Shown here: positions 1 to 64,000 of the stretch, piece after piece
Layout: each line of letters opens with the position of its first letter
Position numbering within the stretch: position 1 is the first letter of the stretch
Assembly: GCF_900114435.1 (NCBI RefSeq)
Contig: NZ_FOZK01000003.1
Coordinates: 248,001 to 312,000, forward strand
Origin: Halomicrobium zhouii
GTDB taxonomy: Archaea > Halobacteriota > Halobacteria > Halobacteriales > Haloarculaceae
Direction: 5' to 3'
DNA: 64,000 nucleotides
Position numbers and translations under genes: made by a program
Notes under the pieces: generated by a model
Seen by the model: the letters and a program-made list of their open reading frames with translations, nothing else
Database searches by the model: none
Told to the model about the DNA's origin: nothing

Positions 1-174
1 GACAGGGGGATCGGTGCACGGCACGGCCGGCGCTGGTTCGTGGACATCGGCGCAGCGCTCCCGACGCGAACGGCCACACCGCAGACGTGAGTGCGCTGCA
101 GGAGAACATCCGGCGAACGTCCCGAACCCGGGTCGAAGTCCACCGGGAGGGCACGGACCAGCGAGCACGAACCG

Positions 175-1254
175 ATGAAGGACAGCGAACTGATTCAGAT
201 CCTCGAAGACGCGGGGCTCTCGCCCTATCAGTCCGAGGCGTACGTGACGCTCCTCGCGCTAGGGAACGCCTCGGCGACCGACGTCGCCGACGCCTGTGAC
301 GTCCCCGACCCCCGGATCTACGACGTCCTGCGGGACCTGGAGGCGAAGGGGTACGTCGAGACGTACCAGCAGGACAGCCTGACGGCCCGGGCCCACGACC
401 CGGACGTCGTCCTCGACGACCTCCGGTCGCGGTCCAGCGAGTACCTCGACGCGGCCGAGGAGATCGAAGAGCGGTGGAACGAACCGGCCGTCACGGAACA
501 CGAGGTGAGCATCGTCAAGCGCTTCGACACGGTGATGAACCGCGCGAAGACGCTCGTCGGCGACGCGGAGACACAGATCCAGTTCGCGGGCCACGTGGAC
601 CAGTTCCGGTCGATGACCGAAGAACTGGCCGCCGCCCACGAGCGGGGCGTCACCGTCAAGATCAGCCTCTGGAGCGACGAGGGGAAGGGGGACCTGCCCG
701 ACGAGGCAGCACTCGAGGGGGTCTGTACCGAGGCCCGGTACCGGGACCTGCCCTCGCCGTTCGTCGTCATCGTCGACCGGACGTCGACGAGTTTCGCGCC
801 GAACCAGCGCTCGACCAACGAGTACGGCGTCCTCGTGAGCGACCGAACCTACACCTTCGTCTTCCACTGGTTCTTCCTCACTGCGCTCTGGGAGAGCTGG
901 GATACCATCTACACCGCGCGGACGGCCGACACGCCCACCACCTACGTCGACATCCGGTACGCGGTCCGCGACCTGGAGACGCTCCTGAACGAAGGGGCAA
1001 CCGTGGAGGTGACGGTCCAGGGCTACGAGATGGAGACGAACGATCCCACCGAGGTTCACGGCGTCGTCACGGACGTGACATTCTCCGGCGACCCGACGGA
1101 GAACGACCAGCAACTACCGCTCTCCCATCTCGCGGGCCGCGTGTCACTCACCGTGGACACGGGGTCGGACGTCGTCGACGTCGGGGGCTGGGGCGCCATC
1201 CTCGAAGAGATCGAGGCCGAGTCCATCACTATCGACGACGTCCAGTACGAGTAA
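175..1254 (+). CDS. TrmB-family transcriptional regulator
   Basis: 359-aa sugar-sensing regulator. The first 70 or so residues form the TrmB winged helix (begins MKDSELIQILEDAGLS, with the recognition-helix region around DVPDPRIYDVLRDLEAKGYV). A coiled-coil linker follows, and the rest is the TrmB C-terminal effector domain related to phospholipase-D folds, which in known TrmB proteins binds sugars. The ATG at 175 was chosen over an upstream in-frame ATG at 91 because family homology starts at MKDSEL. It is convergent with the Gfo/Idh gene and lies about 2.5 kb from the sugar ABC operon, so it probably controls part of that cluster. Family assignment is firm; the target genes are inferred. 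Confidence 0.9.
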   Translation: MKDSELIQILEDAGLSPYQSEAYVTLLALGNASATDVADACDVPDPRIYDVLRDLEAKGYVETYQQDSLTARAHDPDVVLDDLRSRSSEYLDAAEEIEERWNEPAVTEHEVSIVKRFDTVMNRAKTLVGDAETQIQFAGHVDQFRSMTEELAAAHERGVTVKISLWSDEGKGDLPDEAALEGVCTEARYRDLPSPFVVIVDRTSTSFAPNQRSTNEYGVLVSDRTYTFVFHWFFLTALWESWDTIYTARTADTPTTYVDIRYAVRDLETLLNEGATVEVTVQGYEMETNDPTEVHGVVTDVTFSGDPTENDQQLPLSHLAGRVSLTVDTGSDVVDVGGWGAILEEIEAESITIDDVQYE

Positions 1255-1307
1255 TCTATCCAGGCGAAAATCGCGTCGTCGCTCGGCGTGTGCGACACTG
1301 TCGTGTG

Positions 1308-2399
1308 CTACTCCGAGCTCTCGCCGACGGTGACGCAGCCGCCGTCCGCCGCCGAGCGGTAGAGAGCGTCGATGACTCGCTGGACCGTGAGCGCCTGTTC
1401 GACGGTGTTGCGCTCTGGCTTCTCTCCGCGCGCGACGGCGTCGAGGAAGAGCTTGTCGCCCCCTTTCCAGCCGGTGTACTCCAGCGACGCGTCGGTCACG
1501 GTCGACTCGACGAGGTGGTCGGTCCCCTGCCGACCAGCGTCGAACATCTTCAGTTCCTCGCCACCGAGTTCGAGGCGGGCGCCGGCCTCGGTCCCGCGGA
1601 CGACGAACTCCTCGGTCTCCGTCTGGTTGGCGGCCCAGGACACTTCGAGCGAGATGGTCCGGTCGTCCGCACAGCGGATCATCGCCGTGGCGGAGTCCTC
1701 GACGTCGAACACTGCCTGGTCGGTGCTGTCGTACCAGTCGTCCGGGTCGACGTAGTCCTCGCGCGCGCCGAAGGCCGACCGCGTCACCGCGAACACCTCC
1801 TCGACGGGGGGGAACTCCATGAGGTAGAGTGCCAGATCGATGGCGTGGACGCCGATGTCGATGACGACGCCGCCACCGGAGAGTTTCTCGTCCGTGAACC
1901 AGGAACCGACGCCGGGAATACCCCGCGAGCGGACGTAGTTCGCCTGGACGTGGGTCACCTCGCCGAAGCGCCCCTCGCGCTGATAGCCCTTGAACACCTC
2001 CGTCCCCGTCGCGATGCGATTGTGGAAGTTGACCAGGCAGAACCCATCAGAGTCCCGGGCGGCCGCGGCGATGCGTTCGGCGCTCGCCAGGTCGTCCGCC
2101 AGGGGCTTCTCGCAGAGGACGTCGTAGTCCCGTTCGAGGGCGGGGACGACCGCCGCCTCGTGAAAGGTGTTCGGCGTCGCGACGACGACAGCGTCGAGGG
2201 GCTCGGCGTCGTACATCGTTTCGAACTCGTCGTAGGTCGTCGCGCCGTACTCGTCCGCGAACGCCGCGCGCGTCTCCGGGACGACGTCGGCCCCCGCGAC
2301 CACCTCGTGGCCAAGTTCCGTCGCGTTCGTCGCGTGCGTCTGGCCCATGAAGCCGAGGCCGACGATACCTAGCCGTACCGAATGCGTGTCGTTACTCAT
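1308..2399 (-). CDS. Gfo/Idh/MocA-family oxidoreductase
   Basis: 363-aa NAD(P)-dependent dehydrogenase of the glucose-fructose oxidoreductase/inositol dehydrogenase family. The N-terminal Rossmann fold begins with GIVGLGFMG, the family CEKPLA motif (usually EKP) is present, and the C-terminal domain contains GGGVVIDIGVHAIDLA with the catalytic-region Asp/His. Family members oxidise sugars, inositols or sugar acids. It lies 78 nt downstream of a TrmB gene on the same strand, so they are probably cotranscribed. A paralogue sits at 11881-12945 on the other side of the transporter cluster. The substrate cannot be told from sequence. Confidence 0.88.
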   Translation of the reverse strand: MSNDTHSVRLGIVGLGFMGQTHATNATELGHEVVAGADVVPETRAAFADEYGATTYDEFETMYDAEPLDAVVVATPNTFHEAAVVPALERDYDVLCEKPLADDLASAERIAAAARDSDGFCLVNFHNRIATGTEVFKGYQREGRFGEVTHVQANYVRSRGIPGVGSWFTDEKLSGGGVVIDIGVHAIDLALYLMEFPPVEEVFAVTRSAFGAREDYVDPDDWYDSTDQAVFDVEDSATAMIRCADDRTISLEVSWAANQTETEEFVVRGTEAGARLELGGEELKMFDAGRQGTDHLVESTVTDASLEYTGWKGGDKLFLDAVARGEKPERNTVEQALTVQRVIDALYRSAADGGCVTVGESSE

Positions 2400-2477
2400 T
2401 GTCGTGTCTCGAATCGTGTAGCGGTGTCTTCTGGTCGTCGTCTGCGCAGGGGACCCGGAGCTGTGGGGCGTCGACGG

Positions 2478-3533
2478 TCACGAGTCCTCCCCCGCGGAGA
2501 GCGTGACGTCCGTCGCCTCGTACTCCTCGACGAAGGCGCGCGGCCCACCGACGGATATCGTCTCGTCGCCCGACTCGACGAGGAGTGATTCCTGGGTGGG
2601 GAACCCGTTCGCGTACGGTCGAACGAGGCTCTGGTTCACGTCGACGACGGGTCCGGTGAGCGTCTCGACGGCACCTGTCGTCCGGGCTGGTCTGACGGCC
2701 ACCTCTGCCTCGAGCGACCGGTCCGCGGCGAGGTGCAACGCCGCGTCGAATATCGCGTGACGGAACCCGTCGTAGGCTTCGGGGAGCCCCGACGCAGTCG
2801 CGACGTGGGCTTCGCTCCCCATCGGCCAGTAGTTCGCGACGAAGGAGTCGAACAGGGCTGCGGCGATGTGGGCGTCGGCGTGGTAGATGGCGTACTCGCT
2901 GGAGTTCGAGTCCAGGATCGCGTCGGCGGCCCCCACCAGTCCGTCGGTCCGGTCGGTCGTGAGGATGACTGGCGCCGGGGCGTCCCAGGTCTGAACGACG
3001 TGGGCGAGTCCGTCGTCGACGGTGGTCTCGCCGTCGTATTCGGTGACCAGCAGCAGGCAGAACGTCCCCGTCTCGTGGGCCGCCTGGAGAACCTCCGCGA
3101 CCACAGGGACGGCGGCCGCGGGCAGCGAGAGGACGACCTCCGTCTCCGCCGAATCGACGAGTTCGGTGACCTTCCGGAGGATCGTCTGGCGGGACTTGAT
3201 GACGCTGAACGTCTCCTCCTCGTAGCTCTCCGAGTCGAAGATGCTCTCCAGTTCCGCCTCCATCGTGTACAGCTGCGAGACCAGGTTCTCGATCCCTTGC
3301 GAGGGGGGCAGCGCCCGTATCTGCGTCGGGACGACGTGGTCGTCGATGGCTATCAGACTCTTCGCTTCCAGCCTGTCCGCGACGTCGTACGTGTAGCTCT
3401 TCGAGAGGTCGGCTTCCTCCGAGACGACGCTGATCCTGGTGGTTCCGTTCCGGAGGATCGTCAGGTACGCCAGCGCCTCCTTGTCCGAGAGGCCGAATCG
3501 CGTGAGTCTGTCGACGATGTCGTCTTCGTTCAT
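2478..3533 (-). CDS. TrmB-family transcriptional regulator
   Basis: 351-aa regulator with an N-terminal TrmB helix-turn-helix (MNEDDIVDRLTRFGLSDKEA, then an 'EADLSKSYTYDVADRLE' recognition region) and a long C-terminal TrmB effector domain. It is transcribed divergently from the ABC transporter operon, with a 260-bp shared promoter region that carries inverted-repeat candidates, and it precedes the Gfo/Idh gene at 1308-2399. Divergent placement makes it the best candidate for the dedicated regulator of the operon at 3794-8780. The effector region is more diverged from the other two TrmB paralogues here than the HTH is, suggesting a distinct ligand. Confidence 0.88.
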   Translation of the reverse strand: MNEDDIVDRLTRFGLSDKEALAYLTILRNGTTRISVVSEEADLSKSYTYDVADRLEAKSLIAIDDHVVPTQIRALPPSQGIENLVSQLYTMEAELESIFDSESYEEETFSVIKSRQTILRKVTELVDSAETEVVLSLPAAAVPVVAEVLQAAHETGTFCLLLVTEYDGETTVDDGLAHVVQTWDAPAPVILTTDRTDGLVGAADAILDSNSSEYAIYHADAHIAAALFDSFVANYWPMGSEAHVATASGLPEAYDGFRHAIFDAALHLAADRSLEAEVAVRPARTTGAVETLTGPVVDVNQSLVRPYANGFPTQESLLVESGDETISVGGPRAFVEEYEATDVTLSAGEDS

Positions 3534-3639
3534 CGTGCGTGGTTCGTTGTCCGTTCGATGGGGTCCTCAGGGGGCAGGGCGTTCCGGACGGTCCCAGCGG
3601 GTCGGGTCGTGTCGGCGAGAATGGTTGGCGCGAGTATAT

Positions 3640-3793
3640 GTCAGTGATATTCTCGCCTCATTCGTCGCCGTTCGTCGCGTCGCGAAACGCCACGTACTGA
3701 GTTGTTTCCAGCGGGTCAATAATCTTTCTTGTGATATTACAAATCACTTCCCTAACCTATTTGTTTCTGTGAGAACAATACCAGAAGAGAGCA
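3640..3793. promoter_or_regulatory. Promoter/operator region of the sugar ABC operon
   Basis: An inverted repeat GTGAT-N7-ATCAC lies at 3731-3747, and the related half-site GTGATATT recurs near 3653. AT-rich TATA-like sequence (CCTATTTGT, about 3756-3764) follows directly, placing a transcription start near 3785 just ahead of the ATG at 3794. A palindrome immediately upstream of a TATA/BRE is where haloarchaeal activators such as TrmB often bind. The repeats and spacing are seen in the sequence; identity of the binding protein is inference. Confidence 0.5.
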
Positions 3794-5296
3794 ATGACAG
3801 CAGCGAACACGGACCACGATCGAGAACGGAGTAGCGTCTCCCGGCGCCGATTCGTCGTCAGTGCCGGTGCGTCGGGTCTCGCCACCGGTCTCGCCGGGTG
3901 CTCGGAGCTACTTGGCGGCGGTAACGGCGGTGGCGGCGGAGGGACGAACGGAACACAGACCGGCGACGCGGGCGGGGGCGAGGCGACGACCGTCACCTGG
4001 GGGTTCGACGCGACGGTGGCCCAGGACCACGCCGACGAGATCAGCACCGCGTTGCACGAAGAGGGCGGCCTCGCGGACGACGTCGAGGTCCAGTTCGAGC
4101 AGGGCCAGCCCGACACCGGCGAGCGACGGGCGAACTACAATCGGCTCCTGAACGCCGGCGAGGCCACGCCCGACATGTTCATGATGGACAACGGCTGGGT
4201 GAACATCTTCATCCAGCGCGGCCAGATCCAGAACCTCTCGGAGCTGCTCTCCGACGAGCAGTTGACCACCATCGACGAGGAGTACTTCTCCGGGTTCACC
4301 GAGACGGCCATCGACCCAGAGAGCGGCGACCTCTTCGGCGTCCCGCTCTACCCCGATTACCCGACGATGCTCTACCGGAAGGACCTCGTCGAGGCAGCGG
4401 GGTACAGCCCGGAGGAGAACAACTGGGCGACGGAGCCGATCACCTGGGAGGAGTGGTCCAACGTCGCGGCGGACACGTACGACAACGCGGACGTCGAGTA
4501 CGGGTTTACGACCCAGTGGGACATCTACGAGGGGACGGCCTGTTGCACGTTCAACGAGGTGATGAGCTCGTGGGGCGGCGCGTACTTCGGCGGCCGTGAC
4601 AACCTCTTCGGGCCCGTCGGCGAGCGACCGATCACCGTCAACTCCGAACCTGTGATCCAGTCGCTGAACATGATGCGCAAGTTCGTCCACGACGAGGACT
4701 TCGAGAACCTCCAGGGGTACGGCGGCGGCTTCACGACGTCGAACATCCTCGGCTGGATCGAGGACGGCTCCCTGGCGCCGTTCACGAACGGGAACGCCAT
4801 CTTCCACCGGAACTGGCCCTACGCGATCAACGCGGCGGCCTCCGAGTTCGGCGACGACCTCGGGACGATGCCGATCCCGTACGCGGTCCCCGAGAACGAA
4901 GCCCAGTTCCAGGGCACCGGCGGGACGACGTCGGCCCTCGGTGGCTGGCACATCACCGCCAACCCCAACAGCCAGAACCTCGACGCCGTCGCCCAGGTCA
5001 TCGACGCGTCGATGCAGGAGGAGTTCCAGCTGTTCCTCCTGGAGACGGAGGGGTGGCTACCGCCCCGGAGCGAGCTGTTCAACTCCGAGACGGCCGCGAA
5101 CGTCGACCCGATGGGCAACTACATGAACACGCTCCAGGTCGCCGGTGAGAACACCATGGCGCGACCGGTCACGGCCGTCTGGAGCGACGAGTCCAGCGCC
5201 ATCGCCGAACAGGCCAACGCCGCCGTCAACCAGGACCTCTCCTCGGCCGACGCGATGGCCCAGCTCGAGTCGACGCTCGAGAACATCGAGGGATAA
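3794..5296 (+). CDS. Sugar ABC transporter solute-binding lipoprotein (CUT1)
   Basis: 500-aa extracellular substrate-binding protein of the SBP family 1 type. It has a Tat signal with SRRRF at residues 16-20 and lipobox LAGC at 33-36, so it is exported folded and lipid-anchored at Cys36. A Gly-rich linker follows, then the binding domain. It is the first gene of a five-gene operon with two permeases, an ATPase and a small membrane protein. Residues 235-282 are encoded by a patch almost identical in DNA to the orphan binding protein at 9742-11283. Substrate is probably a sugar or oligosaccharide, given TrmB and Gfo/Idh neighbours; the exact ligand is unknown. Confidence 0.93.
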   Translation: MTAANTDHDRERSSVSRRRFVVSAGASGLATGLAGCSELLGGGNGGGGGGTNGTQTGDAGGGEATTVTWGFDATVAQDHADEISTALHEEGGLADDVEVQFEQGQPDTGERRANYNRLLNAGEATPDMFMMDNGWVNIFIQRGQIQNLSELLSDEQLTTIDEEYFSGFTETAIDPESGDLFGVPLYPDYPTMLYRKDLVEAAGYSPEENNWATEPITWEEWSNVAADTYDNADVEYGFTTQWDIYEGTACCTFNEVMSSWGGAYFGGRDNLFGPVGERPITVNSEPVIQSLNMMRKFVHDEDFENLQGYGGGFTTSNILGWIEDGSLAPFTNGNAIFHRNWPYAINAAASEFGDDLGTMPIPYAVPENEAQFQGTGGTTSALGGWHITANPNSQNLDAVAQVIDASMQEEFQLFLLETEGWLPPRSELFNSETAANVDPMGNYMNTLQVAGENTMARPVTAVWSDESSAIAEQANAAVNQDLSSADAMAQLESTLENIEG

Positions 5297-5373
5297 CGCG
5301 AGCGCTTCCAGATTAACTCCGACCGACACACACTATCCATGAACGACCTGGCAACGGAACGGGGTACCAGTCG

Positions 5374-6366
5374 ATGACGCCGGAACCGGCGACCGAATCC
5401 GGTCGCGAGTCTCGGCGGACCGGACCGCTGGTCACCCTGACGCGGCGAGTAGAGAACCTGAGCGACACGCAGTACGCCTACCTGCTCCTGTCGCCCGTGT
5501 TCGTCCTCCTCGGAATCGTGGCGCTGTATCCGCTGTTGCGGACGTTCGAGCTCTCGCTGTTCGAGACCAGCATCAACCAGGCGTCCCAGACGTTCGTCGG
5601 GTTCGACAACTACGTCGAGCTATTCACCGGCGAGAAGGACCGGTGGCTCCCCGGGACGTCGACGTTCCTGCCGACCAGCCTGACCTTCGACGCGATGATT
5701 TCGAGTGCGCTGGTCGTGACGCTACTGTTCGCGGTCGTGGCGGTGTCCTTCGAGACGGTCATCGGCCTGGGGCAGGCGCTCGTCCTCGACCAGGACTTCC
5801 CAGGCCGGCGCTGGGTGCGCGCGGCGATCATCATCCCGTGGGCCGTCCCCATCGTCATCCAGGGGATGATCTTCTTCCTGATGTTCCACCCCGAGATCGG
5901 ATTTCTCGTCCAGCCGCTGGCCGACCTGGGGCTGCTCGCCGAGCGGAACACGCTCAACGACCCGGCGAGCGCGCTGTTCATCATTACCGTCGCCGACATC
6001 TGGAAGACGTCGGCGTTCATGGCGCTGCTCATCCTCGCGGGGCTCCAGAGCATCGACCGGAACCTCTACGACGTCGCGAAGGTGGCCGGCGCGACCCGGT
6101 GGCAGCAGTTCAAGCTGATCACGTTCCCGCTCATCTTGCCGACCATCGGAATCGCCGTACTCTTCCGCACCGTCCAGGCGATGCGCATCTACGGCCTCAT
6201 CGACGCGGTCGCCGGCTGCGAGGTCGTGCCGTCGCTGTCCTGCATGGTCGTCACGACGTTCCTGACCAGACAGGGAACCTCGGCGGCCATCGCCTTCGTC
6301 ACCGCGGCCATCATCGGTGTCGCGGTGACTGCGATCATCTACCAGCAGTACAAGGAGGGTATCTGA
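5374..6366 (+). CDS. Sugar ABC transporter permease (MalF-like)
   Basis: 330-aa membrane permease of the CUT1 class. There is one membrane segment near residues 35-55 (YLLLSPVFVLLGIVALYP) and then a cluster of segments. The cytoplasmic EAA loop is visible near residues 228-250 (YDVAKVAGATRWQQF), which docks on the ATPase. The start at ATG 5374 overlaps the stop of a 12-codon minicistron beginning at 5339, so translation may be coupled. It pairs with the second permease, whose ATG follows the stop directly. Confidence 0.92.
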   Translation: MTPEPATESGRESRRTGPLVTLTRRVENLSDTQYAYLLLSPVFVLLGIVALYPLLRTFELSLFETSINQASQTFVGFDNYVELFTGEKDRWLPGTSTFLPTSLTFDAMISSALVVTLLFAVVAVSFETVIGLGQALVLDQDFPGRRWVRAAIIIPWAVPIVIQGMIFFLMFHPEIGFLVQPLADLGLLAERNTLNDPASALFIITVADIWKTSAFMALLILAGLQSIDRNLYDVAKVAGATRWQQFKLITFPLILPTIGIAVLFRTVQAMRIYGLIDAVAGCEVVPSLSCMVVTTFLTRQGTSAAIAFVTAAIIGVAVTAIIYQQYKEGI

Positions 6367-6367
6367 A

Positions 6368-7384
6368 ATGGCGACGCCAGACCGACGCGACGACAGAGTC
6401 GAACCGGACGAGACGGAGGGCGGCCCGCTCGAACGCTGGACCCAGCGGGCCATGCAGAACCCCGAGCGGGTGTACCGCGCCCTGTTCTACGTGGTCATGA
6501 TCTTCTTCATGGTGACGACACTCTTCCCGTTCTACTGGCTGCTCGTGCTGGCCCTGACGCCACAGAGCCGCCTGTTGCAGGGGAGCTTCCTCCCGCAGAT
6601 CGACCTGTTCGGGGCGGCCGCCGAGTTCCCGCTGCCGGTGGCGAAGGGATTCAATCCCGCGGCGTTCGTCTCGGTGTTCGAGCAGGTGCCGTTCCACCTG
6701 TTCATGCTCAACAGCTTCGCGCTCGCGGTGACGACGACGGTCATCGTCCTCGTCATCGCCAGCCTCGCGGGGTACGCGTTCGGCCGCCTCGACTTCCCGG
6801 GGCGGGGGGCGCTGATGCTCGGCATCCTCGCGATCAGTTACTTCCCGCCGGCCGCGTTCGTCATCCCGCTGTTCGAGGCGTTCACCGGCAACGTCCCGAT
6901 AACGATCCCGTTCACCGAGATCCCGCTGTTCACGCCGCCGCGATTGCTGAACACGCCCGGCTCGATGGTGATCCCCTTCAGCGCGCTGTTTCTGCCGCTG
7001 TCCATCTTCATCCTGACGACGTTCTACGCCCAGATACCCGACGGACTGGAGGACGCCGCCCGCGTCGAGGGGACGACCCGGATCGGCGCGCTGTTCCGGG
7101 TCATCATCCCGCTGTCGGCGCCCGGCGTGGCGACCGCGGCCATCCTGACGTTCATCGCCGTCTACAACGAGTACTTCTTCAGTACGATCATGGCGACGTC
7201 CTTTGCCGCGGGCAACTGGTCGCCCCTCGTCGGCGGCATTCTCAGCTACCAGACCCAGTACACCACCCAGTTCAACCTCATGGCGGCCGCGAGCATCGTC
7301 GGGGTCCTGCCCGTCGTCCTGCTCGTCGTCGTCGCCCAGGAACGCATCGTCAGCGGGCTGACCGCGGGCGCACTCAAGGAGTAA
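6368..7384 (+). CDS. Sugar ABC transporter permease (MalG-like)
   Basis: 338-aa second permease of the CUT1 transporter. It has an N-terminal membrane anchor at about residues 40-62, further hydrophobic segments, and an EAA loop (EDAARVEGTTRIGALFRVI) near residues 220-240. The start codon falls one base after the stop of the first permease, and its stop is followed after 2 nt by the ATPase ATG, so this is a tightly packed operon. It forms the heterodimeric channel with the MalF-like partner. Confidence 0.92.
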   Translation: MATPDRRDDRVEPDETEGGPLERWTQRAMQNPERVYRALFYVVMIFFMVTTLFPFYWLLVLALTPQSRLLQGSFLPQIDLFGAAAEFPLPVAKGFNPAAFVSVFEQVPFHLFMLNSFALAVTTTVIVLVIASLAGYAFGRLDFPGRGALMLGILAISYFPPAAFVIPLFEAFTGNVPITIPFTEIPLFTPPRLLNTPGSMVIPFSALFLPLSIFILTTFYAQIPDGLEDAARVEGTTRIGALFRVIIPLSAPGVATAAILTFIAVYNEYFFSTIMATSFAAGNWSPLVGGILSYQTQYTTQFNLMAAASIVGVLPVVLLVVVAQERIVSGLTAGALKE

Positions 7385-7386
7385 CC

Positions 7387-8571
7387 ATGGCACGACTCAA
7401 ACTCGAACACGTCACGAAACGCTACGAAGACGTCACCGCGGTCGACGACATGAACCTCGACATCGACGACGGCGAATTCGTCTGCCTCGTCGGGCCGTCG
7501 GGGTGTGGCAAGTCGACGACGATGGAGATGGTCGCCGGACTCACCACCCCCTCCGGGGGGACCGTCACCATCGGCGACCGCGACGTCACGAACCTGCCGC
7601 CGAAAGACCGCGGGGTCGCGATGGTGTTCCAGAACATCGCGCTGTTTCCCCACATGGACGTCTACGACAACATCAGCTTCGGGCTGCGGCTGCGCGACTA
7701 CCCGCGGGAAGAGATCGACCGCCGCGTCGAGCACGCCGCAGACATCGTCCAGCTAGAGGGGATGCTCGACCGGATGCCCGACGAGATGTCCGGCGGCCAG
7801 CGCCAGCGCGTCGCCATCGCGCGCGCCATCGTCCGCGAACCGGACGTCTTCCTGATGGACGAGCCGCTGGCGAACCTCGACGCCAAACTCCGCGTCCACA
7901 TGCGGACGGAACTCCAGCGCCTCCACAAGGAACTGGACACGACGATAATCTACGTGACCCACGACCAGGCCGAGGCGATGACGATGGCCGACCGCATCGC
8001 CGTCCTCGACGCGGGCAAACTCCAGCAGATCGACCCGCCGCTCGTCTGTTACAACGAGCCCGCCAACCTCTTCGTCGCCGGCTTCATCGGCTCGCCGTCG
8101 ATGAACTTCGTCGACGGGACCGTCACCGAATCGGGGCTGGAGTCCGAGTACTTCGACCTCGAGTTCGACCACGCGGCGTTCCAGGGGGTGGGAGTCGGCG
8201 ACGCGGTGACCATCGGCGTCAGGCCGGAGGACGTCTACCCGGCGTCGGAGGCGGCGTCGCTGGCCAGCGGTTCCAGACCGATCGAGGTGATCACCGACGT
8301 CCTCGAACCGATGGGCGACGAGATATTCACCTACCTGCTGATGGGCGAGGGCGAGACGTCGATGGCCCAGGAGGCGGCAACGAACGACCAGTTGCTCATG
8401 AGCATCGATCCCAACACCGACATCACGGAGGACCAGGAGATGGACGTCGTCCTCGACCGGCGCAACGTCCACCTCTTCGACGCGGCCAGCGGCCAGGCGC
8501 TGACGCACGGCATCGTCTCGCCGCCGGACGCCGACGGCGCGGCAGGGTCCCCTGCGGAGACCGACGACTGA
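7387..8571 (+). CDS. Sugar ABC transporter ATP-binding protein (MalK/UgpC/MsmX type)
   Basis: 394-aa ATPase. Walker A GPSGCGKST is at residues 36-44, the Q-loop region is VFQNIALFPH, the ABC signature is MSGGQRQRVAIARA, Walker B is VFLMDEP and the H-loop is VTHDQAEAM. The last 150 or so residues form the regulatory TOBE/OB domain typical of MalK-type sugar importers. It energises the two permeases just upstream. The acidic, Ala-rich C-terminal tail is a haloarchaeal extension. The small membrane protein gene starts 2 nt after its stop. Confidence 0.95.
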   Translation: MARLKLEHVTKRYEDVTAVDDMNLDIDDGEFVCLVGPSGCGKSTTMEMVAGLTTPSGGTVTIGDRDVTNLPPKDRGVAMVFQNIALFPHMDVYDNISFGLRLRDYPREEIDRRVEHAADIVQLEGMLDRMPDEMSGGQRQRVAIARAIVREPDVFLMDEPLANLDAKLRVHMRTELQRLHKELDTTIIYVTHDQAEAMTMADRIAVLDAGKLQQIDPPLVCYNEPANLFVAGFIGSPSMNFVDGTVTESGLESEYFDLEFDHAAFQGVGVGDAVTIGVRPEDVYPASEAASLASGSRPIEVITDVLEPMGDEIFTYLLMGEGETSMAQEAATNDQLLMSIDPNTDITEDQEMDVVLDRRNVHLFDAASGQALTHGIVSPPDADGAAGSPAETDD

Positions 8572-8573
8572 CC

Positions 8574-8780
8574 ATGGCGGGTGAGACAGTCGCGCTCGTC
8601 TACTGGGGCGGGATGGTCGTCCTCTTTTTCTTCTGGGTGTATGGTATCGTCTCCTTCCTGTTCGACCTGAAGAACAAGATCGTCCCGGGGATCGTCCAGT
8701 ACAGGCGGGGTCGCCGGAAGCTGAAAGCCGAACGCGAGGAGGAGGCCGAGCGGGAGGAGCGGGAACGGCAGCTCTACTAG
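8574..8780 (+). CDS. 68-aa single-span membrane protein of the ABC operon
   Basis: A 68-residue protein starting ATG at 8574, 2 nt after the ATPase stop, so it is certainly in the operon. Residues 6-31 are a strong hydrophobic span (VALVYWGGMVVLFFFWVYG). Then comes a short polar segment, a basic stretch (RRGRRKLK), and an acidic/basic charged helix (EREEEAEREERERQ) that looks like a cytoplasmic coiled coil, ending QLY. Position and composition suggest an accessory subunit or regulator of the sugar importer, tethered to the membrane with its tail facing the ATPase. No named family is recognised; the function is inference. Confidence 0.75.
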   Translation: MAGETVALVYWGGMVVLFFFWVYGIVSFLFDLKNKIVPGIVQYRRGRRKLKAEREEEAEREERERQLY

Positions 8781-8795
8781 CCGCTCGAGGGAGGG

Positions 8796-9593
8796 CTACG
8801 CTTCGCTTGCCGAATCGGGTTCCGGAATCGTCAGTACTCGCTGTTCACACTCGGGACAGACGCGCGTCTCCTGTGCGTCTCGAGGTGATCCGCAACAGCC
8901 GGTCGTCGACGACGGGACGAGTTCGGTCTCGCACACCGGACAGGCCTCGAGGAACTGCCGGAGCACCCGTGAGGCCGCCAGCCGTACCGCTTCCGGCTCG
9001 ACGTCGTCGGGCAGCGTCCTGACGGCGGCGAGTTCCGCGACCACGATGGGACGCGGGATCAGGTCGTGGCGGCCGTCGACGACGAACCAGCGGTTCCCGC
9101 CCGACCGGACGTGTTCGACGGATTCGACCGAAGGGATCGATGCGGCCGCTTCCGCGAGCGCCGCGGGCGACCGATCCGCGAGGGCTGCCATCTCCTCGTG
9201 CCAGCGTCGTTCGAACGCATCCTCGAGTACCACGTCCTCACCCTCCAGTCGGACGACGCCGGCCACGTCTAGCGCCGCGAGGACGTCCCCACCGTCGACC
9301 GATTCGTCGTCCGAGAGCGAGCCCTGCTGTGGCGGGTTCCGGAACCAGTCGTCGGGGAGCGGAAGCGTCTCGACGATCCCCGGGGCAAAGCGCGGCGTGT
9401 ACGGGACCAGGTAGCCGCGTTGCCAGACGAGGACCGCCCCGGTGACGAGCACGGCGACGGCGAGCCAGGGGGCGGACGCTACGGCGACCAGCGCAGTGAC
9501 GACGACGAGGAGGACGCCGTTGACCGCGGTACACGGCAGGCACCGGTTCGGCCCAGTGTGGGCGGGGTCATGCAACCGGGAGAGACCGCGCAT
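8796..9593 (-). CDS. Haloarchaeal membrane protein with C-terminal zinc ribbon, function unknown
   Basis: 265-aa protein. The start is placed at 9593 (MRGLSRLHDPAHTGPNRC) because the upstream in-frame ATG at 9671 adds a low-complexity basic stretch. Two adjacent hydrophobic spans lie at about residues 26-62. A soluble region follows, and the C terminus has a Cys-rich zinc-ribbon-like module (CPVCETEL, a Cys-Cys pair, then CPECEQR). It is convergent with the ABC operon and divergent from the second binding protein. No function is assigned. Confidence 0.7.
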   Translation of the reverse strand: MRGLSRLHDPAHTGPNRCLPCTAVNGVLLVVVTALVAVASAPWLAVAVLVTGAVLVWQRGYLVPYTPRFAPGIVETLPLPDDWFRNPPQQGSLSDDESVDGGDVLAALDVAGVVRLEGEDVVLEDAFERRWHEEMAALADRSPAALAEAAASIPSVESVEHVRSGGNRWFVVDGRHDLIPRPIVVAELAAVRTLPDDVEPEAVRLAASRVLRQFLEACPVCETELVPSSTTGCCGSPRDAQETRVCPECEQRVLTIPEPDSASEA

Positions 9594-9741
9594 ATCTGCT
9601 AGAGAGGTGGCGCTGCCGTTTGAACGTTGGTGCGCGAATCGTGATGGTCGGGCCCGCCTCCTGGGGTCCAAACCACTCCGACGCCGGTGGTCTGCTTGTG
9701 GGATCCCTCACGCTTTAACCGTCCGTGCCACGATACGTCGG

Positions 9742-11283
9742 ATGTCGATGACTGACGAGTGCGGTCCTGGTGACGGACGGCGTCCCGTCTCGCGACGTCG
9801 ATTCCTCGCGAGCACCGCCGGGACCGGTCTCGCCGCGGCACTGGCGGGCTGTCCGATCGGGGGCCGCGAAACCCCACACGGAGCGACGGTGACGGAACGG
9901 TCCGAGAGTGAGACGGTGGGTACGACTCGGGAGACGACAGACGACTCGACCGTCAGGTGGGCGTTCGAACCACTCACGGAAGCGGAGGGGAAGGCGATCG
10001 AGCGCGCGCTCTACGACCACGGCCTCTCCGCCGACGTCGACGTGCGGTTCGAGCCCGGAGACCCGGACCCGGCCCAGCGTCTCGCCGAGTTCGAACAGGC
10101 CCTCGCGTCGGACGAAGGCGGTCCTGACGTGTTCCTCGTGGAATCCGACTGGGTAATCCCGTTCGCCGCTCGGGGCCAGCTGGCCGAACTCTCTGCGCTC
10201 GTCTCCGAGGAGCGCCTGGCGGAAGCCGACGGGGAGTACTTCGAAGCGCTCGCCGCGCTCGGTGGCAGTCCCGACGGGGAAACACAGTTTGGCGTGCCGG
10301 TCTCCGCGGATTTCGGGACGATGCTCTACCGGACGGACCTCGTCGAGGCAGCGGGGTACGACCCCGTCGAAGACGACTGGGCGACCGAGCCAATGACGTG
10401 GGAGGAGTGGTCAAACGTCGCGGCGGACGTGACCGACCACGCGGGCGTCGAGTACGGCTTTACGACCCAGTGGGACATCTACGAGGGGACGGCCTGTTGC
10501 ACGTTCAACGAGGTGATGAGCTCCTGGGGCGGCGCGTACTTCGGCGGCCGTGACAACCTCTTCGGGCCCGTCGGCGAGCGCCCCATCACCGTCGGCGCCG
10601 ACCCAGTCGTCCGGTCGCTGAACATGATGCGAAAGTTCGTCCACGACGAGGGCGTGTCGGGGCTGGAAGCGTACGCCGGGGGGTTCGCGCCGACCGAGAT
10701 ACTCGGCTGGATCGAGGAGGGGTCACGGGTTCCGTTCACGAACGGCGACGCGGTGTTCCACCGCAACTGGGCGAGCACGTTGACGGCGATCGTCAGTGAC
10801 CTCGAAGACGGGGGCGCGTCCGAGCGCGCCGAACGGATTGGTGCCATCCCTCTCCCGTACGCCGTCACCGAGGACGAGGCCCGCACAGACGGTACTGGCG
10901 GGACGACGTCGGCTGTGCGCGGTCGATACGTGACGGTGGATTCCGACAGCCGGGACCGGGACGCGGTCGCGCAGGTCCTCGAGGTGGTGACCGACCCGGC
11001 CTTCCAGACGGACCTGATCGCTATCCTGGGGTGGTTGCCGCCACGGCCCGCGCTGTACGAGTCGGGTGACGTGTGGAACGCCGAGGGAGTCGGCGAGTAC
11101 GCACCAACCTTCGGCGTCGCCGGCGCGAACGCGATGCCGGCGCCGGTGACGCGGGTGTGGAACGACCAGGCGAGCCTCGTCGCCCAGCAGGCGAACCGCG
11201 CCGTCGGGCAGGAGGTGTCTTCGAGCAAGGCGATGGCGGACCTCGCATCCAACCTCGAGACGATCGAACGGTCGGCCCGATAG
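9742..11283 (+). CDS. Orphan sugar-binding lipoprotein, paralogue of the operon SBP
   Basis: 513-aa Tat lipoprotein with SRRRF at residues 17-21 and lipobox LAGC at 34-37, then an SBP family 1 domain homologous along its length to the protein at 3794-5296. A TATA-like CTTTAACC about 26 nt upstream of the ATG at 9742 suggests a leaderless transcript of its own. No permease or ATPase follows, so it either feeds the neighbouring transporter with another ligand or acts as a sensor. Residues 237-284 are identical to the operon protein while the flanks are clearly diverged. Confidence 0.9.
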   Translation: MSMTDECGPGDGRRPVSRRRFLASTAGTGLAAALAGCPIGGRETPHGATVTERSESETVGTTRETTDDSTVRWAFEPLTEAEGKAIERALYDHGLSADVDVRFEPGDPDPAQRLAEFEQALASDEGGPDVFLVESDWVIPFAARGQLAELSALVSEERLAEADGEYFEALAALGGSPDGETQFGVPVSADFGTMLYRTDLVEAAGYDPVEDDWATEPMTWEEWSNVAADVTDHAGVEYGFTTQWDIYEGTACCTFNEVMSSWGGAYFGGRDNLFGPVGERPITVGADPVVRSLNMMRKFVHDEGVSGLEAYAGGFAPTEILGWIEEGSRVPFTNGDAVFHRNWASTLTAIVSDLEDGGASERAERIGAIPLPYAVTEDEARTDGTGGTTSAVRGRYVTVDSDSRDRDAVAQVLEVVTDPAFQTDLIAILGWLPPRPALYESGDVWNAEGVGEYAPTFGVAGANAMPAPVTRVWNDQASLVAQQANRAVGQEVSSSKAMADLASNLETIERSAR

Positions 11284-11880
11284 AGGCGGTTGTAATTCGT
11301 TACCGGTGTCTCTTCGCAACCGGCTGGTTCAGCTCCGGTTCACCACTGGTAGTGTCTGCCTCCTGAAAATAGTTCCAAGCACCACTATGAATGAGTCCCT
11401 CGAGACCGGTCTGCCGTCGTAGGCTCTGCTTACCGCAGTACTGACGGCTGCTCTCCCTCGAATCGTCCCCCCGGTTCTCCCTGCACAGTACAGCGGGCGT
11501 ACTGCTTCTGCCGAGAGAAACAGGAGATTACCGGCCGCGTTCGGATTCGGGAGCCGTTCTGCGACGACTACCGCAACACAGCGGCGGCGCCACGACCCGT
11601 CTCTAATTTGTGGGTTCTGTTCGTTTCAGTCTGGGCAGTACGTGTCGTTTATCCGTAGCTTACTACAGTGAAGTCGGCTTCCACGATGGAACGAGACGAG
11701 GAATCCTGGATTACCGAGTGATGGCGATCAGGAACAACAGGTGTACTAAATGAAACCTCACCGTTTATGCGAGTGTAGCCATTACTACCAATTAACGAGT
11801 ATTATGATGGCCATACCAGAACACCCCTCCCCCGTCGTTCGATTCCTGACCACTTCTCACCGGCCCGGTGGAGGAGCGAG
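11284..11880. other. 597-bp gene-free gap with one-sided mobile-element-like end
   Basis: No convincing ORF is present. The stretch is visibly less GC-rich than its surroundings, especially 11690-11820. The segment from about 11350 (GTAGTGTCTGCCTCCTG) resembles the end of an insertion sequence or MITE, but no matching inverted copy is found nearby. The right part (about 11735-11820) is the probable promoter of the Gfo/Idh gene, with TACT-N11-AGTA at 11783-11801. The remnant idea is weak. Confidence 0.35.
11783..11801. promoter_or_regulatory. Possible TrmB-type operator (TACT-N11-AGTA)
   Basis: The dyad TACT...AGTA, inside a wider imperfect repeat (ATTACT...AGTATT), lies about 80 nt upstream of the Gfo/Idh start. 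The TrmB motif described in Halobacterium is TACT-N7/8-GAGTA; here the spacer is two to three bases longer, so this is a candidate only. Its position near TATA-like ATTATG sequence is compatible with regulation of the downstream dehydrogenase. Confidence 0.3.
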
Positions 11881-12945
11881 ATGACTGCTGTCTCGGACGT
11901 TCGCGTTGGCTTCGTCGGCCTCGGGAACATCGCCCAGCTCCACGCGGACGAGATAATCGGCCACGGCGGTCAGGTCGTCGCCGGCACCGACGTCTCCCCG
12001 GAGGCGCGCGCGATGTTCGCCGAGGACTACGGCGCGGAAGTGTTCGAGGACCACGCCGAGATGTACGAACTCGTCGACGCCGTCGTCGTCTCGACGCCCA
12101 ACCGCTTCCACGAGGAGTACGTCGTCGCCGCGCTGGAGGCCGGCCTCGACGTCCTCGTCGAGAAGCCCCTCGCGCACACGCTCGAGAGCGCCCAGCGCAT
12201 CGCCGACGCCGCCCGTGACGCCCAGGGGTTCTGTATGGTCGGCTTCCACAACCGGTTCTGGGGCCCGGTCCAGGTACTCAACAGCTACCGTGAACAGGGC
12301 AAACTCGGCGACGTCAACCACGTCGAGGCCAACTACATTCGGCGACGCGGTGTCCCCGGCCGTGGGAGCTGGTTCACCCGCAAGGACGTCTCCGGCGGCG
12401 GCGCCGTCATCGACATCGGAACGCACGCTATCGATCTCGCACTCTATCTCATGGGCTACCCGGACGTGGAGGAGGTATCGGCGACGACCCGGTCACAGTT
12501 CGGTTCAGAGGAGGAGTACAGCTACCTCTACATGTGGGGCGAGGACCGCGGCGTCGGGAACTTCGACGTCGAGGACTCCGCCACCGCGTTCATCCGCTGT
12601 GCCAACGGCGCCACCATCTCGCTGGAAGTCGCCTGGGCGGCGAACCGCGAACCCAGCCAGGACTTCTTCGTCCGCGGCACGGACGCCGGCGCACAGTTCG
12701 ACATCTCCGAAGAGGGGATGACCGTCCACGAGACGGCCGACGACGGCGTCAACCACCACCGGGACATCGACGTCGAGACGACGGACCGGGAGGCCCACGG
12801 CATCGAACAGCAGCACTTCCTGCGGGCCGTCGCCGAAGGAAAACACCCGGTCATGAACACCGTCGAACAGGGTCTGGAGGTCCAGAAGATAATGGACGGT
12901 ATCTACCGGTCGAGCGAGGAAGGACGAGCCGTCGCCATCGAGTGA
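11881..12945 (+). CDS. Gfo/Idh/MocA-family oxidoreductase
   Basis: 354-aa NAD(P)-dependent dehydrogenase with Rossmann motif GFVGLGNIA, the VEKPLA signature and the GGGAVIDIGTHAIDLA active-site region. It is a clear paralogue of the protein at 1308-2399 along its whole length (shared motifs RG(V/I)PG.GSWFT and VEDSATA.IRCA). The pair brackets the transporter cluster, so both may act on imported sugars or on successive oxidised products. It is preceded by a long promoter region with a possible TrmB-type site. The substrate is unknown. Confidence 0.88.
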   Translation: MTAVSDVRVGFVGLGNIAQLHADEIIGHGGQVVAGTDVSPEARAMFAEDYGAEVFEDHAEMYELVDAVVVSTPNRFHEEYVVAALEAGLDVLVEKPLAHTLESAQRIADAARDAQGFCMVGFHNRFWGPVQVLNSYREQGKLGDVNHVEANYIRRRGVPGRGSWFTRKDVSGGGAVIDIGTHAIDLALYLMGYPDVEEVSATTRSQFGSEEEYSYLYMWGEDRGVGNFDVEDSATAFIRCANGATISLEVAWAANREPSQDFFVRGTDAGAQFDISEEGMTVHETADDGVNHHRDIDVETTDREAHGIEQQHFLRAVAEGKHPVMNTVEQGLEVQKIMDGIYRSSEEGRAVAIE

Positions 12946-13031
12946 GAGACCGGTCGGACCAGACCTCACGTGAGACGGGCCTTCAGCCACGAGGACACTT
13001 CGCTCTCGTCGTCTGTTTCAGTCCAGGTGGC

Positions 13032-13367
13032 TCAGTCCCGGACCGTGTCGAGACGCTCCTCGGCGGCGGTCGCCGCCGCTTCGAACCGCCCGATGTCGGA
13101 CGATAACGTAACCGTCATCGCGTCCCGGTCGAAGGAGACGAACCCGTGCTCGGAGAGCCGCGGGACGCAATCGTGGTACAGTTCTCTCTCGACGGCCTCG
13201 ACGGCCTCGACGGCCACTGACGACGTCGGTTCGCCCGCTTCGAGTCGACGGGCCAGTTCCCGGATCGTGAGCGTCTCCCCCGCCGTTTCGAGGACCGAAA
13301 CGACGGTCCTGAGTCGGCGGTCGGCGAAGACGTCCAGAATCGGATCGGAGGTCGTTGTGCCTGTCAT
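13032..13367 (-). CDS. DUF7344-type winged-helix protein
   Basis: 111-aa small haloarchaeal winged-helix protein of the DUF7344 type (begins MTGTTTSDPILDVFADRRLR, ends in a beta-wing with GFVSFDRDAMTVTLS). A TTG-initiated extension to 13421 is possible, but the TATA-like TTAAAG near 13430 would start transcription after it, so the ATG at 13367 is preferred. It lies downstream of the HTH_10 gene on the same strand. Such proteins are presumed transcription factors; the target is unknown. Confidence 0.75.
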   Translation of the reverse strand: MTGTTTSDPILDVFADRRLRTVVSVLETAGETLTIRELARRLEAGEPTSSVAVEAVEAVERELYHDCVPRLSEHGFVSFDRDAMTVTLSSDIGRFEAAATAAEERLDTVRD

Positions 13368-13440
13368 CCGTACGAGAGTGGAACGGCCCCACCACGGCAA
13401 AGTGGGAGCCTCATAATTCAACTCTTTAAGTCCCCCATCG

Positions 13441-14106
13441 CTAGTCTGCGGTTACCTCGGCGGGTTCGACCACGAGCGCGTCGGCGATCCAGTTGCGATT
13501 CGCCCGTCGGATCCGGTCGCTCACGGACTGTTTGCTGATGTCGAGTTCATCGGCGACTGCCCCGAGCGTCGCGCTCCGCGGGGTGTCGAAGAACCCAAGC
13601 TCCCACGCCGTGAGGAGGGCTTCCTCCTGTTTCGGAGTCAGGCCGTACTGTTCGGCCGGTTCCGCCCGTTCGATCTCGTGTAACCGGGACAGCTGGAACG
13701 AGACGCCCGCCCCCTCGCAGAACTCACAGAACGACTGTAACTGGCTGCGGTCGTCGAACTGGAAGCGGATCTCCCATCCCTCGCGTCGCCCGCTCGCTTC
13801 GAGTATGCCGGCGTTAAGTTCCGAGTAAGCGTGCTGTACCGGCTCGACCGACTCCGTCCAGTCCGCCCGATAGAGCCCCGCATCCTCGAATTCGTCCAGC
13901 CGGACGAGTTGCGAGACGGTCTCGTCCGACTCTGCGGCCGACTCGAAGGCCGCGAAATCGTGAGTAGCGACCCAGAAGTACGGCGCGATGTCGTCGTCCG
14001 TCGCGATGACCCGTTCGATGTCGACCGTCGCGTCCGGAACGGCCTGCAGCGTCGAGGACAGTGCGAACTCGTCGACTGGCACCGTTATCTCTGCGAACAG
14101 ACTCAT
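13441..14106 (-). CDS. Bacterio-opsin-activator-type HTH regulator (HTH_10)
   Basis: 221-aa regulator with an unclassified N-terminal sensing domain and a C-terminal HTH_10 domain (LTPKQEEALLTAWELGFFDTP then LDISKQSVSDRIRRANR), the arrangement of haloarchaeal Bat-like regulators. The ATG at 14106 (MSLFAEITVPV) is preferred over an upstream in-frame ATG because that N terminus is the one conserved in this family. The downstream DUF7344 gene is probably cotranscribed. It is divergent from a TrmB gene. Confidence 0.85.
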   Translation of the reverse strand: MSLFAEITVPVDEFALSSTLQAVPDATVDIERVIATDDDIAPYFWVATHDFAAFESAAESDETVSQLVRLDEFEDAGLYRADWTESVEPVQHAYSELNAGILEASGRREGWEIRFQFDDRSQLQSFCEFCEGAGVSFQLSRLHEIERAEPAEQYGLTPKQEEALLTAWELGFFDTPRSATLGAVADELDISKQSVSDRIRRANRNWIADALVVEPAEVTAD

Positions 14107-14338
14107 TAACTGGGGGCTAGAGAGCGAACGGGAAAAGCGACGCTGCGGGAACGGTTCGATTGGTCGCAAAGAAGGTTCGGTTCGTCACGGGACGGTTGCG
14201 GGAAACGTCACGTCGAGGCGGCCCACGTGCGCCTGCGGGATTCGCCGAGGCCGTCCAGATCGGAGGTCGGTAGCGCCGTGCCTGTTCCCGTGGCCTCCTG
14301 TCGGAAGACTGATTGTGAACGTCACCGAACGCTCGCCC

Positions 14339-15400
14339 ATGGCTGCCCCCGATCTGAGGGACGCACTGGAACGGGTCATCACGCACTTCGATCTCGGCGA
14401 GTACGAGGTCTCCGCCTATCTCGCAATTCTCGAACACGGAGAGGTGACGGCGTCGGAACTGTCCGAGACGACCGACATCCCACAGCCGCGCGTCTACGAC
14501 ACGGTGCGCAGCCTGAGTGACGTGGGACTGGTCGAACTGAAGGACACCCGCCCGATGAAGGTACTCGCTATCGACCCGCGCGAGGCCTTCGACGAAGTGC
14601 AGGAGTCCCTGGACGAACTGGTCGAGGACCTGTCCCAGCGCTACACCGCGCCGACGCGGAAACCGGAGGCGGTCTCCCTCGTCAAGTCGCGACCGAGCAT
14701 CCTCCGCTACCTGGACGACATCATCGCGTCGGCCGAGTACGAACTGATGCTGTCGCTGACCCCCGGCCTCCTCGAACGGTTCGCGGGGAAACTGCAAGAA
14801 CGTGCCGAGGGTGGCATCGCCATCGAGATACTGGTCTCCCCGGCCACGGAAGCCCCCTCGGCCGACGACGTCGACTACCCCTCGATCGCGTCGACGGTCC
14901 GGGCCAGGCGCGGGATCACGACACCCGTCGTCGCCGTCGCGGACGGGAACTACTCGATGTACGCGACGCGAGAGAGTATTCGGGGCGACAACGACCGCTA
15001 CGGCGTCATCTTCAACCGCTCGGAGCTTGGCTTTCTCGTCTCCGGCTTCTTCAACATGGTGCTGTGGACGACCGCCGAGGAGATCTACTCCGACGGGGAG
15101 AACCTCCCGTTCCCGCGGCGCTACGGGACGATTCGCCGGTGCATCTCCGACCTGCAGGTGCTCGAGGGCGATTTCTACGCGACTATCGAGGGCCGGGACG
15201 TCGAAACCGGCGACCACTGGGTCGTCGAGGGACGCATCTCGGAGGCGACGTTCGGCCAGAACCGGGAGGTGGCGACGCTCACAGTCGCCACCGACGACGG
15301 GCCCGTCGACGTCGGTGACCAGGTCGCCTCCTACGAGGACATCGAGGCCTTCGAGATTCGTGTCGGCCGCGAGGAACCGCCGGGGACCGTCGCCGACTAG
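14339..15400 (+). CDS. TrmB-family transcriptional regulator
   Basis: 353-aa regulator. The N-terminal TrmB HTH (LRDALERVITHFDLGEYEVS, then TDIPQPRVYDTVRSLSDVGLVE) is followed by a coiled-coil linker and the TrmB effector domain with the VSLVKSRPSILRYLDDI segment. This is the third TrmB paralogue in 15 kb and most resembles the one at 175-1254 (shared IPQPRVYD/VPDPRIYD recognition helix). The ATG at 14339 was chosen; a GTG at 14315 would add eight residues. It has no obvious downstream operon partner. Confidence 0.88.
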   Translation: MAAPDLRDALERVITHFDLGEYEVSAYLAILEHGEVTASELSETTDIPQPRVYDTVRSLSDVGLVELKDTRPMKVLAIDPREAFDEVQESLDELVEDLSQRYTAPTRKPEAVSLVKSRPSILRYLDDIIASAEYELMLSLTPGLLERFAGKLQERAEGGIAIEILVSPATEAPSADDVDYPSIASTVRARRGITTPVVAVADGNYSMYATRESIRGDNDRYGVIFNRSELGFLVSGFFNMVLWTTAEEIYSDGENLPFPRRYGTIRRCISDLQVLEGDFYATIEGRDVETGDHWVVEGRISEATFGQNREVATLTVATDDGPVDVGDQVASYEDIEAFEIRVGREEPPGTVAD

Positions 15401-15474
15401 TCCACCGGTACCCAGTCGCCCCGTTTCGACGGACAGGGTAAACTATTATTTGGCTCGGAGCGCCGATTGTGTAC

Positions 15475-15632
15475 ATGAACGCGAGACGCGACGGGTCGAG
15501 TCCGGCCCGACGCCCTGTCGCCCACGTGGGCACTCTTTCGAATCCGGAACCCGACCCCGTCGAGCCCGAATTCCACGCCGATAGCGGGCCTGCGGTGGGG
15601 CGCGTGCTGACGCGTCGCCGAGGTGAGCGGCT

Positions 15633-15636
<4 letters not shown>
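15475..15636 (+). CDS. 53-aa leaderless ORF translationally coupled to the carboxyltransferase gene
   Basis: Starts at ATG 15475 (MNARRDGSSPARRPVAHVG) and ends with TGA at 15634-15636, overlapping the GTG start of the next gene as GTGA. A TATA-like ATTATTTGG centred about 28 nt before the ATG predicts a leaderless transcript starting at this codon, so the ribosome would have to read this ORF before reaching the carboxylase. The protein is Arg- and Pro-rich with no recognised domain. Codon bias is weaker than in its neighbours. It may be a regulatory leader peptide or a true small subunit. Confidence 0.5.
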
Positions 15637-17587
<1,951 letters not shown>

Positions 17588-17711
17588 CGGATCGAGTTCG
17601 TCGTCGGCGTCGGCATTCGTGTCCAGAGACCCGTGGGACTGCGCACTATTCGTCCAGCAGTCGAACTGATAGCGCGCGCGACTTATCAGTGAGCCACTGC
17701 AAGTGAGACTG

Positions 17712-19202
17712 ATGTCTCCAGACCTTTCCATCGACGCCGACTGGAACGCACAGTACATCGACGGCGAGTGGGTGTCCTCCGAGGGCGACGACGAGATCTC
17801 CGTCGAAGACCCGTCGACGCGAGCGGAGATAACGCGCGTTCCGGCCGGCGTGGAGGCCGACGTCGACGCGGCGTACGAGGCGGCCGCCGCCGCACAGCCC
17901 GAGTGGGAGCAGACACCGCCGGCCGAGCGTGAGCGCGTGGCCCGCGAGTTCGCCCAGCTACTCCACGAGTACGAGGCGGAGATAAGCGAACTGCTGGCCC
18001 ACGAGGCGGGCGGGTCACAAATTATGGGCGCGACCTCCGTCCAGATAGCATCGGACCAGGCCGCCGAGGCGGCCACCTTCCCGCGACGAATGAAGGGCGA
18101 GCAAGCGGATTCGAACGTTCCCGGCAAGGAGAACCTGGTCAGGCGCGTCCCGCAGGGGGTCGTCACCGTCATCTCGCCGTGGAACTTCCCGGTGAACCTC
18201 TCCGGACGGGCGATCGGCCCGGCCATCGCGACGGGGAACACCGTCGTCGTCAAACCCGCGACGAACACGCCCATAACGGGTGGGTTGCTCTTCGCGAAAC
18301 TGTACGAAGAAGCGGGCGTCCCCGACGGCGTCGTCAACGTCGTGACCGGACGGGGGTCCGATATCGGCGACGCGGTGGCCGGTCACCCCGAGAGCGACGT
18401 GGTGACGTTCACCGGGTCGACGCCCGTGGGCCGTGGCGTCGGCGCGACGGCCGGCGAGAACCTCTCGACGGTCTCGCTGGAACTCGGCGGGAACAACGGC
18501 CACATTGTCACGGCCGATGCGGACCTGGACGCGGCGATCGACTCGGCGGTGTTCGGCTCGTTCGTCCACCAGGGACAGGTCTGCATCTCCATCAACCGCC
18601 ACATCGTCCACGAGGACGTCTACGACGAGTACGTCGAACGGCTCACCGAGCGCGCCGAGTCGCTCCCGGTCGGCAGCGCACACGACGAGGAGACGGTCGT
18701 CGCACCGATCATCAGCGAGTCCCAGCGCGACCAGATGCTCGAGTACGTCGACGAATCGGTCGAGGAGGGAGCGACTGTCGAGACGGGCGGTGAGACAGTC
18801 CCGATGGACGGCGTCGACGACTCGCTGCTCGTCGCGCCGACGGTTCTGTCGGGGATGACCAACGAGATGTCCGCCGCGTGCCACGAACACTTCGGGCCTA
18901 TCGCGCCCGTCATCCCGTTCTCGGACGTCGACGAGGCCGTCGAGATCCACAACGACACCCAGTACGGCCTGTCGGGGTCCGTTCACGCCGGCGACGTCGG
19001 GACGGGGATGCAGATAGCCGAGCGGCTGGACACCGGGATGGTCCACGTCGGCGACCAGCCGATCAACGACGAGGCCCACGTCCCCTTCAGCGGGACGAAG
19101 GCCTCCGGCGTCGGCGCGTTCAACACCACCGCGATTCTCGACGAAGTCACCGAGGAGAAGTGGATTTCCCTTCAGCACGAGCGCCGGGACTACCCCTTCT
19201 GA
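17712..19202 (+). CDS. NAD(P)-dependent aldehyde dehydrogenase
   Basis: 496-aa aldehyde dehydrogenase superfamily protein. It has the SPWNFPVNLS cofactor motif, the general-base Glu in VSLELGGNN, the catalytic Cys in HQGQVCISINR, and the FTGSTPVGR nucleotide-binding loop. The overall form is that of benzaldehyde/vanillin-type or semialdehyde dehydrogenases. TATA-like CTTATC about 28 nt upstream and ATG at 17712. It is followed convergently by a zinc-ribbon gene and then a thiolase pair, suggesting acyl or aromatic aldehyde oxidation, but the substrate is unknown. Confidence 0.93.
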   Translation: MSPDLSIDADWNAQYIDGEWVSSEGDDEISVEDPSTRAEITRVPAGVEADVDAAYEAAAAAQPEWEQTPPAERERVAREFAQLLHEYEAEISELLAHEAGGSQIMGATSVQIASDQAAEAATFPRRMKGEQADSNVPGKENLVRRVPQGVVTVISPWNFPVNLSGRAIGPAIATGNTVVVKPATNTPITGGLLFAKLYEEAGVPDGVVNVVTGRGSDIGDAVAGHPESDVVTFTGSTPVGRGVGATAGENLSTVSLELGGNNGHIVTADADLDAAIDSAVFGSFVHQGQVCISINRHIVHEDVYDEYVERLTERAESLPVGSAHDEETVVAPIISESQRDQMLEYVDESVEEGATVETGGETVPMDGVDDSLLVAPTVLSGMTNEMSAACHEHFGPIAPVIPFSDVDEAVEIHNDTQYGLSGSVHAGDVGTGMQIAERLDTGMVHVGDQPINDEAHVPFSGTKASGVGAFNTTAILDEVTEEKWISLQHERRDYPF

Positions 19203-19214
19203 TCCCCGTTCAGC

Positions 19215-19394
19215 TCACTGGAACTCCTTGAGTATCTCCAGGCTCCGCTGGGTCTTCGTGAACTCGGCCATCAGTCGCTCCTCGCCGCAGCTGCGGCACT
19301 GGAACGTCGCGTCGTGCGACGGGAGGTCCGTCGGGTCCGCTTCCCAGTCTTCGCCGCAGGCCGGACACTCGAGTTGGATCCAGGATCGAGCCAT
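19215..19394 (-). CDS. 59-aa zinc-ribbon protein (DUF7836-like)
   Basis: A 59-residue protein with two CxxC pairs (CPACG and CRSCG), MARSWIQL at the N terminus and a C-terminal helix ending RSLEILKEFQ. It closely resembles the haloarchaeal DUF7836 putative zinc-binding family. It is convergent with the aldehyde dehydrogenase. Proteins of this type often act in transcription or as small adaptors; no specific role is known. Confidence 0.8.
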   Translation of the reverse strand: MARSWIQLECPACGEDWEADPTDLPSHDATFQCRSCGEERLMAEFTKTQRSLEILKEFQ

Positions 19395-19535
19395 ACCACG
19401 ACGTCGGGGCTTCCGACGAAAATATGTTGGCCAGGTCGACGCACCATGCTGGCAGCGGACCAGTACGTCGGTGTGGCCCCAGCGGATACTGTGAGAACCG
19501 CAACGAACACAACCCCTCCACGAGAGACACCGGAC

Positions 19536-20687
19536 ATGGACGTCGCAGTAATCGGCGCGTCGATGACGCAGTTCGGGCAACGCGACGCCTGGATCCGCGA
19601 ACTGATCGCGGAGGCGGGTGAGGCCTGTCTGGCCGACGCAGCCGTCGCTCCGGACGAAGTGGACCACCTCTACGTCTCGAACATGGCCAGCGGCGAGTTC
19701 GAGGGGCAGGGCGGCATCATGAACGCGCTCGCCCACGACCTGGGCCTCATGCCGGCCTACAGCGAGCGGGTCGACCAGACCTCCTCCTCGGGCGGTGCCG
19801 GGATCTACGAGGCCTGGCAGTCAATCGCCTCCGGCGCCAGCGAGATGACGCTGCTCGTCGGCGGCGAGAAGATGACCCACAGGACGACCGCGGAGGCGAC
19901 CGACGTCATCGCCTCCATCACCCACCCCGCGGAGTACAAACACGGCGTAACGCTGCCATCCTTCGCGGGGATGACGGCGCGGCACTATCTCGAACGGTTC
20001 GACGCGCCCCGGGACTCGCTGGCGAAAGTCGCCGCGAAGAACCACGCCAACGGCGTGGACAATCCCCACGCCCAGTTCCAGAAGGAGGTGGACGTCGAGA
20101 CGATTCTGGACTCGCCAATCGTCGCCGACCCGCTGCGCCTCTACGACTTCTGTCCCATCACGGACGGCAGCGCGGCGCTGCTGTTCTGTCCGGTCGACGT
20201 CGCCGAGGAGTACACCGACGACTACGCCGTCGTCAGCGGTATCGGCGGCGCCACGGACACCCACGTCGTCCACGAGCGCGAGGACCCGACGGTGATGGGC
20301 GGTGTCGTCGAATCTGGGAGACAGGCCTACGAGATGGCCGGCATCGGTCCCGACGACGTCGACGTCGCCGAGCTCCACGACATGTTCACCATCCTCGAGT
20401 TCCTCCAGATGGAGGGCCTGGACTTCGCCGACCACGGCGAGGCCTGGAAAGACGTCGAGGATGGCCGCACCGAACGGGACGGCGAACTCCCCATCAACAC
20501 GTCGGGCGGCCTGAAGTCCAAGGGCCACCCGCTCGGCGCCAGCGGCGTCGCGCAGGGTTACGAGATCTACAAACAGGTTATCGGCGACGCCGGTCCGCGA
20601 CAGGTCGAGGCCGACACGGCCCTGGCCTGCAACGTCGGCGGCTTCGGCAACTGCGTCATCACCACGATCATGGAGGCAAGCCAATGA
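19536..20687 (+). CDS. Thiolase-family protein with serine at the nucleophile position
   Basis: 383-aa archaeal thiolase (acetyl-CoA acetyltransferase/SCP-x type). The conserved GHPLGASG His motif and the C-terminal CNVGGFG Cys motif are present. The position that normally carries the acyl-accepting Cys reads QTSSSGG (S83-S85), so the nucleophile is not cysteine. The next gene, a DUF35 OB-fold protein, overlaps it by 4 nt (ATGA). In archaea such pairs form thiolase/DUF35 complexes that channel acetoacetyl-CoA. Either a Ser-based variant or a non-thiolytic acyl-CoA binder is possible. Confidence 0.88.
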   Translation: MDVAVIGASMTQFGQRDAWIRELIAEAGEACLADAAVAPDEVDHLYVSNMASGEFEGQGGIMNALAHDLGLMPAYSERVDQTSSSGGAGIYEAWQSIASGASEMTLLVGGEKMTHRTTAEATDVIASITHPAEYKHGVTLPSFAGMTARHYLERFDAPRDSLAKVAAKNHANGVDNPHAQFQKEVDVETILDSPIVADPLRLYDFCPITDGSAALLFCPVDVAEEYTDDYAVVSGIGGATDTHVVHEREDPTVMGGVVESGRQAYEMAGIGPDDVDVAELHDMFTILEFLQMEGLDFADHGEAWKDVEDGRTERDGELPINTSGGLKSKGHPLGASGVAQGYEIYKQVIGDAGPRQVEADTALACNVGGFGNCVITTIMEASQ

Positions 20688-21070
20688 CGTTCGACGCACA
20701 CATCTGTCCGAACGGTCACGTGACGTATCCCGGCCACACGCTGTGTCCGACGTGCCACGAACCCCAGACCGACACGGTCGACCTGGCCGACCGCACCGGC
20801 GAGGTCGTCACGTGGACGACGTCGACGGCCACGCCCCCCGGCGTCCGCGCGCCCAACACCATCGCCATCGTCGAGTTCGACGTGAGCGACGTCACCGACG
20901 GCGGCGACGATTCGGTCCGTGCCATCGGCCAGGTGACCGAAGACGCCGACGTCGAGACCGGCGACTCGGTCGAACCGGTGTACGCCGAGGAACTGCGGGA
21001 CCCAGAGGCCGGGATCAAGGAACCGGAGAGTCAGGCGTGGGACGGGTATCGATTCGAACCTGTCCAGTGA
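20684..21070 (+). CDS. DUF35 Zn-ribbon/OB-fold acyl-CoA partner protein
   Basis: 128-aa protein with an N-terminal rubredoxin-like zinc ribbon (CPNGH and CPTCH) and a C-terminal DUF35 OB-fold (VTWTTSTATPPGVRAP). It overlaps the thiolase stop by 4 nt and is expected to be its complex partner. In the archaeal thiolase/HMG-CoA synthase complex this family bridges the enzymes and shapes the shared CoA-binding site. The last codons and stop are duplicated just downstream (28-bp direct repeat). Confidence 0.9.
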   Translation: MTFDAHICPNGHVTYPGHTLCPTCHEPQTDTVDLADRTGEVVTWTTSTATPPGVRAPNTIAIVEFDVSDVTDGGDDSVRAIGQVTEDADVETGDSVEPVYAEELRDPEAGIKEPESQAWDGYRFEPVQ

Positions 21071-21133
21071 GCGGTTTCATCCGCGAACCACGGTAGGGAA
21101 GCGGAGATTCGAACCTGTCCAGTGAGCGGTTTC
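21051..21133. repeat. 28-bp direct repeat over the 3' end of the DUF35 gene
   Basis: The 28 bases at 21051-21078 (starting GATTCGAACCTGTCC, including the DUF35 stop codon) recur exactly at 21106-21133, with a 55-bp period. The second copy lies outside the gene. It is most simply a local duplication of the gene tail, and the spacing leaves room for a loop. No mobile-element ends were recognised. Confidence 0.8.
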
Positions 21134-21206
21134 GATCGGTCGTCAGCACCACGGGTCGTTCGCCGGCACCCAGTTCTATCGAGGCTGCGTCTTCTCCGTT
21201 CGCTCG

Positions 21207-21881
21207 TCAGTTCCCAGCGTCGTCGCCGGATCCGTCGCCCTGATCACCAGTCTCCCTATCGTCGCCGCTCCCGTCACCGTCTCCTGTAGCGTCGCCCTCG
21301 GAGTCGCCGTTACCGTCCCCGAACTCCTCTTTGATCGACTCGAGTTCCGCGTCGACGTCGACGGGGACGGACTCGTCGGGAACCGGTTCTGCCGGGACGC
21401 CGGAGTCGGTCGAGTCGGCGGCCGGGTCGTCGTCGGCTCGCTCTCGTAGCTTCGCTTCGACCTGGTTTTGCAGGCCGCGAGCCTCGTCGAGCAGTTCGCG
21501 TGCGTCGTCGTCCTCTGGCCGCCCCTCGACGGCGTCCTGCAGGTCTGCGAGCGCACCGTCGAGTCGCGAGAGCGTCGTCCGGCTCAGCTGTTCGGCGCGC
21601 TGTCGGACTTCGGTGCTGCCCGTTCCCGTCGTCGGCGTCCGGCCGTCGGCCATCCGCAACGCTCGCTGTAACAGCTTCAGTGCCTCGATGTTGGTCCGCA
21701 GGAGGAGGATGACGCCGGGGATACCGACGTCGCTGGTAAAGCGCATCAGCTCCCGGGGCGACGGCGGGCGCGGCAGGCCGCGCTCCGTTCGCGGTTCGAA
21801 CTCTTCTTCCAGTTCCTGTAACGTTCGGACGAGATCGGCGACCAGTGGACCGACGTCGGCGTCGTCGGGCGAAGAACTCAT
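21207..21881 (-). CDS. Conserved haloarchaeal protein, function unknown
   Basis: 224-aa protein. The N-terminal 75 residues look ordered (LVRTLQELEEEFE, then FTSDVGIPGVILLLRTNIEALKLLQ), the middle is a long charged helix that could form a coiled coil, and the C-terminal 60 residues are Asp/Gly-rich, repetitive and probably disordered. The TATA-like sequence near 21905 on this strand lies in the same intergenic region as the iron-type promoter of the 51-aa ORF, divergently. I do not recognise the function. Confidence 0.75.
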   Translation of the reverse strand: MSSSPDDADVGPLVADLVRTLQELEEEFEPRTERGLPRPPSPRELMRFTSDVGIPGVILLLRTNIEALKLLQRALRMADGRTPTTGTGSTEVRQRAEQLSRTTLSRLDGALADLQDAVEGRPEDDDARELLDEARGLQNQVEAKLRERADDDPAADSTDSGVPAEPVPDESVPVDVDAELESIKEEFGDGNGDSEGDATGDGDGSGDDRETGDQGDGSGDDAGN

Positions 21882-21925
21882 GTCAGCCTCTTGGAGACAG
21901 TATCATAAAAAGCCGCCGCGCCGCG

Positions 21926-21975
21926 TTTAGGCCGACCAAAATCCTTTTAGCTTTAGGGACGCCTAATCGTACTCG
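21926..21975 (+). promoter_or_regulatory. Iron-type (DtxR-like) promoter of the 51-aa ORF
   Basis: A near-palindrome TTTAGG-CCGA-CCAAAA lies at 21926-21941, then TATA-like CTTTTAG at 21944-21950, then a perfect dyad TTAGG-GACG-CCTAA at 21953-21966. The ATG at 21976 is about 28 nt from the TATA, so the transcript is leaderless. The dyad form is that of DtxR-family metal repressor sites used by haloarchaeal iron regulators (SirR/Idr). Both arms flank the TATA, ideal for repression. The binder is inferred. Confidence 0.6.
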
Positions 21976-22131
21976 ATGAGCGAGTCCCCGGACGCGGTCG
22001 AACTGCCAGACGTCGACGATGAGACCACGGTGACTGCCCACTGTTGCAATCCGGAACGGACCGTCTTCACCGAAGAAGGCAACTCCGACGGCTGGATCGC
22101 GACGGATCTCACGGTCGAACTCGACCGATAA
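21976..22131 (+). CDS. 51-aa leaderless protein under an iron-type promoter
   Basis: A 51-residue protein, MSESPDAVELPDVDDETTV then a Cys-Cys pair (AHCCNPER) and a C terminus with GWIATDLTVELDR. It is too short for ordinary ORF calling but has a textbook leaderless promoter with two candidate metal-repressor sites, and good codon bias. A CC pair plus a tightly iron-styled promoter suggests an iron-stress or metal-handling small protein. It resembles haloarchaeal small-protein families of unknown function. It is convergent with dpsA. Confidence 0.75.
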   Translation: MSESPDAVELPDVDDETTVTAHCCNPERTVFTEEGNSDGWIATDLTVELDR

Positions 22132-22174
22132 ATTCGAAGGCCGATTCTCCGAGCGGTTCCCCGGCTCGAACGTT

Positions 22175-22720
22175 CTACTGCGCGGTCTCGGCGACCAGCG
22201 TGTCGTTCTCGAGGTAGTGTTCGACGTGGTGAGCGTCCTCTTCGACCTCGACGAGGATCTCGCGCAGGATCTCGGCGGTTGCGTGGTCGCCGAGGTTCTG
22301 GGCGAGTTCGACGTGGTCGCGCAGCGACTCGATGATGTCGCCGTAGATCTCCAGGTCGTTCTCCAGTGACGCGCGGATCGTGTAGACGTCCTCGCCTTCG
22401 GGCGTCACCGTCGCCGCGTCCTGGATCTGATCGAAGCCGGCGGCGGGCGTCCCGCCGAGGGCCTGGAGGCGCTCGGCGAGTTCGTCGGCGCCCTCCTCGG
22501 CGTGGTAGGCCGCGTCTCCGAGGAACTCGTGGAGTTCGAGGAACTCCGCCCCGGCCACGTTCCAGTGGTGCTTCTTGAGCTGGTGGTACAGTACGTACGT
22601 ATCCGCGAGGTCGGCGTTCAGGGCGTCGATGATCTGCTCTGCCTTGTCCTCGGGGATGCGAAGGGCGTTCTCTTCGACGCTGCCGAACGTGCGGTGGACG
22701 GACTCCTCTTGCTGACTCAT
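22175..22720 (-). CDS. dpsA: DNA-protecting ferritin-like protein DpsA
   Basis: 181-aa Dps-family mini-ferritin that stores iron and protects DNA from oxidative damage. The ferroxidase-site motifs KKHHWNVAG and LHEFLGDAAYHAEEGADELAERLQALGG are both visible, and the length matches haloarchaeal DpsA. The ATG at 22720 (MSQQEESVHRTFG) follows a TATA-like TTTAAG near 22755, so it is nearly leaderless. About 80 bp upstream is a sequence sharing GGCNGACCAAAA with the iron-type promoter of the divergent small ORF. Confidence 0.93.
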   Translation of the reverse strand: MSQQEESVHRTFGSVEENALRIPEDKAEQIIDALNADLADTYVLYHQLKKHHWNVAGAEFLELHEFLGDAAYHAEEGADELAERLQALGGTPAAGFDQIQDAATVTPEGEDVYTIRASLENDLEIYGDIIESLRDHVELAQNLGDHATAEILREILVEVEEDAHHVEHYLENDTLVAETAQ

Positions 22721-22798
22721 AGCTATCAACAGATTGGGACGCCAGTCACTTAAAGACACCTCTATCGGAAAGCTTCGTTTCCGATTCGATAACAAATG

Positions 22799-22813
22799 TT
22801 TTGGTCTGCCGAA
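22799..22813 (-). promoter_or_regulatory. Motif upstream of dpsA shared with the iron-type promoter
   Basis: Read on the dpsA strand this is TTCGGCAGACCAAAA. Its GGC-GACCAAAA core matches 11 of 12 bases of the operator arm at 21930-21941. It lies about 80 nt upstream of the dpsA start, further out than the TATA, so it might act as an activator site. A shared iron or redox regulator is inferred. Confidence 0.4.
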
Positions 22814-22848
22814 TAAACTCCCGACGTTCTGTGGGTCCGCGTGGGACG

Positions 22849-23256
22849 TCACCCCTCGTCCGCCGCTCCGTCGCCGACGGATCTGTCGAGGACTACGTAC
22901 GCCTGACGGCCAGGGGGTTCTCGCGGGGCGTCCGTTCGATCATCGGCGGTTCGTCTATGAACGTCCCGGACGGCGTCGAGCATCGCGTCCTCGAGGCCGA
23001 GGGCGTCGCCGAACTCGTCCCAGACGTGGTCGGGAACTGCGAGGTAGTAAGCGTCGGGCGTTCGCTCGATGAGCGGCGACTCGCACTGCCTTCGCCACTC
23101 GTAGGCAAGGTTCTCGACGCCCGGGAGCGCCTCGACGCTCTCCTGGTGGCGTGTCACGGCGTCCGACAGATCGGATTCGCTCACGTCGTGAGTTCGGGCC
23201 GCCACCCCGAGTACGTCGGCGTCGAACAGGTCGGAGTCCTCACCAGGGGTCGTCAC
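22849..23256 (-). CDS. Conserved haloarchaeal protein, function unknown
   Basis: 135-aa protein on the same strand as dpsA, upstream of it. A GTG start at 23256 is preferred over an in-frame ATG at 23358, because TATA-like sequence near 23350 would start transcription inside the longer version. The core contains HDVSESDLSDAVTRHQES, ENLAYEWRRQ, and a segment with TPDAYYLAVPDHVWDEFGD, which looks like a compact alpha/beta domain. I cannot assign a function. Confidence 0.65.
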   Translation of the reverse strand: MTTPGEDSDLFDADVLGVAARTHDVSESDLSDAVTRHQESVEALPGVENLAYEWRRQCESPLIERTPDAYYLAVPDHVWDEFGDALGLEDAMLDAVRDVHRRTADDRTDAPREPPGRQAYVVLDRSVGDGAADEG

Positions 23257-23433
23257 AGCCGAGGCTTCGAAACCAGCGGGGAAAAACGATACGGCGAACG
23301 CACTGGTCCACCGATTGAATCGAATCCAGACCGACGGCGACGGAGTCAATAAAAACACCCCCAGTATAATCCGCCGGTGACCTGCCAGTAGCAGCAGTTA
23401 TTTGCGGGCGACGGACGAACGTGTACGCGAGGA

Positions 23434-25536
23434 ATGGGACAGTTATCTACCCTGTTTGCGCCGGAACGTGTCGCGGTAATCGGGGCCACGGACAGCGAGG
23501 GGGCAGTCGGTCGCGCCATCACCGAGAACCTCCTCGAGTCGTTCCAGGGTGACGTCGTCGCGGTCAATCCCTACCAGGACGACGTGTTCGGGCTCGAGTG
23601 CCACGATTCGGTCGCCGACGTCGACGACGTCGCTATCGACGTCGGCGTGGTCGTGGTCCCGCCGGACGTGGCGGTCGACAGCATCCGCGAGGCCGGTGAA
23701 GCCGGTATCCGGAACGTCGTGGTGATCACGGCGGGGTTCGGCGAGACGGGAAGCGAGGGGGCCGCACGCGAGCGGGCGCTGCGCGAAGTCGCCGCCGAGT
23801 ACGACCTCAACCTCGTCGGCCCGAACTCGCTGGGTATCATGAGCACTCCCGTCGGCCTCAACGCGACGTTCGGCAACGAGATGGCCCAGGAGGGCGACGT
23901 CTCGTTCATGAGCCAGTCGGGCGCGTTCGTCACCGCGGTCCTCGACTGGGCCGCCGAGCGGGACGTCGGGTTCAAGGACATCGTCTCGCTGGGCAACAAG
24001 GCCGTCCTCGACGAGAGCGACTTCGTCGACCAGTGGGGCGACGACCCCGACACCGACGTGATCCTCGGCTACCTCGAAGACGTGAGCGACGGTGCCGCGT
24101 TCATCGAGACGGCACGAGAGGTCACCCAGGAGACACCGATCGTGCTGGTCAAGTCCGGACGGACCGACGCTGGTGCGAGCGCCGCCGCGTCCCACACTGG
24201 TGCCATCGCCGGGTCCGAACGAGCCTACGAGGCCGGACTCGAACAGGCCGGCACCATCCGCGTCGAGACGGTCCAGGAGCTGTTCGACTACGCGCAGATA
24301 CTCTCCGACCAGCCCCTGCCCGACGGCGAGGAGATCGCAATCGTGACCAACGCGGGCGGCCCCGGCGTGATGACGACCGACGCCGTGGGAGATTCAGGGA
24401 TGGGGCTCGCGGAGTTCTCGGACCACACGATAGAGAAACTCTCGGAGACGATGCCCGACGAGGCGAACATCTACAACCCCGTCGACATCATCGGCGACGC
24501 GCCCGCGGCCAGGTTCGAGGCGGCACTCGAGACGGTGCTCGCCGACGAGAACGTCGCGATGGCCGTCGTGGTCGCCTGCCCGACGGCGGTGCTCTCCTAC
24601 GAGGAGCTGGCGGCGGTCATCGTCGAACAGCAGTCGGCGTTCGACCAGCCAATCGCGTCGACGCTGATGGGCGGAAAGTCCGTCGGCGACGCCGCCCCGA
24701 TGCTCAACGACGCCGGCGTCCCGACGTACTTCGACCCGGCACGGGCCGTCGACAGCCTCGACGCGCTCCGGCGCTACGGCGAGATCCAGTCCCGCGAGTA
24801 CGTCGAGCCCGAGACCTTCGACGTCGACCGGGAGCGGGCGCGTGACATCCTGGAAGACGCGGCCGAGCGCGGGCGAAACCGCCTCGGCGTGGAGGCGATG
24901 GACCTGCTCGACGCCTACGGCATCCCGACGCCGCAGGGTAACGTCGTCAACTCGCCGGGTGACGCCCAGCAGATCGCCCGCGATATCGGCGACGACGTCG
25001 TGATGAAGATCGTCAGCCCCGACATCCTCCACAAGTCCGACATCGGCGGCGTGGAGGTCGGCGTCGCGCCCGAGGACGTCCGCGACACCTTCGAGGACCT
25101 TGTGGTCCGGGCCCGGAACTACCAGCAAGACGCCACCATCCTCGGCGTCCAGGTCCAGGAGATGGTCGACCTCGAATCGGGCACCGAGACGATCCTCGGC
25201 GTCAACCGCGACCCGCAGTTCGGCCCGCTCGTGCTCTTCGGCCTCGGCGGCATCTTCGTCGAGGTGCTGGAAGACACGACGGTCCGGGTCGCGCCGGTCT
25301 CCGAACCGGAAGCCACGGCGATGCTCGACGAGATAGACTCGGCGCCGCTGTTGCGCGGCGCGCGCGGCCGGGACCGCGTCGACGAGTCGGCCATCGTCGA
25401 GACCGTCCAGCGGCTCTCCCAGCTGGTGACCGACTTCCCGGCGATACTCGAACTGGACATCAATCCCCTCGTCGCGGCGCCGGACGGTGCGACGGCGGTG
25501 GACCTGCGACTCACGATCGACCAGGAGGAACTATGA
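23434..25536 (+). CDS. ADP-forming acetyl-/acyl-CoA synthetase, fused alpha-beta
   Basis: 700-aa enzyme that makes acetate (or another acid) and ATP from acyl-CoA, ADP and Pi, or runs the reverse. The order is a CoA-binding Rossmann domain (first ~130 residues), a succinyl-CoA-ligase-like domain with the phosphohistidine in ASHTGA (His254), and a C-terminal ATP-grasp domain (about residues 480-700, GNVVNSPGDA... VMKIVSPDILHKSDIGGV). This fused layout is the usual haloarchaeal form. TATA-like TTATTTGC about 30 nt upstream. Its stop overlaps the next ATG. Confidence 0.93.
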   Translation: MGQLSTLFAPERVAVIGATDSEGAVGRAITENLLESFQGDVVAVNPYQDDVFGLECHDSVADVDDVAIDVGVVVVPPDVAVDSIREAGEAGIRNVVVITAGFGETGSEGAARERALREVAAEYDLNLVGPNSLGIMSTPVGLNATFGNEMAQEGDVSFMSQSGAFVTAVLDWAAERDVGFKDIVSLGNKAVLDESDFVDQWGDDPDTDVILGYLEDVSDGAAFIETAREVTQETPIVLVKSGRTDAGASAAASHTGAIAGSERAYEAGLEQAGTIRVETVQELFDYAQILSDQPLPDGEEIAIVTNAGGPGVMTTDAVGDSGMGLAEFSDHTIEKLSETMPDEANIYNPVDIIGDAPAARFEAALETVLADENVAMAVVVACPTAVLSYEELAAVIVEQQSAFDQPIASTLMGGKSVGDAAPMLNDAGVPTYFDPARAVDSLDALRRYGEIQSREYVEPETFDVDRERARDILEDAAERGRNRLGVEAMDLLDAYGIPTPQGNVVNSPGDAQQIARDIGDDVVMKIVSPDILHKSDIGGVEVGVAPEDVRDTFEDLVVRARNYQQDATILGVQVQEMVDLESGTETILGVNRDPQFGPLVLFGLGGIFVEVLEDTTVRVAPVSEPEATAMLDEIDSAPLLRGARGRDRVDESAIVETVQRLSQLVTDFPAILELDINPLVAAPDGATAVDLRLTIDQEEL

Positions 25537-26600
25537 ACACAGTACTCGTCACTTCGACGGACGACGGCATCGGCAAGACGGCTATCGCGCTCGCGCTCGC
25601 GCGAACGGCCCAGGATCAGGGCAAGACAGTGGGGTACATGAAGCCGAAGGGGACCCGCCTGCAGAGCGCGGTGGGCAAGACGCGCGACGAGGACCCGATG
25701 CTGGCCCGCGAGTTGCTCGGCCTCGACGCCGAGATGCACGAGATGGAGCCCATCGTCTACTCGCCGACGTTCGTCCAGGAGGTCGTCCGCGGCCGCGAGG
25801 ACCCCGACGAACTCCGGGAGCGCGTCGTCGACAGCTTCCAGGACCTCTCGGCGGACACCGACCTCATGATCGTCGAGGGCAGCGACGACCTCTCGACGGG
25901 GAGCATGGTGGACCTGACGGACGTCGACATCGCCGAGGCCATCGACGCCAGCGTGGTGCTCGTCTCCGAGTTCGACGCCGTGGGCGACACGGACGACGTC
26001 CTCGCCAGCGCGGAGCGCATCGGCGACAACCTCGGTGGCGTCCTGTTCAACGGCGTCGCCGACGCGCAGATGGACGTGCTGACCGACGACGTCCTCCCGT
26101 TCCTGGAGGGACGGGGCGTTCCGGTGTTCGGCGCGCTCCCGAACGTCAAGGAGCTCTCGGGCGTCACGATACGTGAACTCGCCGACAGTCTCGGTTGCGA
26201 CGTGCTCACGCCCGAGGCAGGACTCGACGCCCACGTCGAGCGCTTCACCGTGGGCGCCATGGGCGGCAACAGCGCGCTCACGCAGTTCCGTCGGACCCGC
26301 GACGCCGTGATGATCACCGGCGGCGACCGGTCGGAGGTCCAGGCCGCCGCGCTCGAGGCGTCGGGAATCGAAGCCATGCTGTTGACCGGTGGATTCCGCC
26401 CGCCGAGCGCCGTCCTCGGGAAGGCAGCGGACGCTGGCGTTCCGATCCTCCTCGTCCAGTCCGACACCAGGACGACCATCGACCGGGTCGAGGAAGTGCT
26501 GCGCTCGGGCCGCACGCGAAGCGAGGCGACCGTCGAACGGATGCGGGAACTCCTCGACGGCGGCGTCGACGTCGAATCGATACTGGACGCCGGCGAATAA
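25533..26600 (+). CDS. BioD-like P-loop/DRTGG-domain protein ('phosphotransacetylase family')
   Basis: 355-aa protein overlapping the acyl-CoA synthetase by 4 nt (ATGA). The N-terminal domain is a P-loop of the dethiobiotin-synthetase/CobQ type (VTSTDDGIGKTAIALALA), and the C-terminal part is a DRTGG domain (GGNSALTQFRR... ITGGDRSEVQ). It is often annotated as phosphotransacetylase because it resembles the N terminus of bacterial Pta, but the catalytic PTA domain is missing. Coupling to the synthetase suggests a regulatory or assembly role. Function is inferred. Confidence 0.85.
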   Translation: MNTVLVTSTDDGIGKTAIALALARTAQDQGKTVGYMKPKGTRLQSAVGKTRDEDPMLARELLGLDAEMHEMEPIVYSPTFVQEVVRGREDPDELRERVVDSFQDLSADTDLMIVEGSDDLSTGSMVDLTDVDIAEAIDASVVLVSEFDAVGDTDDVLASAERIGDNLGGVLFNGVADAQMDVLTDDVLPFLEGRGVPVFGALPNVKELSGVTIRELADSLGCDVLTPEAGLDAHVERFTVGAMGGNSALTQFRRTRDAVMITGGDRSEVQAAALEASGIEAMLLTGGFRPPSAVLGKAADAGVPILLVQSDTRTTIDRVEEVLRSGRTRSEATVERMRELLDGGVDVESILDAGE

Positions 26601-26614
26601 AATCAGATAACGGG

Positions 26615-26631
26615 CGTAGGAGCCTCCTACG
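26615..26631. promoter_or_regulatory. 17-bp palindrome after the DRTGG gene
   Basis: CGTAGGAG-C-CTCCTACG, a perfect 8-bp inverted repeat with one central base, with GGG on the left and CCC on the right that could lengthen the stem. It lies 15 nt after the gene stop and about 12 nt before a TATA-like sequence. It could be a terminator hairpin or an operator for the structured region that follows. It has no T-run. Confidence 0.5.
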
Positions 26632-26642
26632 GCCCTGAACGG

Positions 26643-26800
26643 TATACACTACTTATGGGAAAGGGTGGTGAATGCTAACGTGGAGCCACCAGGCTCCGTA
26701 GTGTCACACGCTGGGGGTACCACCCCCTCTCCGTTCGTGCAATCCTGTGCCCGTCCGACTCGGAGCGGCCGTAACCTGGGGCAGCAGTCGCTCGCCCGAC
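26643..26800 (+). ncRNA. Candidate structured non-coding RNA
   Basis: Between two convergent genes, a TATA-like TATACACTACTTATG (26643-26657) precedes a strongly folding segment. First is a hairpin GGAGCC-ACCA-GGCTCC extended outward by CTA/TAG-type pairs, then GTG-TCA-CAC, then GGGGGT-ACC-ACCCCC, in about 60 bases. Transcription starting about 26 nt after the TATA would begin right before the first hairpin. No known family (SRP, RNase P) motif is visible. An alternative is a short ORF or a terminator for bioB, since the sense is unproven. Confidence 0.35.
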
Positions 26801-26892
26801 GGCGCCGTCTGCCACGTGGAGAACGAGCAATCCCATCTTCGACTGCCCAGTCGCCGTCTGCCGTGCGCGAACTCGGCGACGACACCGTGAGA

Positions 26893-28008
26893 TCACTCCG
26901 AAGAATCGACGTCGGCTTCGCTGCTCGCCGTCCCGGCAGCGGTGTCGACGGCCACGCCGTCGTCGGCGCGAGCTTTCACTGCCGACAGGTCGAACTCGTT
27001 GCCGTCGACGTTCGGTTCTAGTCCGGCGCGTTCGATCACCTCGATATCGTCCCCAGCGGACTGACCTTCGGTCGTGAGGTAATCGCCAGTCAGTACGCCG
27101 TCGGCGCCGGCCTCGAACGGGAGGTGCTGTTCGTCCGCGTCGAGATTGGCCTCGCGGCCGCCGGTGAGGCGAACGCGGGCCTGCGGGTGGAGGAAGCGGT
27201 AGACCGCGATCGTACGGATGATCTCCTCCGTCGTGACGTCCGGCAACTCGAGTTCGGCCAGAGGCGTTCCCGCCACCGGGTTGAGAATGTTCACCGGAAG
27301 CGAAGAGACGCCGACGTCCTGGAGGGCCACGGCGGCGTCGACGCGGTCGGTCGGGGCTTCGCCCATGCCGAGGATGACCCCGGCACACAGGTCCATTCCC
27401 GCCTCCTTCGCCACTTCCAGCGTCTCGACGCGGTCCTCGAAGGAGTGGGTGTCCACGATCTCGGGGAAGTACCGGGGCGACGTCTCTATGTTGTGATTGT
27501 AGTGATTGATGCCTTCGTCGGCGAGTATTCGAGCCTCCTCCTCGGTGAGGATGCCGAGGCTCGCGTCGACTTCGACGTCGGTCTCGTCCCGGACGAGTCG
27601 TATCGCCCGGAGGACGTCGGCCCACTCCTCCGGGCGTTTCTCCTTCGAGACGCCCTTCTCGGCGACGACGATACCGAAGCGCTGGGCACCGTCGCGCTCG
27701 GCGCGCTTCGCCGCCGCGAGTATCTCCGCCGGGTCCAGGAAGTCGTAGGTGTCGATGCCGGTGTCGAAGTGGACCGACTGCGCACAGAACCCGCAGTCCT
27801 CCGCGCAGTTGCCGGCCTTGGCGTTGACGATGGAACAGGCGTCGACGGTGCCGTCGCCGAACTGTGCGCGGACCGCGTCCGCCGCGGCCGCCAGTTCGTC
27901 CACTGGCTGGGCCAACAGCGCGAGGCCGTCGCGCCGGTCGAGTTGCTCTCCGTCGAGTACGCGCGCCATCGCGTCGTCTATCGTCCGGTTGTCCGACTCG
28001 TAAACCAC
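26893..28008 (-). CDS. bioB: Biotin synthase
   Basis: 371-aa radical SAM enzyme that inserts sulfur into dethiobiotin. The radical SAM cluster Cys68, Cys72 and Cys75 are in the CxxxCxxC pattern (CAEDCGFC), and family motifs YNHNIETS and GREANLDADEQHLPFEAGA are present. GTG start at 28008. The C-terminal 50 residues are an acidic haloarchaeal extension. No other biotin-synthesis gene is adjacent. Biotin is needed by the acyl-CoA carboxylase at 15.6 kb. Confidence 0.95.
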   Translation of the reverse strand: MVYESDNRTIDDAMARVLDGEQLDRRDGLALLAQPVDELAAAADAVRAQFGDGTVDACSIVNAKAGNCAEDCGFCAQSVHFDTGIDTYDFLDPAEILAAAKRAERDGAQRFGIVVAEKGVSKEKRPEEWADVLRAIRLVRDETDVEVDASLGILTEEEARILADEGINHYNHNIETSPRYFPEIVDTHSFEDRVETLEVAKEAGMDLCAGVILGMGEAPTDRVDAAVALQDVGVSSLPVNILNPVAGTPLAELELPDVTTEEIIRTIAVYRFLHPQARVRLTGGREANLDADEQHLPFEAGADGVLTGDYLTTEGQSAGDDIEVIERAGLEPNVDGNEFDLSAVKARADDGVAVDTAAGTASSEADVDSSE

Positions 28009-28059
28009 GATCCCATCGTCGGTTGACGGCTGGAAAAACGTTCGGGAACCGGCGGGTGA

Positions 28060-28773
28060 CTACGGCGCGTTGTCGACGGACCCGTTCGACGGTCCCCAGT
28101 AGTAGACCGGACCGAGGGTCAGGTAGGCCATCGCGGCGACGAGCAGCGCGATGGGAAAGACGCCGTGGAACGCCGACGGGACGAGGATGGCCAGGGCCTG
28201 TATCACGCCGAGGGCGAAGGCGTCCCGGACTGCGAGTTTGGGATAGCGGACCGGTGCGACCATGAGGACAGAGAGGACGACGGTCGCCCCGAGGAGCACG
28301 GGAACCGGAACGAGGCCCGAGAGGTACGCCGCCGCGAGGATGACCGCGGCCAGCGCGTTCGGGATACCGGGACGGTCCTCGCCTTCCCCGACGTACACCT
28401 CGTAGAACGCCGTCCGCAGGATGGAGAAGGCGGCGAACCCCGCAGGAACGAGGAGCGCGACGGCGAGGACGAGCGGGGAGAGGTCGTCGAGAGCGCCGTA
28501 CTCCAGGCGGACGATACCGTAGACGAACAGGCCCGGAGTCGTGCCAAACGAGACGATGTCGGTGATAGAGTCGAGCAGCGGCCCGACGTCTGAGTTGCCG
28601 GCGCTGCGGGCGATGATCCCGTCGAGGGCGTCGACGATGGCGGCCAGAAGGACGAGCCGGGCCGCGAGTCGCGGGTCGGTGAAGGCGACGACGCCGGCAA
28701 CGAACCCGACGACGGCGTTGATCAGCGTCACCCCGTCGGCCGGCCCCAGCCGACGGCTCACCTGCAAGCTCAT
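28060..28773 (-). CDS. pssA: CDP-alcohol phosphatidyltransferase, PssA-type (archaetidylserine synthase)
   Basis: 237-aa membrane enzyme with the CDP-alcohol phosphotransferase motif (DGIIAR...GPLLDSITD) and about six hydrophobic spans. It resembles the protein-sorting archaetidylserine synthase of haloarchaea, which with a decarboxylase makes the lipid that anchors archaeosortase substrates. Other CDP-alcohol specificities are possible. It is divergent from the PRC-barrel gene. Confidence 0.85.
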   Translation of the reverse strand: MSLQVSRRLGPADGVTLINAVVGFVAGVVAFTDPRLAARLVLLAAIVDALDGIIARSAGNSDVGPLLDSITDIVSFGTTPGLFVYGIVRLEYGALDDLSPLVLAVALLVPAGFAAFSILRTAFYEVYVGEGEDRPGIPNALAAVILAAAYLSGLVPVPVLLGATVVLSVLMVAPVRYPKLAVRDAFALGVIQALAILVPSAFHGVFPIALLVAAMAYLTLGPVYYWGPSNGSVDNAP

Positions 28774-28967
28774 ACGGGCACGTCATCGACTGCGTACATT
28801 AAGCGTCCGGATTCACGTGACACGACGCCGGTACGAGTCAGGACGTCGTTGCCCGTCCGCGCGTCGGCACCGTGGCCGGAAACCGCACGACTGATCGGGT
28901 GCACCGTCGTCCGCGCTCCGTCAGACACCTACCAAGAGTTAAGGCCCCCGGAACCAAGCCAGCATAT

Positions 28968-29270
28968 ATGGATCCGGACAGCGTTCCGCAAGAGATCACG
29001 ACGCTCGTGGGCCGTGAGGTGTACTCCAACAACGGCGTCTTCGTCGGCGAAGTCGAGGACCTCCGCCTCGACCTCGACAGACAGGACGTCACCGGTCTCG
29101 CGCTCCACCAGCTGAACAGGGAACTCTTCTCGGGCGAAGTCGACGCCTCGCGCGGCGTTATCATCCCGTATCGCTGGGTGCAGGCCGTCGGCGACGTCGT
29201 CATCGTCAACAGCATCGTCGAGCGACTGACCGGCCCCGCGGACGAAGACGAAGAAGAAGTCGCTGCCTGA
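28968..29270 (+). CDS. PRC-barrel domain protein (CdpB-like)
   Basis: 100-aa PRC-barrel protein (LVGREVYSNNGVFVGEVEDL, then YRWVQAVGDVVIVN). It lacks other domains. PRC-barrel proteins of this size include CdpB1/CdpB2, which link SepF and FtsZ in haloarchaeal division; this one resembles that group but the match is by memory only. The TATA-like GAGTTAAGG about 28 nt before the ATG predicts a leaderless gene. Its stop abuts the stop of the DHH gene. Confidence 0.85.
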   Translation: MDPDSVPQEITTLVGREVYSNNGVFVGEVEDLRLDLDRQDVTGLALHQLNRELFSGEVDASRGVIIPYRWVQAVGDVVIVNSIVERLTGPADEDEEEVAA

Positions 29271-30737
29271 TCAGCTCCCGTTCGACGACTCACTGCTACT
29301 ACTACTGTCGACGCCCATCGCCTCGAACAGTTTCGTCCGCACCGCCTCTTCGGTGAGCGCCAGCAGCGTGTCGCGGCTGTCCTCGCTGGTCTCGATTCCG
29401 GTGAAGATCCCGAGCGGGATCTCGACGCTCGCGTCCGTAGAGTGTCCAGCGGTATCGCCCATCTCGCCGAAGGCGTCGTGGAGTACCTTCCCGATGTTCA
29501 TCCGGATGTCTTTCGAGCGCGCGGCGAGGTAGATGGTGTCGTCGGCGAGCGCGAACACCGCCGTCGTCGTGATCCCCTCCAGGTTGAGGAGGTGCTGAGC
29601 CGCCTGTGCCAGCGCGTCCCTGTCGCGGATGAACCCAGCGTTGGAGACGAGGTGTGAGCCCTTGACCTCGCGATTGCGGATGGCCTCCGCGAGGACGTCT
29701 AGCGTCTCGGGCGACATCGACGGCGACTCGACCTGTTCGAGCGTGTCGTGATCGGCGAAGGGATAGAGGTACGCTGCTGCGGTCAGGTCTGCCGGGGTCG
29801 TGTCGCGCTTGAAGTCCAGCGTCTCCGCACGGATGCCGTACAGCAGCGCGGTCGCGACCTCCTGTTCCAGGGTGAGGTCGAGTTCCTGAATGTACTTCGT
29901 CAGGATTGTCGACGTCGCCGAGACGTTCGGCCGGATGTCCACGAACCTGGCGTCGTGGTCGTGGTCGTGTTCGTAGTGATCGATGATGACGTCGACGTTC
30001 TCGGGGTCCGGTTCGACCCCCTTCGCGGTGTCGACCAGCGCGAACGTGTCGTAGTCGTCCATGTCGACGGCGCCCCGCGAGACGAGTTCGATGCCGAGCA
30101 GGTTGACGAACGCGCGGTTCTCCTGGTGACCGATCTCGCCCTCGTAGACGATGTCGGCCTCGACGTCGCGAGCCTGGGCGATCGCCTGGAGCGCTGCTGC
30201 GCTGGCGATGGAGTCCGGGTCGGGCGAGCGGTGGATGAGGATCGACATCCGCCGCTCCGTCCCGTCGATGACGTCGGCGAGCTGGCTCGCCTTGTACTCG
30301 AGTTCGCCCGTCTCCAGGGCCCGCAGGGCCGAATCGGCGATGACCGTCGAGGGATTGATGACGACGTCCGCCCCGAGGTCGGTGAGCTCGTCGGCCGAGA
30401 CCGGGTCGTCCGCGCGCGCGACGACGAACTGGTCACCGTCGTCCGCGGCACGGATGTTCTCCAGCGCCTGGGCGTTGGCGTCCACGTCCGACGAGAGAAC
30501 GAGCACGACGTCGCGGTCCGCCAGGTCCTCGACGATGGATTGCTCCCTGATGTCCGCGGTCTGTGCGTTCAGGTCCTGGTCGCGCAACGCCTCGACGCGA
30601 CCCTCGTCCCGGTCGAGGATGAGGACGTCTTTCCCCTCCTCGACCAGTTCTTCGGCGACGGCGTGGCCAACACTCCCACAGCCGAGGATAGCGTACCGCG
30701 ACATGGAAGCCATCGCGATACCGGTAGCTGTACTCAT
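29271..30737 (-). CDS. TrkA-N/DHH phosphoesterase fusion protein
   Basis: 488-aa protein. It has an N-terminal TrkA-N Rossmann domain (AILGCGSVGHAVAEELVE), then a DHH domain with HRSPDPDSIAS and VIIDHYEHDHD metal-binding motifs, then DHHA1. This haloarchaeal family is a nucleic-acid or nucleotide phosphodiesterase of the RecJ/NrnA type with an attached nucleotide-sensing domain. TATA-like GATATAAGG lies about 26 nt before the ATG at 30737, so the leaderless start there is chosen over downstream ATGs. The product of the reaction is not known. Confidence 0.9.
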   Translation of the reverse strand: MSTATGIAMASMSRYAILGCGSVGHAVAEELVEEGKDVLILDRDEGRVEALRDQDLNAQTADIREQSIVEDLADRDVVLVLSSDVDANAQALENIRAADDGDQFVVARADDPVSADELTDLGADVVINPSTVIADSALRALETGELEYKASQLADVIDGTERRMSILIHRSPDPDSIASAAALQAIAQARDVEADIVYEGEIGHQENRAFVNLLGIELVSRGAVDMDDYDTFALVDTAKGVEPDPENVDVIIDHYEHDHDHDARFVDIRPNVSATSTILTKYIQELDLTLEQEVATALLYGIRAETLDFKRDTTPADLTAAAYLYPFADHDTLEQVESPSMSPETLDVLAEAIRNREVKGSHLVSNAGFIRDRDALAQAAQHLLNLEGITTTAVFALADDTIYLAARSKDIRMNIGKVLHDAFGEMGDTAGHSTDASVEIPLGIFTGIETSEDSRDTLLALTEEAVRTKLFEAMGVDSSSSSESSNGS

Positions 30738-30950
30738 CTGTTGTCTTTTGCGAGGTGGTGGAGGCCCTTATATCAACCTCTTCCCTGGCTCCGCTGGGCC
30801 CCGTAGCTCTCTGGCGGTTTTACCGTCTCGGATTTATTTCACACCAGCAATCTCGTACCTTTTGTCGTCGCAGTGACCCGTTGCCGTCCCGCACTCGGGG
30901 GACCGAAAGGAAACCTATTTTACCCGCCACCGGGAATCCTGAGTTGTCTT

Positions 30951-31024
30951 GGGCCGGTAGCTCAGTCCGGCAGAGCGACGGACTCTTAATCCGTCGGTCG
31001 AGGGTTCAAATCCCTTCCGGCCCG
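30951..31024 (+). tRNA. tRNA-Lys (CTT)
   Basis: 74-nt tRNA. The acceptor stem GGGCCGG pairs with CCGGCCC, the anticodon loop CTCTTAA gives anticodon CTT, the T-arm is GGGTTCAAATCCC, and the discriminator is G. The anticodon stem ACGGA/TCCGT closes correctly. A TATA-like CTATTTTACC lies upstream near 30916. The 22 bases at its 3' end recur twice downstream in the tandem repeat. Confidence 0.97.
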
Positions 31025-31280
31025 TTTTCCTGCGAACGAAGGTGAGGAGCGAAGCGGCTATGGAGGATTTGAACCCGGAGAGTCGCAGCGGTCGAACGAA
31101 GTGAGACCGACCGTCTCTCCTCGGTTCAAATCCCTTCCGGCCCGTTTTCCTGCGAACGAAGGTGAGGAGCGAAGCGGCTATGGAGGATTTGAACCCGGAG
31201 AGTCGCAGCGGTCGAACGAAGTGAGACCGACCGTCTCTCCTCGGTTCAAATCCCTTCCGGCCCGTTTTCCTGCGAACGAA
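31003..31280 (+). repeat. 120-bp tandem repeat seeded on the tRNA-Lys 3' end
   Basis: A 120-bp unit (tRNA T-arm and acceptor 3' end followed by CGTTTTCCTGCGAACGAAGG) repeats exactly at 31021-31140 and 31141-31260, with a third partial copy to about 31280. The 22-base tRNA 3' end GGTTCAAATCCC... is at 31003-31024, 31123-31144 and 31243-31264. Integrases commonly use tRNA 3' ends as att sites, so this may be the trace of repeated integration and excision, or simple tandem duplication. Confidence 0.9.
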
Positions 31281-31431
31281 GTGAGCAGTGAAAACGCCAC
31301 GAAGGGATTTGAACGACGCCACGAGCGAGCGTCAGCGAGCGAAGTGGAGGTAGTTCAAATCCCGAAAGATGCGCCGAGTACGTGTTCCGATACTCGCGGT
31401 CGGGTGGCTCCTGAGCCAATGACGTCCCGCC
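31281..31431. other. Gene-free segment after the tandem repeat
   Basis: No ORF of merit. It continues the AGTGAG-type low-complexity sequence of the repeat and contains one more degenerate T-arm-like piece (AGTTCAAATCCCG at about 31354-31366), which would be a decayed third copy of the tRNA end. Confidence 0.5.
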
Positions 31432-31866
31432 TCACAGCGCCAGAACCATCTCGACGTGGGGGATGCCCGTCTCGTCGTCGACAGGGCCGAGAGACTCGTA
31501 GCCGAGCGATTCGTAGAACTCCGCGACGCGAGTCTGGGCGTGGAGGAGCGCACGGGATCTGTTCTCGTTGCGGGCGTACTCGTGGGCCGCTCGCATCACG
31601 GCGTCGCCGACACCGCGGCCTCGGAACTCGGGGAGGACGGCGACGCGCTCTACCTTCGCCGTGTCCGCGTCGACCAGGCGGACGCGGGCGGTGCCGGCGG
31701 CGTCGGAGCCGACGCGCGCGACGAAGTGGCGGGCCGCACCATCTCGGTCGTCGAACTCGACGGGCTCCGAGACGCCCTGTTCCTCCACGAAGACGGTGCG
31801 GCGGATGGCGTGCGCCTCACCGGGTCGGTCGCTGGCGAGTACCTCGATGTCGTTCGCTGGGGTCAT
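31432..31866 (-). CDS. GNAT-family N-acetyltransferase
   Basis: 144-aa acetyltransferase of the ElaA/PhnO-like GNAT type, with FVEEQGV, the acetyl-CoA-binding LPEFRGRGVGDAVM loop and a C-terminal FYESLGYE motif. Its ATG overlaps the stop of the upstream acetyltransferase by 4 nt (ATGA). The two are paralogues sharing TAKVERVAV and .EFYE.LGYE. They form a tandem duplicate likely acting on different amine substrates. Confidence 0.88.
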   Translation of the reverse strand: MTPANDIEVLASDRPGEAHAIRRTVFVEEQGVSEPVEFDDRDGAARHFVARVGSDAAGTARVRLVDADTAKVERVAVLPEFRGRGVGDAVMRAAHEYARNENRSRALLHAQTRVAEFYESLGYESLGPVDDETGIPHVEMVLAL

Positions 31867-32300
31867 TCGAGTGACTTCTCCATCTCGACGTGGGCGATGC
31901 CAGCGTCCTGGAAGACGTCGCTGGTCGTTTCGTACCCGAGCCGTTCGTAGAACTCCTCGACTGCAGTCTGGCTGTGGAGTACGAGCGTGTCGACGTTCCG
32001 CTCGCGGGCGACGGCTTCGACGCGGTTCACGAGGCGTCTTCCCCACCCCCCTCCGCGGTATGGCTCACGGACGGCGACGCGTTCGACTTTGGCCGTGTCG
32101 TCGTCGAGTCGGCGGAGGCGTGCCGTTCCGATCGGTGTACCGCCCTCACGGGCCAGCAGGTGGGTCGCGTCGTCGTCGTGCCCGTCGCGTTCCCGCTCCG
32201 GCGGCACGCCCTGGCCCTCGACGAACACCTCCTCGCGAACGGCGATGGCCTGGTCACGGAGTTCGGCGTCGGCAGCGATATCTATCGACGTCTCGGTCAC
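31863..32300 (-). CDS. GNAT-family N-acetyltransferase
   Basis: 145-aa acetyltransferase with VFVEGQGVP, the REPYRGGGWGRRLV CoA loop and VEEFYERLGYE. A GTG start at 32300 (VTETSIDIAADAELRD) is preferred over an ATG at 32408, because the added N terminus is not family-like. It is the first gene of a two-gene acetyltransferase unit. Confidence 0.85.
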   Translation of the reverse strand: MTETSIDIAADAELRDQAIAVREEVFVEGQGVPPERERDGHDDDATHLLAREGGTPIGTARLRRLDDDTAKVERVAVREPYRGGGWGRRLVNRVEAVARERNVDTLVLHSQTAVEEFYERLGYETTSDVFQDAGIAHVEMEKSLE

Positions 32301-32453
32301 TGTCCGGTGGTAGGCCGTCGCAGGCGCAAGAAGGTTTCGCGGATCAGATTCACCAGGCACGACCAGCCCGACAGCGCGGGAAGCGGTGTGAGCCGCCTGC
32401 CAGTGCAAGCACGCCGGTCATCCCCCGTCAGTAAGAACATACAGTGGGTTGTC

Positions 32454-33038
32454 ATGAAACGGCGTCACTACATCAGGACTATCGGAACCGGCGCGTGCGT
32501 CGGCCTGACCGGCCTCGCGGGCTGTGGCAGCCCGGACGACACTGCGGGGACGGATTCTCCGGCGGTGAACGGCGACGACACCGAGACGACGGTCGCGACT
32601 GGCGGTGATACAGAGGCCGACGGTGAGTCGAACACCGTCGCGATGATCACCGACGGCGACGAGTACTACTTCGACCCGATCGGGATCGCCATCGACTCCG
32701 GCGGAACTGTGACGTGGAACAACGAGTCCGGTAGCCACTCCACGACGGCCTACGTGGAAGGGAATCCCCAGTCTGAAGTGACGAGAATTCCCGAAGACGC
32801 CGAGGGGTGGAACAGCGAGACGCTCACCGAGCAGGGGGCGACGTTCTCGCACACCTTCGACGTCGAGGGGACGTACGACTACTACTGTATCCCGCACAAG
32901 AGCCTGGAGATGGTCGGGCGTGTCGTCGTCGGCGAACCGAGCGGACTGGGCGACGACCCGCCGGACGGGGCCGTTCCGGACGAACAGACGATCGTCGACG
33001 CTGGCACGGTCTCGTACGACGAATTCCAGTCCGGGTGA
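32454..33038 (+). CDS. Halocyanin-like blue copper lipoprotein
   Basis: 194-aa periplasm-side electron carrier. The N terminus is a lipoprotein signal (RTIGTGACVGLTGLAGCG) with RR just upstream (MKRRHYIRT), then an acidic linker. The plastocyanin-like domain has the copper ligands His in GSHSTT, Cys in YYCIPH, the His just after it, and Met in SLEM. Family members shuttle electrons in the respiratory chain. Confidence 0.93.
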   Translation: MKRRHYIRTIGTGACVGLTGLAGCGSPDDTAGTDSPAVNGDDTETTVATGGDTEADGESNTVAMITDGDEYYFDPIGIAIDSGGTVTWNNESGSHSTTAYVEGNPQSEVTRIPEDAEGWNSETLTEQGATFSHTFDVEGTYDYYCIPHKSLEMVGRVVVGEPSGLGDDPPDGAVPDEQTIVDAGTVSYDEFQSG

Positions 33039-33086
33039 CGGGTAGAGACAGAGAGACAACGGGCGCAGTTAGTCGCTGTCAGGCAA

Positions 33087-34571
33087 TCAGTTGCCGTCGG
33101 GGCTGTAGTTGGGCGCCTCGTCGGTGATCATCACGTCGTGGGGGTGACTCTCCTGCTGGCCGGCCGCGGAGACGCGGACGAACTCGGAGCGCTCCTTGAA
33201 CTCCGGGAGCGTTTCGGCGCCGACGTAGCCCATGCCGGACTGCATGCCGCCGACGAGCTGGTGGAGTTCGGACTGGACTGACCCCTTGTACGGCGTCGCG
33301 GCCTCGACGCCCTCGGGGACGAACTCGTCGTCCTCGTCCTCTTCCTTCAGGTAGCGGTCGCCGCCGCCGTCGCTCATCGCGCCGACGGAGCCCATGCCGC
33401 GGTACTGCTTGTACTTCTTGCCGTTCATGGTGATGACGCGGCCCGGCGCCTCGTCCGTGCCCGCGAAGTAGGAGCCGAGCATCACGGCGTCGGCACCGGC
33501 GGCGACGGCCTTGATGGCGTCACCGGAGTACCGGATGCCGCCGTCGGCGATGACGGGGACGTCGTGCTGGCTGGCGACGTCGGCGACCTGGGAGACGGCC
33601 GTGATCTGGGGCATCCCGGCGCCGGTGACGACGCGGGTGGTACAGATGGAGCCGGGGCCGATGCCGACCTTGACGCCGTCGGCGAAGTCGACGACGTCCT
33701 CGGCGGCCTCGCGGGTGCCGATGTTGCCGACGACGACGTCGGCGTCGACGGTCTCCTTGATCTCGCGGGCGCTGTCGACGACGTTCAGGTTGTGCGCGTG
33801 CGCGGAGTCGATGAACAGCACGTCGGCGCCGGCCTCGTCGGCTGCCGTCGCGCGGTCGAGTTCGAACGGCCCGACCGCGGCGCCGGCGACGAGTCGGTCG
33901 TTCTCGTCGCGAGCCGCGGTGTCGTACTCGCGACGCTGGAGGATGCCCTGCATCGTGACGAGACCGATGAGGCGGTTATCGTCGTCGACGATGGGGACGC
34001 GCTCGATCTTGTGCTCGTACATCAGTTCCAGGGCCTCGCGGGCGGTGACGTCCTCGGGAGCGGTGACGACCTCGTCGGTCATGGCCTCGTCGACGGCGTC
34101 GTCCTCGCCGACCTCGAGGTACGGGCGGATGTCCGTGCCCGAGATGATACCCAGGACCTGGCCGTCGTCGTCGACGACCGGGGCGCCGGAGACGCCCTGT
34201 TTGTCCATCATCTGGTCGACGTCGCGGACCGTCTGGTCCGGGGCGGCGGTGACGACGTCGCGGATGATCAGCTCGTCGGCGCGCTTGACGCGCTCGATCT
34301 CGGCGACCATCTGGTCGACGTCCATGTTGCGGTGGAGGACGCCGAGGCCGCCGTGTCGGGCCATCGCGATGGCCATGTCGCTCTCGGTGACGGTGTCCAT
34401 CGCCGCCGTGAGGACTGGGACGTTGATCTCGACGTTCTTGGAGACCCGCGTCGCGGTGTCTGCCTCGTCCGGTTCGACGCGCGACTCCTTGGGTCGCAGG
34501 AGGACGTCGTCGAACGTCAGCGCTTCCGGTACCTGGAGTTTTTGCGAGAAGGGCTCGCGCTCGTTCGCCAT
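33087..34571 (-). CDS. guaB: Inosine-5'-monophosphate dehydrogenase
   Basis: 494-aa enzyme that oxidises IMP to XMP in GMP synthesis. The catalytic Cys loop is GPGSICTTRVVTGAG, the IMP-binding motifs are present, and two CBS domains lie between about residues 95 and 215. The ATG at 34571 (MANEREPFSQK) is preferred over an upstream ATG at 34583. Confidence 0.96.
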   Translation of the reverse strand: MANEREPFSQKLQVPEALTFDDVLLRPKESRVEPDEADTATRVSKNVEINVPVLTAAMDTVTESDMAIAMARHGGLGVLHRNMDVDQMVAEIERVKRADELIIRDVVTAAPDQTVRDVDQMMDKQGVSGAPVVDDDGQVLGIISGTDIRPYLEVGEDDAVDEAMTDEVVTAPEDVTAREALELMYEHKIERVPIVDDDNRLIGLVTMQGILQRREYDTAARDENDRLVAGAAVGPFELDRATAADEAGADVLFIDSAHAHNLNVVDSAREIKETVDADVVVGNIGTREAAEDVVDFADGVKVGIGPGSICTTRVVTGAGMPQITAVSQVADVASQHDVPVIADGGIRYSGDAIKAVAAGADAVMLGSYFAGTDEAPGRVITMNGKKYKQYRGMGSVGAMSDGGGDRYLKEEDEDDEFVPEGVEAATPYKGSVQSELHQLVGGMQSGMGYVGAETLPEFKERSEFVRVSAAGQQESHPHDVMITDEAPNYSPDGN

Positions 34572-34752
34572 GTAAACCGTCACAGACGGTGGCTCAAAAG
34601 CGTTGCGAGACGATTAGACGCGTGGGCTCCGGTCCCACACGAACCCGGTGAGAATGTGGATCCTCACTCGCGAACGCCGGATCGGTAAAAGATGGAAGAA
34701 AGCGCGCCGGAAACCTGACTGATGCCGGCCGTGTGCGGCCAATTCTCACACA

Positions 34753-34785
34753 ACGTTTATACTTCGACCAAAGATAGTGATAGAT
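34753..34785 (+). promoter_or_regulatory. Leaderless promoter of the 63-aa ORF
   Basis: CGTTTATACTTC with TTTATA at 34757-34762 lies exactly about 26 nt before the ATG at 34786. This is the standard haloarchaeal TATA-to-start distance for leaderless genes. Confidence 0.6.
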
Positions 34786-34977
34786 ATGCAATCCGTCAGC
34801 CCCACCGGCACGGACGGCAGCCGACGACCGACCGCTTCGTTCCCAGAGGTCGGCAAGACATTCCTGGTGGGCACTCGCTTTACAGCGAACTGGCGGGCGG
34901 CGTCCCCGATTCCCGACGCTCTCCTCGCGTATCGGCGTCGTCGCATCCACGGGTCCGCGGGTGAGGACCGCCGATAA
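34786..34977 (+). CDS. 63-aa ORF ahead of the DUF5794 gene
   Basis: Starts MQSVSPTGTDGSRRPTASFP and ends RRIHGSAGEDRR. It is placed just after a textbook leaderless promoter and ends 6 nt before the ATG of the DUF5794 membrane protein, so it is likely translated first on the same mRNA. It is Arg/Pro/Ser-rich with no recognised domain, so it may be a leader peptide rather than a stable protein. Codon bias is only moderate. Confidence 0.45.
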   Translation: MQSVSPTGTDGSRRPTASFPEVGKTFLVGTRFTANWRAASPIPDALLAYRRRRIHGSAGEDRR

Positions 34978-34983
34978 CGGCCG

Positions 34984-35916
34984 ATGAGTAGCTCTCAACA
35001 CCCGGTCGCCGTCGGACTCGAGCGGCGCGTCGGCGGCGCCACGCGCCTCCTCGCGACGGTGATGCTGTTACCCCTGCTCGACGGCGTCTTCGCAGCCGTC
35101 GTCCTGGCAGGGGCGCTCTCCAGCGTCACCGGCATCATCGAGGTCGGCCTGCTCATCTTCGGCGGGTCCGCGACGCTGGCGGTCATCCTCGCCGAGATGG
35201 ACGGCGACGTCAGGGAGGTAACGAAGTCGATACTGCTGGTCGGTGCAGTAGTCGTCGTGGGCGCCGTCGTCGTGGCCGCGCTCGCCCCGATCATCCGGAG
35301 CGTGCTCGTCCCCGGCGTCTTCGACCGCTTCGCGGCCATCATCATCCTCGCCATCGCGGGCCGCACCGCCAGCGCCCGCATCGGCGAGATACTCCCGCGC
35401 CCGTCGATGATACTCATCATCGGCCTGGTCGTCAGCGTCGACCTGAACGGCCTGTCCGTCGTCGTCCAGACCGACCCCGGACTCATGCTCCGCGCGGCCG
35501 CTGCCGCCGGCGTCGGCGTCGCATTTGCCCTGACCGCCGCGCTCGCCGGCCCGTGGCTCCGCAACGCCGTCGACATCGACCGGTTCCGCTTCGGCAGCGC
35601 CGTCGCGCTGGGGGTCCTTCCGCTGAGCCTCTTCGGTGCCATCCCGGGGGACGCCCCCGTCGCGCTTGCGGTGCTCGGCGTGACGACGTTGCTGGCGTTC
35701 GACCCCGGCCGCGCCCGCCAGCGCGACGACGAGTTCGACCCCGACCGCGTCGACGTGACCGCGGCGTTCACCGACGGCGGCGCCTCGCAGGGCGTCGAAC
35801 ACGACGACGCCGACACCGAACCGCACCGCGCGGTCCCGTTCGGCGACGACGGCGCCAACACTGCGGACGGCGAGGACGGCGACGATGACGACGACGAGCG
35901 CCTCCCCTGGCTCTGA
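34984..35916 (+). CDS. DUF5794 family membrane protein
   Basis: 310-aa haloarchaeal membrane protein with about six to seven hydrophobic segments in its first 235 residues (for example LLPLLDGVFAAVVLAGAL and LAIAGRTASARIGEILP) and an acidic, Asp-rich C-terminal tail ending DDDDDERLPWL. The function of the family is not known. It follows the 63-aa ORF in an apparent operon, and a DUF5795 gene follows it. Confidence 0.85.
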   Translation: MSSSQHPVAVGLERRVGGATRLLATVMLLPLLDGVFAAVVLAGALSSVTGIIEVGLLIFGGSATLAVILAEMDGDVREVTKSILLVGAVVVVGAVVVAALAPIIRSVLVPGVFDRFAAIIILAIAGRTASARIGEILPRPSMILIIGLVVSVDLNGLSVVVQTDPGLMLRAAAAAGVGVAFALTAALAGPWLRNAVDIDRFRFGSAVALGVLPLSLFGAIPGDAPVALAVLGVTTLLAFDPGRARQRDDEFDPDRVDVTAAFTDGGASQGVEHDDADTEPHRAVPFGDDGANTADGEDGDDDDDERLPWL

Positions 35917-35955
35917 TGAGCAAGGCTTAGGAGTCTCACCCTCCCCAACTCAGGC

Positions 35956-36183
35956 ATGGCTGACAACCGCGTCGTCCAGGGACGGATGGTCACGCCCGAG
36001 AGCCTCGCCGAGATAATCGAGGGCGAGTCCGTCATGGACGCCGAAGCGATCGAGGACGCCGACCGCGACTGTCCCGACTGCGGCGGCGACGTTATCAAGG
36101 TCGGCTACATGCCCAGCGTGACAGAGTTCGTCACGGGCTTCAAGTGCCAGGACTGCGACTGGGCCGAGACCGACCGAGAGTAA
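35956..36183 (+). CDS. DUF5795 family zinc-ribbon protein
   Basis: 75-aa protein with two CxxC pairs (DCPDCGG and KCQDCDW) forming a zinc ribbon, preceded by VTPESLAEIIEGESVMD. It is a haloarchaeal conserved family of unknown function. The ATG is 39 nt after the DUF5794 stop and the two are probably cotranscribed. A TATA-like AAGGCTTAGG nearby may add its own promoter. Confidence 0.88.
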   Translation: MADNRVVQGRMVTPESLAEIIEGESVMDAEAIEDADRDCPDCGGDVIKVGYMPSVTEFVTGFKCQDCDWAETDRE

Positions 36184-36223
36184 TCGTAACCCCTTTAGTG
36201 CAACTCGGCAAATGACGATTCAC

Positions 36224-36402
36224 GGGGCTGTGGCCTAGTCCGGGAAGGCGGCTGACTCCAGAGGTCACACGCCAGGTGACGATATCCAGAGCTGATATAC
36301 CGAGCGTCCGACTGATCATCGGCCGCGTTGACGACCCTCTGGAGTACCGAGGCGTGGTACGGAGATATCAGCCGATCGTGGGTTCAAATCCCTCCGGCCC
36401 CA
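36224..36402 (+). tRNA. tRNA-Trp (CCA) with a 105-nt intron
   Basis: Exon 1 (36224-36261) begins with acceptor GGGGCTG and ends just after anticodon CCA (36258-36260) and G37. Exon 2 (36367-36402) gives TCAGC of the anticodon stem, the GGTTCAAATCCC T-arm and acceptor CGGCCCC with discriminator A. The junctions fit an archaeal bulge-helix-bulge. Haloarchaeal tRNA-Trp is known to have such an intron. Confidence 0.96.
36262..36366 (+). ncRNA. Box C/D guide RNA inside the tRNA-Trp intron
   Basis: The intron holds a C-like box (GTGACGA at 36276-36282). Two antisense elements are seen: CCTCTGGAGT (36336-36345), which complements the anticodon region 36255-36264, and GCTGATAT (36291-36298), which complements exon 2 at 36365-36372. 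In Haloferax the equivalent intron guides 2'-O-methylation of C34 and U39 of its own tRNA, and the targets here match those two positions. Confidence 0.85.
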
Positions 36403-36673
36403 CTCTTTCATCGAATGAAATCCACGAGCACCGCTTAGCGTGTGCTCGTCTCCAGTGAGCGGTAAGCGTGGTACCTGGAGGAATTTGAAGTAGACGAGTC
36501 AATGCCCGCGCAGCGACCGCAGGGAGCGAGGATGAACATCTCGGCGTAGTTCAAACTCACTCCGACCCCGCTCTTCCAGCGAATTAGCAACCAGAGAGTT
36601 GTAGAGGCAAGTCCCGGTGTCCGGTAGTGAGCTGGTACGACGTACTAAGTACCATAGTAGCAACATCTGCTCC
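36403..36673. repeat. Intergenic region with a degenerate copy of the tRNA-Trp 3' end
   Basis: No gene. At 36548-36590 the sequence AGTTCAAACTCACTCCGA and the following CCCCGCTCTTCCAGCGAAT repeats, with several mismatches, the T-arm, acceptor and flank of the tRNA-Trp (36383-36420). The two lie about 165 bp apart. The arrangement recalls paired att sites flanking a short or lost insert, or an old duplication. Confidence 0.55.
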
Positions 36674-37033
36674 ATGGCTACCGTCTACGAATCCCTCGAC
36701 GAGTTCGATTCTCGGTCGAGAGACGGAATCGAGCGGATGCTCTACGACGGCGAGACGTTCATCGGTGCAATCCCCTGCTGGGACTTCATGGTCACACGCC
36801 GAAGCGCGACGAAGTTGATTCTCACCGACCAGCGCGTCGTGGCGTACAAACGAGGGATTATCCGGCAAAAGGAGAAGGACGTCCTCCTTCCCAGAATCAC
36901 CAGCATCGGTTTCAAGAAGGGGATTCTGTTCGGTAAAATCGTGCTCAAAGGAGCGGGGTTCAAATACTCGAACTACGTGAGCCGGTCGAAGGGCCGTGGA
37001 TTCGCCTCGGAGATCAGGAATCAAACCCGGTGA
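36674..37033 (+). CDS. Small PH-domain-like protein
   Basis: 119-aa protein. The core (FMVTRRSATKLILTDQRVVAYKRG, then LPRITSIGFKKGILFGKI) matches the bacterial PH-domain type used in membrane-associated or signalling proteins. No membrane span. Its codon use is less GC-biased than that of its neighbours. It sits beside the tRNA-Trp end repeat, so it could be an acquired cargo gene. Function unknown. Confidence 0.7.
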   Translation: MATVYESLDEFDSRSRDGIERMLYDGETFIGAIPCWDFMVTRRSATKLILTDQRVVAYKRGIIRQKEKDVLLPRITSIGFKKGILFGKIVLKGAGFKYSNYVSRSKGRGFASEIRNQTR

Positions 37034-37048
37034 GTCCCACTCGACAGT

Positions 37049-37507
37049 TCAATCGTCCGCGACTGGCTCTTCGATGATCGCGAGCCAGAAATCCTCGACG
37101 GATTGCACGAACGCGATGAACTCGTCGGGTTCGATCGGTTTCTGGATGTAGTGGTCGGCCTCGATGCCGTGGGACCTGGCGATATCCTCGCCGACGTCGG
37201 AACTCGTCAGGACGGTGACGGGGATGTCCGAGAGGGCAGGTTCGTTCTTCAGCGCCGAGAGGACGTCTCGTCCGCCAGTGGCGGGAAGGTTCGGTTCGAG
37301 GAGGACGAGGTTGGGGCGTGGGGCGTCGGCGAACCCGCCGCGCTGGTGAAGGAAGTCGATAGCCGATTCGCCGTCGGAGACGGTGTGGAGACAGTTGGCC
37401 AGTTTGCCGTCTCGAAACGACTCCGTGAAGAGTCGGGTATCGCCCGGGCTCGGCTCGACCAGCAGGATGTCGATGGGGTCGCCCGGCTGTTCGTCGTCTA
37501 CCGGCAT
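37049..37507 (-). CDS. Single-domain receiver (Rcp1-like) with altered acceptor residue
   Basis: 152-aa stand-alone response-regulator receiver. The phospho-acceptor Asp is replaced by Glu71 (VLLEPNLP, normally LLDLNLP), and the acidic pair near the N terminus reads LVEPSPGD instead of VEDNPGD. The conserved TSS and KP loop residues are kept. It may be a phosphorylation-independent or constitutively active form. The ATG at 37507 (MPVDDEQPGDP) matches the family start. Confidence 0.9.
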   Translation of the reverse strand: MPVDDEQPGDPIDILLVEPSPGDTRLFTESFRDGKLANCLHTVSDGESAIDFLHQRGGFADAPRPNLVLLEPNLPATGGRDVLSALKNEPALSDIPVTVLTSSDVGEDIARSHGIEADHYIQKPIEPDEFIAFVQSVEDFWLAIIEEPVADD

Positions 37508-37863
37508 TGCTACACGTATCGCGTCGAGGTTGATAAAGAGGCTCCAGGGATGCCTGTCGGTCGATTTCCAGTTGCTCACGGATAGTTACAACTACCACTA
37601 CGAAACCACCTGCAGTTCCCAATCGCAGGTCCAGTACTCGTGGGCTCGCGCCGACGCGGACAGGGAACCGACCGAGGACGATACTCTTTGGCTCGAACAG
37701 CGGACGTGTGTGTCATTCGTTCACCCACATCGTCAAATTCAGAGCGAGAACCACGACTGTGAGCACTCTCTCCGAAGCCACTATCCAGGACAATCCACAC
37801 TCGGCAGTGCTGCCAGCCACCGGATACGGGACGGAAGCCTGGGCAGTAAGACGCTCGCGCTAC
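37508..37863. other. 356-bp gene-free gap
   Basis: Between the receiver gene and the HalOD1 gene, both on the minus strand. I see no convincing ORF. The part next to 37508 should hold the promoter of the receiver gene. Confidence 0.5.
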
Positions 37864-38112
37864 TCAGGAACTCACGCCGACGCGACCGGAGCTATCGAGG
37901 ACCACGTGGCGTCCGGCGTACTCGAACTCGACCTGGACGCTGGTTCCGTCAGCGGACTCGAACAGCGCGTCCAGCGCGTCCGGATCGATCGATTCGTAGA
38001 GCGGTGGGAGCGCCAGCGGATCGGTGTCGGTCTTCTCCGAGACCTCCTGTATCACCGTCTCACTGGGCGAGACGTCGTCGAAGGTTCGAAAGCCGTCCCG
38101 TCCGTTTTCCAT
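37864..38112 (-). CDS. HalOD1 output-domain protein
   Basis: 82-aa HalOD1 domain (SPSETVIQEVSEKTDTDPLALPPLYESIDPDALDALF, then a beta segment VQVEFEYAGRHVVLD). HalOD1 domains occur alone or at the C terminus of haloarchaeal receivers and are thought to bind DNA or regulate output. The ATG at 38112 (MENGRDGF) is preferred over 38127. Confidence 0.88.
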   Translation of the reverse strand: MENGRDGFRTFDDVSPSETVIQEVSEKTDTDPLALPPLYESIDPDALDALFESADGTSVQVEFEYAGRHVVLDSSGRVGVSS

Positions 38113-38289
38113 CGGTGTACCACGCAAGAACGACTACCGGTAAAACAATATCGGCCTTTCGACGTTCCTGTGCGTGGCGGTGGACGACAGATGGAACCGC
38201 GAACTCTGCCACTGTGACACGGCGTGCCGGCAGAACGCACGGATAGCCGCACGGCTATCCACCCGTTGGCGTGCGACAGAAGTGTCAGA

Positions 38290-38478
38290 TTACTGTTCGA
38301 CGAGCGAATCGGATCCGCACTCCGAACACCGCTCACCGGTGTGCTGGATGAACACCGACCCGCAAGCGGTACACTCGTGTAGCACGGTCTTGGGCTGCTC
38401 GTCCTCGGGCGCCGCCTCGGTGTCCGTCGACTGGCGATTCGAGAACTTGTTTCGTATCTTCGTCAGGGGACCAGACAT
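38290..38478 (-). CDS. 62-aa zinc-ribbon protein
   Basis: Small protein starting MSGPLTKIRNKFSN, with a linker rich in Asp/Glu and a C-terminal zinc ribbon made from CTACG and CSECG. An alternative start three bases upstream (MM) exists. A perfect CCTAAT-GA-ATTAGG dyad at 38517-38530 lies upstream and may be its promoter or operator. Function unknown. Confidence 0.75.
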   Translation of the reverse strand: MSGPLTKIRNKFSNRQSTDTEAAPEDEQPKTVLHECTACGSVFIQHTGERCSECGSDSLVEQ

Positions 38479-38897
38479 CACCCGTCGCTAAGCGGCGCGT
38501 GGCCAAGACCGTTTGACCTAATGAATTAGGGACGTGGCGGCGATAGCTGGTGGTCAATTCGGCGCTTCCGGAGGTGTGGTTGAGACGTACGTACCCACCG
38601 CTGGCGACGACCGGTCCCTGTAGGGGGTTCTCCACGGCGTGAATCTGGCTCGAAGGCGAGAGGAGCTGACGACCAAACTCGCACACTGGCCCTTCGTCTC
38701 TCCGTTGTGGCGATGGTCAACCGACTGGACGGGAGGTGCGCGAGAAGACGGAGGGACGAGACCGCCCAGGACGGAGTGACGGGACTGCACAGGTCAGGAC
38801 GATGGGACGTGAGGAACGCGGTCCCCGAATGCTACCGGGTTCGAGTGTTTTTTGACGACGTCACACTGACTATTCGTTCAGGACGGTGATCCAGTAG
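38479..38897. other. 419-bp gene-free gap with a CCTAAT dyad
   Basis: No convincing coding region. It holds the dyad CCTAAT-GA-ATTAGG at 38517-38530 near the minus-strand zinc-ribbon start and TATA-like TGTTTTTTGAC (about 38847) that could serve the MFS gene. A 60-codon ORF at 38707 lacks coding character. Confidence 0.5.
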
Positions 38898-40190
38898 GTG
38901 TCCCGCGTCGGAGGATCGGTCGCGCTCCTGCGAGACCGCGAGTTCGCTGCGCTCGCCGGCACGGCGTTCGCCAGGAGCCAGGCGTTTTCGACCATTCTGA
39001 TCGCCCTCGCGCTGTACGCCGACGCGTTCGGAACGACCGGCCTCGTCGAGGGGCTGTGGGGGACCGGATTCGCGCTCGTCCAGTTACTCGTCGTGCTCCC
39101 GCTCGGGCGAAAGATCGACACCGGGAACGCCAAGGCCTACCTGCTCGCCGGGTTCGTCCTCAATCTGGGCGTCTTCGCCGGGTTCGTCTTCGTCGACAAC
39201 GCCGTCCACGTCGTTCTCGTCCGGATGCTCCAGGGCCTGGGCGCATCCGTACTGTGGATAACGGGTTCCACCGTCATCGGTGAGATCAGTCCCGACGGCG
39301 AGCAGGGCCGATGGCTGGGGTCCTACAACCAGTTCGGCGCAATCTCCTCGCTCGCCGGCGACGTCGTCGGCGGGTACCTCCTCTTCGCCCACGGGTTCAC
39401 GTTCACGTACGCGGTACTCAGCGCCATCACCGTCGCGACGTTCGTCCTCGTCTGGCGATTCCTCCGGACGAACCCGGGCGGACGGAAGGACCCCGAAGAC
39501 GCCGGCGGCGTCGAGACGTTCCGCACCCTGCTGGCCAGACCGATGGTGCGGGCGCTCGTCACCTTCCGGTTCACCTTCAGCGTCGGCAAGATGGCGGTGA
39601 TCATCTTCCTCCCGATCTACGCCCGGACGGTGTTCGGGTTCAACGCGCTCGAAATCGGGTGGATCATGGCCGGGGGGAAACTGACGAAGGCGCTCAGTCA
39701 GGGGTACGTCGGCGACCTCACGGACAGACTCGGCAGGCGGTACCTCTTCGTGACCGTCGGCGCGGGCCTCTACGGCCTGGGCACCGCGCTGATCCCGCTC
39801 GCGGCCTACTTCGAGGGGACAGTGACGCCACTACGGATCGACACCTTCGCCGGAACCACGGTGATCGGCGGTGCGTTCCTCACCCTGTTCGGCGCGTTCG
39901 GGCTGCTCGGCGTCGCCGACAGCATCCGCCTCCCGGCGAGTATGTCGCTGTTCGTCGACGAAGGCGCGGAGTACGACGCCGTGGCCTCCAGCATGTCGCT
40001 GCGGTCGATCTCGTGGAAGGTGGGGCAGGTCGTCGGACCGGTGCTCATCGGCGGCGTCAAGGAATTCGTCTCGGCGGAGGCGGCGTTCCTCGCAGCCGCG
40101 GGGTTCATCGTCTTCGCGACGACCGTCTTCGGCGTCACGACGATCAGAGCACACCGTCGGGAACGAGCGGACCCCGTCCCGGGAGACTGA
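38898..40190 (+). CDS. MFS transporter
   Basis: 430-aa major facilitator superfamily transporter with about 12 hydrophobic spans. The conserved loop DRLGRRYLF between the second-half helices and GLVEGLWGTGFALVQLLVVLPLGR near the N terminus support this. GTG start at 38898. There is no adjacent pathway gene, so the substrate (sugar, drug or metabolite) is unknown. Confidence 0.88.
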   Translation: MSRVGGSVALLRDREFAALAGTAFARSQAFSTILIALALYADAFGTTGLVEGLWGTGFALVQLLVVLPLGRKIDTGNAKAYLLAGFVLNLGVFAGFVFVDNAVHVVLVRMLQGLGASVLWITGSTVIGEISPDGEQGRWLGSYNQFGAISSLAGDVVGGYLLFAHGFTFTYAVLSAITVATFVLVWRFLRTNPGGRKDPEDAGGVETFRTLLARPMVRALVTFRFTFSVGKMAVIIFLPIYARTVFGFNALEIGWIMAGGKLTKALSQGYVGDLTDRLGRRYLFVTVGAGLYGLGTALIPLAAYFEGTVTPLRIDTFAGTTVIGGAFLTLFGAFGLLGVADSIRLPASMSLFVDEGAEYDAVASSMSLRSISWKVGQVVGPVLIGGVKEFVSAEAAFLAAAGFIVFATTVFGVTTIRAHRRERADPVPGD

Positions 40191-40471
40191 CGAGACTGCC
40201 CCGTCCCGAAGCGGGAACTATCTGACCGGCCAGCGAGTGGCGGACCGGAGTAACATTGAAGTGTGGTAAGCGATAACACGTAACTGGAGCCAGAGAGCTC
40301 CCGGCGGGAATCACCGCCGACGCCTCTGGAAGCCGTACCGGATTCCGATCAGCGTCGACGGCGGACCTGGCCGCCCGCCGTCTCGGCTTTTCGATTTTTC
40401 ACTCCGTCCCAGTGACTACCTTCACCGCGGTACGCGAACCTTGATAGGCGTCCACCCGAGAGGACACGACT

Positions 40472-41890
40472 ATGGACGGGGAGCGGCTCCCGGGAACGCA
40501 GACGGACGACGGGGCCCGCATCGTCACCCACGTCGACATGGACTGCTTCTACGCGGCCTGCGAGCGACTGCGCGAACCAGCCCTCGACGGGGAACCACTC
40601 GTCGTCGGGATGGGCTTCGAACCCGGGGAGACCATCGGCGCGGTCGCCACCGCCAGTTACGAGGCCCGCGAGTACGGCGTCGATAGCGCGATGGCCATCT
40701 CGGAGGCCCTCGAGCGACTCCCCCGCAAGATAGACGTCGTCGACGACCCCGACCGCGACGTCGACGAGGCCGGCTTCTACCGACCCGTGGACATGTCCTA
40801 CTACGAATCCGTCAGTTCGGAGGTCAAGGCGATCCTCCAGGAACGCGCCGACGTCGTCCGCGAGGTCAGCATCGACGAGGCGTACCTGGACGTCAGCGAC
40901 GAGATACGCTGGGAGGAGGCCGAGGAGTGGGCCGAACAACTGAAATCCGACATCGAGGACGCGGTCGGCGTCGCGGCGAGCGTCGGCGTCGCGCCGACGA
41001 TGAGCGCCGCGAAGGTCGCCAGCGACCACGACAAGCCCGACGGCCTCGTCGTCGTCGAACCCGGCGAGGTACGGGACTTCTTCGCCGACCTCCCCGTCGA
41101 CGAGGTCCACGGGGTCGGCCCCGTGACGGCCGCGGAACTGAGTTCCCTGGGCATCGAGACGGCTGGCGACCTCGCCGATGCCGACCCCGACACGCTGGCC
41201 GACCGCTTCGGCGAACGCGGGATGGAAATCTACCGCTACGCCCGCGGCGAGGACGAACGCGAGGTGACGCCCCGGGGCCTGCCCAAGAGCCTCTCGCGGG
41301 AGTCCGCCTTCGCCAGCGCGACGAGCGACGAGGACGCGAAACGTGACCGCGTCCGCTCGCTCGCCGACTCCGTCGCCGACCGGGCCACCAGCAAGGATGC
41401 ACTCTACCAGACCATCGGGATCAAGGTCGTCACGCCACCCTACGACGTCCACACGCGCGCGCACTCGCTTCCGGGCCCGGTCGACGAACCGTCGCTGGTC
41501 GAGGAGGTGGCGCTCGACCTGCTGGAGGAGTTCGAGGGCGACCGCGTCCGGAAGGTCGGCGTCCGCGTCTCGAAGCTCAGTTTCTCCGGCGGCGACCAGT
41601 CGAGTCTCGACGGGTTCGAGAGCGCGGCCGGGTCGGCCGAATCGGCCGATTCGACCAGTTCGTTCGAGCGCGAGCGCAGCAGTCACGAGACATCACCGAC
41701 GAACGCGACGACGGACGACGGTCCGGTTTCGGAAGGGCAGGCGAGTCTCGACGGATTCGAAGCAATGGCTGACGGAGCAGACAGGTCTGATGACGACAGT
41801 CCCACGGATTCGACTGGCGACGGTGCCGACGACGAAGCGGCCGAAAGCGGCCGCTCGTCAGAGGGACAGTCGACGCTCGGTGAGTTCTAG
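40472..41890 (+). CDS. dinB: DNA polymerase IV (Y-family)
   Basis: 472-aa translesion DNA polymerase. The catalytic motifs are HVDMDCFYA (Asp22, Asp24) and VSIDEAYLDVS. After the little-finger domain a long acidic tail holds three PCNA-binding-like boxes: QSSLDGF at 376-382, QASLDGF at 423-429, and the terminal QSTLGEF at 466-472. The catalytic core matches Dbh/DinB in length. It bypasses lesions while bound to PCNA. The tandem boxes are unusual. Confidence 0.95.
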   Translation: MDGERLPGTQTDDGARIVTHVDMDCFYAACERLREPALDGEPLVVGMGFEPGETIGAVATASYEAREYGVDSAMAISEALERLPRKIDVVDDPDRDVDEAGFYRPVDMSYYESVSSEVKAILQERADVVREVSIDEAYLDVSDEIRWEEAEEWAEQLKSDIEDAVGVAASVGVAPTMSAAKVASDHDKPDGLVVVEPGEVRDFFADLPVDEVHGVGPVTAAELSSLGIETAGDLADADPDTLADRFGERGMEIYRYARGEDEREVTPRGLPKSLSRESAFASATSDEDAKRDRVRSLADSVADRATSKDALYQTIGIKVVTPPYDVHTRAHSLPGPVDEPSLVEEVALDLLEEFEGDRVRKVGVRVSKLSFSGGDQSSLDGFESAAGSAESADSTSSFERERSSHETSPTNATTDDGPVSEGQASLDGFEAMADGADRSDDDSPTDSTGDGADDEAAESGRSSEGQSTLGEF

Positions 41891-41899
41891 ACGCACCCC

Positions 41900-42247
41900 T
41901 CAGGCCACGCCGTTCTCCAGGTTCTCCAGCAGCTTCCCGACGAACAGGCCCGTCCGGGGCGCCATCTCGTCGTCGGCCGCGGTCTCGACCGGGTGTGCCT
42001 GGAGCGTCCGGACGAACTTCTCGCCGTGGGTCATCGCCTGGATCATGTCGACGACGTCGACGACGAGCCCCTCGTCGGATGTGTCCATCGCCGGATGGCG
42101 CTCCTTGGCCGCGTCGGTGTACGTGATAGTCCAGGCCGGGCCGCCGATGACGTCGAGGATGTCGTCGACGTCGCCGACCTCCACCTGCCCGTCCTCGCTC
42201 CCCACGTAGACGGTCCCGGCCTCGACGAACGTCGCGTACCGGGTCAT
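41900..42247 (-). CDS. Conserved haloarchaeal protein, function unknown
   Basis: 115-aa protein starting MTRYATFVEAGTVYVGSEDGQ, with a region VGDVDDILDVIGGPAWTITYTD and a C-terminal helical half. No membrane span or Cys motif. It is convergent with dinB and its start faces the HerA-like gene. I do not recognise a named family. Confidence 0.7.
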   Translation of the reverse strand: MTRYATFVEAGTVYVGSEDGQVEVGDVDDILDVIGGPAWTITYTDAAKERHPAMDTSDEGLVVDVVDMIQAMTHGEKFVRTLQAHPVETAADDEMAPRTGLFVGKLLENLENGVA

Positions 42248-42395
42248 GCCTCCCCACTCACAGGCGGAGTATGAGCGCCATTCGGTTTAGCGTTTTGTGC
42301 GGCGAACGGTGGTGGTGCTACCAACCTGTGTCGCGCGTGACACGCGTCTGACGGACAGTTATGGGCCGCTAGACACTGCTCTCTACCAAGATCGA

Positions 42396-44288
42396 ATGGC
42401 CGAGACAGAACACATCACAGTCGCGACGACGAGTCCCGGCGTCGGCGGAGCGGAGGAACCCGGCAAGTCCGTCGACCTCCCGGTGGTCGAACTCCTCACC
42501 GGCCGCGGGTTCGTCACCGGGAAGTCGGGGTCCGGGAAGTCCAACACCGCGTCGGTCATCGCCGAGAAACTGCTCGACAGCGGCTTTGGCATGCTCATCG
42601 TCGACATCGACGGCGAGTACTACGGACTCAAAGAGGAGTACGAGATCCTCCACGCCGGCGCCGACGACGAGTGCGACATCCAGGTGACCGCCGAGCACGC
42701 CGAGAAGATCGCCTCGCTCGCGCTGGAACAGAACGTCCCCATCATCCTCGACATCTCCTCGTTCCTCGACGGCGACGAGGCCGAGGAACTCCTGAAGGAG
42801 GTCGCCCGACACCTCTTCGCCAAGGCGAAAAAACAGAAGCAGCCGTTCCTCATGCTCGTCGAGGAGTGCCACGAGTGGATCCCGGAGAACGGCTCTGTGG
42901 GCGAGGTCGGGAAGATGCTCATCAAGATCGGCAAGCGCGGGCGCAAGCACGGCCTCGGCATGGTCGGCATCAGCCAGCGCCCGGCCGACGTGAAGAAGGA
43001 CTACATCACCCAGTGCGACTGGCTGGTCTGGCACCGCCTGACCTGGAACAACGACACCAAGGTCGTCGGCCGGATCATCGACTCGCAGTACGCCGACGCC
43101 GTCGAGGACCTCGACGACGGCGAGGCGTTCCTCATGACCGACTGGTCCGAGTCCATCCGCCGCGTCCAGTTCCACCGCAAGCAGACCTTCGACGCCGGCG
43201 CCACGCCCGGCCTCGACGACTTCGAACGGCCGGAACTCAAGTCCGTCAGCGACGATCTCGTCTCCGAACTCTCCGAGATCAGCGAGGAGAAACAACAGAC
43301 CGAGGACCGGGTGAAGGAGCTCCGGGAGCAACTCGACGAGAAGAACTCCCGCATCGCCGAACTGGAGACCGAACTGCAGGACGCCCGCGACATGCGCAAG
43401 ATGGCCGAGCAGTTCACCGACGCGCTCCTCCAGCACGTCGACGGCTACAACCCGGGCCGGACGGAGAAGGAGAAGCAACGGCGGCGACGGGCCCGATGGG
43501 AGGAGGACGACGGGGAGAGCGCGGCCGAAACGCACTCCGACGGCGAGACGACCACGGCAACGGCCGACGACGACCTCGGAGATCCATCCGCGGACCAGAC
43601 CTCCGGCGGGGGTTTCGGCGACGCCTTCGGGATGTTCGCTGACGACGGGGCCGCGATGGCCGGCGGCGACGCCAGTGGAGCACCGGATAGCGACGACGCG
43701 GCCGCCGCGTCCGCTGCAGCCGACGGCGCGAGCGTGTCGAACGGCGGGAACGAGAGCGAGAGCACGGCAACCGCTGCAGTCGACTTCGACTTCGAACCGC
43801 AGGACTTCACCGACGACAGGAGTGACGGCAGTCAGTCGACGGCGTCGGCAAACGTCGCGGAGTCGGAGCAGTCGACTGCCTCGGAGGACTCGGCGTCGTC
43901 GAACGGGTCGACAGCTTCCAGTGGCGCGCTTCTCGTGGAACGGGACTCCAGCGAGTCCGACTACGAGACGCCATCGTTCCTCCACGACGTCGAGGCCGAC
44001 CTGCGAGGGCTGGACGAGAAAGCTCGGCGGATGCTGGCGTACTACGTCGAGCAGGGCCCGGACACACCACTGAACGCGCACTTCTCGGCCGGCGGGTCGG
44101 GCGACCGGACGAGAGCGTACGCGTACAACCGACAGCTTCGACTCGGTGGTTTCGTCGAGCACGCCGGGTGCGGTCGGTACGAACCTGTGTTGCGAGAACT
44201 GGTGAGTGACGAGGCGCCAGCCGACACTTCCGCCCCCGACATCGCCGACGCCGTCGCCGACCTGCGGACCGTTCTCGCGGGCGAGTAG
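42396..44288 (+). CDS. HerA-like ATPase with coiled coil and C-terminal winged helix
   Basis: 630-aa ATPase of the HerA/FtsK (DUF87) group. Walker A is VTGKSGSGKSNTAS and Walker B is PFLMLVEECHEW. The motor domain covers about the first 280 residues. A coiled coil follows (EEKQQTEDRVKELREQL), then an acidic Ser/Gly/Ala-rich linker and a C-terminal domain (DVEADLRGLDEKARRMLAYYVEQGP) that looks like a winged helix. HerA proteins pump DNA in end resection, but no NurA gene is nearby, so the role is uncertain. Confidence 0.85.
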   Translation: MAETEHITVATTSPGVGGAEEPGKSVDLPVVELLTGRGFVTGKSGSGKSNTASVIAEKLLDSGFGMLIVDIDGEYYGLKEEYEILHAGADDECDIQVTAEHAEKIASLALEQNVPIILDISSFLDGDEAEELLKEVARHLFAKAKKQKQPFLMLVEECHEWIPENGSVGEVGKMLIKIGKRGRKHGLGMVGISQRPADVKKDYITQCDWLVWHRLTWNNDTKVVGRIIDSQYADAVEDLDDGEAFLMTDWSESIRRVQFHRKQTFDAGATPGLDDFERPELKSVSDDLVSELSEISEEKQQTEDRVKELREQLDEKNSRIAELETELQDARDMRKMAEQFTDALLQHVDGYNPGRTEKEKQRRRRARWEEDDGESAAETHSDGETTTATADDDLGDPSADQTSGGGFGDAFGMFADDGAAMAGGDASGAPDSDDAAAASAAADGASVSNGGNESESTATAAVDFDFEPQDFTDDRSDGSQSTASANVAESEQSTASEDSASSNGSTASSGALLVERDSSESDYETPSFLHDVEADLRGLDEKARRMLAYYVEQGPDTPLNAHFSAGGSGDRTRAYAYNRQLRLGGFVEHAGCGRYEPVLRELVSDEAPADTSAPDIADAVADLRTVLAGE

Positions 44289-44402
44289 CCGGAGACCGGT
44301 TTTCAGCGACCACGGGACGTCGCGAGTAGCCCGTACCGACCGCGGCCGAGTTAGTTTCTCGTATTGCCAAGATATTATATCCGAAGAGTTGTCATGTGAC
44401 AT

Positions 44403-46742
44403 ATGGCAGACCGAGGCAGGAGCGGTTCCCCTGAACTGACGCGCCGACGCCTCCTCCGGGCCAGTGGCTCCGCGGCGCCCCTCCTCCTGGCGGGGTGCTC
44501 GGACCTCGAGTTCGGCGGAGACCAGGCTACCGACACGACGACCGGATCCGCAACGTCTGGTCCTGACGGAACCGGATCGACGGAGGACGAAGCGCTCCGA
44601 CGAAGGGTCGAGGACCTCTCGATCCGCGAGAAGGCCGGCCAGATGACGTTCCTCGCGCTCGACGCACAGGTGTCGGAGGACCGGGCACGCGACGTCGTGG
44701 CAGACCCCGGCATCGGCGGGATACTCTACGGCGGAGCGAATCCAGGCTCGTTCGACCCGGAAGCAGTCGCGTCGAAGCTAAACGAGTACCAGCAAATCGC
44801 GACGACAGAGACTGACCACGGGCTGGGAATGGTCGCGGGAATCGACGCGGTCCACGGGAACGCCACCAACGAAGCAGCCGTCGTCTTCCCCCACAACGTC
44901 GGGATGGGCGCGACGTGGCGGCCCGACCTGGTCCGGAAACGTGCGGCGGTCACCAGTCGGTCGCTCCGCGCGATGGGGTTCCAGTGGAACTTCTCGCCGG
45001 TCGCCGACGTCCTGTACGACCCGCGCTGGGGGCGGTACTACGAGGGCTTTCACGAGAGCCCCAGCGCCGTCTCGTCCTTCGTCTCCGCAGCGGTCGAGGG
45101 ACTGGAGTCGAGCGGCGACGGAACGGCGACGGTCGCGTCGTCGGTCAAACACTTCGCGGGCTACTCGATGCCCGACGCGGGCAACGACCGGGACGACGCG
45201 CGCATCCCGCTCCGCGACCTCCGCGAGAAAGTGTTCCCGCCGTTCGAGGCGGGCGTCGAAGCGGGAGCGGAGACGGTCATGGCCAACAGCGGCGCCGTCA
45301 ACGGGACGCCGGTCCACGCGTCCGAGTGGCTGCTGCGGACGGTCCTCCGGAAGCAGATGGGGTTCGAGGGGGTGGTGGTGTCGGACTGGGCCGACATCCG
45401 GAACCTCATCAGCGAACACGCGTTCCTCGGGCACGGACAGTTCGAGGAGGGGGTGAAAGTCGTCGTCAACGCCGGCGTGGACATGTACATGGCGGCCGAG
45501 AGCCCCGGTCAGTTCGTCGACGCAGTCGAGACACACGTCCAGGACGGCGAGATTCCCGAAGCCCGCGTCGACGACGCCGTCTACCGGATCCTCCGACTGA
45601 AGAAACGGCTCGGCCTCCTGGAGGACCCGACGGTCGATACCAACGCCGTCACGGACCGCGTCGTGACCCAGGGGGACTTCGAACTCGCGCGCGAAACCGC
45701 CGAGCAGTCGATGACCCTGCTGACGAACGACGACGTCCTCCCGTTCGACGGCCCCGACACGGTGCTGGTGACGGGGCCGAACGCGGACGATCCGAAGTCC
45801 CAGCACGGCGGCTGGACCCTCGGCTGGCAGGGGCTCGCCACGGAGACGACGCCACCGACGACGACGATACTCGAGGGAATCCGGGAACGGGCTCCGCCCG
45901 ACACGAGCGTCGAGCACGTCCCGACCGACCGGGGGGCCTTCTCCGAACACGACGCCGTCGCCGACGCGGCGGCGGCCGCCGACGTCGTCGTCGCGGTCCT
46001 GGGCGAAGGGGCGTACGCCGAGACGGACGGCGACGTCGAGTCGCTCGCGCTTCCGCAGGGACAGCGAGAGTTGCTCTCCGTCGTCGCTGAGGCAGCAGCG
46101 CCGACCGTGGGCGTCCTCGTCGCCGGCCGACCTCGGGGCGGCGACCGTGCGTTCGACGCCCTCGACGCGGCGCTGATGGCGTACTACCCGGGCAGCGAGG
46201 GCGGGCCAGCGGTCGCGCGCACGCTCTTCGGTGACGTCAACCCCGGGGGGCGGCTCCCGTTCTACTGGCCAGATTCGACGGGCGACGTCCCCGTCGCGAG
46301 TACGGTCCGACAGATCACGCCGGGCGACGCCGATCGCTTCCCGATCGGCCACGGAGAGACCTATACCGAGTTCGACCTGACGGTGCCGGCCGTCGAGCCC
46401 AGCCAGGTCGACCCGGCGGAGACGGACACCGTCCGAATAGCGTACGACGTAGAGAACGAGGGCGACCGTCCGGGCGACCACCTGGCCGGTGCGCTGATCT
46501 ACCGTAACGGCTCCGACCCGACGACGAAACCGTGGATTCGCGTTGGCCCGTTCGAACGGAAGACGATAGCGCCGGGCGAACGGCAAACCGTGACGCTGGA
46601 CGTGCCCCTAGACCGACTGGCCGTCGTCGGCGGTGACGTCCGGGGCCGTGGTGACTGGGTCGTTCCCGCCGGAACCTACCTGGCGTATATCGAGGGACAA
46701 GAGACCCAGTTCACGGTCACCCAGACCGTTTCGCTGGACTGA
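44403..46742 (+). CDS. Secreted GH3 beta-glucosidase-like lipoprotein
   Basis: 779-aa glycoside hydrolase family 3 enzyme. The N terminus has a Tat-like start (TRRRLLRASGS) and a lipobox (LLAGCS), so it is anchored outside the membrane. The GH3 N-terminal barrel carries VKHFAGY and the catalytic nucleophile Asp328 in VVSDWAD. The GH3 C-terminal domain and a fibronectin-III-like end are present. It probably cleaves short glucosides or xylosides outside the cell and could supply sugars to importers. TATA-like ATTATATCC lies about 30 nt upstream. Confidence 0.92.
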   Translation: MADRGRSGSPELTRRRLLRASGSAAPLLLAGCSDLEFGGDQATDTTTGSATSGPDGTGSTEDEALRRRVEDLSIREKAGQMTFLALDAQVSEDRARDVVADPGIGGILYGGANPGSFDPEAVASKLNEYQQIATTETDHGLGMVAGIDAVHGNATNEAAVVFPHNVGMGATWRPDLVRKRAAVTSRSLRAMGFQWNFSPVADVLYDPRWGRYYEGFHESPSAVSSFVSAAVEGLESSGDGTATVASSVKHFAGYSMPDAGNDRDDARIPLRDLREKVFPPFEAGVEAGAETVMANSGAVNGTPVHASEWLLRTVLRKQMGFEGVVVSDWADIRNLISEHAFLGHGQFEEGVKVVVNAGVDMYMAAESPGQFVDAVETHVQDGEIPEARVDDAVYRILRLKKRLGLLEDPTVDTNAVTDRVVTQGDFELARETAEQSMTLLTNDDVLPFDGPDTVLVTGPNADDPKSQHGGWTLGWQGLATETTPPTTTILEGIRERAPPDTSVEHVPTDRGAFSEHDAVADAAAAADVVVAVLGEGAYAETDGDVESLALPQGQRELLSVVAEAAAPTVGVLVAGRPRGGDRAFDALDAALMAYYPGSEGGPAVARTLFGDVNPGGRLPFYWPDSTGDVPVASTVRQITPGDADRFPIGHGETYTEFDLTVPAVEPSQVDPAETDTVRIAYDVENEGDRPGDHLAGALIYRNGSDPTTKPWIRVGPFERKTIAPGERQTVTLDVPLDRLAVVGGDVRGRGDWVVPAGTYLAYIEGQETQFTVTQTVSLD

Positions 46743-47390
46743 TCAGGCCAGCGGTTCGACCAGATCTTCGAGGGCCGCGCGTGGGTCGTCGGCCTTCGCG
46801 ACGCCGCTGGCGAGCAGGACGCCCGTCGCGCCCAGGTCCTGCGCCGAGACGACGTCGTCGCCGGTCGAGATGCCGGCGCCACAGAGCACGTCGACGGACT
46901 CGTCGACGGCCGCGGCGGCCTCGACGGCGTCCGTCACGATGTCGGGGTCCGCCTTGCTGACGGGCGTGCCGGTGCCGATGAGTTCCGGCGGTTCGACGGC
47001 GACCGAGTCCGGGCCGAGCGCGGCCGCGGCACCGATCTGGTCGGGGTTGTTGGCGCAGACGATGGTCTCCAGGTCGGCGCGGTCGGCCGCGTCGATGGAG
47101 CCGTCGACGTCCGCGAGCTTGAGTCGGTTCTCGGAGTGGTTGATCAGCGTGCCGGTCGCGCCCGCGTCGGCGGCGGCCTCGGCGAGCGTGCTGCCGGTGT
47201 GACTGCCGTGTTCGACCGGACTGACGTGCTGGGCCCACGTCTCGACGCCGGTGTCGGCCACGGCGGAGAGGTGGGCTGCCTGGGGTGCGATCGCGACGCG
47301 GACGCCGGTTTCCTCGCTCACGTCCTGTGCGGCCTCGGCGACGGCCACCGGGTCGCACGGATACGCTTTCAGGTTGACGAGTACGAACAT
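46743..47390 (-). CDS. tpiA: Triose-phosphate isomerase (archaeal)
   Basis: 215-aa archaeal-length TIM. Catalytic residues are Asn6 and Lys8 (LVNLKAY), the INHSEN segment, and the acid-base Glu in [10 protein letters not shown]. The phosphate loop is [11 protein letters not shown]. It interconverts dihydroxyacetone phosphate and glyceraldehyde 3-phosphate. The stop is next to that of the GH3 gene. Confidence 0.96.
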
Positions 47391-47523
47391 ATCGGAACAC
47401 CACCCGGGGGCCGCATATATGTTGCGTCCTCCGTAAACGGCCAGCCCGATGCACCCGGTTTTCGAACGGTGAGTGGACAGTGACGGTTAAGGTGCATAGC
47501 AGGAGATATCCAGACGAATACAC

Positions 47524-48084
47524 GTGACAGGGGACGCGACGTCTGACGCGACGGTCCTCGTCATCGAGGACGAGCGACACCTGGCCGACCTCTACGCCGA
47601 CTACCTCGGCGACGAGTACGCCGTCGTCACCGCCTACACCGGCGAAGAGGGGATCGAACGTCTCACCAGTGACGTCGACGTCGCCGTCGTCGACCGCCGG
47701 CTGGCGGGAGTCTCGGGGCACGAAGTGGTCGCCGCTATCGAGGACAGCGACGTCGACTGCCGCGTCGCCCTGGTGACCGACGCGGCGCCGGACTTCGACG
47801 TCATCGGCCTCGGCGTCGACGACTACCTCGTCAAGCCCGTCACGCGCGAGGAGGCCCTCGACGTCGTCGACCGCCTGCTGGCAGTCACCGAGTACACCGA
47901 CGCGCTGCAGCGACTCACGCGCAAGAAACTCACCCGGAATGTCCTGCGCGTCGAGCGCTCACGGGCGGAACTGAGCCAGAGCGAACGATACCGGGAACTC
48001 CACGGGGAGATCAGCGACCTGCAGGAGACCGTCGACGAACTCGCCGCGGAACTAGATCTCGAAGAACGCGAACTCGTGTTGTGA
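47524..48084 (+). CDS. HalX-domain response regulator
   Basis: 186-aa protein. The N-terminal receiver has an intact acidic pair (Glu15, Asp16), phospho-acceptor Asp57 (VDVAVVDRRL) and Lys in DDYLVKPV. The C-terminal HalX domain (LTRNVLRVERSRAELSQSE, then a coiled coil) is typical of haloarchaeal regulators without a classical HTH. GTG start at 47524. Partner histidine kinase not in view. Confidence 0.9.
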   Translation: MTGDATSDATVLVIEDERHLADLYADYLGDEYAVVTAYTGEEGIERLTSDVDVAVVDRRLAGVSGHEVVAAIEDSDVDCRVALVTDAAPDFDVIGLGVDDYLVKPVTREEALDVVDRLLAVTEYTDALQRLTRKKLTRNVLRVERSRAELSQSERYRELHGEISDLQETVDELAAELDLEERELVL

Positions 48085-48149
48085 ATCTCGGGAACCTGGA
48101 GGACGGTAGCAGTGCCGAGTAAGTGGAGGAGGCTCGTTCGCAATCGCCG

Positions 48150-48545
48150 CTATCTAATAAGCGAGAGGAGTTCTCTCGCGTCCTCGAGCTTTTTCTGTCG
48201 TAACTCCTCCTCGATGCCTGGGGAATCCAGCCCGTCGAGTGCGTTCAGCGCGCGGTCGATACCGTAGATGCTCCGCACGAGTCGTTCGCCTTCTTCGCAC
48301 GAAATCTCGTCGCGAGCGATCCGGTGTTTTCGCTCGAGCCGTTCGCGCTGGAGTTTCGTTTTCATTTCGTCGATACGCTCGCGCTCGCTCTCGGGAACGG
48401 TATCGAGCCGTTCGCATTCGAACACGAACTCGTTCAGGTCGATCGTCGCACCCTGGATGGTGATCTCGTCGGGGATTTCTTCACCGATGGTCCCCGACGG
48501 CCGTCTGACCTTGTCGACGAGGCGCTGTCGTTTTCTCTCGTTCAT
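48150..48545 (-). CDS. DUF5788 family protein
   Basis: 131-aa protein, largely helical and charged, with RLDTVPESERERIDEMK, LQRERLERKHRI and GERLVRSIYGIDRALNALDGL, which match the haloarchaeal DUF5788 family. The function is not known. It is convergent with the HalX regulator and divergent from a winged-helix gene, separated by an AT-richer region. Confidence 0.85.
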   Translation of the reverse strand: MNERKRQRLVDKVRRPSGTIGEEIPDEITIQGATIDLNEFVFECERLDTVPESERERIDEMKTKLQRERLERKHRIARDEISCEEGERLVRSIYGIDRALNALDGLDSPGIEEELRQKKLEDARELLSLIR

Positions 48546-48764
48546 GCGCCCTGTTTCCCGGCGATACCCAATGGGCAGAGTCGGTGTTCGACCGGCGTTG
48601 AATAATTACGAGACACTGCACTTGGACCAGTACGCATCGGTTCGATGACCATCGCTGATTACGTTCGAAGCTCGTTCTGCGGGGAATGTATTCGTTCGGA
48701 GTACCGAATTACTCAAAGCAATTTGACACGAACGTTTACCATCAAGGCACCGCATCTCCGAACG

Positions 48765-49631
48765 ATGGAGGGGGAAGAACCGGACCCGACCAGGGTGTTC
48801 GACCTGGTGAGTGATTCTACTCGGATGGGAATTCTTCGAGCGCTCGCGGATGCCTACAGCGAGGAACCGACCGATCCGTGGCTGGAATATACGGAACTCC
48901 AGGAGGCGGTCGGGATCCGGGACAACGGCAACTTCAACTACCACCTCGAACAGTTGGGCGACCTCGTCGTGAAAGAGCCGACGGGATACATGATCTCCCG
49001 CATCGGTATGGGGGTCGTCTCGGCGGTTTCCTCGGGCGCCCTCGACCCAGAGCGGACGTGGGGTCCGATCGACGCACCAGGAGCGTGTTACCACTGTGAG
49101 GATTCGTTGCAGCTCCACTACGAAGACGGGATACTTCGACTTACGTGTGGAAGGGACGAACACGCAATCCCCCTGTCGGTCCCGCCGAGCCTCCTAGAAT
49201 CACACCCGGAAGACGAGTTGATCGAGCGAATCGCGTTCCTGGAAAACCGGTGGGGTGCACTCCTCCGTCAAAACATCTGTTCGGAGTGCCACGGACGCGT
49301 AGACGGAGAGATAGAGTTGGGCGGCGCTCGGAGCGAGCATTACCACTATCACGGTCACTGCCACCGCTGTGGGTTCCAGCACGGAATTCCGGTCGGGATG
49401 TATCTCGTCAGTCACCCAGCCGTGACGAGTTTCTTCTACGAACGCGGCGTCGACGTCCGGACCGTCCCGTTCTGGACGCTGGAATTTTGCAAACCCCATA
49501 GCGAGACGGTGCTATGTACGGATCCGCTCCGTCTACGGGTGGACGTAACTCGGGAGAACGAGACCTTATCCATCACGCTGGACAGAGCAGGAACAGTCAC
49601 TGCGACGGAGCGAGCGCAGACGACCGCCTGA
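48765..49631 (+). CDS. ArsR-like winged-helix protein with Cys/His C-terminal domain
   Basis: 288-aa haloarchaeal regulator. The N-terminal winged helix is FDLVSDSTRMGILRALAD with NGNFNYHLEQLGDLV. The C-terminal part has two CxxC-type zinc sites (CYHC and CSEC) and an unusual His-rich stretch EHYHYHGHCHRCGF. A TATA-like CGTTTACC (about 48733) sits about 30 nt before the ATG, so it is leaderless. Base composition is lower in GC than its neighbours. It may sense a metal or redox state; target unknown. Confidence 0.78.
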   Translation: MEGEEPDPTRVFDLVSDSTRMGILRALADAYSEEPTDPWLEYTELQEAVGIRDNGNFNYHLEQLGDLVVKEPTGYMISRIGMGVVSAVSSGALDPERTWGPIDAPGACYHCEDSLQLHYEDGILRLTCGRDEHAIPLSVPPSLLESHPEDELIERIAFLENRWGALLRQNICSECHGRVDGEIELGGARSEHYHYHGHCHRCGFQHGIPVGMYLVSHPAVTSFFYERGVDVRTVPFWTLEFCKPHSETVLCTDPLRLRVDVTRENETLSITLDRAGTVTATERAQTTA

Positions 49632-49691
49632 GAATACGGGCCACCTCGTTCCCCGTTCGTACAACCACCGTTCTCCCTACGGTCAAACCGC

Positions 49692-50234
49692 TCAGTCTTT
49701 TCGCTTGACGACGTCACCGAGCGTGTAACTTCCGCTGCTCGACCCCCCTTCCCATTCCTCGTCGGCGTCGCTCGACCCGGCCGTGAGCGTGATATCGAGC
49801 GAACTTTCGAGTTTCTTCTGGACGTCGTCGCTCGGGAGTGTGTCGCCGCGTTCGAGTTTCCGGATGAGGCTCGCCTTCTCGTTGAGTTCGTTGGCCAGGT
49901 CCTCCTGACTCATGTCCGTGTTCTCGCGAGCGTTGCGGATGCGCTCGTCGTAGTCCTGGGCGAGTTCGTCCATCTGGTCGAACATGTCGCGGCGGCGTCC
50001 CCCACCGGAGCTTCCCGAGGACCCGCTGGACCCGCTCCCGCTGCTCGAGGAGGACCCGGAGGACCCCGACGAGCTACTGGTCGAATACTTGGTGGACGTG
50101 CTCGACGCGGAGTCCTCGGTCCGAATCTCGGTGCCGAACTCCGTGCAGTCGTCGCACACGTCGAGTTCCGCGCCCTCGATCTTCACGCGGTTCGGACTCC
50201 CGACGTCTTTCCCGCACATCTCACACTGAACCAT
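49692..50234 (-). CDS. Archaeal multiprotein bridging factor 1 homologue
   Basis: 180-aa aMBF1. The N-terminal zinc ribbon (CEMCG and CDDC) is followed by a long Ser/Gly-rich linker and a Cro-type HTH (RIRNARENTDMSQEDLANELNEKASLIRKLERG). MBF1 associates with transcription or translation machinery. The ATG at 50234 (MVQCEMCGKDV) is chosen over 50270. Confidence 0.93.
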   Translation of the reverse strand: MVQCEMCGKDVGSPNRVKIEGAELDVCDDCTEFGTEIRTEDSASSTSTKYSTSSSSGSSGSSSSSGSGSSGSSGSSGGGRRRDMFDQMDELAQDYDERIRNARENTDMSQEDLANELNEKASLIRKLERGDTLPSDDVQKKLESSLDITLTAGSSDADEEWEGGSSSGSYTLGDVVKRKD

Positions 50235-50276
50235 GTCCGTCGCTTCGACACGCCCCGGCATAAATCGCACGCACCG

Positions 50277-50885
50277 TCAGGAGAGCGCGCGCATCGAGTA
50301 GTAAAAGCGCTGGAGCGCAGTGAGGTGGCCCACGAGCGCGAGGGCGACCAGCAGCCAGCCGACGATCGTGAGTCCGGCGACGGCGTCGGTGTAGAACGCG
50401 GCGACGCCGGCCGTAATGCCGATGAGGGCGAGCCGGTCCGCGCGGCCGACGAGGCCGCCGTAGACGCGGTCGAGGCCGACGGCCTGAGCCTGGGTTCCGA
50501 GGTACGAGGTCATCAGGACGCCAGTGACCGCGGCGAGGCCGATGTCGTACCGACCGATGCCGGCCGCGAGCCCCACCAGGAGGACGATGTCGGCGTAGCG
50601 GTCGAGGACGTGGTCGAGCAGGTCGCCAGCCCGGGAGCTGACGTCCAGCTCCCGCGCGAGCGCGCCGTCGACCAGGTCGAGCCAGCCGTTGACGAAGACG
50701 AGCACCGCGCCGGCCAGGTAGAGGACTGGATCGGAGCCCGCCAGGTAGAAGACGACGGCGGCCGCCGCGGCGGCGACGAAGGCGACGACGCTCACGCCGT
50801 CCGGCGAGATACCGAGGCGCTTGGCGCCGCCGACGAACGGCCCGAGCATCCTGTCGGCCAGGTCCCGGTATTTGTCCAGCGTCAT
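50277..50885 (-). CDS. CDP-alcohol phosphatidyltransferase (archaetidylinositol-phosphate synthase type)
   Basis: 202-aa membrane enzyme with the DLVDGALARELDVSSRAGDLLDHVLDRYAD motif of the family and about five hydrophobic spans. The haloarchaeal gene at the end of this hisC-kinase unit is usually named pgsA3 and is thought to make an archaetidylinositol-type phospholipid. Its ATG overlaps the stop of the AK6-like kinase by 4 nt (ATGA). Confidence 0.85.
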   Translation of the reverse strand: MTLDKYRDLADRMLGPFVGGAKRLGISPDGVSVVAFVAAAAAAVVFYLAGSDPVLYLAGAVLVFVNGWLDLVDGALARELDVSSRAGDLLDHVLDRYADIVLLVGLAAGIGRYDIGLAAVTGVLMTSYLGTQAQAVGLDRVYGGLVGRADRLALIGITAGVAAFYTDAVAGLTIVGWLLVALALVGHLTALQRFYYSMRALS

Positions 50886-51400
50886 AGCCACTCGATGTAC
50901 GTGACCTCGCCCGCGCTCGGTTCGCGCTCGCCGGCGACGACTGCCGCTATCGCCGCGGCGACGTCCTCGGGCGACTGCTCCGTCGTGTCTATCTCGTAGA
51001 CGCTGTCGAGCCCGTGGGTCTCGACGGCCTCGGAGAGGACCACGTCGAGCGCTTCGCTCTCGGCATTTTCGTAGGCCTTCGCGTCGCCGTCGCCGCGCTC
51101 CCGGAGCCGCTCGACCACGGTGTCGGGATGGGCCCGGAGCACGACCACGCGGTCGGCCTCGAAGTTGTGGGCCAGATGGGATTCGAAGAGAAGGTCGTCG
51201 CGACCCTCCAGCCATCCGGCGACGGCGTCGAGGTCCGCGATGACACTCCCCCGGTCTTCGTCGGTGCCTTCGTCGAACCCCTCGGACTTGATCACGTCAT
51301 TGAGGTGGACGACGTCGAGGTCGAAGTCGGGGTCCGATGCGAGCAGGTCTGTCGCCGTCGTCTTCCCGGTTCCCGGCGTCCCCGTGACGGCGACTCTCAC
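50882..51400 (-). CDS. Adenylate kinase family protein (AK6/Fap7 type)
   Basis: 172-aa P-loop kinase of the AK6/Fap7 type (VTGTPGTGKTTATDLL, then ESHLAHNFEADRVVVLRAHP). AK6 proteins work in ribosome maturation and nucleotide metabolism. The GTG start at 51400 overlaps the hisC stop (GTGA) and its own stop overlaps the CDP-alcohol transferase ATG, so three genes are fully coupled. Confidence 0.9.
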   Translation of the reverse strand: MRVAVTGTPGTGKTTATDLLASDPDFDLDVVHLNDVIKSEGFDEGTDEDRGSVIADLDAVAGWLEGRDDLLFESHLAHNFEADRVVVLRAHPDTVVERLRERGDGDAKAYENAESEALDVVLSEAVETHGLDSVYEIDTTEQSPEDVAAAIAAVVAGEREPSAGEVTYIEWL

Positions 51401-52470
51401 TCGGCCAGCACCTCGTTTATCGTCTCGACGGCCGTCTCGGCGTCTTCGCGGGTCCCGCAGGTGACGCGGACGCACTCGGGGAGGCCGAAACTCGTGCAGT
51501 CGCGGACGATGACGCCCTCGCGTTCAGCCGCGTCCGCGACGGCCGTCGCGTCGCCGACTTCACAGAGCACGAAGTTGCCGCCGCTGTCCCACGTCGGCGC
51601 GTCGAGGTGCTCGTGGTAGTACTCCCGGGCCCAGCGAGCGGTCTCGACGGTCCGCTCGACGTGCTCGTCGTCGTCCAGCGCGGCGAGTCCGGCGCGGCAG
51701 GCCAGTTCGCTGGCGGCGAACGGTGTGTTGATCCGGGCGTAGGCGTCGGCCCACGCCTCGGGGACCAGCCCGTAGCCGAGGCGGACGCCGGCCAGCCCGT
51801 ACACCTTCGAGAAGGTCCGGAGGACGGCGACGTCGTCGCGTTCGTCGAGCAAGTCGGCGGCGCTCGGGTTCTCGGTGAACTCGCCGTAGGCCTCGTCGAC
51901 GAGGATCAGCGTCTCCTCGTCGGTGCGTTCGGCCAGTTCGACGACGTCCTCGTTGGTCATCTCCGACCCCGTGGGATTGTGCGGGCTCGTGACGTAGACG
52001 ATGCGCTCGCCGTCGTAGGAATCCAGGACGACGTCGGGCGTCTGGGCGAAGTCGTCGGCCTTCGATAGCTTGTAGGTCCCGACGGTGCCGTGGTGGAACC
52101 GGGCGCTCATCGGGTAGTAGGCGAAGCCCGGTTCGGGCGCGAGTACGGCGTCGCCCGGTTCGAGCATCGCGCGAGCGAGGTAGTCGAGCACGCCGTCGCC
52201 GCCGTTGCCGAGCCACACCTGCTCGCCTTCGACGGACCACTGCTCCGCGATGGCCTCGACCAGGTCTGCGTGGGACGCCTTCGGATAGGAGTGCATCCGG
52301 TCGGCGCCCTCGCGGATCGCCTCGACGGCGGCCGGGCTCGGGCCGTACATGTTCTCGTTCGACGCGAGTTTCACGAGGTCGTCGGGGTCCATCCCCAGTT
52401 CGCGGGCGACTTCGTCGACGCCGCGACCCGCCCGGTACACCGTGTGGGCGGAGAGGTCGCGTGGTTGCAT
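51397..52470 (-). CDS. hisC: Histidinol-phosphate aminotransferase
   Basis: 357-aa PLP aminotransferase of histidine synthesis. It has the KLASNENMYGPSPAA N terminus, the substrate-side SPHNPTG motif and the PLP-binding Lys in RTFSKVYGLAG. The ATG at 52470 (MQPRDLSAHTVYRAGRG) is preferred over an upstream ATG. It heads the operon with the AK6-like kinase and the phospholipid synthase. Confidence 0.95.
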   Translation of the reverse strand: MQPRDLSAHTVYRAGRGVDEVARELGMDPDDLVKLASNENMYGPSPAAVEAIREGADRMHSYPKASHADLVEAIAEQWSVEGEQVWLGNGGDGVLDYLARAMLEPGDAVLAPEPGFAYYPMSARFHHGTVGTYKLSKADDFAQTPDVVLDSYDGERIVYVTSPHNPTGSEMTNEDVVELAERTDEETLILVDEAYGEFTENPSAADLLDERDDVAVLRTFSKVYGLAGVRLGYGLVPEAWADAYARINTPFAASELACRAGLAALDDDEHVERTVETARWAREYYHEHLDAPTWDSGGNFVLCEVGDATAVADAAEREGVIVRDCTSFGLPECVRVTCGTREDAETAVETINEVLAE

Positions 52471-52600
52471 GGGTGAGGCAAGCAGACGGCGCGGCTTAAA
52501 CGTGCCCAACTGACGTGATCGGTCCACACGCGAGCGCGGGAGGCGGGTGAGTGCGGTGGCTTTCACCGGGCTTCAAGGGACCTGCTACCCCATCATCGCT

Positions 52601-53050
52601 ATGGGATTCGTCGAAGCCGCCGTGTACGGGGTGCATCTGCTCTTCGCGGGCCTGTGGTCCGGGAGCGTGCTGTTCGTCACGCTCGCCGTCCTGCCGACGG
52701 CGATGGACGGGGACATCGACCCCGCCCCGATGGAACTGGTGTCGAACCGACTCAAACAGGTGTCCCGGGTGAGTGCGCTCTTGCTCCTGCTGACCGGCGG
52801 GCACCTCGCCGCGACGTTTTACACCGGCTCCTCACTACTGAACACGACGCGAGGCAACCTCGTCCTCGTCATGGTCGCGCTGTGGTTCCTGCTGGCGGCG
52901 TTCACCGAAATCGCCGCGAGTAAGCTCTCGGACGGACTCGCACAGCAGAAGATCAGAGAACCGGCGCGGAACGCCAGACCGTTCCTCCTCGCCGCGTCGC
53001 TCGTCTCGGTCCTCCTGCTGTTCGACGCCGGCGCGCTACTCGGACTGTAA
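52601..53050 (+). CDS. CopD-like membrane protein
   Basis: 149-aa protein with four hydrophobic spans (AAVYGVHLLFAGLWSGSVLFV, LLLLLTGGHLAA and so on). The helical pattern and the GLWSGS motif resemble the CopD/cytochrome-like membrane family linked with copper. No Cys/His pair certain to bind copper is identified. ATG at 52601. Function uncertain. Confidence 0.7.
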   Translation: MGFVEAAVYGVHLLFAGLWSGSVLFVTLAVLPTAMDGDIDPAPMELVSNRLKQVSRVSALLLLLTGGHLAATFYTGSSLLNTTRGNLVLVMVALWFLLAAFTEIAASKLSDGLAQQKIREPARNARPFLLAASLVSVLLLFDAGALLGL

Positions 53051-53097
53051 CGGAGGTCGCGACGGAATTTTCCGGGAGAAGAACCGCGTAGCGACGG

Positions 53098-53871
53098 TCA
53101 GGGGATGCGAACGGTGTGCGAGAGCGTCCCGACGCCCTCGACCTCTATCTCGACCCGGTCGCCGTTCTCCAGCGGGCCGACGCCCGAGGGCGTCCCCGTC
53201 GAGATGACGTCGCCCGGTTCGAGCGTCATGTAGCTCGTTATCTCCTCGATGAGCTCCGGGATGGAGAAGATGAAGTTGTCGCGGGAGGAGGACTGGCGGG
53301 TCTCGCCGTTGACGCGGGACTCGATGGTGGCGTCCTCGGGGACGTGCTCCGGGGTCGCGACGAGCGGGCCGATGGGACAGGCGTTGTCGAAGGCCTTGCC
53401 GCGGACCCAGTTTTGCTCCTGGCGCTGGTCGTCACGGTTCGAGAGGTCGTTGACGCAGGTGTAGCCCGCGATGACGTCCTCGGCGCCCTTCGCGGTGACG
53501 TTCTTGCACTGCTCGCCGATGACGACGCCCAGTTCGGCCTCGAAGTCGATGCGCTCCTTGTCCGGCAGCAGCGTCACCGTGGAGTTGTGGCTGGCGACGG
53601 TGTTGGGCGGCTTCAGGAAGAGCATGGGCCGGTCCGGGATGTCCTTGCCCGTCTCCTCGGCGTGGTCGGCGTAGTTGAGGCCGACGCAGACGATCTTCGT
53701 GGGCTCGCAGGGGGGCAACACCTCGACCTCCTCCGGCGAGTACGACTCGTCGCCGAAGGCGATGCGGCCGTAGGGGCCCGCGGCCGCGGTGACGACGGGT
53801 TCGCCGTCCTCGACGGTCCACCGGCCGCCCCGGACGTTCCCGGCGGAGTCGCGGAATCGGACGCGTTTCAT
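53098..53871 (-). CDS. Fumarylacetoacetate hydrolase family protein
   Basis: 257-aa enzyme of the FAH superfamily. It has KIVCVGLNYADHAEETG, the metal-binding region DFEAELGVVIGEQC, and the C-terminal GDVISTGTPSGVGP loop. Members hydrolyse or isomerise C-C bonds of 2-oxo acids in aromatic or sugar-acid breakdown. ATG at 53871. No pathway partner is adjacent. Confidence 0.92.
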   Translation of the reverse strand: MKRVRFRDSAGNVRGGRWTVEDGEPVVTAAAGPYGRIAFGDESYSPEEVEVLPPCEPTKIVCVGLNYADHAEETGKDIPDRPMLFLKPPNTVASHNSTVTLLPDKERIDFEAELGVVIGEQCKNVTAKGAEDVIAGYTCVNDLSNRDDQRQEQNWVRGKAFDNACPIGPLVATPEHVPEDATIESRVNGETRQSSSRDNFIFSIPELIEEITSYMTLEPGDVISTGTPSGVGPLENGDRVEIEVEGVGTLSHTVRIP

Positions 53872-54079
53872 GCCTCGGGGATCACGACCTGACCTGATAA
53901 GCGTTTACAAGGGGAGTTCCGGCCCCCTCGGTCGGTTCGACGTGCGTCTACGGAGCCATCGTCAGCCGTGAATGGGCGTGCGGGTCGGCGGCGTCGTCGC
54001 CGGTCACGTGAAACCCGATTCGGGGCCGCGATAGACCGGACCGAACCGCTTTTGCACGGGCACGGGCTATCCGCGGTCG

Positions 54080-54811
54080 ATGAAACTGCTCGTGGTGGGT
54101 GCCGGCGCGATGGGTCGGTGGTTCGCCGAGCGCGTCGCCACCGCGGACGACCAGGTCGGCTTCGCCGACACCGACCCGGACGCCGCCCGGGCGGCCGTCG
54201 AAGACGTCGGTGGCCGCGTCGTCGATCCGGAGAGCGACGAGCGCTTCGACGTCGTCTGCGTCGCCGTCCCGATGCCGGCCGCGCCGGACGCCATCGAAGC
54301 GTACGCTCCCCGGGCGGAGCGGGCTATCTGCGACGTGACGGGCAGCATGCGCGACCCGATGGCGGCGATGCACGAGCACGCGCCCGACTGCGAGCGACTG
54401 AGCCTCCACCCCCTCTTCGCCCCGGAGCGAGCGCCGGGCAACGTCGCCGTCGTCACGGACAACGGCGGCGAGGTCAGCGAGACCGTCCGGGAGCGACTGA
54501 CCGCCGGCGGAAACGACGTCGTCGAGACGACGCCCGAGGAACACGACCAGGCGATGGAGACCGTCCAGGCGCGGGCGCACACGGCCGTCCTCGCGTTCGC
54601 GGCGGCCGCCGATGACGTCCCCGACCACTTCCAGACGCCCGTCTCCGCGGGCCTGTTCGACCTCGTCGAGCAGACGACCGGCGGCGAGGGGCGCGTCTAC
54701 GCGGACATCCAGGCCGCCTTCGACGGCGCCGACGACGTCGCCACCGCGGCCGCCGAGATCGCCGACGCGGACGCCGACCGATTCGTCGACTTCTACGAGC
54801 GCCTCTCATGA
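54080..54811 (+). CDS. tyrA: Prephenate dehydrogenase
   Basis: 243-aa NAD(P)-dependent enzyme of tyrosine synthesis. The Rossmann start is LLVVGAGAMGRWFAERV, then VCVAVPMP and ERLSLHPLFAPE. The length matches archaeal TyrA. The Rsm22-like gene begins at an ATG overlapping its stop (54808), so the pair is coupled. Confidence 0.9.
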   Translation: MKLLVVGAGAMGRWFAERVATADDQVGFADTDPDAARAAVEDVGGRVVDPESDERFDVVCVAVPMPAAPDAIEAYAPRAERAICDVTGSMRDPMAAMHEHAPDCERLSLHPLFAPERAPGNVAVVTDNGGEVSETVRERLTAGGNDVVETTPEEHDQAMETVQARAHTAVLAFAAAADDVPDHFQTPVSAGLFDLVEQTTGGEGRVYADIQAAFDGADDVATAAAEIADADADRFVDFYERLS

Positions 54812-56283
54812 ATCCTGACCAGCGCGAGCAGGTCCTCTCGAACGCCAAATACCTGCGCAACGTCCGCCCGCTCGACCCCGACGAGATCTCCGAGTACGTC
54901 GAAGGCCAGCCACATCCGGCCGTCGTCCGGCAGGTCATCCGCGAGGAGGCCTTCGACCTCGGCGTCGTCGAGCGCGACGACGGGACCTTCGAGCCAGCGC
55001 CCGAGGAACCCATCTCCGTCGCCTTCCACGGCGTCGAGACGTTCCCGGAGCGCCACGCCGCGACGCTCGAGGAACTGCTCGTCGAGGAATTCGGCGTCGA
55101 CTGGCCGGACGGCGAAAGCGGCGAGCGCCTCCGGGACCGGATCCGCCAGGTCAAGGACCGCTACCTGCGGCAGGTCGACGTCACCTACGACGAACTGACG
55201 GCGCTGGGGTACGCGATTTACCACCTCCCAGACTACTACGCGACGACCCAGTACGTCCTCGCGGACCTGGCCCGAGACGGGCTGATCGAACGGCCGCTCC
55301 GCGTCCTCGACGTCGGCGCCGGCGTCGGTGGCCCCGCGCTCGGCCTCCTCGACCTGTTGCCGGAGGACGCGCTCGTCGACTACCACGCGGTCGAACCGAG
55401 CGACGCCGCGGACGTCCTCGAGCGGATGCTCGAGGGCTACGGCCCGAACGTCCGGACCACGGTCCACCGGGAGACTGCGGAGGCGTTCGAGCCCGGCTCT
55501 GCGGACGCGGACGGGAGCGGAGGTGCGAGCGAAAGCGGAAGCGGGAGCGAGGGCGGGACGGACGGCGGGTTCGACCTGATCCTGTTCGGCAACGTCCTCA
55601 GCGAACTGGCCGACCCCGGGGCCGTGGTTCGACGATACCTCGACGCGCTCGCGACCGACGGCTCGCTGGTCGCGCTCGCCCCGGCAGACCGGAACACGGC
55701 CATCGAACTGCGGGAGATAGAGCGCGATGTAGCGGACCGCGGGCCGGCGACGGTGTACGCGCCCACGGTCAGGCTCTGGCACGGCGAATCTCCCGAAGGC
55801 GAGTCCTGGTCGTTCGACGTCGAGCCCGATCTCGCCGTTCCGGAGTTCCAGCGTCGACTCGACGAGGCCGCGACCGATCCGGACCACGAACCCGGCGAGT
55901 TCGTCAACGTCGACGTGCAGTACGCCTACTCCGTCCTCCGCCGGGACGGCGAGCGGGCCATCGAAGCCCAGGGGAGCAGGGAGTTCGCGGCGAAGATGGC
56001 CGACGCCGAGGACCACGTCACCGAGCGCGTCAACCTCGTCGCGGTCAAACTCAGCAACGACCTCTCCGAGGGCGGCAATCCACTCTTCCTGATCGGCGAC
56101 GGGAGCCAGGAGACCGACCACTTCGCGGTCCTCACCGACGAGTCGACGCTCAACGCAGACCTGCGGCGGGCCGACTACGGCGACTTGCTCTTCTTCGAGA
56201 ACGCGCTGGTGCTGTGGAACGACGACGAAGCGGCCTACAACGTGGTCGTCGACGGCGAGACGGTCGTCGACGCGGCCTCGTGA
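54808..56283 (+). CDS. Rsm22-family methyltransferase-like protein
   Basis: 491-aa protein with Rsm22-like small ribosomal subunit domain (ELTALGYAIYHLPDYYATTQYVL, then the SAM-binding LRVLDVGAGVGGPALGLL). A Gly/Ser/Glu-rich insert lies at about residues 230-255. The family is related to mitochondrial Rsm22, which binds rRNA. The usual C-terminal Cys cluster of the family was not found, so enzymatic function is uncertain. Overlaps tyrA by 4 nt. Confidence 0.82.
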   Translation: MNPDQREQVLSNAKYLRNVRPLDPDEISEYVEGQPHPAVVRQVIREEAFDLGVVERDDGTFEPAPEEPISVAFHGVETFPERHAATLEELLVEEFGVDWPDGESGERLRDRIRQVKDRYLRQVDVTYDELTALGYAIYHLPDYYATTQYVLADLARDGLIERPLRVLDVGAGVGGPALGLLDLLPEDALVDYHAVEPSDAADVLERMLEGYGPNVRTTVHRETAEAFEPGSADADGSGGASESGSGSEGGTDGGFDLILFGNVLSELADPGAVVRRYLDALATDGSLVALAPADRNTAIELREIERDVADRGPATVYAPTVRLWHGESPEGESWSFDVEPDLAVPEFQRRLDEAATDPDHEPGEFVNVDVQYAYSVLRRDGERAIEAQGSREFAAKMADAEDHVTERVNLVAVKLSNDLSEGGNPLFLIGDGSQETDHFAVLTDESTLNADLRRADYGDLLFFENALVLWNDDEAAYNVVVDGETVVDAAS

Positions 56284-56382
56284 CCGGCCCGGGCACCGAG
56301 TCCGTGGGCTCCGACGAGAGCGGTCCTCGCCACGGCTCGACCACCCGGCAGGCTTTTCGTCGGCACGCCCACACAGCGGACC

Positions 56383-57177
56383 ATGGTAGGAACGGAGCCG
56401 TCGATCCTCCTGACGAACGACGACGGCATCGAGAGCGTCGGGTTTCGCGCCCTCTACGACGCCCTGTCCGAAGTCGGCGACGTGACGGCCGTCGCACCGA
56501 TGGCGGACCAGAGCGCCGTCGGCCGGGCCATCTCTCACGAGGTGACGGTCCACGAGTACGACCTGGGCTACGCCATCGAGGGCACCCCGGCCGACTGCGT
56601 CGTCGCCGGGATCGAGTCGCTCGTCCCAGACGCCGATCTGGTCGTGGCTGGGTGTAACGAGGGAGCCAACCTCGGGTCGTACGTCCTCGGCCGGTCGGGG
56701 ACGGTAAGCGCCGCCGTCGAGGCGACGTTCTTCGACGTCCCGGCCATCGCCGTCTCGATGTACATCCCCGTCCGCGAGGACACCGCGTTCTCCGACGTCG
56801 AGACCGACCCCGGGAGCTACGCCGAGGCCCAGCGAGTAACGAGCTACCTCGCCGACAACGCCCTCCAGTCGGGGGTCTTCGAGCGATGTGACTATCTGAA
56901 CGTCAACGCCCCCGTCGCGGAGTGGGGCCCCGCGCCGATGGCAGTCACCGAGCCCTCGACCGTCTACGAGATGGGCGCCGAGAAGGAGGGCGACCTGATC
57001 ACGCTCCACGACCGTATCTGGGAGCGGATGGCCGACGGGGACATCCCCGACCCCGAGGGAACGGACCGCCGGGCCGTCGTCGACGGCAAGGTGAGCGTCT
57101 CGCCGCTGACCGCACCCCACACGTGTCAGCACCACGACTCGCTCGACGCGCTCGCCGAAGCGTACGACCCGGCCTGA
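56383..57177 (+). CDS. surE: 5'/3'-nucleotidase SurE
   Basis: 264-aa metal-dependent nucleotidase. The metal-binding motif ILLTNDDGIESVGFRAL is at the N terminus, and the GTPADCVVAGI and VAGCNEGANLG motifs follow. It dephosphorylates nucleoside monophosphates and survival-related substrates. ATG at 56383. Confidence 0.95.
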   Translation: MVGTEPSILLTNDDGIESVGFRALYDALSEVGDVTAVAPMADQSAVGRAISHEVTVHEYDLGYAIEGTPADCVVAGIESLVPDADLVVAGCNEGANLGSYVLGRSGTVSAAVEATFFDVPAIAVSMYIPVREDTAFSDVETDPGSYAEAQRVTSYLADNALQSGVFERCDYLNVNAPVAEWGPAPMAVTEPSTVYEMGAEKEGDLITLHDRIWERMADGDIPDPEGTDRRAVVDGKVSVSPLTAPHTCQHHDSLDALAEAYDPA

Positions 57178-57207
57178 ACCGGCGCGAAGTCGTCTCTGGC
57201 CCTATAT

Positions 57208-57231
57208 TTTAGGCATTATATACTGCATAAA
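57208..57231. promoter_or_regulatory. TATA box inside a near-perfect dyad upstream of the ArsR-like gene
   Basis: The imperfect inverted repeat TTTAGGCA-TTATATAC-TGCATAAA places the TATA-like TTATATAC exactly in its centre. The ATG of the ArsR-like gene follows at 57283. A regulator bound here would block TBP access, so self-repression is likely. Palindrome seen in sequence; binding inferred. Confidence 0.5.
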
Positions 57232-57282
57232 ACCGTCGCGGCTCCAGTGCGTTTACGTACCTCCCCGGGAAACTGCCCGGCG

Positions 57283-57570
57283 ATGGACGGCGTCCTCTGG
57301 CAGTTGCTCGCCAGTTCCCGCGGAGCAGCGACGCGTTCGCGACTGGTCCGGGAACTCGAGGAGAGACCGAAGAACGCCAACGAGCTCGCCGAGTCGCTCG
57401 GCGTCGACTACACCACCGTCAGACACCACCTCGACGTCCTGATGGAGCACGACGTGCTCGAACCGACCGGGGACGGCTACGGGGCAGTGTACGTCTTCAC
57501 GGCCGAGGCCGACGCCCACTGGGACGTGGTCGAGGAGATACTCGGGACGGTTCCGGAAGAGGAGGCCTGA
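57283..57570 (+). CDS. ArsR-like winged-helix repressor
   Basis: 95-aa winged-helix protein (LASSRGAATRSRLVREL, then the recognition helix NANELAESLGVDYTTVRHHLDVL and an acidic end). No metal Cys cluster is seen, so the inducer is not clear. The promoter carries a dyad over the TATA box, suggesting autoregulation. It precedes a divergently styled lipoprotein gene by about 150 bp. Start ATG at 57283. Confidence 0.85.
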   Translation: MDGVLWQLLASSRGAATRSRLVRELEERPKNANELAESLGVDYTTVRHHLDVLMEHDVLEPTGDGYGAVYVFTAEADAHWDVVEEILGTVPEEEA

Positions 57571-57722
57571 TCTGGGACCGCATTCGGAGAGTGGATCCAA
57601 CGAAGAAGTAGTACCGCAAGACCATCATGGGTCGGAAGGGCCCGCAGTGAGTCGACGAGTTGGGACGGATTTCGGACGGAGTTGGGAAAATCCTGAAATG
57701 GAATTCGGCCGACTGTCAGGCC

Positions 57723-58283
57723 GTGCCAACTACACGGCGAAAGTTCGTGGGGATTGCGGGGAGTACAGTCGCGCTCGCCGGGTGTCTGGGAATCGGAGAG
57801 GGCGGGTCAGGATCGGACTCAGACAGCGGATCTGGGTCGGGGTCGGGATCTGACGCTGGATCTGACTCAGGCTCCGGTTCGGACACAGGTTCCGGGTCGA
57901 ACTCCGGGGCGGGGTCGGGAGCAGACTCGGGACCGGCTGTCACCGTCCGCTCGCACGAGGAACACGGGGAGATCCTCGTCGGGAACGACGACATGGCTCT
58001 CTACATGTACGACAGGGACTCACAGGGTGAGGGGGAGAGCGCCTGCGGCGCCGACTGCGCGGACGGGTGGCCGCCGCTGACTGTCGACGGGGATCCGGCG
58101 AAGGGCGACGACGTCGCCGCGGACCTGACGACGTTCGAGCGGGAGGACGGCGCGACGCAGGTTGCCGCCGCCGGCTGGCCGCTGTACTACTTCGCCTCGG
58201 ACGAGGAACCAGCCCACACCAGAGGACACGGCGCCAGCGACGTCTGGTGGCTCCTCCGTCCCGACGGGTCGAAGGTCGAGTAG
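57723..58283 (+). CDS. COG4315-type secreted lipoprotein
   Basis: 186-aa lipoprotein. A GTG start at 57723 is chosen because it leads directly into a Tat-like signal TTRRKFVGIAG and lipobox LAGC. A Ser/Gly/Asp-rich linker (SGSGSDSGS) follows, then the COG4315 repeat domain (ALYMYDRDSQGEG... CADGWPP and GWPLYYFASD), known from electron-transfer or stress-related secreted proteins. The upstream in-frame ATG at 57660 would bury the signal. Confidence 0.85.
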   Translation: MPTTRRKFVGIAGSTVALAGCLGIGEGGSGSDSDSGSGSGSGSDAGSDSGSGSDTGSGSNSGAGSGADSGPAVTVRSHEEHGEILVGNDDMALYMYDRDSQGEGESACGADCADGWPPLTVDGDPAKGDDVAADLTTFEREDGATQVAAAGWPLYYFASDEEPAHTRGHGASDVWWLLRPDGSKVE

Positions 58284-58435
58284 AGGTCACCGACTGCGGC
58301 GTGCGACGACCGGTCGAACCTCGTTCGTCAGCAGACGCGCGCGCCAGTCGATACACTGTTTAGCCACCAGCGGTCGAGTAAGACCGTGATGGTCGGAACA
58401 GTCCTCGAAACGGACCGTCGGGCGGGTGGGCCGGC

Positions 58436-59359
58436 GTGAGGTACCGCAATCTCGTCCTGTTCCTCGCGCTGGCCGTCGCCTGGGGCTCGGCCTTCACCGC
58501 CATCAAGGCGGGCCTCGAGTTCTTTCCGCCGGTGCTGTTCGCGGCCTTCAGGTACGACGCCGCGGGCGTCCTGATGCTCGCCTATGCGGTCTACGCCACC
58601 GACCAGTGGCGCCCTGTGTCCCGTCAGGAGTGGTACCTGGTCGGCGTCGGCGGCCTCCTGCTGATCGCCGCCTATCACGCCTTCCTGTTCGTCGGCGAAC
58701 AGGGTACCACGAGCGCCGCGGCGGCCATCATCGTCAGCCTCTCGCCGGTCCTGACCACCGGCTTCGCGCGCGGCCTGCTCCCGGACGAGCGCCTCACGGC
58801 GCTGGGAATCGCCGGCCTCCTCCTCGGCTTCGCCGGCGTCGTCGTCCTGAGTAACCCCGACCCGAGCAACCTCGTCACGAGAAGTACCGTCTCGCAACTG
58901 CTCGTCTTCCTCGCCGCCGCGTCGTTCGCACTCGGCAGCGTCCTCACGCGCCGCATCGACGCCGACCTCCCCATCGAGACGATGGAGGCCTGGTCGATGC
59001 TGCTGGGCGCGGTGCTGATGCACGTCGTGAGTCGCTTGCTCGGCGAATCCGTGGCCGGAGTCGAGTGGACCGCAGACGCCGTCCTCGCGCTCGCGTACCT
59101 CGTCGTCGTCGCGAGCGCACTGGGGTTCCTCGTCTACTTCGACCTGCTGGAACGCCTCGGCCCGATCGAGATCAACTTCGTCTCCTACGCGGCGCCCGTC
59201 GTCGCCGCCGTCACCGGATTCCTCGTCCTCCAGGAGACGCCGTCCGTCTTCACCGTCGCCGGGTTCACGTTGATCGTCATCGGGTTCGCGCTCCTGAAAC
59301 GCGACGCCCTCCGTGACGAGGTGCGTTCGATCCGGCGCTCGATCGGAACGCGGGACTGA
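58436..59359 (+). CDS. EamA-family (DMT) transporter
   Basis: 307-aa drug/metabolite transporter with ten hydrophobic spans in two EamA repeats (VAWGSAFTAIKAGLEF and later LGPIEINFVSYAAPVVAAVTG). GTG start at 58436. The substrate is unknown; family members export amino acids, nucleotides or drugs. Confidence 0.92.
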   Translation: MRYRNLVLFLALAVAWGSAFTAIKAGLEFFPPVLFAAFRYDAAGVLMLAYAVYATDQWRPVSRQEWYLVGVGGLLLIAAYHAFLFVGEQGTTSAAAAIIVSLSPVLTTGFARGLLPDERLTALGIAGLLLGFAGVVVLSNPDPSNLVTRSTVSQLLVFLAAASFALGSVLTRRIDADLPIETMEAWSMLLGAVLMHVVSRLLGESVAGVEWTADAVLALAYLVVVASALGFLVYFDLLERLGPIEINFVSYAAPVVAAVTGFLVLQETPSVFTVAGFTLIVIGFALLKRDALRDEVRSIRRSIGTRD

Positions 59360-59431
59360 ACCCACACGGTAAACGGTACCGTCCCACAGTCCGGGAGAAC
59401 ACTGAAGCGCGTGCTCTTCATCTGCCGTCGC

Positions 59432-60253
59432 ATGAGCGAAGCGGACGCCATCGACCGAGCCGACGAACCTGTCACCGTCTCCTCGCTGGTCGCCGACCTG
59501 CGCGACCTCGGCGTCGAAGCGGGCGACACGCTCCTGGTTCACTCGTCGACGAGCGCGCTCGGCTGGGTTTCGGGGGGACCGCTGGCCGTTATCGACGCCT
59601 TCCAGGAGGTACTGACCGACGCGGGAACGCTGGTGATGCCGACGCACACGACCCAGTACACCGATCCGGCGGACTGGGAAGCGCCGCCTGTCCCCGACGA
59701 CTGGGTCGACTCGATCCGCGAGTCCAGGCCGCCGTATCGGCCAGAGGTCACCCCGACGCGGGGGATGGGCGCGATACCCGAGTGCTTCCGGAACTACCCG
59801 GACGTCGTTCGCAGCTGCCACCCACAGTACTCGTTCGCTGCGTGGGGTGGGGCGGCCGACGCCGTCGTGACCGACCACGGCCTGGACGACCCTCTCGGGG
59901 AGAACTCCCCGCTGGCCCGGGTCTACGACCGCGACGGTGACGTCCTCCTGCTGGGCGTCGGCCACGACAGCAACACGTCGTTCCACCTCTCGGAGCACCG
60001 GGCCGACTTTCAGAAAGAGCGGACAGTGAGCACGGCGCCGATTCTCGAAGACGGCCATCGAGTGGACGTCGAGATATCCGACCTCGAGACGAGCACAGCG
60101 GACTTCGACGCGCTGGGGTCAGCGTTCGAACGAGAGGTCGGACTCGTCTCCGGGGCGGTCGGCGCGGCGACGGCCAGACTCGCCAGCCAGCGGGCACTCG
60201 TCGACTTCGCCGTCGAGTGGTTCGAGGCCCACCGCCGACCGGACGGTCCCTGA
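59432..60253 (+). CDS. Aminoglycoside 3-N-acetyltransferase-like protein
   Basis: 273-aa acetyltransferase of the AAC(3) family. It has LLVHSSTSALGWV, GTLVMPTHT, MGAIPECFRNYPDVVRSCHPQYS and FHLSEHRADF. The family transfers acetyl groups to aminoglycosides, but archaeal members may act on native amino-sugar metabolites. Start ATG at 59432 is favoured over 59411. Confidence 0.88.
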   Translation: MSEADAIDRADEPVTVSSLVADLRDLGVEAGDTLLVHSSTSALGWVSGGPLAVIDAFQEVLTDAGTLVMPTHTTQYTDPADWEAPPVPDDWVDSIRESRPPYRPEVTPTRGMGAIPECFRNYPDVVRSCHPQYSFAAWGGAADAVVTDHGLDDPLGENSPLARVYDRDGDVLLLGVGHDSNTSFHLSEHRADFQKERTVSTAPILEDGHRVDVEISDLETSTADFDALGSAFEREVGLVSGAVGAATARLASQRALVDFAVEWFEAHRRPDGP

Positions 60254-60365
60254 CCGGGAGCCAGCGCGACGGGCTGTCGACCGGATCCGCCGGCAGGCTC
60301 CCGGACCCGTCGCCGATCTGGCCCTGGGCGAAGTACTATACCGGCTGGCGCACGTCCGGTTAGCC

Positions 60366-61046
60366 ATGCGGCGATCCTTCGTCGACATCCTGGAACGGAA
60401 CGCCGACCACGCCGAGGCGTTCCAGTTCAGCTTCGACGACCTCCAGGAGGACCAGCACCCGGAAGTCGTCAGCGTCAGTTGCTCTGACTCTCGCGTCCTC
60501 CACGACCACGTGTGGGGCAACGACGAACCCGGCCACGTCTTCACCTGTAGCAACATCGGCAACCGCGTCACCCAGCGCGGGGCCTCGGGCGACGTCGTCT
60601 CCGGGGACGTCCTCTACCCCGTCGAACACACTGGCACGGAGACAGTCGTCGTGATGGGCCACACCGGCTGCGGAGCCGTCACGGCGACCTACGACGCGCT
60701 CAGCCACGGGCTATCGGACCTGCCTGGCATCGAGTACTGCCTCGAACTGCTGAAGCCCCACGTCGAACCCGGCGTCGAGGCGCTCCCCGACGGGCTGGAC
60801 CGCTCGGCCGCAGTCAACCACCTCGTCGAGTACAACGTCGACCAGCAGGTGTCGGTGCTCCGGGACTGCGACGAGATCGGTGACACCGTCGACGTGATCG
60901 GGGTCGTCTACGACTTCCAGGGCGTCTACGGCGGCCGTCGCGGGGAGGTGCACGTGATCAACGTCGACGGCGAGCGCTCGGTCGAGGCGCTGCGGGAGGC
61001 GTACCCCCAGATCGACTCGCGCATCGACCGCCTCTGGACGTACTGA
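60366..61046 (+). CDS. Beta-class carbonic anhydrase
   Basis: 226-aa enzyme that interconverts CO2 and bicarbonate. Zinc ligands Cys39 (SCSDSR), His99 and Cys102 (GHTGCG) are in place, with Asp41 and Arg43 of the catalytic dyad. It is convergent with dabA. A CO2-producing or CO2-trapping role beside a DAB-type inorganic carbon importer is likely. Confidence 0.94.
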   Translation: MRRSFVDILERNADHAEAFQFSFDDLQEDQHPEVVSVSCSDSRVLHDHVWGNDEPGHVFTCSNIGNRVTQRGASGDVVSGDVLYPVEHTGTETVVVMGHTGCGAVTATYDALSHGLSDLPGIEYCLELLKPHVEPGVEALPDGLDRSAAVNHLVEYNVDQQVSVLRDCDEIGDTVDVIGVVYDFQGVYGGRRGEVHVINVDGERSVEALREAYPQIDSRIDRLWTY

Positions 61047-61100
61047 GAGCGGACGGTCTGGTCCGAGCGAGGGGCGGGAAGGGCGAAATCGTGCGGGCGG

Positions 61101-63530
61101 TCAGTGAACGATCGGTTCGCGCACCTGCGGCTCCCACTCCAGGTCGCCCTGGTAGTGGAACGGCTCGTTCTCCTGTTCCGGGTCCACCACGGTGAGCGAC
61201 AGCCAGCCGTTGTCGAACAGTTCACCGACCGCCGCGTGGTCACGGAGAATCTCGGTGACTCGATCGACGGGGGCGTGGATCACCGCCGTGAGACGGAGCG
61301 GCTGGTGGTACGGCTGGTCGTCGGCCGCCATGAGCGACTGCAGCGGGAGCCCGGTCATCAGGTCGCCACCGTTCCCCTGCACGACGCCGACGTTGCCGCG
61401 CGGGTTCTGCGTGACCTTCGAGCCGCTCCCGTAGACGCCGTTGTCGACCGTCGCGAAGTAGTACTGGTTGTTGATCCACTGGGTCACGACGAGCGGACCG
61501 GTCACGATGGCCTCCAGGGCCTCGCCGTCCGGGTCGGTGGTCCAGTCGTAGGAGTGCAGGAACGCCCGGCCCTCCAGGTTCCGCCCCTCGGTCAGTTCTC
61601 GCGGCCCGATGACGAAGGAGGCGTTGCCGGCCAGTCCCCACTCGGGACGGGTCTCCGCCCAGTCGGCCGTCCGTCGCTCCGTCTCCCGGACGGCGTCCGC
61701 CGGGTCGCTGCCCGGCATCGACGCCGTCCGTTCGGCCGCGGCCGCGGCGCGCGCCCGTTCGAGGACCTCGCGCAGGCGTTCGAGGTCCGACGCGTGGCTC
61801 TCGGGGACGTGGCCGTCGAACAGCGCGATCTCGTCGGTCGTCGTGTTGTGCTCGCCGGCGAGGAACACCGTGTCGGCGGGGACGTCGAATCCGCGCTCCC
61901 GCAGGGTGGCCCTGACGTCCTCGTCGTTGCAGATGGCGGCGAGGACGCGCGCGTTCGGACCGCCCGGGTTCCCGGCGCAGGCGCCGCAATCGAGGCTCGA
62001 ATCGAACGGGTTGTTCGTCGTCTCGCTCGCGTGGCCGGTGAAGACGACCAGCCTGGCGAACTCCTCCCAGCCCATGAGGTCGAAGGCGGTCTCGGCGTAA
62101 CTGACCTTCTCCTCCAGGGTCATCCCCTGGGGGAGCGGTTCGTCGCCCTCTGGGTCGGCGCAGCGATCGACCGTCGGCCTGCAGATCTCGGCGTGGTCCG
62201 GCGTCCAGTCGTCGATGGCCCCGGAGACGTCAGCGACAGTCGACGGGAAGAGCGTCCGTGCGGCCATCGCCCCTCCGTAGGCGCTCCCGCCCCCCTCGAC
62301 GAAGGTGAAGGCGGCCGCCACGTTCGTCTTGAGCGACTTGAGGTGCTTTCGGCCGGCCGTCGTCAGCTGGGACCACCAGTCGCGGGGCGTCTTTCGGGCG
62401 TCGGTGTCGGAACGGCGACGTTCGGTGACGCGGTGCTGCGGGTCCACGATCGGCGGACAGGCGTCGACCTCGACGTCGGAGTCGTACGCCTCGTAGCGCA
62501 TGGGTACGCCGAAAAAGCCTGCGTACCCGTGGGTCTCGTACGGACCGGCGGCCTCGACGTGGCGCCGGATAACCTCCGAACGCGTATCGATGCAGAAGAC
62601 GAGCTGGGCGGCCGGGCGCTGGTCGTCGGTGGACTGCGACGTCGTGGCCTCCCGATCGATCTGGTCGAGGAGCCGGGCGCGGTAGCTCTTCTCCCACGCT
62701 GTCAGCCACATCTCGGGTAGCGGCACGTCCTCGTCGCCTGCTCGAGCGATTTCGTCGGTATCGGCCTCGTGGTCGCCGGCTCCGTGCTCCCCCTCGTCGG
62801 GGGCGACGGGCGCGTCCAGCAGCTCGGCCAGCGTCAGCCGCACGGCGAGGTACTCCAGCAGCGAGACGGGGTGCGCTTCCTGCCACGGGCCGGCGTGGCC
62901 GTCGGCGCGCTGTTTGATGAAGCCGGTCCAGCCGGGGAGTGCAGCGAGGTGGTGTTCGAAGATAGCTTCCCAGCGACCCTGTGGGTACTCCGAGAGGACC
63001 GTATCCAGCGCCGTTGTCGGGCTCTCGGGGAGGTCGGCTGGGTCCTCACAGGTCGGCACCTCGTCGTCGTGCGGGACCAGGGCCCGCCAGGCGGCGTAGA
63101 ATCCCTGATCGCGGCCCGGCATCGACCACTGGGCCTGCCCCTGGTCGAGGAACGCGGCGAGCCACTTCGAGAGGACTCGGTCGAGCGTCTCCGCGGCGGC
63201 GTCCGTCTCGGTCTGCCGCCTGGATTCGGCCGCTGTCATCTCCTCGAGTAGCGTCTCCGGGTCCCCGGAGACGTCGTGTGCGTCCAGTTCCGCGGCCAGC
63301 ACGTCGGGGTCGATCTGGCCGTTCTCCCACGCCTGGCGGAACACCGTCGGGTGCGGATAGCCACGACCACCGAACAGCTGTTCTGCCTCCGCGACGGCGC
63401 GGTGGAACGGTTGGTCCTCGAACCCGGCCAGGGGGTTGGCCGTGACGAACGAGTGGAGCGGCCAGACCGATCCGACGGTCTCGGCGGCGCGGTCGATGCT
63501 GTCGGTGAGGGCGTCTCGTTCAAGCGTCAT
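61101..63530 (-). CDS. dabA: Inorganic carbon accumulation subunit DabA (DUF2309)
   Basis: 809-aa DabA, the zinc-binding subunit of the DAB inorganic carbon importer. The four zinc-site residues match those of bacterial DabA in order and spacing: Cys313 and Asp315 (FCIDTRSEV), His500 (FTGHASE) and Cys515 (SLDCGACAG). DabA works with the membrane partner DabB to convert CO2 to bicarbonate in a vectorial manner driven by a cation gradient. The dabB stop overlaps the start of dabA by 11 nt. Confidence 0.95.
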   Translation of the reverse strand: MTLERDALTDSIDRAAETVGSVWPLHSFVTANPLAGFEDQPFHRAVAEAEQLFGGRGYPHPTVFRQAWENGQIDPDVLAAELDAHDVSGDPETLLEEMTAAESRRQTETDAAAETLDRVLSKWLAAFLDQGQAQWSMPGRDQGFYAAWRALVPHDDEVPTCEDPADLPESPTTALDTVLSEYPQGRWEAIFEHHLAALPGWTGFIKQRADGHAGPWQEAHPVSLLEYLAVRLTLAELLDAPVAPDEGEHGAGDHEADTDEIARAGDEDVPLPEMWLTAWEKSYRARLLDQIDREATTSQSTDDQRPAAQLVFCIDTRSEVIRRHVEAAGPYETHGYAGFFGVPMRYEAYDSDVEVDACPPIVDPQHRVTERRRSDTDARKTPRDWWSQLTTAGRKHLKSLKTNVAAAFTFVEGGGSAYGGAMAARTLFPSTVADVSGAIDDWTPDHAEICRPTVDRCADPEGDEPLPQGMTLEEKVSYAETAFDLMGWEEFARLVVFTGHASETTNNPFDSSLDCGACAGNPGGPNARVLAAICNDEDVRATLRERGFDVPADTVFLAGEHNTTTDEIALFDGHVPESHASDLERLREVLERARAAAAAERTASMPGSDPADAVRETERRTADWAETRPEWGLAGNASFVIGPRELTEGRNLEGRAFLHSYDWTTDPDGEALEAIVTGPLVVTQWINNQYYFATVDNGVYGSGSKVTQNPRGNVGVVQGNGGDLMTGLPLQSLMAADDQPYHQPLRLTAVIHAPVDRVTEILRDHAAVGELFDNGWLSLTVVDPEQENEPFHYQGDLEWEPQVREPIVH

Positions 63531-64000
63531 CGTAGTCCTCCTTGCGCGTGAGAATCGTGTCCGGGTCCGGCTGCGAGACGTTGAGCAGCGCCACGTAGAG
63601 ACGCTCGCTCGAACGGTGCCAGCCCAGTTCCGTCGCGACGTACGCCGCCGTGAACAGGACCGCGAGGGCGCCGTGGACGGCGGTCAGTTCGGTCGGCGCC
63701 TCCGACATCGGAGCGCCCGAGATGATCGTCGAGATGGCGTTGAACAGGGCGGCGTAGGCGCCGATGGCCGTCAGGACGATCACTGGCACGCTGACGAGCC
63801 TGAGCCACGGTAAGAGGACCGCTCGCCTGAGGATGTCACGCGTCGCGTGCATCGTCGTCAGGACGACGATAAAGGTCAAGAAGAGCCCGCTGTTCAGTTC
63901 CGTCCCCTTGCCGGTGAGCGCCGCGAACAGGACGCCGCCTCCGAGGGCAGTGAGGAGACTGACGCCGACGCGTGCGAGCGACGACTCGGTGTGTTTCCCG
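63520..64000 (-). CDS. dabB: DabB, membrane subunit of the inorganic carbon importer (partial)
   Basis: The reading frame is open through to the window edge and gives at least 159 C-terminal residues; the 5' end is outside. The sequence has hydrophobic spans (for example VGVSLLTALGGGVLFAAL and SVPVIVLTAIGAYAALF) like the last helices of NuoL/Mrp-type antiporter proteins. It overlaps dabA by 11 nt. A TTG or internal start inside this piece is not the true start. Confidence 0.88.
   Translation of the reverse strand, partial: GKHTESSLARVGVSLLTALGGGVLFAALTGKGTELNSGLFLTFIVVLTTMHATRDILRRAVLLPWLRLVSVPVIVLTAIGAYAALFNAISTIISGAPMSEAPTELTAVHGALAVLFTAAYVATELGWHRSSERLYVALLNVSQPDPDTILTRKEDYDDA

Follow-up and report, generated by a model that had tools for sequence, protein, structure and literature searches.

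The window, that is, the whole 64-kb stretch of DNA analysed here, forms part of a 4.25-Mb haloarchaeal genome and carries two genes for solute-binding proteins, SBP1 and SBP2, which lie 6 kb apart on the same chromosome. SBP1 (positions 3794–5296, + strand; an ORF of 500 residues) stands first in an ABC transporter operon: its product matches the Pfam family SBP_bac_1 above the cut-off, and it shares the operon with two binding-protein-dependent permeases (BPD_transp_1 in both) and a MalK-type ATPase (ABC_tran with OB_MalK), which together occupy 5374–8571 on the same strand and identify SBP1 as a sugar-binding protein of the CUT1 type. The closest solved chain, both for SBP1 and for the family profile, is 1EU8, the CUT1 trehalose/maltose-binding protein of Thermococcus litoralis; the window proteins match Pfam families of bacterial extracellular solute-binding proteins. 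SBP2 (9742–11283, + strand; an ORF of 513 residues), a diverged paralogue of SBP1, matches SBP_bac_8 as well as SBP_bac_1, and neither permease genes nor any other transporter genes adjoin it. TrmB-type regulators, recognized through Pfam, are found around the locus. Additionally, two diverged paralogues of the GFO/IDH/MocA oxidoreductase family (Pfam), with ∼51% amino acid identity, lie in inverted orientation on both sides of the sugar transporter locus, at 1308–2399 (− strand) and 11881–12945 (+ strand).

Among the 146 family genomes searched, only one contains a close orthologue of SBP2, namely, that of strain HArc-gm2 (G063), for which glucomannan was the isolation substrate and typing gave a Halomicrobium-like result (PMC9726719). 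It is of the same genus as the window; a further member of that genus is G059, whose gene is the Halomicrobium katesii gene. HArc-gm2 is the only second genome to carry both SBP1 and SBP2; the layout of its locus is the same, with ∼94% DNA identity to the window. Outside the block described below, dN between the SBP2 orthologues is 0.029 against a dS of 0.122, and SBP2 is therefore under purifying selection. In the tree, SBP2 sits on a very long branch.

The SBP1 and SBP2 proteins are 43% identical outside 4364–4697. Within this region lies a 144-bp patch, at 4496–4639 in SBP1 (residues 235–282) and 10450–10593 in SBP2 (residues 237–284), both on the + strand, in which all 48 residues are identical and the genes differ at just four positions (4504, 4570, 4627 and 4630), every one of them synonymous; the initial annotation had given the coordinates, the length, the number of differences and the 48 identical residues correctly. 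With 32% of positions differing over the genes as a whole, four or fewer differences in 144 would be expected with a probability of ∼3 × 10−19, although this calculation ignores protein conservation. The partner patch is the sole other copy found in the 4.25-Mb genome, and when the window was compared with itself, a sharp island of identity was seen in no further pair of coding regions. It is unlikely that the patch is an assembly artefact: HArc-gm2, a separate genome, shows the same arrangement, yet its codons are its own and differ from those of the window. By phmmer alignment, the block falls on the segment GFVWQGKQYEGLVCDF of 1EU8 and what follows it. The structure predicted for SBP1 has a mean pLDDT of 73, but values below 50 over most of the block (residues 243–280), where it is unreliable and does not serve to place the block in the binding cleft.

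Conserved sequence had also been reported to the left of the patch, around the motif TMLYRxDLVEAAGY, and this is real: between 4364–4405 of SBP1 (+ strand) and 10318–10359 of SBP2, 41 of 42 bases are common and all 12 synonymous codons are identical. However, the similarity comes in two pieces and is not a continuous extension, as 9 of 30 residues differ across the intervening 4406–4493. The left block includes an Ala codon, GCA at 4394, that SBP1 and SBP2 of the window have in common; Glu, Gln, Lys or Asp occupies this position in most relatives. It is possible that this block represents a separate, less certain conversion tract.

The identity of the two proteins in the patch does not in itself call for an exchange of DNA. 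The family's most conserved 48-codon window begins exactly at 4496, and 39 closer relatives retain 41–47 of the 48 residues; therefore, the amino acid identity is largely accounted for by family-wide purifying selection. To this extent, the original argument that the patch is too sharp for purifying selection alone does not hold; it does so for the DNA, where the synonymous and phylogenetic evidence is the only kind diagnostic of conversion. Conceivably, selection could still suffice if a functional core preserved the residues and, via codon bias, similar codons in both genes, but the proportion of synonymous codons that differ in the block is ∼0.32 between SBP1 and its relatives, which is about the same as outside, and only 0.09 (4 of 45) between SBP1 and SBP2. 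The comparison of synonymous divergence proposed in the initial annotation gives the same picture, with a dS between the window paralogues of 0.14 in the block versus 0.82 outside. When stratified by codon degeneracy, the window paralogues show 4 synonymous differences in the block where 15.6 are expected (p = 9 × 10−5), and the HArc-gm2 paralogues show 7 where 15.4 are expected (p = 0.0065). Moreover, the orthologues diverge in the opposite sense: between the two genomes, pS for SBP2 is 0.31 in the block versus 0.11 outside (Fisher test, p = 0.01), and for SBP1, 0.22 versus 0.14, albeit not significantly (p = 0.18). Selection on the protein alone, which is also at odds with this greater divergence of the SBP2 orthologues inside the block than outside it, thus retains only a very slight probability.

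A constraint on the nucleotides themselves, whether from an overlapping antisense frame, an RNA structure or a regulatory site, might instead fix the codons in both genes, and long antisense ORFs (3908–4951 and 10479–11252, − strand) do overlap both patches, although such frames are usual at a G+C content of ∼66%. General constraint of this kind had been named at the outset as the finding that would speak against conversion. Instead, the synonymous sites of the block vary normally, both among the 39 relatives and between the orthologues, such that the low synonymous divergence in the tract is not shared by the relatives. A low mutation rate or a constraint on synonymous sites should reduce the divergence of paralogues and orthologues alike, and as the orthologues show the reverse trend, constraint is excluded; we accord it a negligible probability.

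The second genome allows the history of the block to be examined site by site. In the quartet test, each position was compared across all four genes, SBP1 and SBP2 from either genome, with the block already specified when the second genome came under study; sites at which the paralogues group within a genome are termed concerted, and crossed sites provide a measure of coincidence. Inside the block, five sites are concerted, one is orthologous and none is crossed, whereas elsewhere in the genes the respective numbers are 3, 422 and 3 (Fisher test of concerted versus orthologous sites, p = 2.7 × 10−9). The five concerted sites (4498, 4543, 4546, 4567 and 4597) are consecutive among the informative sites, and such a run was reached in none of 100,000 shuffles. 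One of them is non-synonymous, giving Glu in both window genes and Asp in both HArc-gm2 genes. The borders are sharp, being set by the orthologue-grouping sites 4491 and 4627, and outside the block the genes keep their orthologue relationship. These site patterns delimit a putative post-split conversion tract of 100–135 bp, extending at least over 4498–4597 and at most over 4492–4626 in SBP1, with a largest extent of 10446–10580 in SBP2 (offset 5954; both on the + strand); the post-split signal rests on the five sites. Purifying selection on the protein cannot yield five consecutive concerted sites, which refutes it as the only cause. As a negative control, the oxidoreductase paralogues that flank the transporter genes gave 335 orthologous sites versus 1 concerted site in the quartet test, with no sign of conversion.

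The trees differ in the corresponding manner. In the block DNA tree, the window SBP1 and SBP2 pair together with 99 bootstrap/85 SH-aLRT support, and all four genes group together with 100/96, whereas in the tree built without the block the orthologues pair at 99–100. For the alignment of 144 bp, the AU test gave p = 0.133 for the orthologue grouping, which is thus not formally rejected, with a log-likelihood difference of 13 over the 144 columns. In the block, the window SBP2 is 97.2% identical to the window SBP1 and 92.4% identical to its HArc-gm2 orthologue. Given the low dS of the block, the normal divergence of the relatives and the five consecutive concerted sites, the gene conversion proposed in the initial annotation is well supported, and we consider it very probable, with high confidence, that short-tract ectopic (non-allelic) conversion has taken place between the anciently diverged SBP1 and SBP2, at the single long segment over which they are highly similar.

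Particular codons give an indication of the order of events. At 4541 and 4544, both window genes read TGT TGC, whereas at 4544 the two HArc-gm2 genes and every one of the 39 relatives have TGT; TGC is thus derived in the window lineage, which places a conversion after the species split and, most simply, in the window lineage itself. The Ser codon at 4565, on the other hand, belongs to the AGY type throughout the four genes, as opposed to TCN in 39 of 39 relatives, and this switch would appear to have been common to the paralogues before the species split. The excess similarity of the block extends to the HArc-gm2 paralogues, so a second event is needed, and the codons suggest at least one more homogenization, which may have preceded the split or taken place in the HArc-gm2 lineage. 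The notion of a recent recombination is therefore upheld in that at least one conversion followed the split, but not as a single recent event: the pattern requires two or more, and the tract that is unambiguously recent covers 100–135 bp. As to direction, the asymmetry of divergence, in what are small counts, makes transfer from SBP1 to SBP2 the likelier; the recipient would be expected to depart from its own orthologue, and it is SBP2 that departs significantly.

Two further histories could be envisaged for the same sites. In the first, SBP1, SBP2 or both acquired the patch through recombination with the DNA of a relative: haloarchaea are described as highly recombinogenic (PMC3988388), and import would raise the divergence of the block between orthologues, as is seen for SBP2 and, below significance, for SBP1. 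However, the same 100–135 bp would have to be hit in both paralogues of one genome, and from the same donor, while the TGC of the window at codon 4544 occurs in none of the 39 relatives; copying between SBP1 and SBP2 is simpler, and import is highly improbable. In the second, SBP2 arose by a recent lineage-specific duplication and diverged rapidly except in the block, which retained the ancestral state. Placement of SBP2 outside the relatives of SBP1 is favoured by the tree, but is made unsure by the long branch, and a grouping of SBP2 with SBP1 is not rejected (AU test, p = 0.24). The pair may thus have originated in a recent duplication, and if SBP2 is such a lineage-specific duplicate, the shared Ser codon at 4565 could be simple inheritance. 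It fails, however, to explain the island: fast protein change does not itself raise synonymous divergence, yet dS between the paralogues is ∼0.8 outside versus 0.14 inside, and the concerted sites, which it leaves unexplained, contradict it for the recent event. As an account of the block, we regard it as extremely improbable.

From established knowledge, conversion between SBP1 and SBP2 would be expected to employ the ordinary homologous recombination machinery, with RadA-type strand invasion followed by repair. Purifying selection at the protein level may keep the block similar enough for pairing, and the diverged flanks would then halt the tract or limit its length. A more elaborate proposal, which we think unlikely, is that the block is a selected exchange module, in which recurrent conversion is kept for docking to the transporter or for a portion of the binding cleft that both proteins share, the rest of SBP2 being free to diversify, with occasional similar exchanges in other haloarchaea, for example G016.

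There is no support for the block as a general conversion hotspot of the family: in the other family genomes with at least two paralogues, similarity within the block does not exceed that of between-genome controls for most pairs. The paralogues a and b of G016 (L008 and L092) differ at 3 of 41 synonymous codons in the block versus 0.32 outside, with controls of at least 0.11; their quartet offers only one concerted and one orthologous site.

Conversion confined to a segment of diverged paralogues is already known from release factors and mtrA, and the SBP pair adds a new instance to this known kind. In the bacterial release factors RF1 and RF2 (PMC4530459), conversion is likewise limited to a functionally shared segment of diverged paralogues, and two independent cases were detected through phylogenetic conflict between regions; unlike the 100–135-bp tract of this haloarchaeon, however, nearly the whole of a domain (domain 3) was affected, and in opposite directions in the two cases. 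The mtrA-1 and mtrA-2 genes of methanogens (PMC4632066; PMC6053082) are, like SBP1 and SBP2, archaeal paralogues of a single locus that evolve in concert while other parts of the genes remain distinct, but they encode a methyltransferase and their conversion has been maintained for a very long time (PMC4632066), whereas the SBP case covers two close species. The seven archaeal genes in a prokaryotic survey (PMC6053082) are all from methanogens and include no sugar-binding protein, and our literature search combining gene conversion, solute-binding proteins and paralogues returned nothing on the subject by title and abstract. Within the haloarchaea, Haloferax volcanii equalizes its genome copies by efficient intermolecular gene conversion (PMC11276520), such that the machinery exists in the class; that process is allelic, with tracts of thousands of base pairs, whereas the exchange proposed here is ectopic, involves diverged paralogues and has a very short tract. 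According to the same source, gene families rarely evolve in concert, and the tracts are then short. The SBP pair would provide a cleanly polarized haloarchaeal example in which strongly diverged protein-coding paralogues undergo ectopic conversion over a short tract. Moreover, as the conversion would have happened in the family's most conserved window, local trees built on the block would mislead as to the history of the genes.

Elsewhere in the window, a tRNA-Lys (CTT) gene at 30950–31025 is followed by tandem repeats of ∼120 bp (the region as a whole spanning 30950–31314), each of which contains a copy of the 3′ end of the tRNA, GGTTCAAATCCCTTCCGGCCCG; the arrangement resembles an array of repeats, or a series of attachment-site remnants, next to the tRNA gene.

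Follow-up and report, generated by a model that had tools for sequence, protein, structure and literature searches.

The tail array behind the tRNA-Lys(CTT) gene of Halomicrobium zhouii is one member of a fast-changing family of arrays that extends across Halobacteriales, and is not what a single lost virus left behind. Units of these arrays have the order L1-R-L2-F, in which F is a copy of tRNA nucleotides 53–73 and R is an inverted T-loop copy that pairs with F across a structured hairpin core, L2. From the sequence comparisons we tentatively read the array as short (mostly ~100–170 bp) non-coding cassettes that may insert or expand at tRNA 3′ ends, a reading to which we give a little less than an even chance.

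The tRNA-Lys(CTT) array

The window is the whole stretch of DNA that was analysed (64,000 nucleotides); its array features are collected in Table 1, with scores from R1, a covariance model of R-L2-F. The 22-mer GGTTCAAATCCCTTCCGGCCCG, the 3′ end of tRNA-Lys(CTT), starts at 31003, 31123 and 31243, a period of exactly 120 bp. The two 98-bp spacers between these copies are identical, and identity runs ~17 nt past the third copy; the first-pass annotation of this DNA had described the exact spacing and the identical intervening sequence correctly. TRF reports period 120 over 31003–31292 with 98% matches. GGTTCAAATCCCTTCCGGCCCG has three occurrences in the whole 4.25-Mb genome, all in the Lys array, and the reversed-pattern control had none. 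Inverted T-loop copies GGATTTGAACC, at ~31065, 31185 and 31304, alternate with the direct tail copies. The first-pass annotation had overlooked these, as well as the decayed third Lys unit and the unit behind tRNA-Trp.

The simplest account of the two identical 120-bp units is that one unit was duplicated recently. Similar repeats occur in two other genomes (exact over 105 bp at period 221 and over 102 bp at period 242), and identity between tandem units is thus no peculiarity of this assembly. Chance or assembly artefact was rejected for the family as a whole, though not for the copy number in this assembly, on the uniqueness of the 22-mer, the own-tail counts, the range of R1 and the adjacency to tRNA genes.

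Table 1. Tail-hairpin units and their anchor tRNA genes in the window
Feature	Position	Strand	Details	Basis
tRNA-Lys(CTT)	30950..31025	+	Anchor gene; tail nt 53–73 = 31004–31024	ARAGORN, sequence
Lys unit 1	31025..31144	+	L1 hairpin 31025–31061; R-L2-F hairpin 31062–31136; exact tail copy 31124–31144	Model R1, 78.4 bits
Lys unit 2	31145..31264	+	Same sequence as unit 1; R-L2-F 31182–31256; exact tail copy 31244–31264	
Lys unit 3	31265..31365	+	Decayed; L1, R-L2-F 31302–31365; tail reduced to T-loop half 31353–31363	R1, 27.2 bits
tRNA-Trp(CCA)	36224..36403	+	Second anchor gene; 105-nt intron; tail 36382–36402	ARAGORN with introns allowed
Unit behind tRNA-Trp	36403..36569	+	Decayed; R-L2-F 36478–36561; diverged tail copy from 36549	R1, 30.6 bits

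The loop motif of the hairpins, GARCGNAGYGAG, is found five times in the window against 0.43 expected, with three instances in the Lys array; the remaining two, at 877–888 and 50313–50324, are outside any tRNA flank. At 31432–32408 lies an adjacent pair of minus-strand genes, diverged tandem duplicates of each other (repeats D3 and D4; 74–79% identical), which presumably resemble GNAT acetyltransferases.

Tail copies at tRNA genes

We checked the flanks of the 53 tRNA genes (RF00005) of the H. zhouii genome (G000), counting as an own-tail copy any match with at most two mismatches of 18 within 400 nt. Such a copy lies downstream of 21 genes (17 of them exact over 18 nt) and upstream of none. 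Matches to the tails of other tRNAs were at chance level, or were real tRNA genes in a cluster at 253–259 kb of contig C2. With decayed copies in structured units counted, 27 of 57 tRNA records of this genome have at least one, and in four genomes together a unit is present at 56 of 120 tRNA records.

For tRNA-Lys(CTT), 80 named loci were recruited via the neighbouring protein; the tRNA was found in 67, and enough downstream sequence in 64. One to three tail copies lie downstream at 31 of these 64 loci and none at the other 33, and there is no upstream copy at any of them, so that repeat number does differ among relatives at this gene, the comparison that the first-pass annotation had proposed. 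Seven tail variants occur among the tRNA-Lys(CTT) loci, including a divergent one in Haloferax, and the copies match the variant of their own locus. Retrocopying of mature tRNA 3′ fragments was considered and rejected, since none of 54 tail copies is followed by the post-transcriptional CCA.

A dense group of ~12 tRNA genes beyond the scattered single-copy set (L148, G000 contig C2, 251014–260675) is almost without tail copies, and is perhaps of viral or plasmid origin. In G002 and G004 (L198 and L217), two neighbouring tRNA-Asp(GTC) genes ~116 bp apart have identical tails, a whole-gene duplication beside tail arrays.

Unit structure

L1 is a hairpin-like stretch that begins at the T-rich bases directly after the tail. 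We gathered 117 units (115 distinct) from four genomes and the named loci, with entry requiring R-F complementarity at no more than three mismatches of 11. R pairs with F in 110 of the 115 distinct units, and 105 of the 115 fold better than dinucleotide shuffles (z < −2), both partly by construction of the sample. Alignment A1 holds 32 of 72 units, picked by eye because they share one type of core, and its covariation results speak for that type; unit counts here and below ignore shared descent. In A1, 86.8% of cells are paired versus 73.2% in shuffles, and the covariation score is 0.362 versus 0.135 shuffled. In two pairs of the inner arms, which are independent of the tRNA, both sides have changed in 14 and 18 of the 32 units, respectively. 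One column, a T-T mismatch, is unpaired in 25 of the 32.

At T-loop positions 57 and 59, which vary, R is complementary to the tail of the resident tRNA in 142 of 150 cells; 5000 permutations gave a mean of 95.9 and a maximum of 111. Transitions in R that leave G-U on the tRNA-sense strand were found at 40 of 371 opportunities, versus 8 of 469 for those that leave A-C (ten positions; 84 units, not independent); for interior R positions only, the figures are 14 of 189 and 5 of 399. This excess of wobble over A-C mismatches suggests that it is the tRNA-sense strand that folds, either as RNA or as single-stranded DNA. R and F track the resident tRNA, and L2 cores are common to different tRNAs; Asn and Ala(CGC), whose tails differ, have a 53-nt core of 98% identity in common.

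Such conservation could mean that the arrays are structured trailer RNA, their R-L2-F hairpins acting in the tRNA precursor (in 3′ processing, termination, stability or sequestration). Gene conversion from the tRNA, along with recombination between direct repeats, would then keep the tails identical, and nothing would be mobile. The covariation with its conserved T-T mismatch, the wobble excess in R expected if the tRNA-sense strand folds, and the constant orientation behind tRNAs all argue for this. The asymmetry fits folded single-stranded DNA too, however, and about half of the tRNA genes in the four genomes have no unit, as do close relatives at the same tRNA, so no unit is essential. Nor did Rfam give any match above gathering score besides tRNA at six array loci; a known RNA family was rejected, the only other entries there being five sub-threshold eukaryotic ones. 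We consider a trailer RNA somewhat unlikely.

Taxonomic range

R1 matches 46 places in the H. zhouii genome at E ≤ 0.1. At 1e-4, 51 of the 294 phylum genomes searched match, all labelled as own genus, family or order (Halobacteriales). Among the genomes listed, G105 and G140 are the order members without a match, and every other listed non-matching genome is outside the order; the figures are 51 of 53 inside the order and 0 of 241 outside if the genome list is sorted by kinship.

The association with tRNA genes is close, a same-strand tRNA lying within 700 nt upstream at 57 of 59 R1 loci (30 of 30 in the own genome, 27 of 29 in others). The exceptions are L267, which lies beside assembly gaps and has a partial tRNA-like sequence on inspection, and L282, with tRNA-Phe on the opposite strand. 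Two weaker matches in the own genome had also looked exceptional: one is behind the intron-bearing tRNA-Trp, and the other is 13 kb behind tRNA-Arg(TCT).

Turnover between relatives

Arrays at orthologous tRNAs differ among close relatives; the sequence that directly follows the tRNA in one species is often found behind a later tail in the other. Taking as a clean flank match a score over the 99.5% background, presence or absence falls exactly at the tail boundary at Val(GAC) and Asn between G002 and G004, at Asn and Lys between G000 and G005, in Haloferax (L107 and L115 versus L109 and L114) and in Haloarcula (L071 versus L070). Ser(GGA) of G000 and G005 scored below the cut-off and was judged by inspection, again as gain or loss of a unit at the tail boundary.

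Where an older unit or remnant is present, the additional unit adjoins the tRNA (Asn and Lys in G000, Val(TAC) in G004). Among 22 arrays with at least two copies, the distal tail is the more mismatched in 15, the proximal in one, and six are tied. Between G000 and G005, the L1 blocks at Val(TAC) and at Thr(CGT) have changed places. The Val(TAC) units of these two genomes have L1 in common but not L2; L1-R-L2 therefore does not always move as one piece.

Clean presence or absence at direct repeats can also reflect precise loss by ordinary direct-repeat recombination, which is described for Haloquadratum (PMC3119063). Such loss probably contributes to the turnover, and in Haloferax it is the likelier direction of change. 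Unit repertoires at the same tRNA differ between species, so gains must occur too.

Integrase elements and possible carriers

Mobile DNA lands at tRNA 3′ ends more often than anywhere else, and the first-pass annotation had read the Lys array as a multi-copy att cassette that could be a scar or a landing array for later insertions. One part of this stands: the copies are att-like, running over tRNA nt 53–73 from T-loop to discriminator base. A scar or landing array peculiar to tRNA-Lys is not supported, as many tRNAs have own-tail arrays; moreover, relatives carry the arrangement at loci with no inserted element, close to the outcome that the annotation had itself set against its idea.

The same att-like extent favours the general form of this explanation, in which the arrays are att copies left by ordinary integrase elements after provirus or plasmid loss, and there is a parallel in Haloquadratum, where a prophage end is described as having a 22-nt tRNA duplication beside an integrase (PMC3119063). 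Against it, the inserts are near-uniform (the period of tail copies is 102–169 bp from the 10th to the 90th percentile) and their hairpin cores are common across tRNAs and genera. The integrase element of the own genome and the searches for a viral or plasmid carrier, described below, speak against it as well, and we hold it to be very improbable.

That element is a ~13-kb integrase-bearing insertion at tRNA-Arg(TCT) (L172, G000 contig C1, 120400–140399), with a tail copy after its PF00589 gene. Only 14 bp of the tail are in common, and there is no hairpin inside the end of the element; the tail search at two or fewer mismatches did not pick up this copy. Past the integrase gene and the 14-bp copy, 13 kb behind the tRNA, sits an older tail-hairpin unit; the tRNA-Arg(TCT) end seems to have taken in an ordinary integrative element, which pushed this unit away. 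The element lacks a hairpin and displaced an older unit, and the units of the arrays are therefore not just the termini of such elements. It is the only integrase element near an array tRNA, and it was rejected as a source of units, having 14 bp of tail and no unit in its end.

A search for recombinases linked to the units gave five PF00589 matches in the genome, none of which adjoins an array except that of the 13-kb element; the Lys array and the other tail arrays have no adjacent match. The array had no blastn match among phages and plasmids. Four patterns were searched in IMG/VR: two had no matches, one had two matches in capsid-like coding genes on contigs without tRNA, and one had matches on three contigs. 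A viral or plasmid carrier was rejected, as none of these five contigs matches R1 and the phage and plasmid records hold no unit.

How units may arise

If the units are inserting cassettes, they would be added beside the tRNA by recombination at the T-loop, the incoming tail replacing or duplicating the tRNA 3′ end. The probable agent would be a tyrosine recombinase supplied in trans that recognises R-L2-F when the tRNA-sense strand folds into its hairpin. Identical tails would afterwards recombine with each other and thereby duplicate, delete and reorder units, the two identical 120-bp units being one such duplication, and older units would be pushed outward and then decay. R may be retained because it keeps the spare tail of a read-through transcript folded away from the tRNA. 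Insertion or expansion at the T-loop would account for the extent of the tail copies, the clean boundaries, the freshness of proximal units and the common cores; a need for folded R-L2-F would account for the covariation and the strand asymmetry, although the asymmetry fits a trailer RNA equally well. A mobile unit with R matching each target must be either tRNA-specific by descent or remade at the target.

Template switching in replication at quasi-palindromes offers a mutational route, which would make inverted tail copies behind tRNA genes that slippage then multiplies. The alternation of direct and inverted tail copies with hairpin spacers suits such fold-back, as does the loop motif GARCR, present in 71 of 72 L1 regions. 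Its sequential version predicts that errors in R are inherited by F, yet in many units F is exact and R degenerate. The conserved internal loops and the conserved mismatch persist, and a mutational process of a general kind would not by itself explain why different tRNAs have L2 cores in common or why the units are restricted to one order. This route is improbable in our judgement.

The fullest form of the cassette reading would be an order-wide set of gene-less cassettes found only at tRNA 3′ ends, with a folded T-loop copy as the recombination substrate, inserting beside the tRNA and decaying outward. Such a set would amount to an integron-like array that has a tRNA gene as platform, no cargo, and specificity re-matched to each tRNA. 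In this full form it is doubtful.

Relation to known systems

Archaeal integrases use short att sites (review, PMC8371274). The tRNA att sites of haloarchaeal proviruses and tyrosine integrases (SNJ2, HF2-type) resemble the units in that the tRNA 3′ end is duplicated from T-loop to discriminator, downstream of an intact gene. They differ in that the units have multiple copies, a conserved hairpin spacer with an inverted T-loop, and many tRNAs per genome. The shared tRNA 3′ end of an att scar is present, whereas neither element or remnant genes nor an integrase lie between the copies, the units being short and non-coding.

Integron attC arrays are like the units in being cassette-like, with apparent proximal addition and distal decay, and in having an imperfect hairpin with conserved unpaired positions, a variable tip and a fold-sensitive strand. 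The likeness is one of working only: in both, an imperfect hairpin folds, and its structure is conserved while its sequence is not. The attC R box has the consensus GTTRRRY / RYYYAAC, whereas the tails read GTTCRA, with C as fourth base. Unlike integrons, the units have no genes and no linked integron integrase (PF00589 search), and a tRNA gene is their anchor.

Short, palindromic, intergenic and non-coding units with alternating inverted copies recall REP/BIME sequences, as well as the small mobile repeats PATE, MITE and SMR described for Haloquadratum (PMC3119063). By contrast with these, the units occur only in tRNA 3′ flanks, matched anew to each tRNA, and no parent transposase was found. 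The dispersal of REP/BIME beyond one gene class is not seen, given the near-constant position behind same-strand tRNAs, and by inspection the units do not end in inverted repeats, as MITEs do. Casposons duplicate their target at a tRNA 3′ end and can insert serially at one site, both of which recall the units; these differ in being ~100 bp, without cas1 or polB and without terminal inverted repeats across the unit.

A full-text search of the open-access literature gave no description of tail-hairpin arrays, which does not of itself establish their absence from print. No such arrays are described in the relevant parts of PMC3119063, PMC3623002, PMC9897764 and PMC8371274, and the main text of a 2022 article on archaeal integrons (PMC9668308) has no word beginning with 'halo' or 'tRNA'. 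Self-matched tail-hairpin arrays behind about half of the examined tRNA genes seem to have gone unnoticed. If mobile, the units would be a minimal system for learning how specificity for a site is maintained, or made afresh, across many tRNAs; if RNA elements, they would add a new layer to the processing of archaeal tRNA 3′ ends. In both cases the arrays can mislead annotation into false tRNA fragments, false att sites and false proviruses, and they provide quickly changing markers for following array turnover in Haloferax and Haloarcula, both of which can be grown and manipulated.

Intron-bearing tRNA genes

The default tRNA scan missed the intron-bearing tRNA-Trp(CCA) of the window, the second anchor gene of Table 1. 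Elsewhere in the genome, ARAGORN with introns allowed also gave genes with introns of 32–38 nt: tRNA-Lys(TTT) at G000:C6:45072–45183, a "Thr(CGT)" at C2:98862–98968, and Gln(TTG) at C2:930690–930794.
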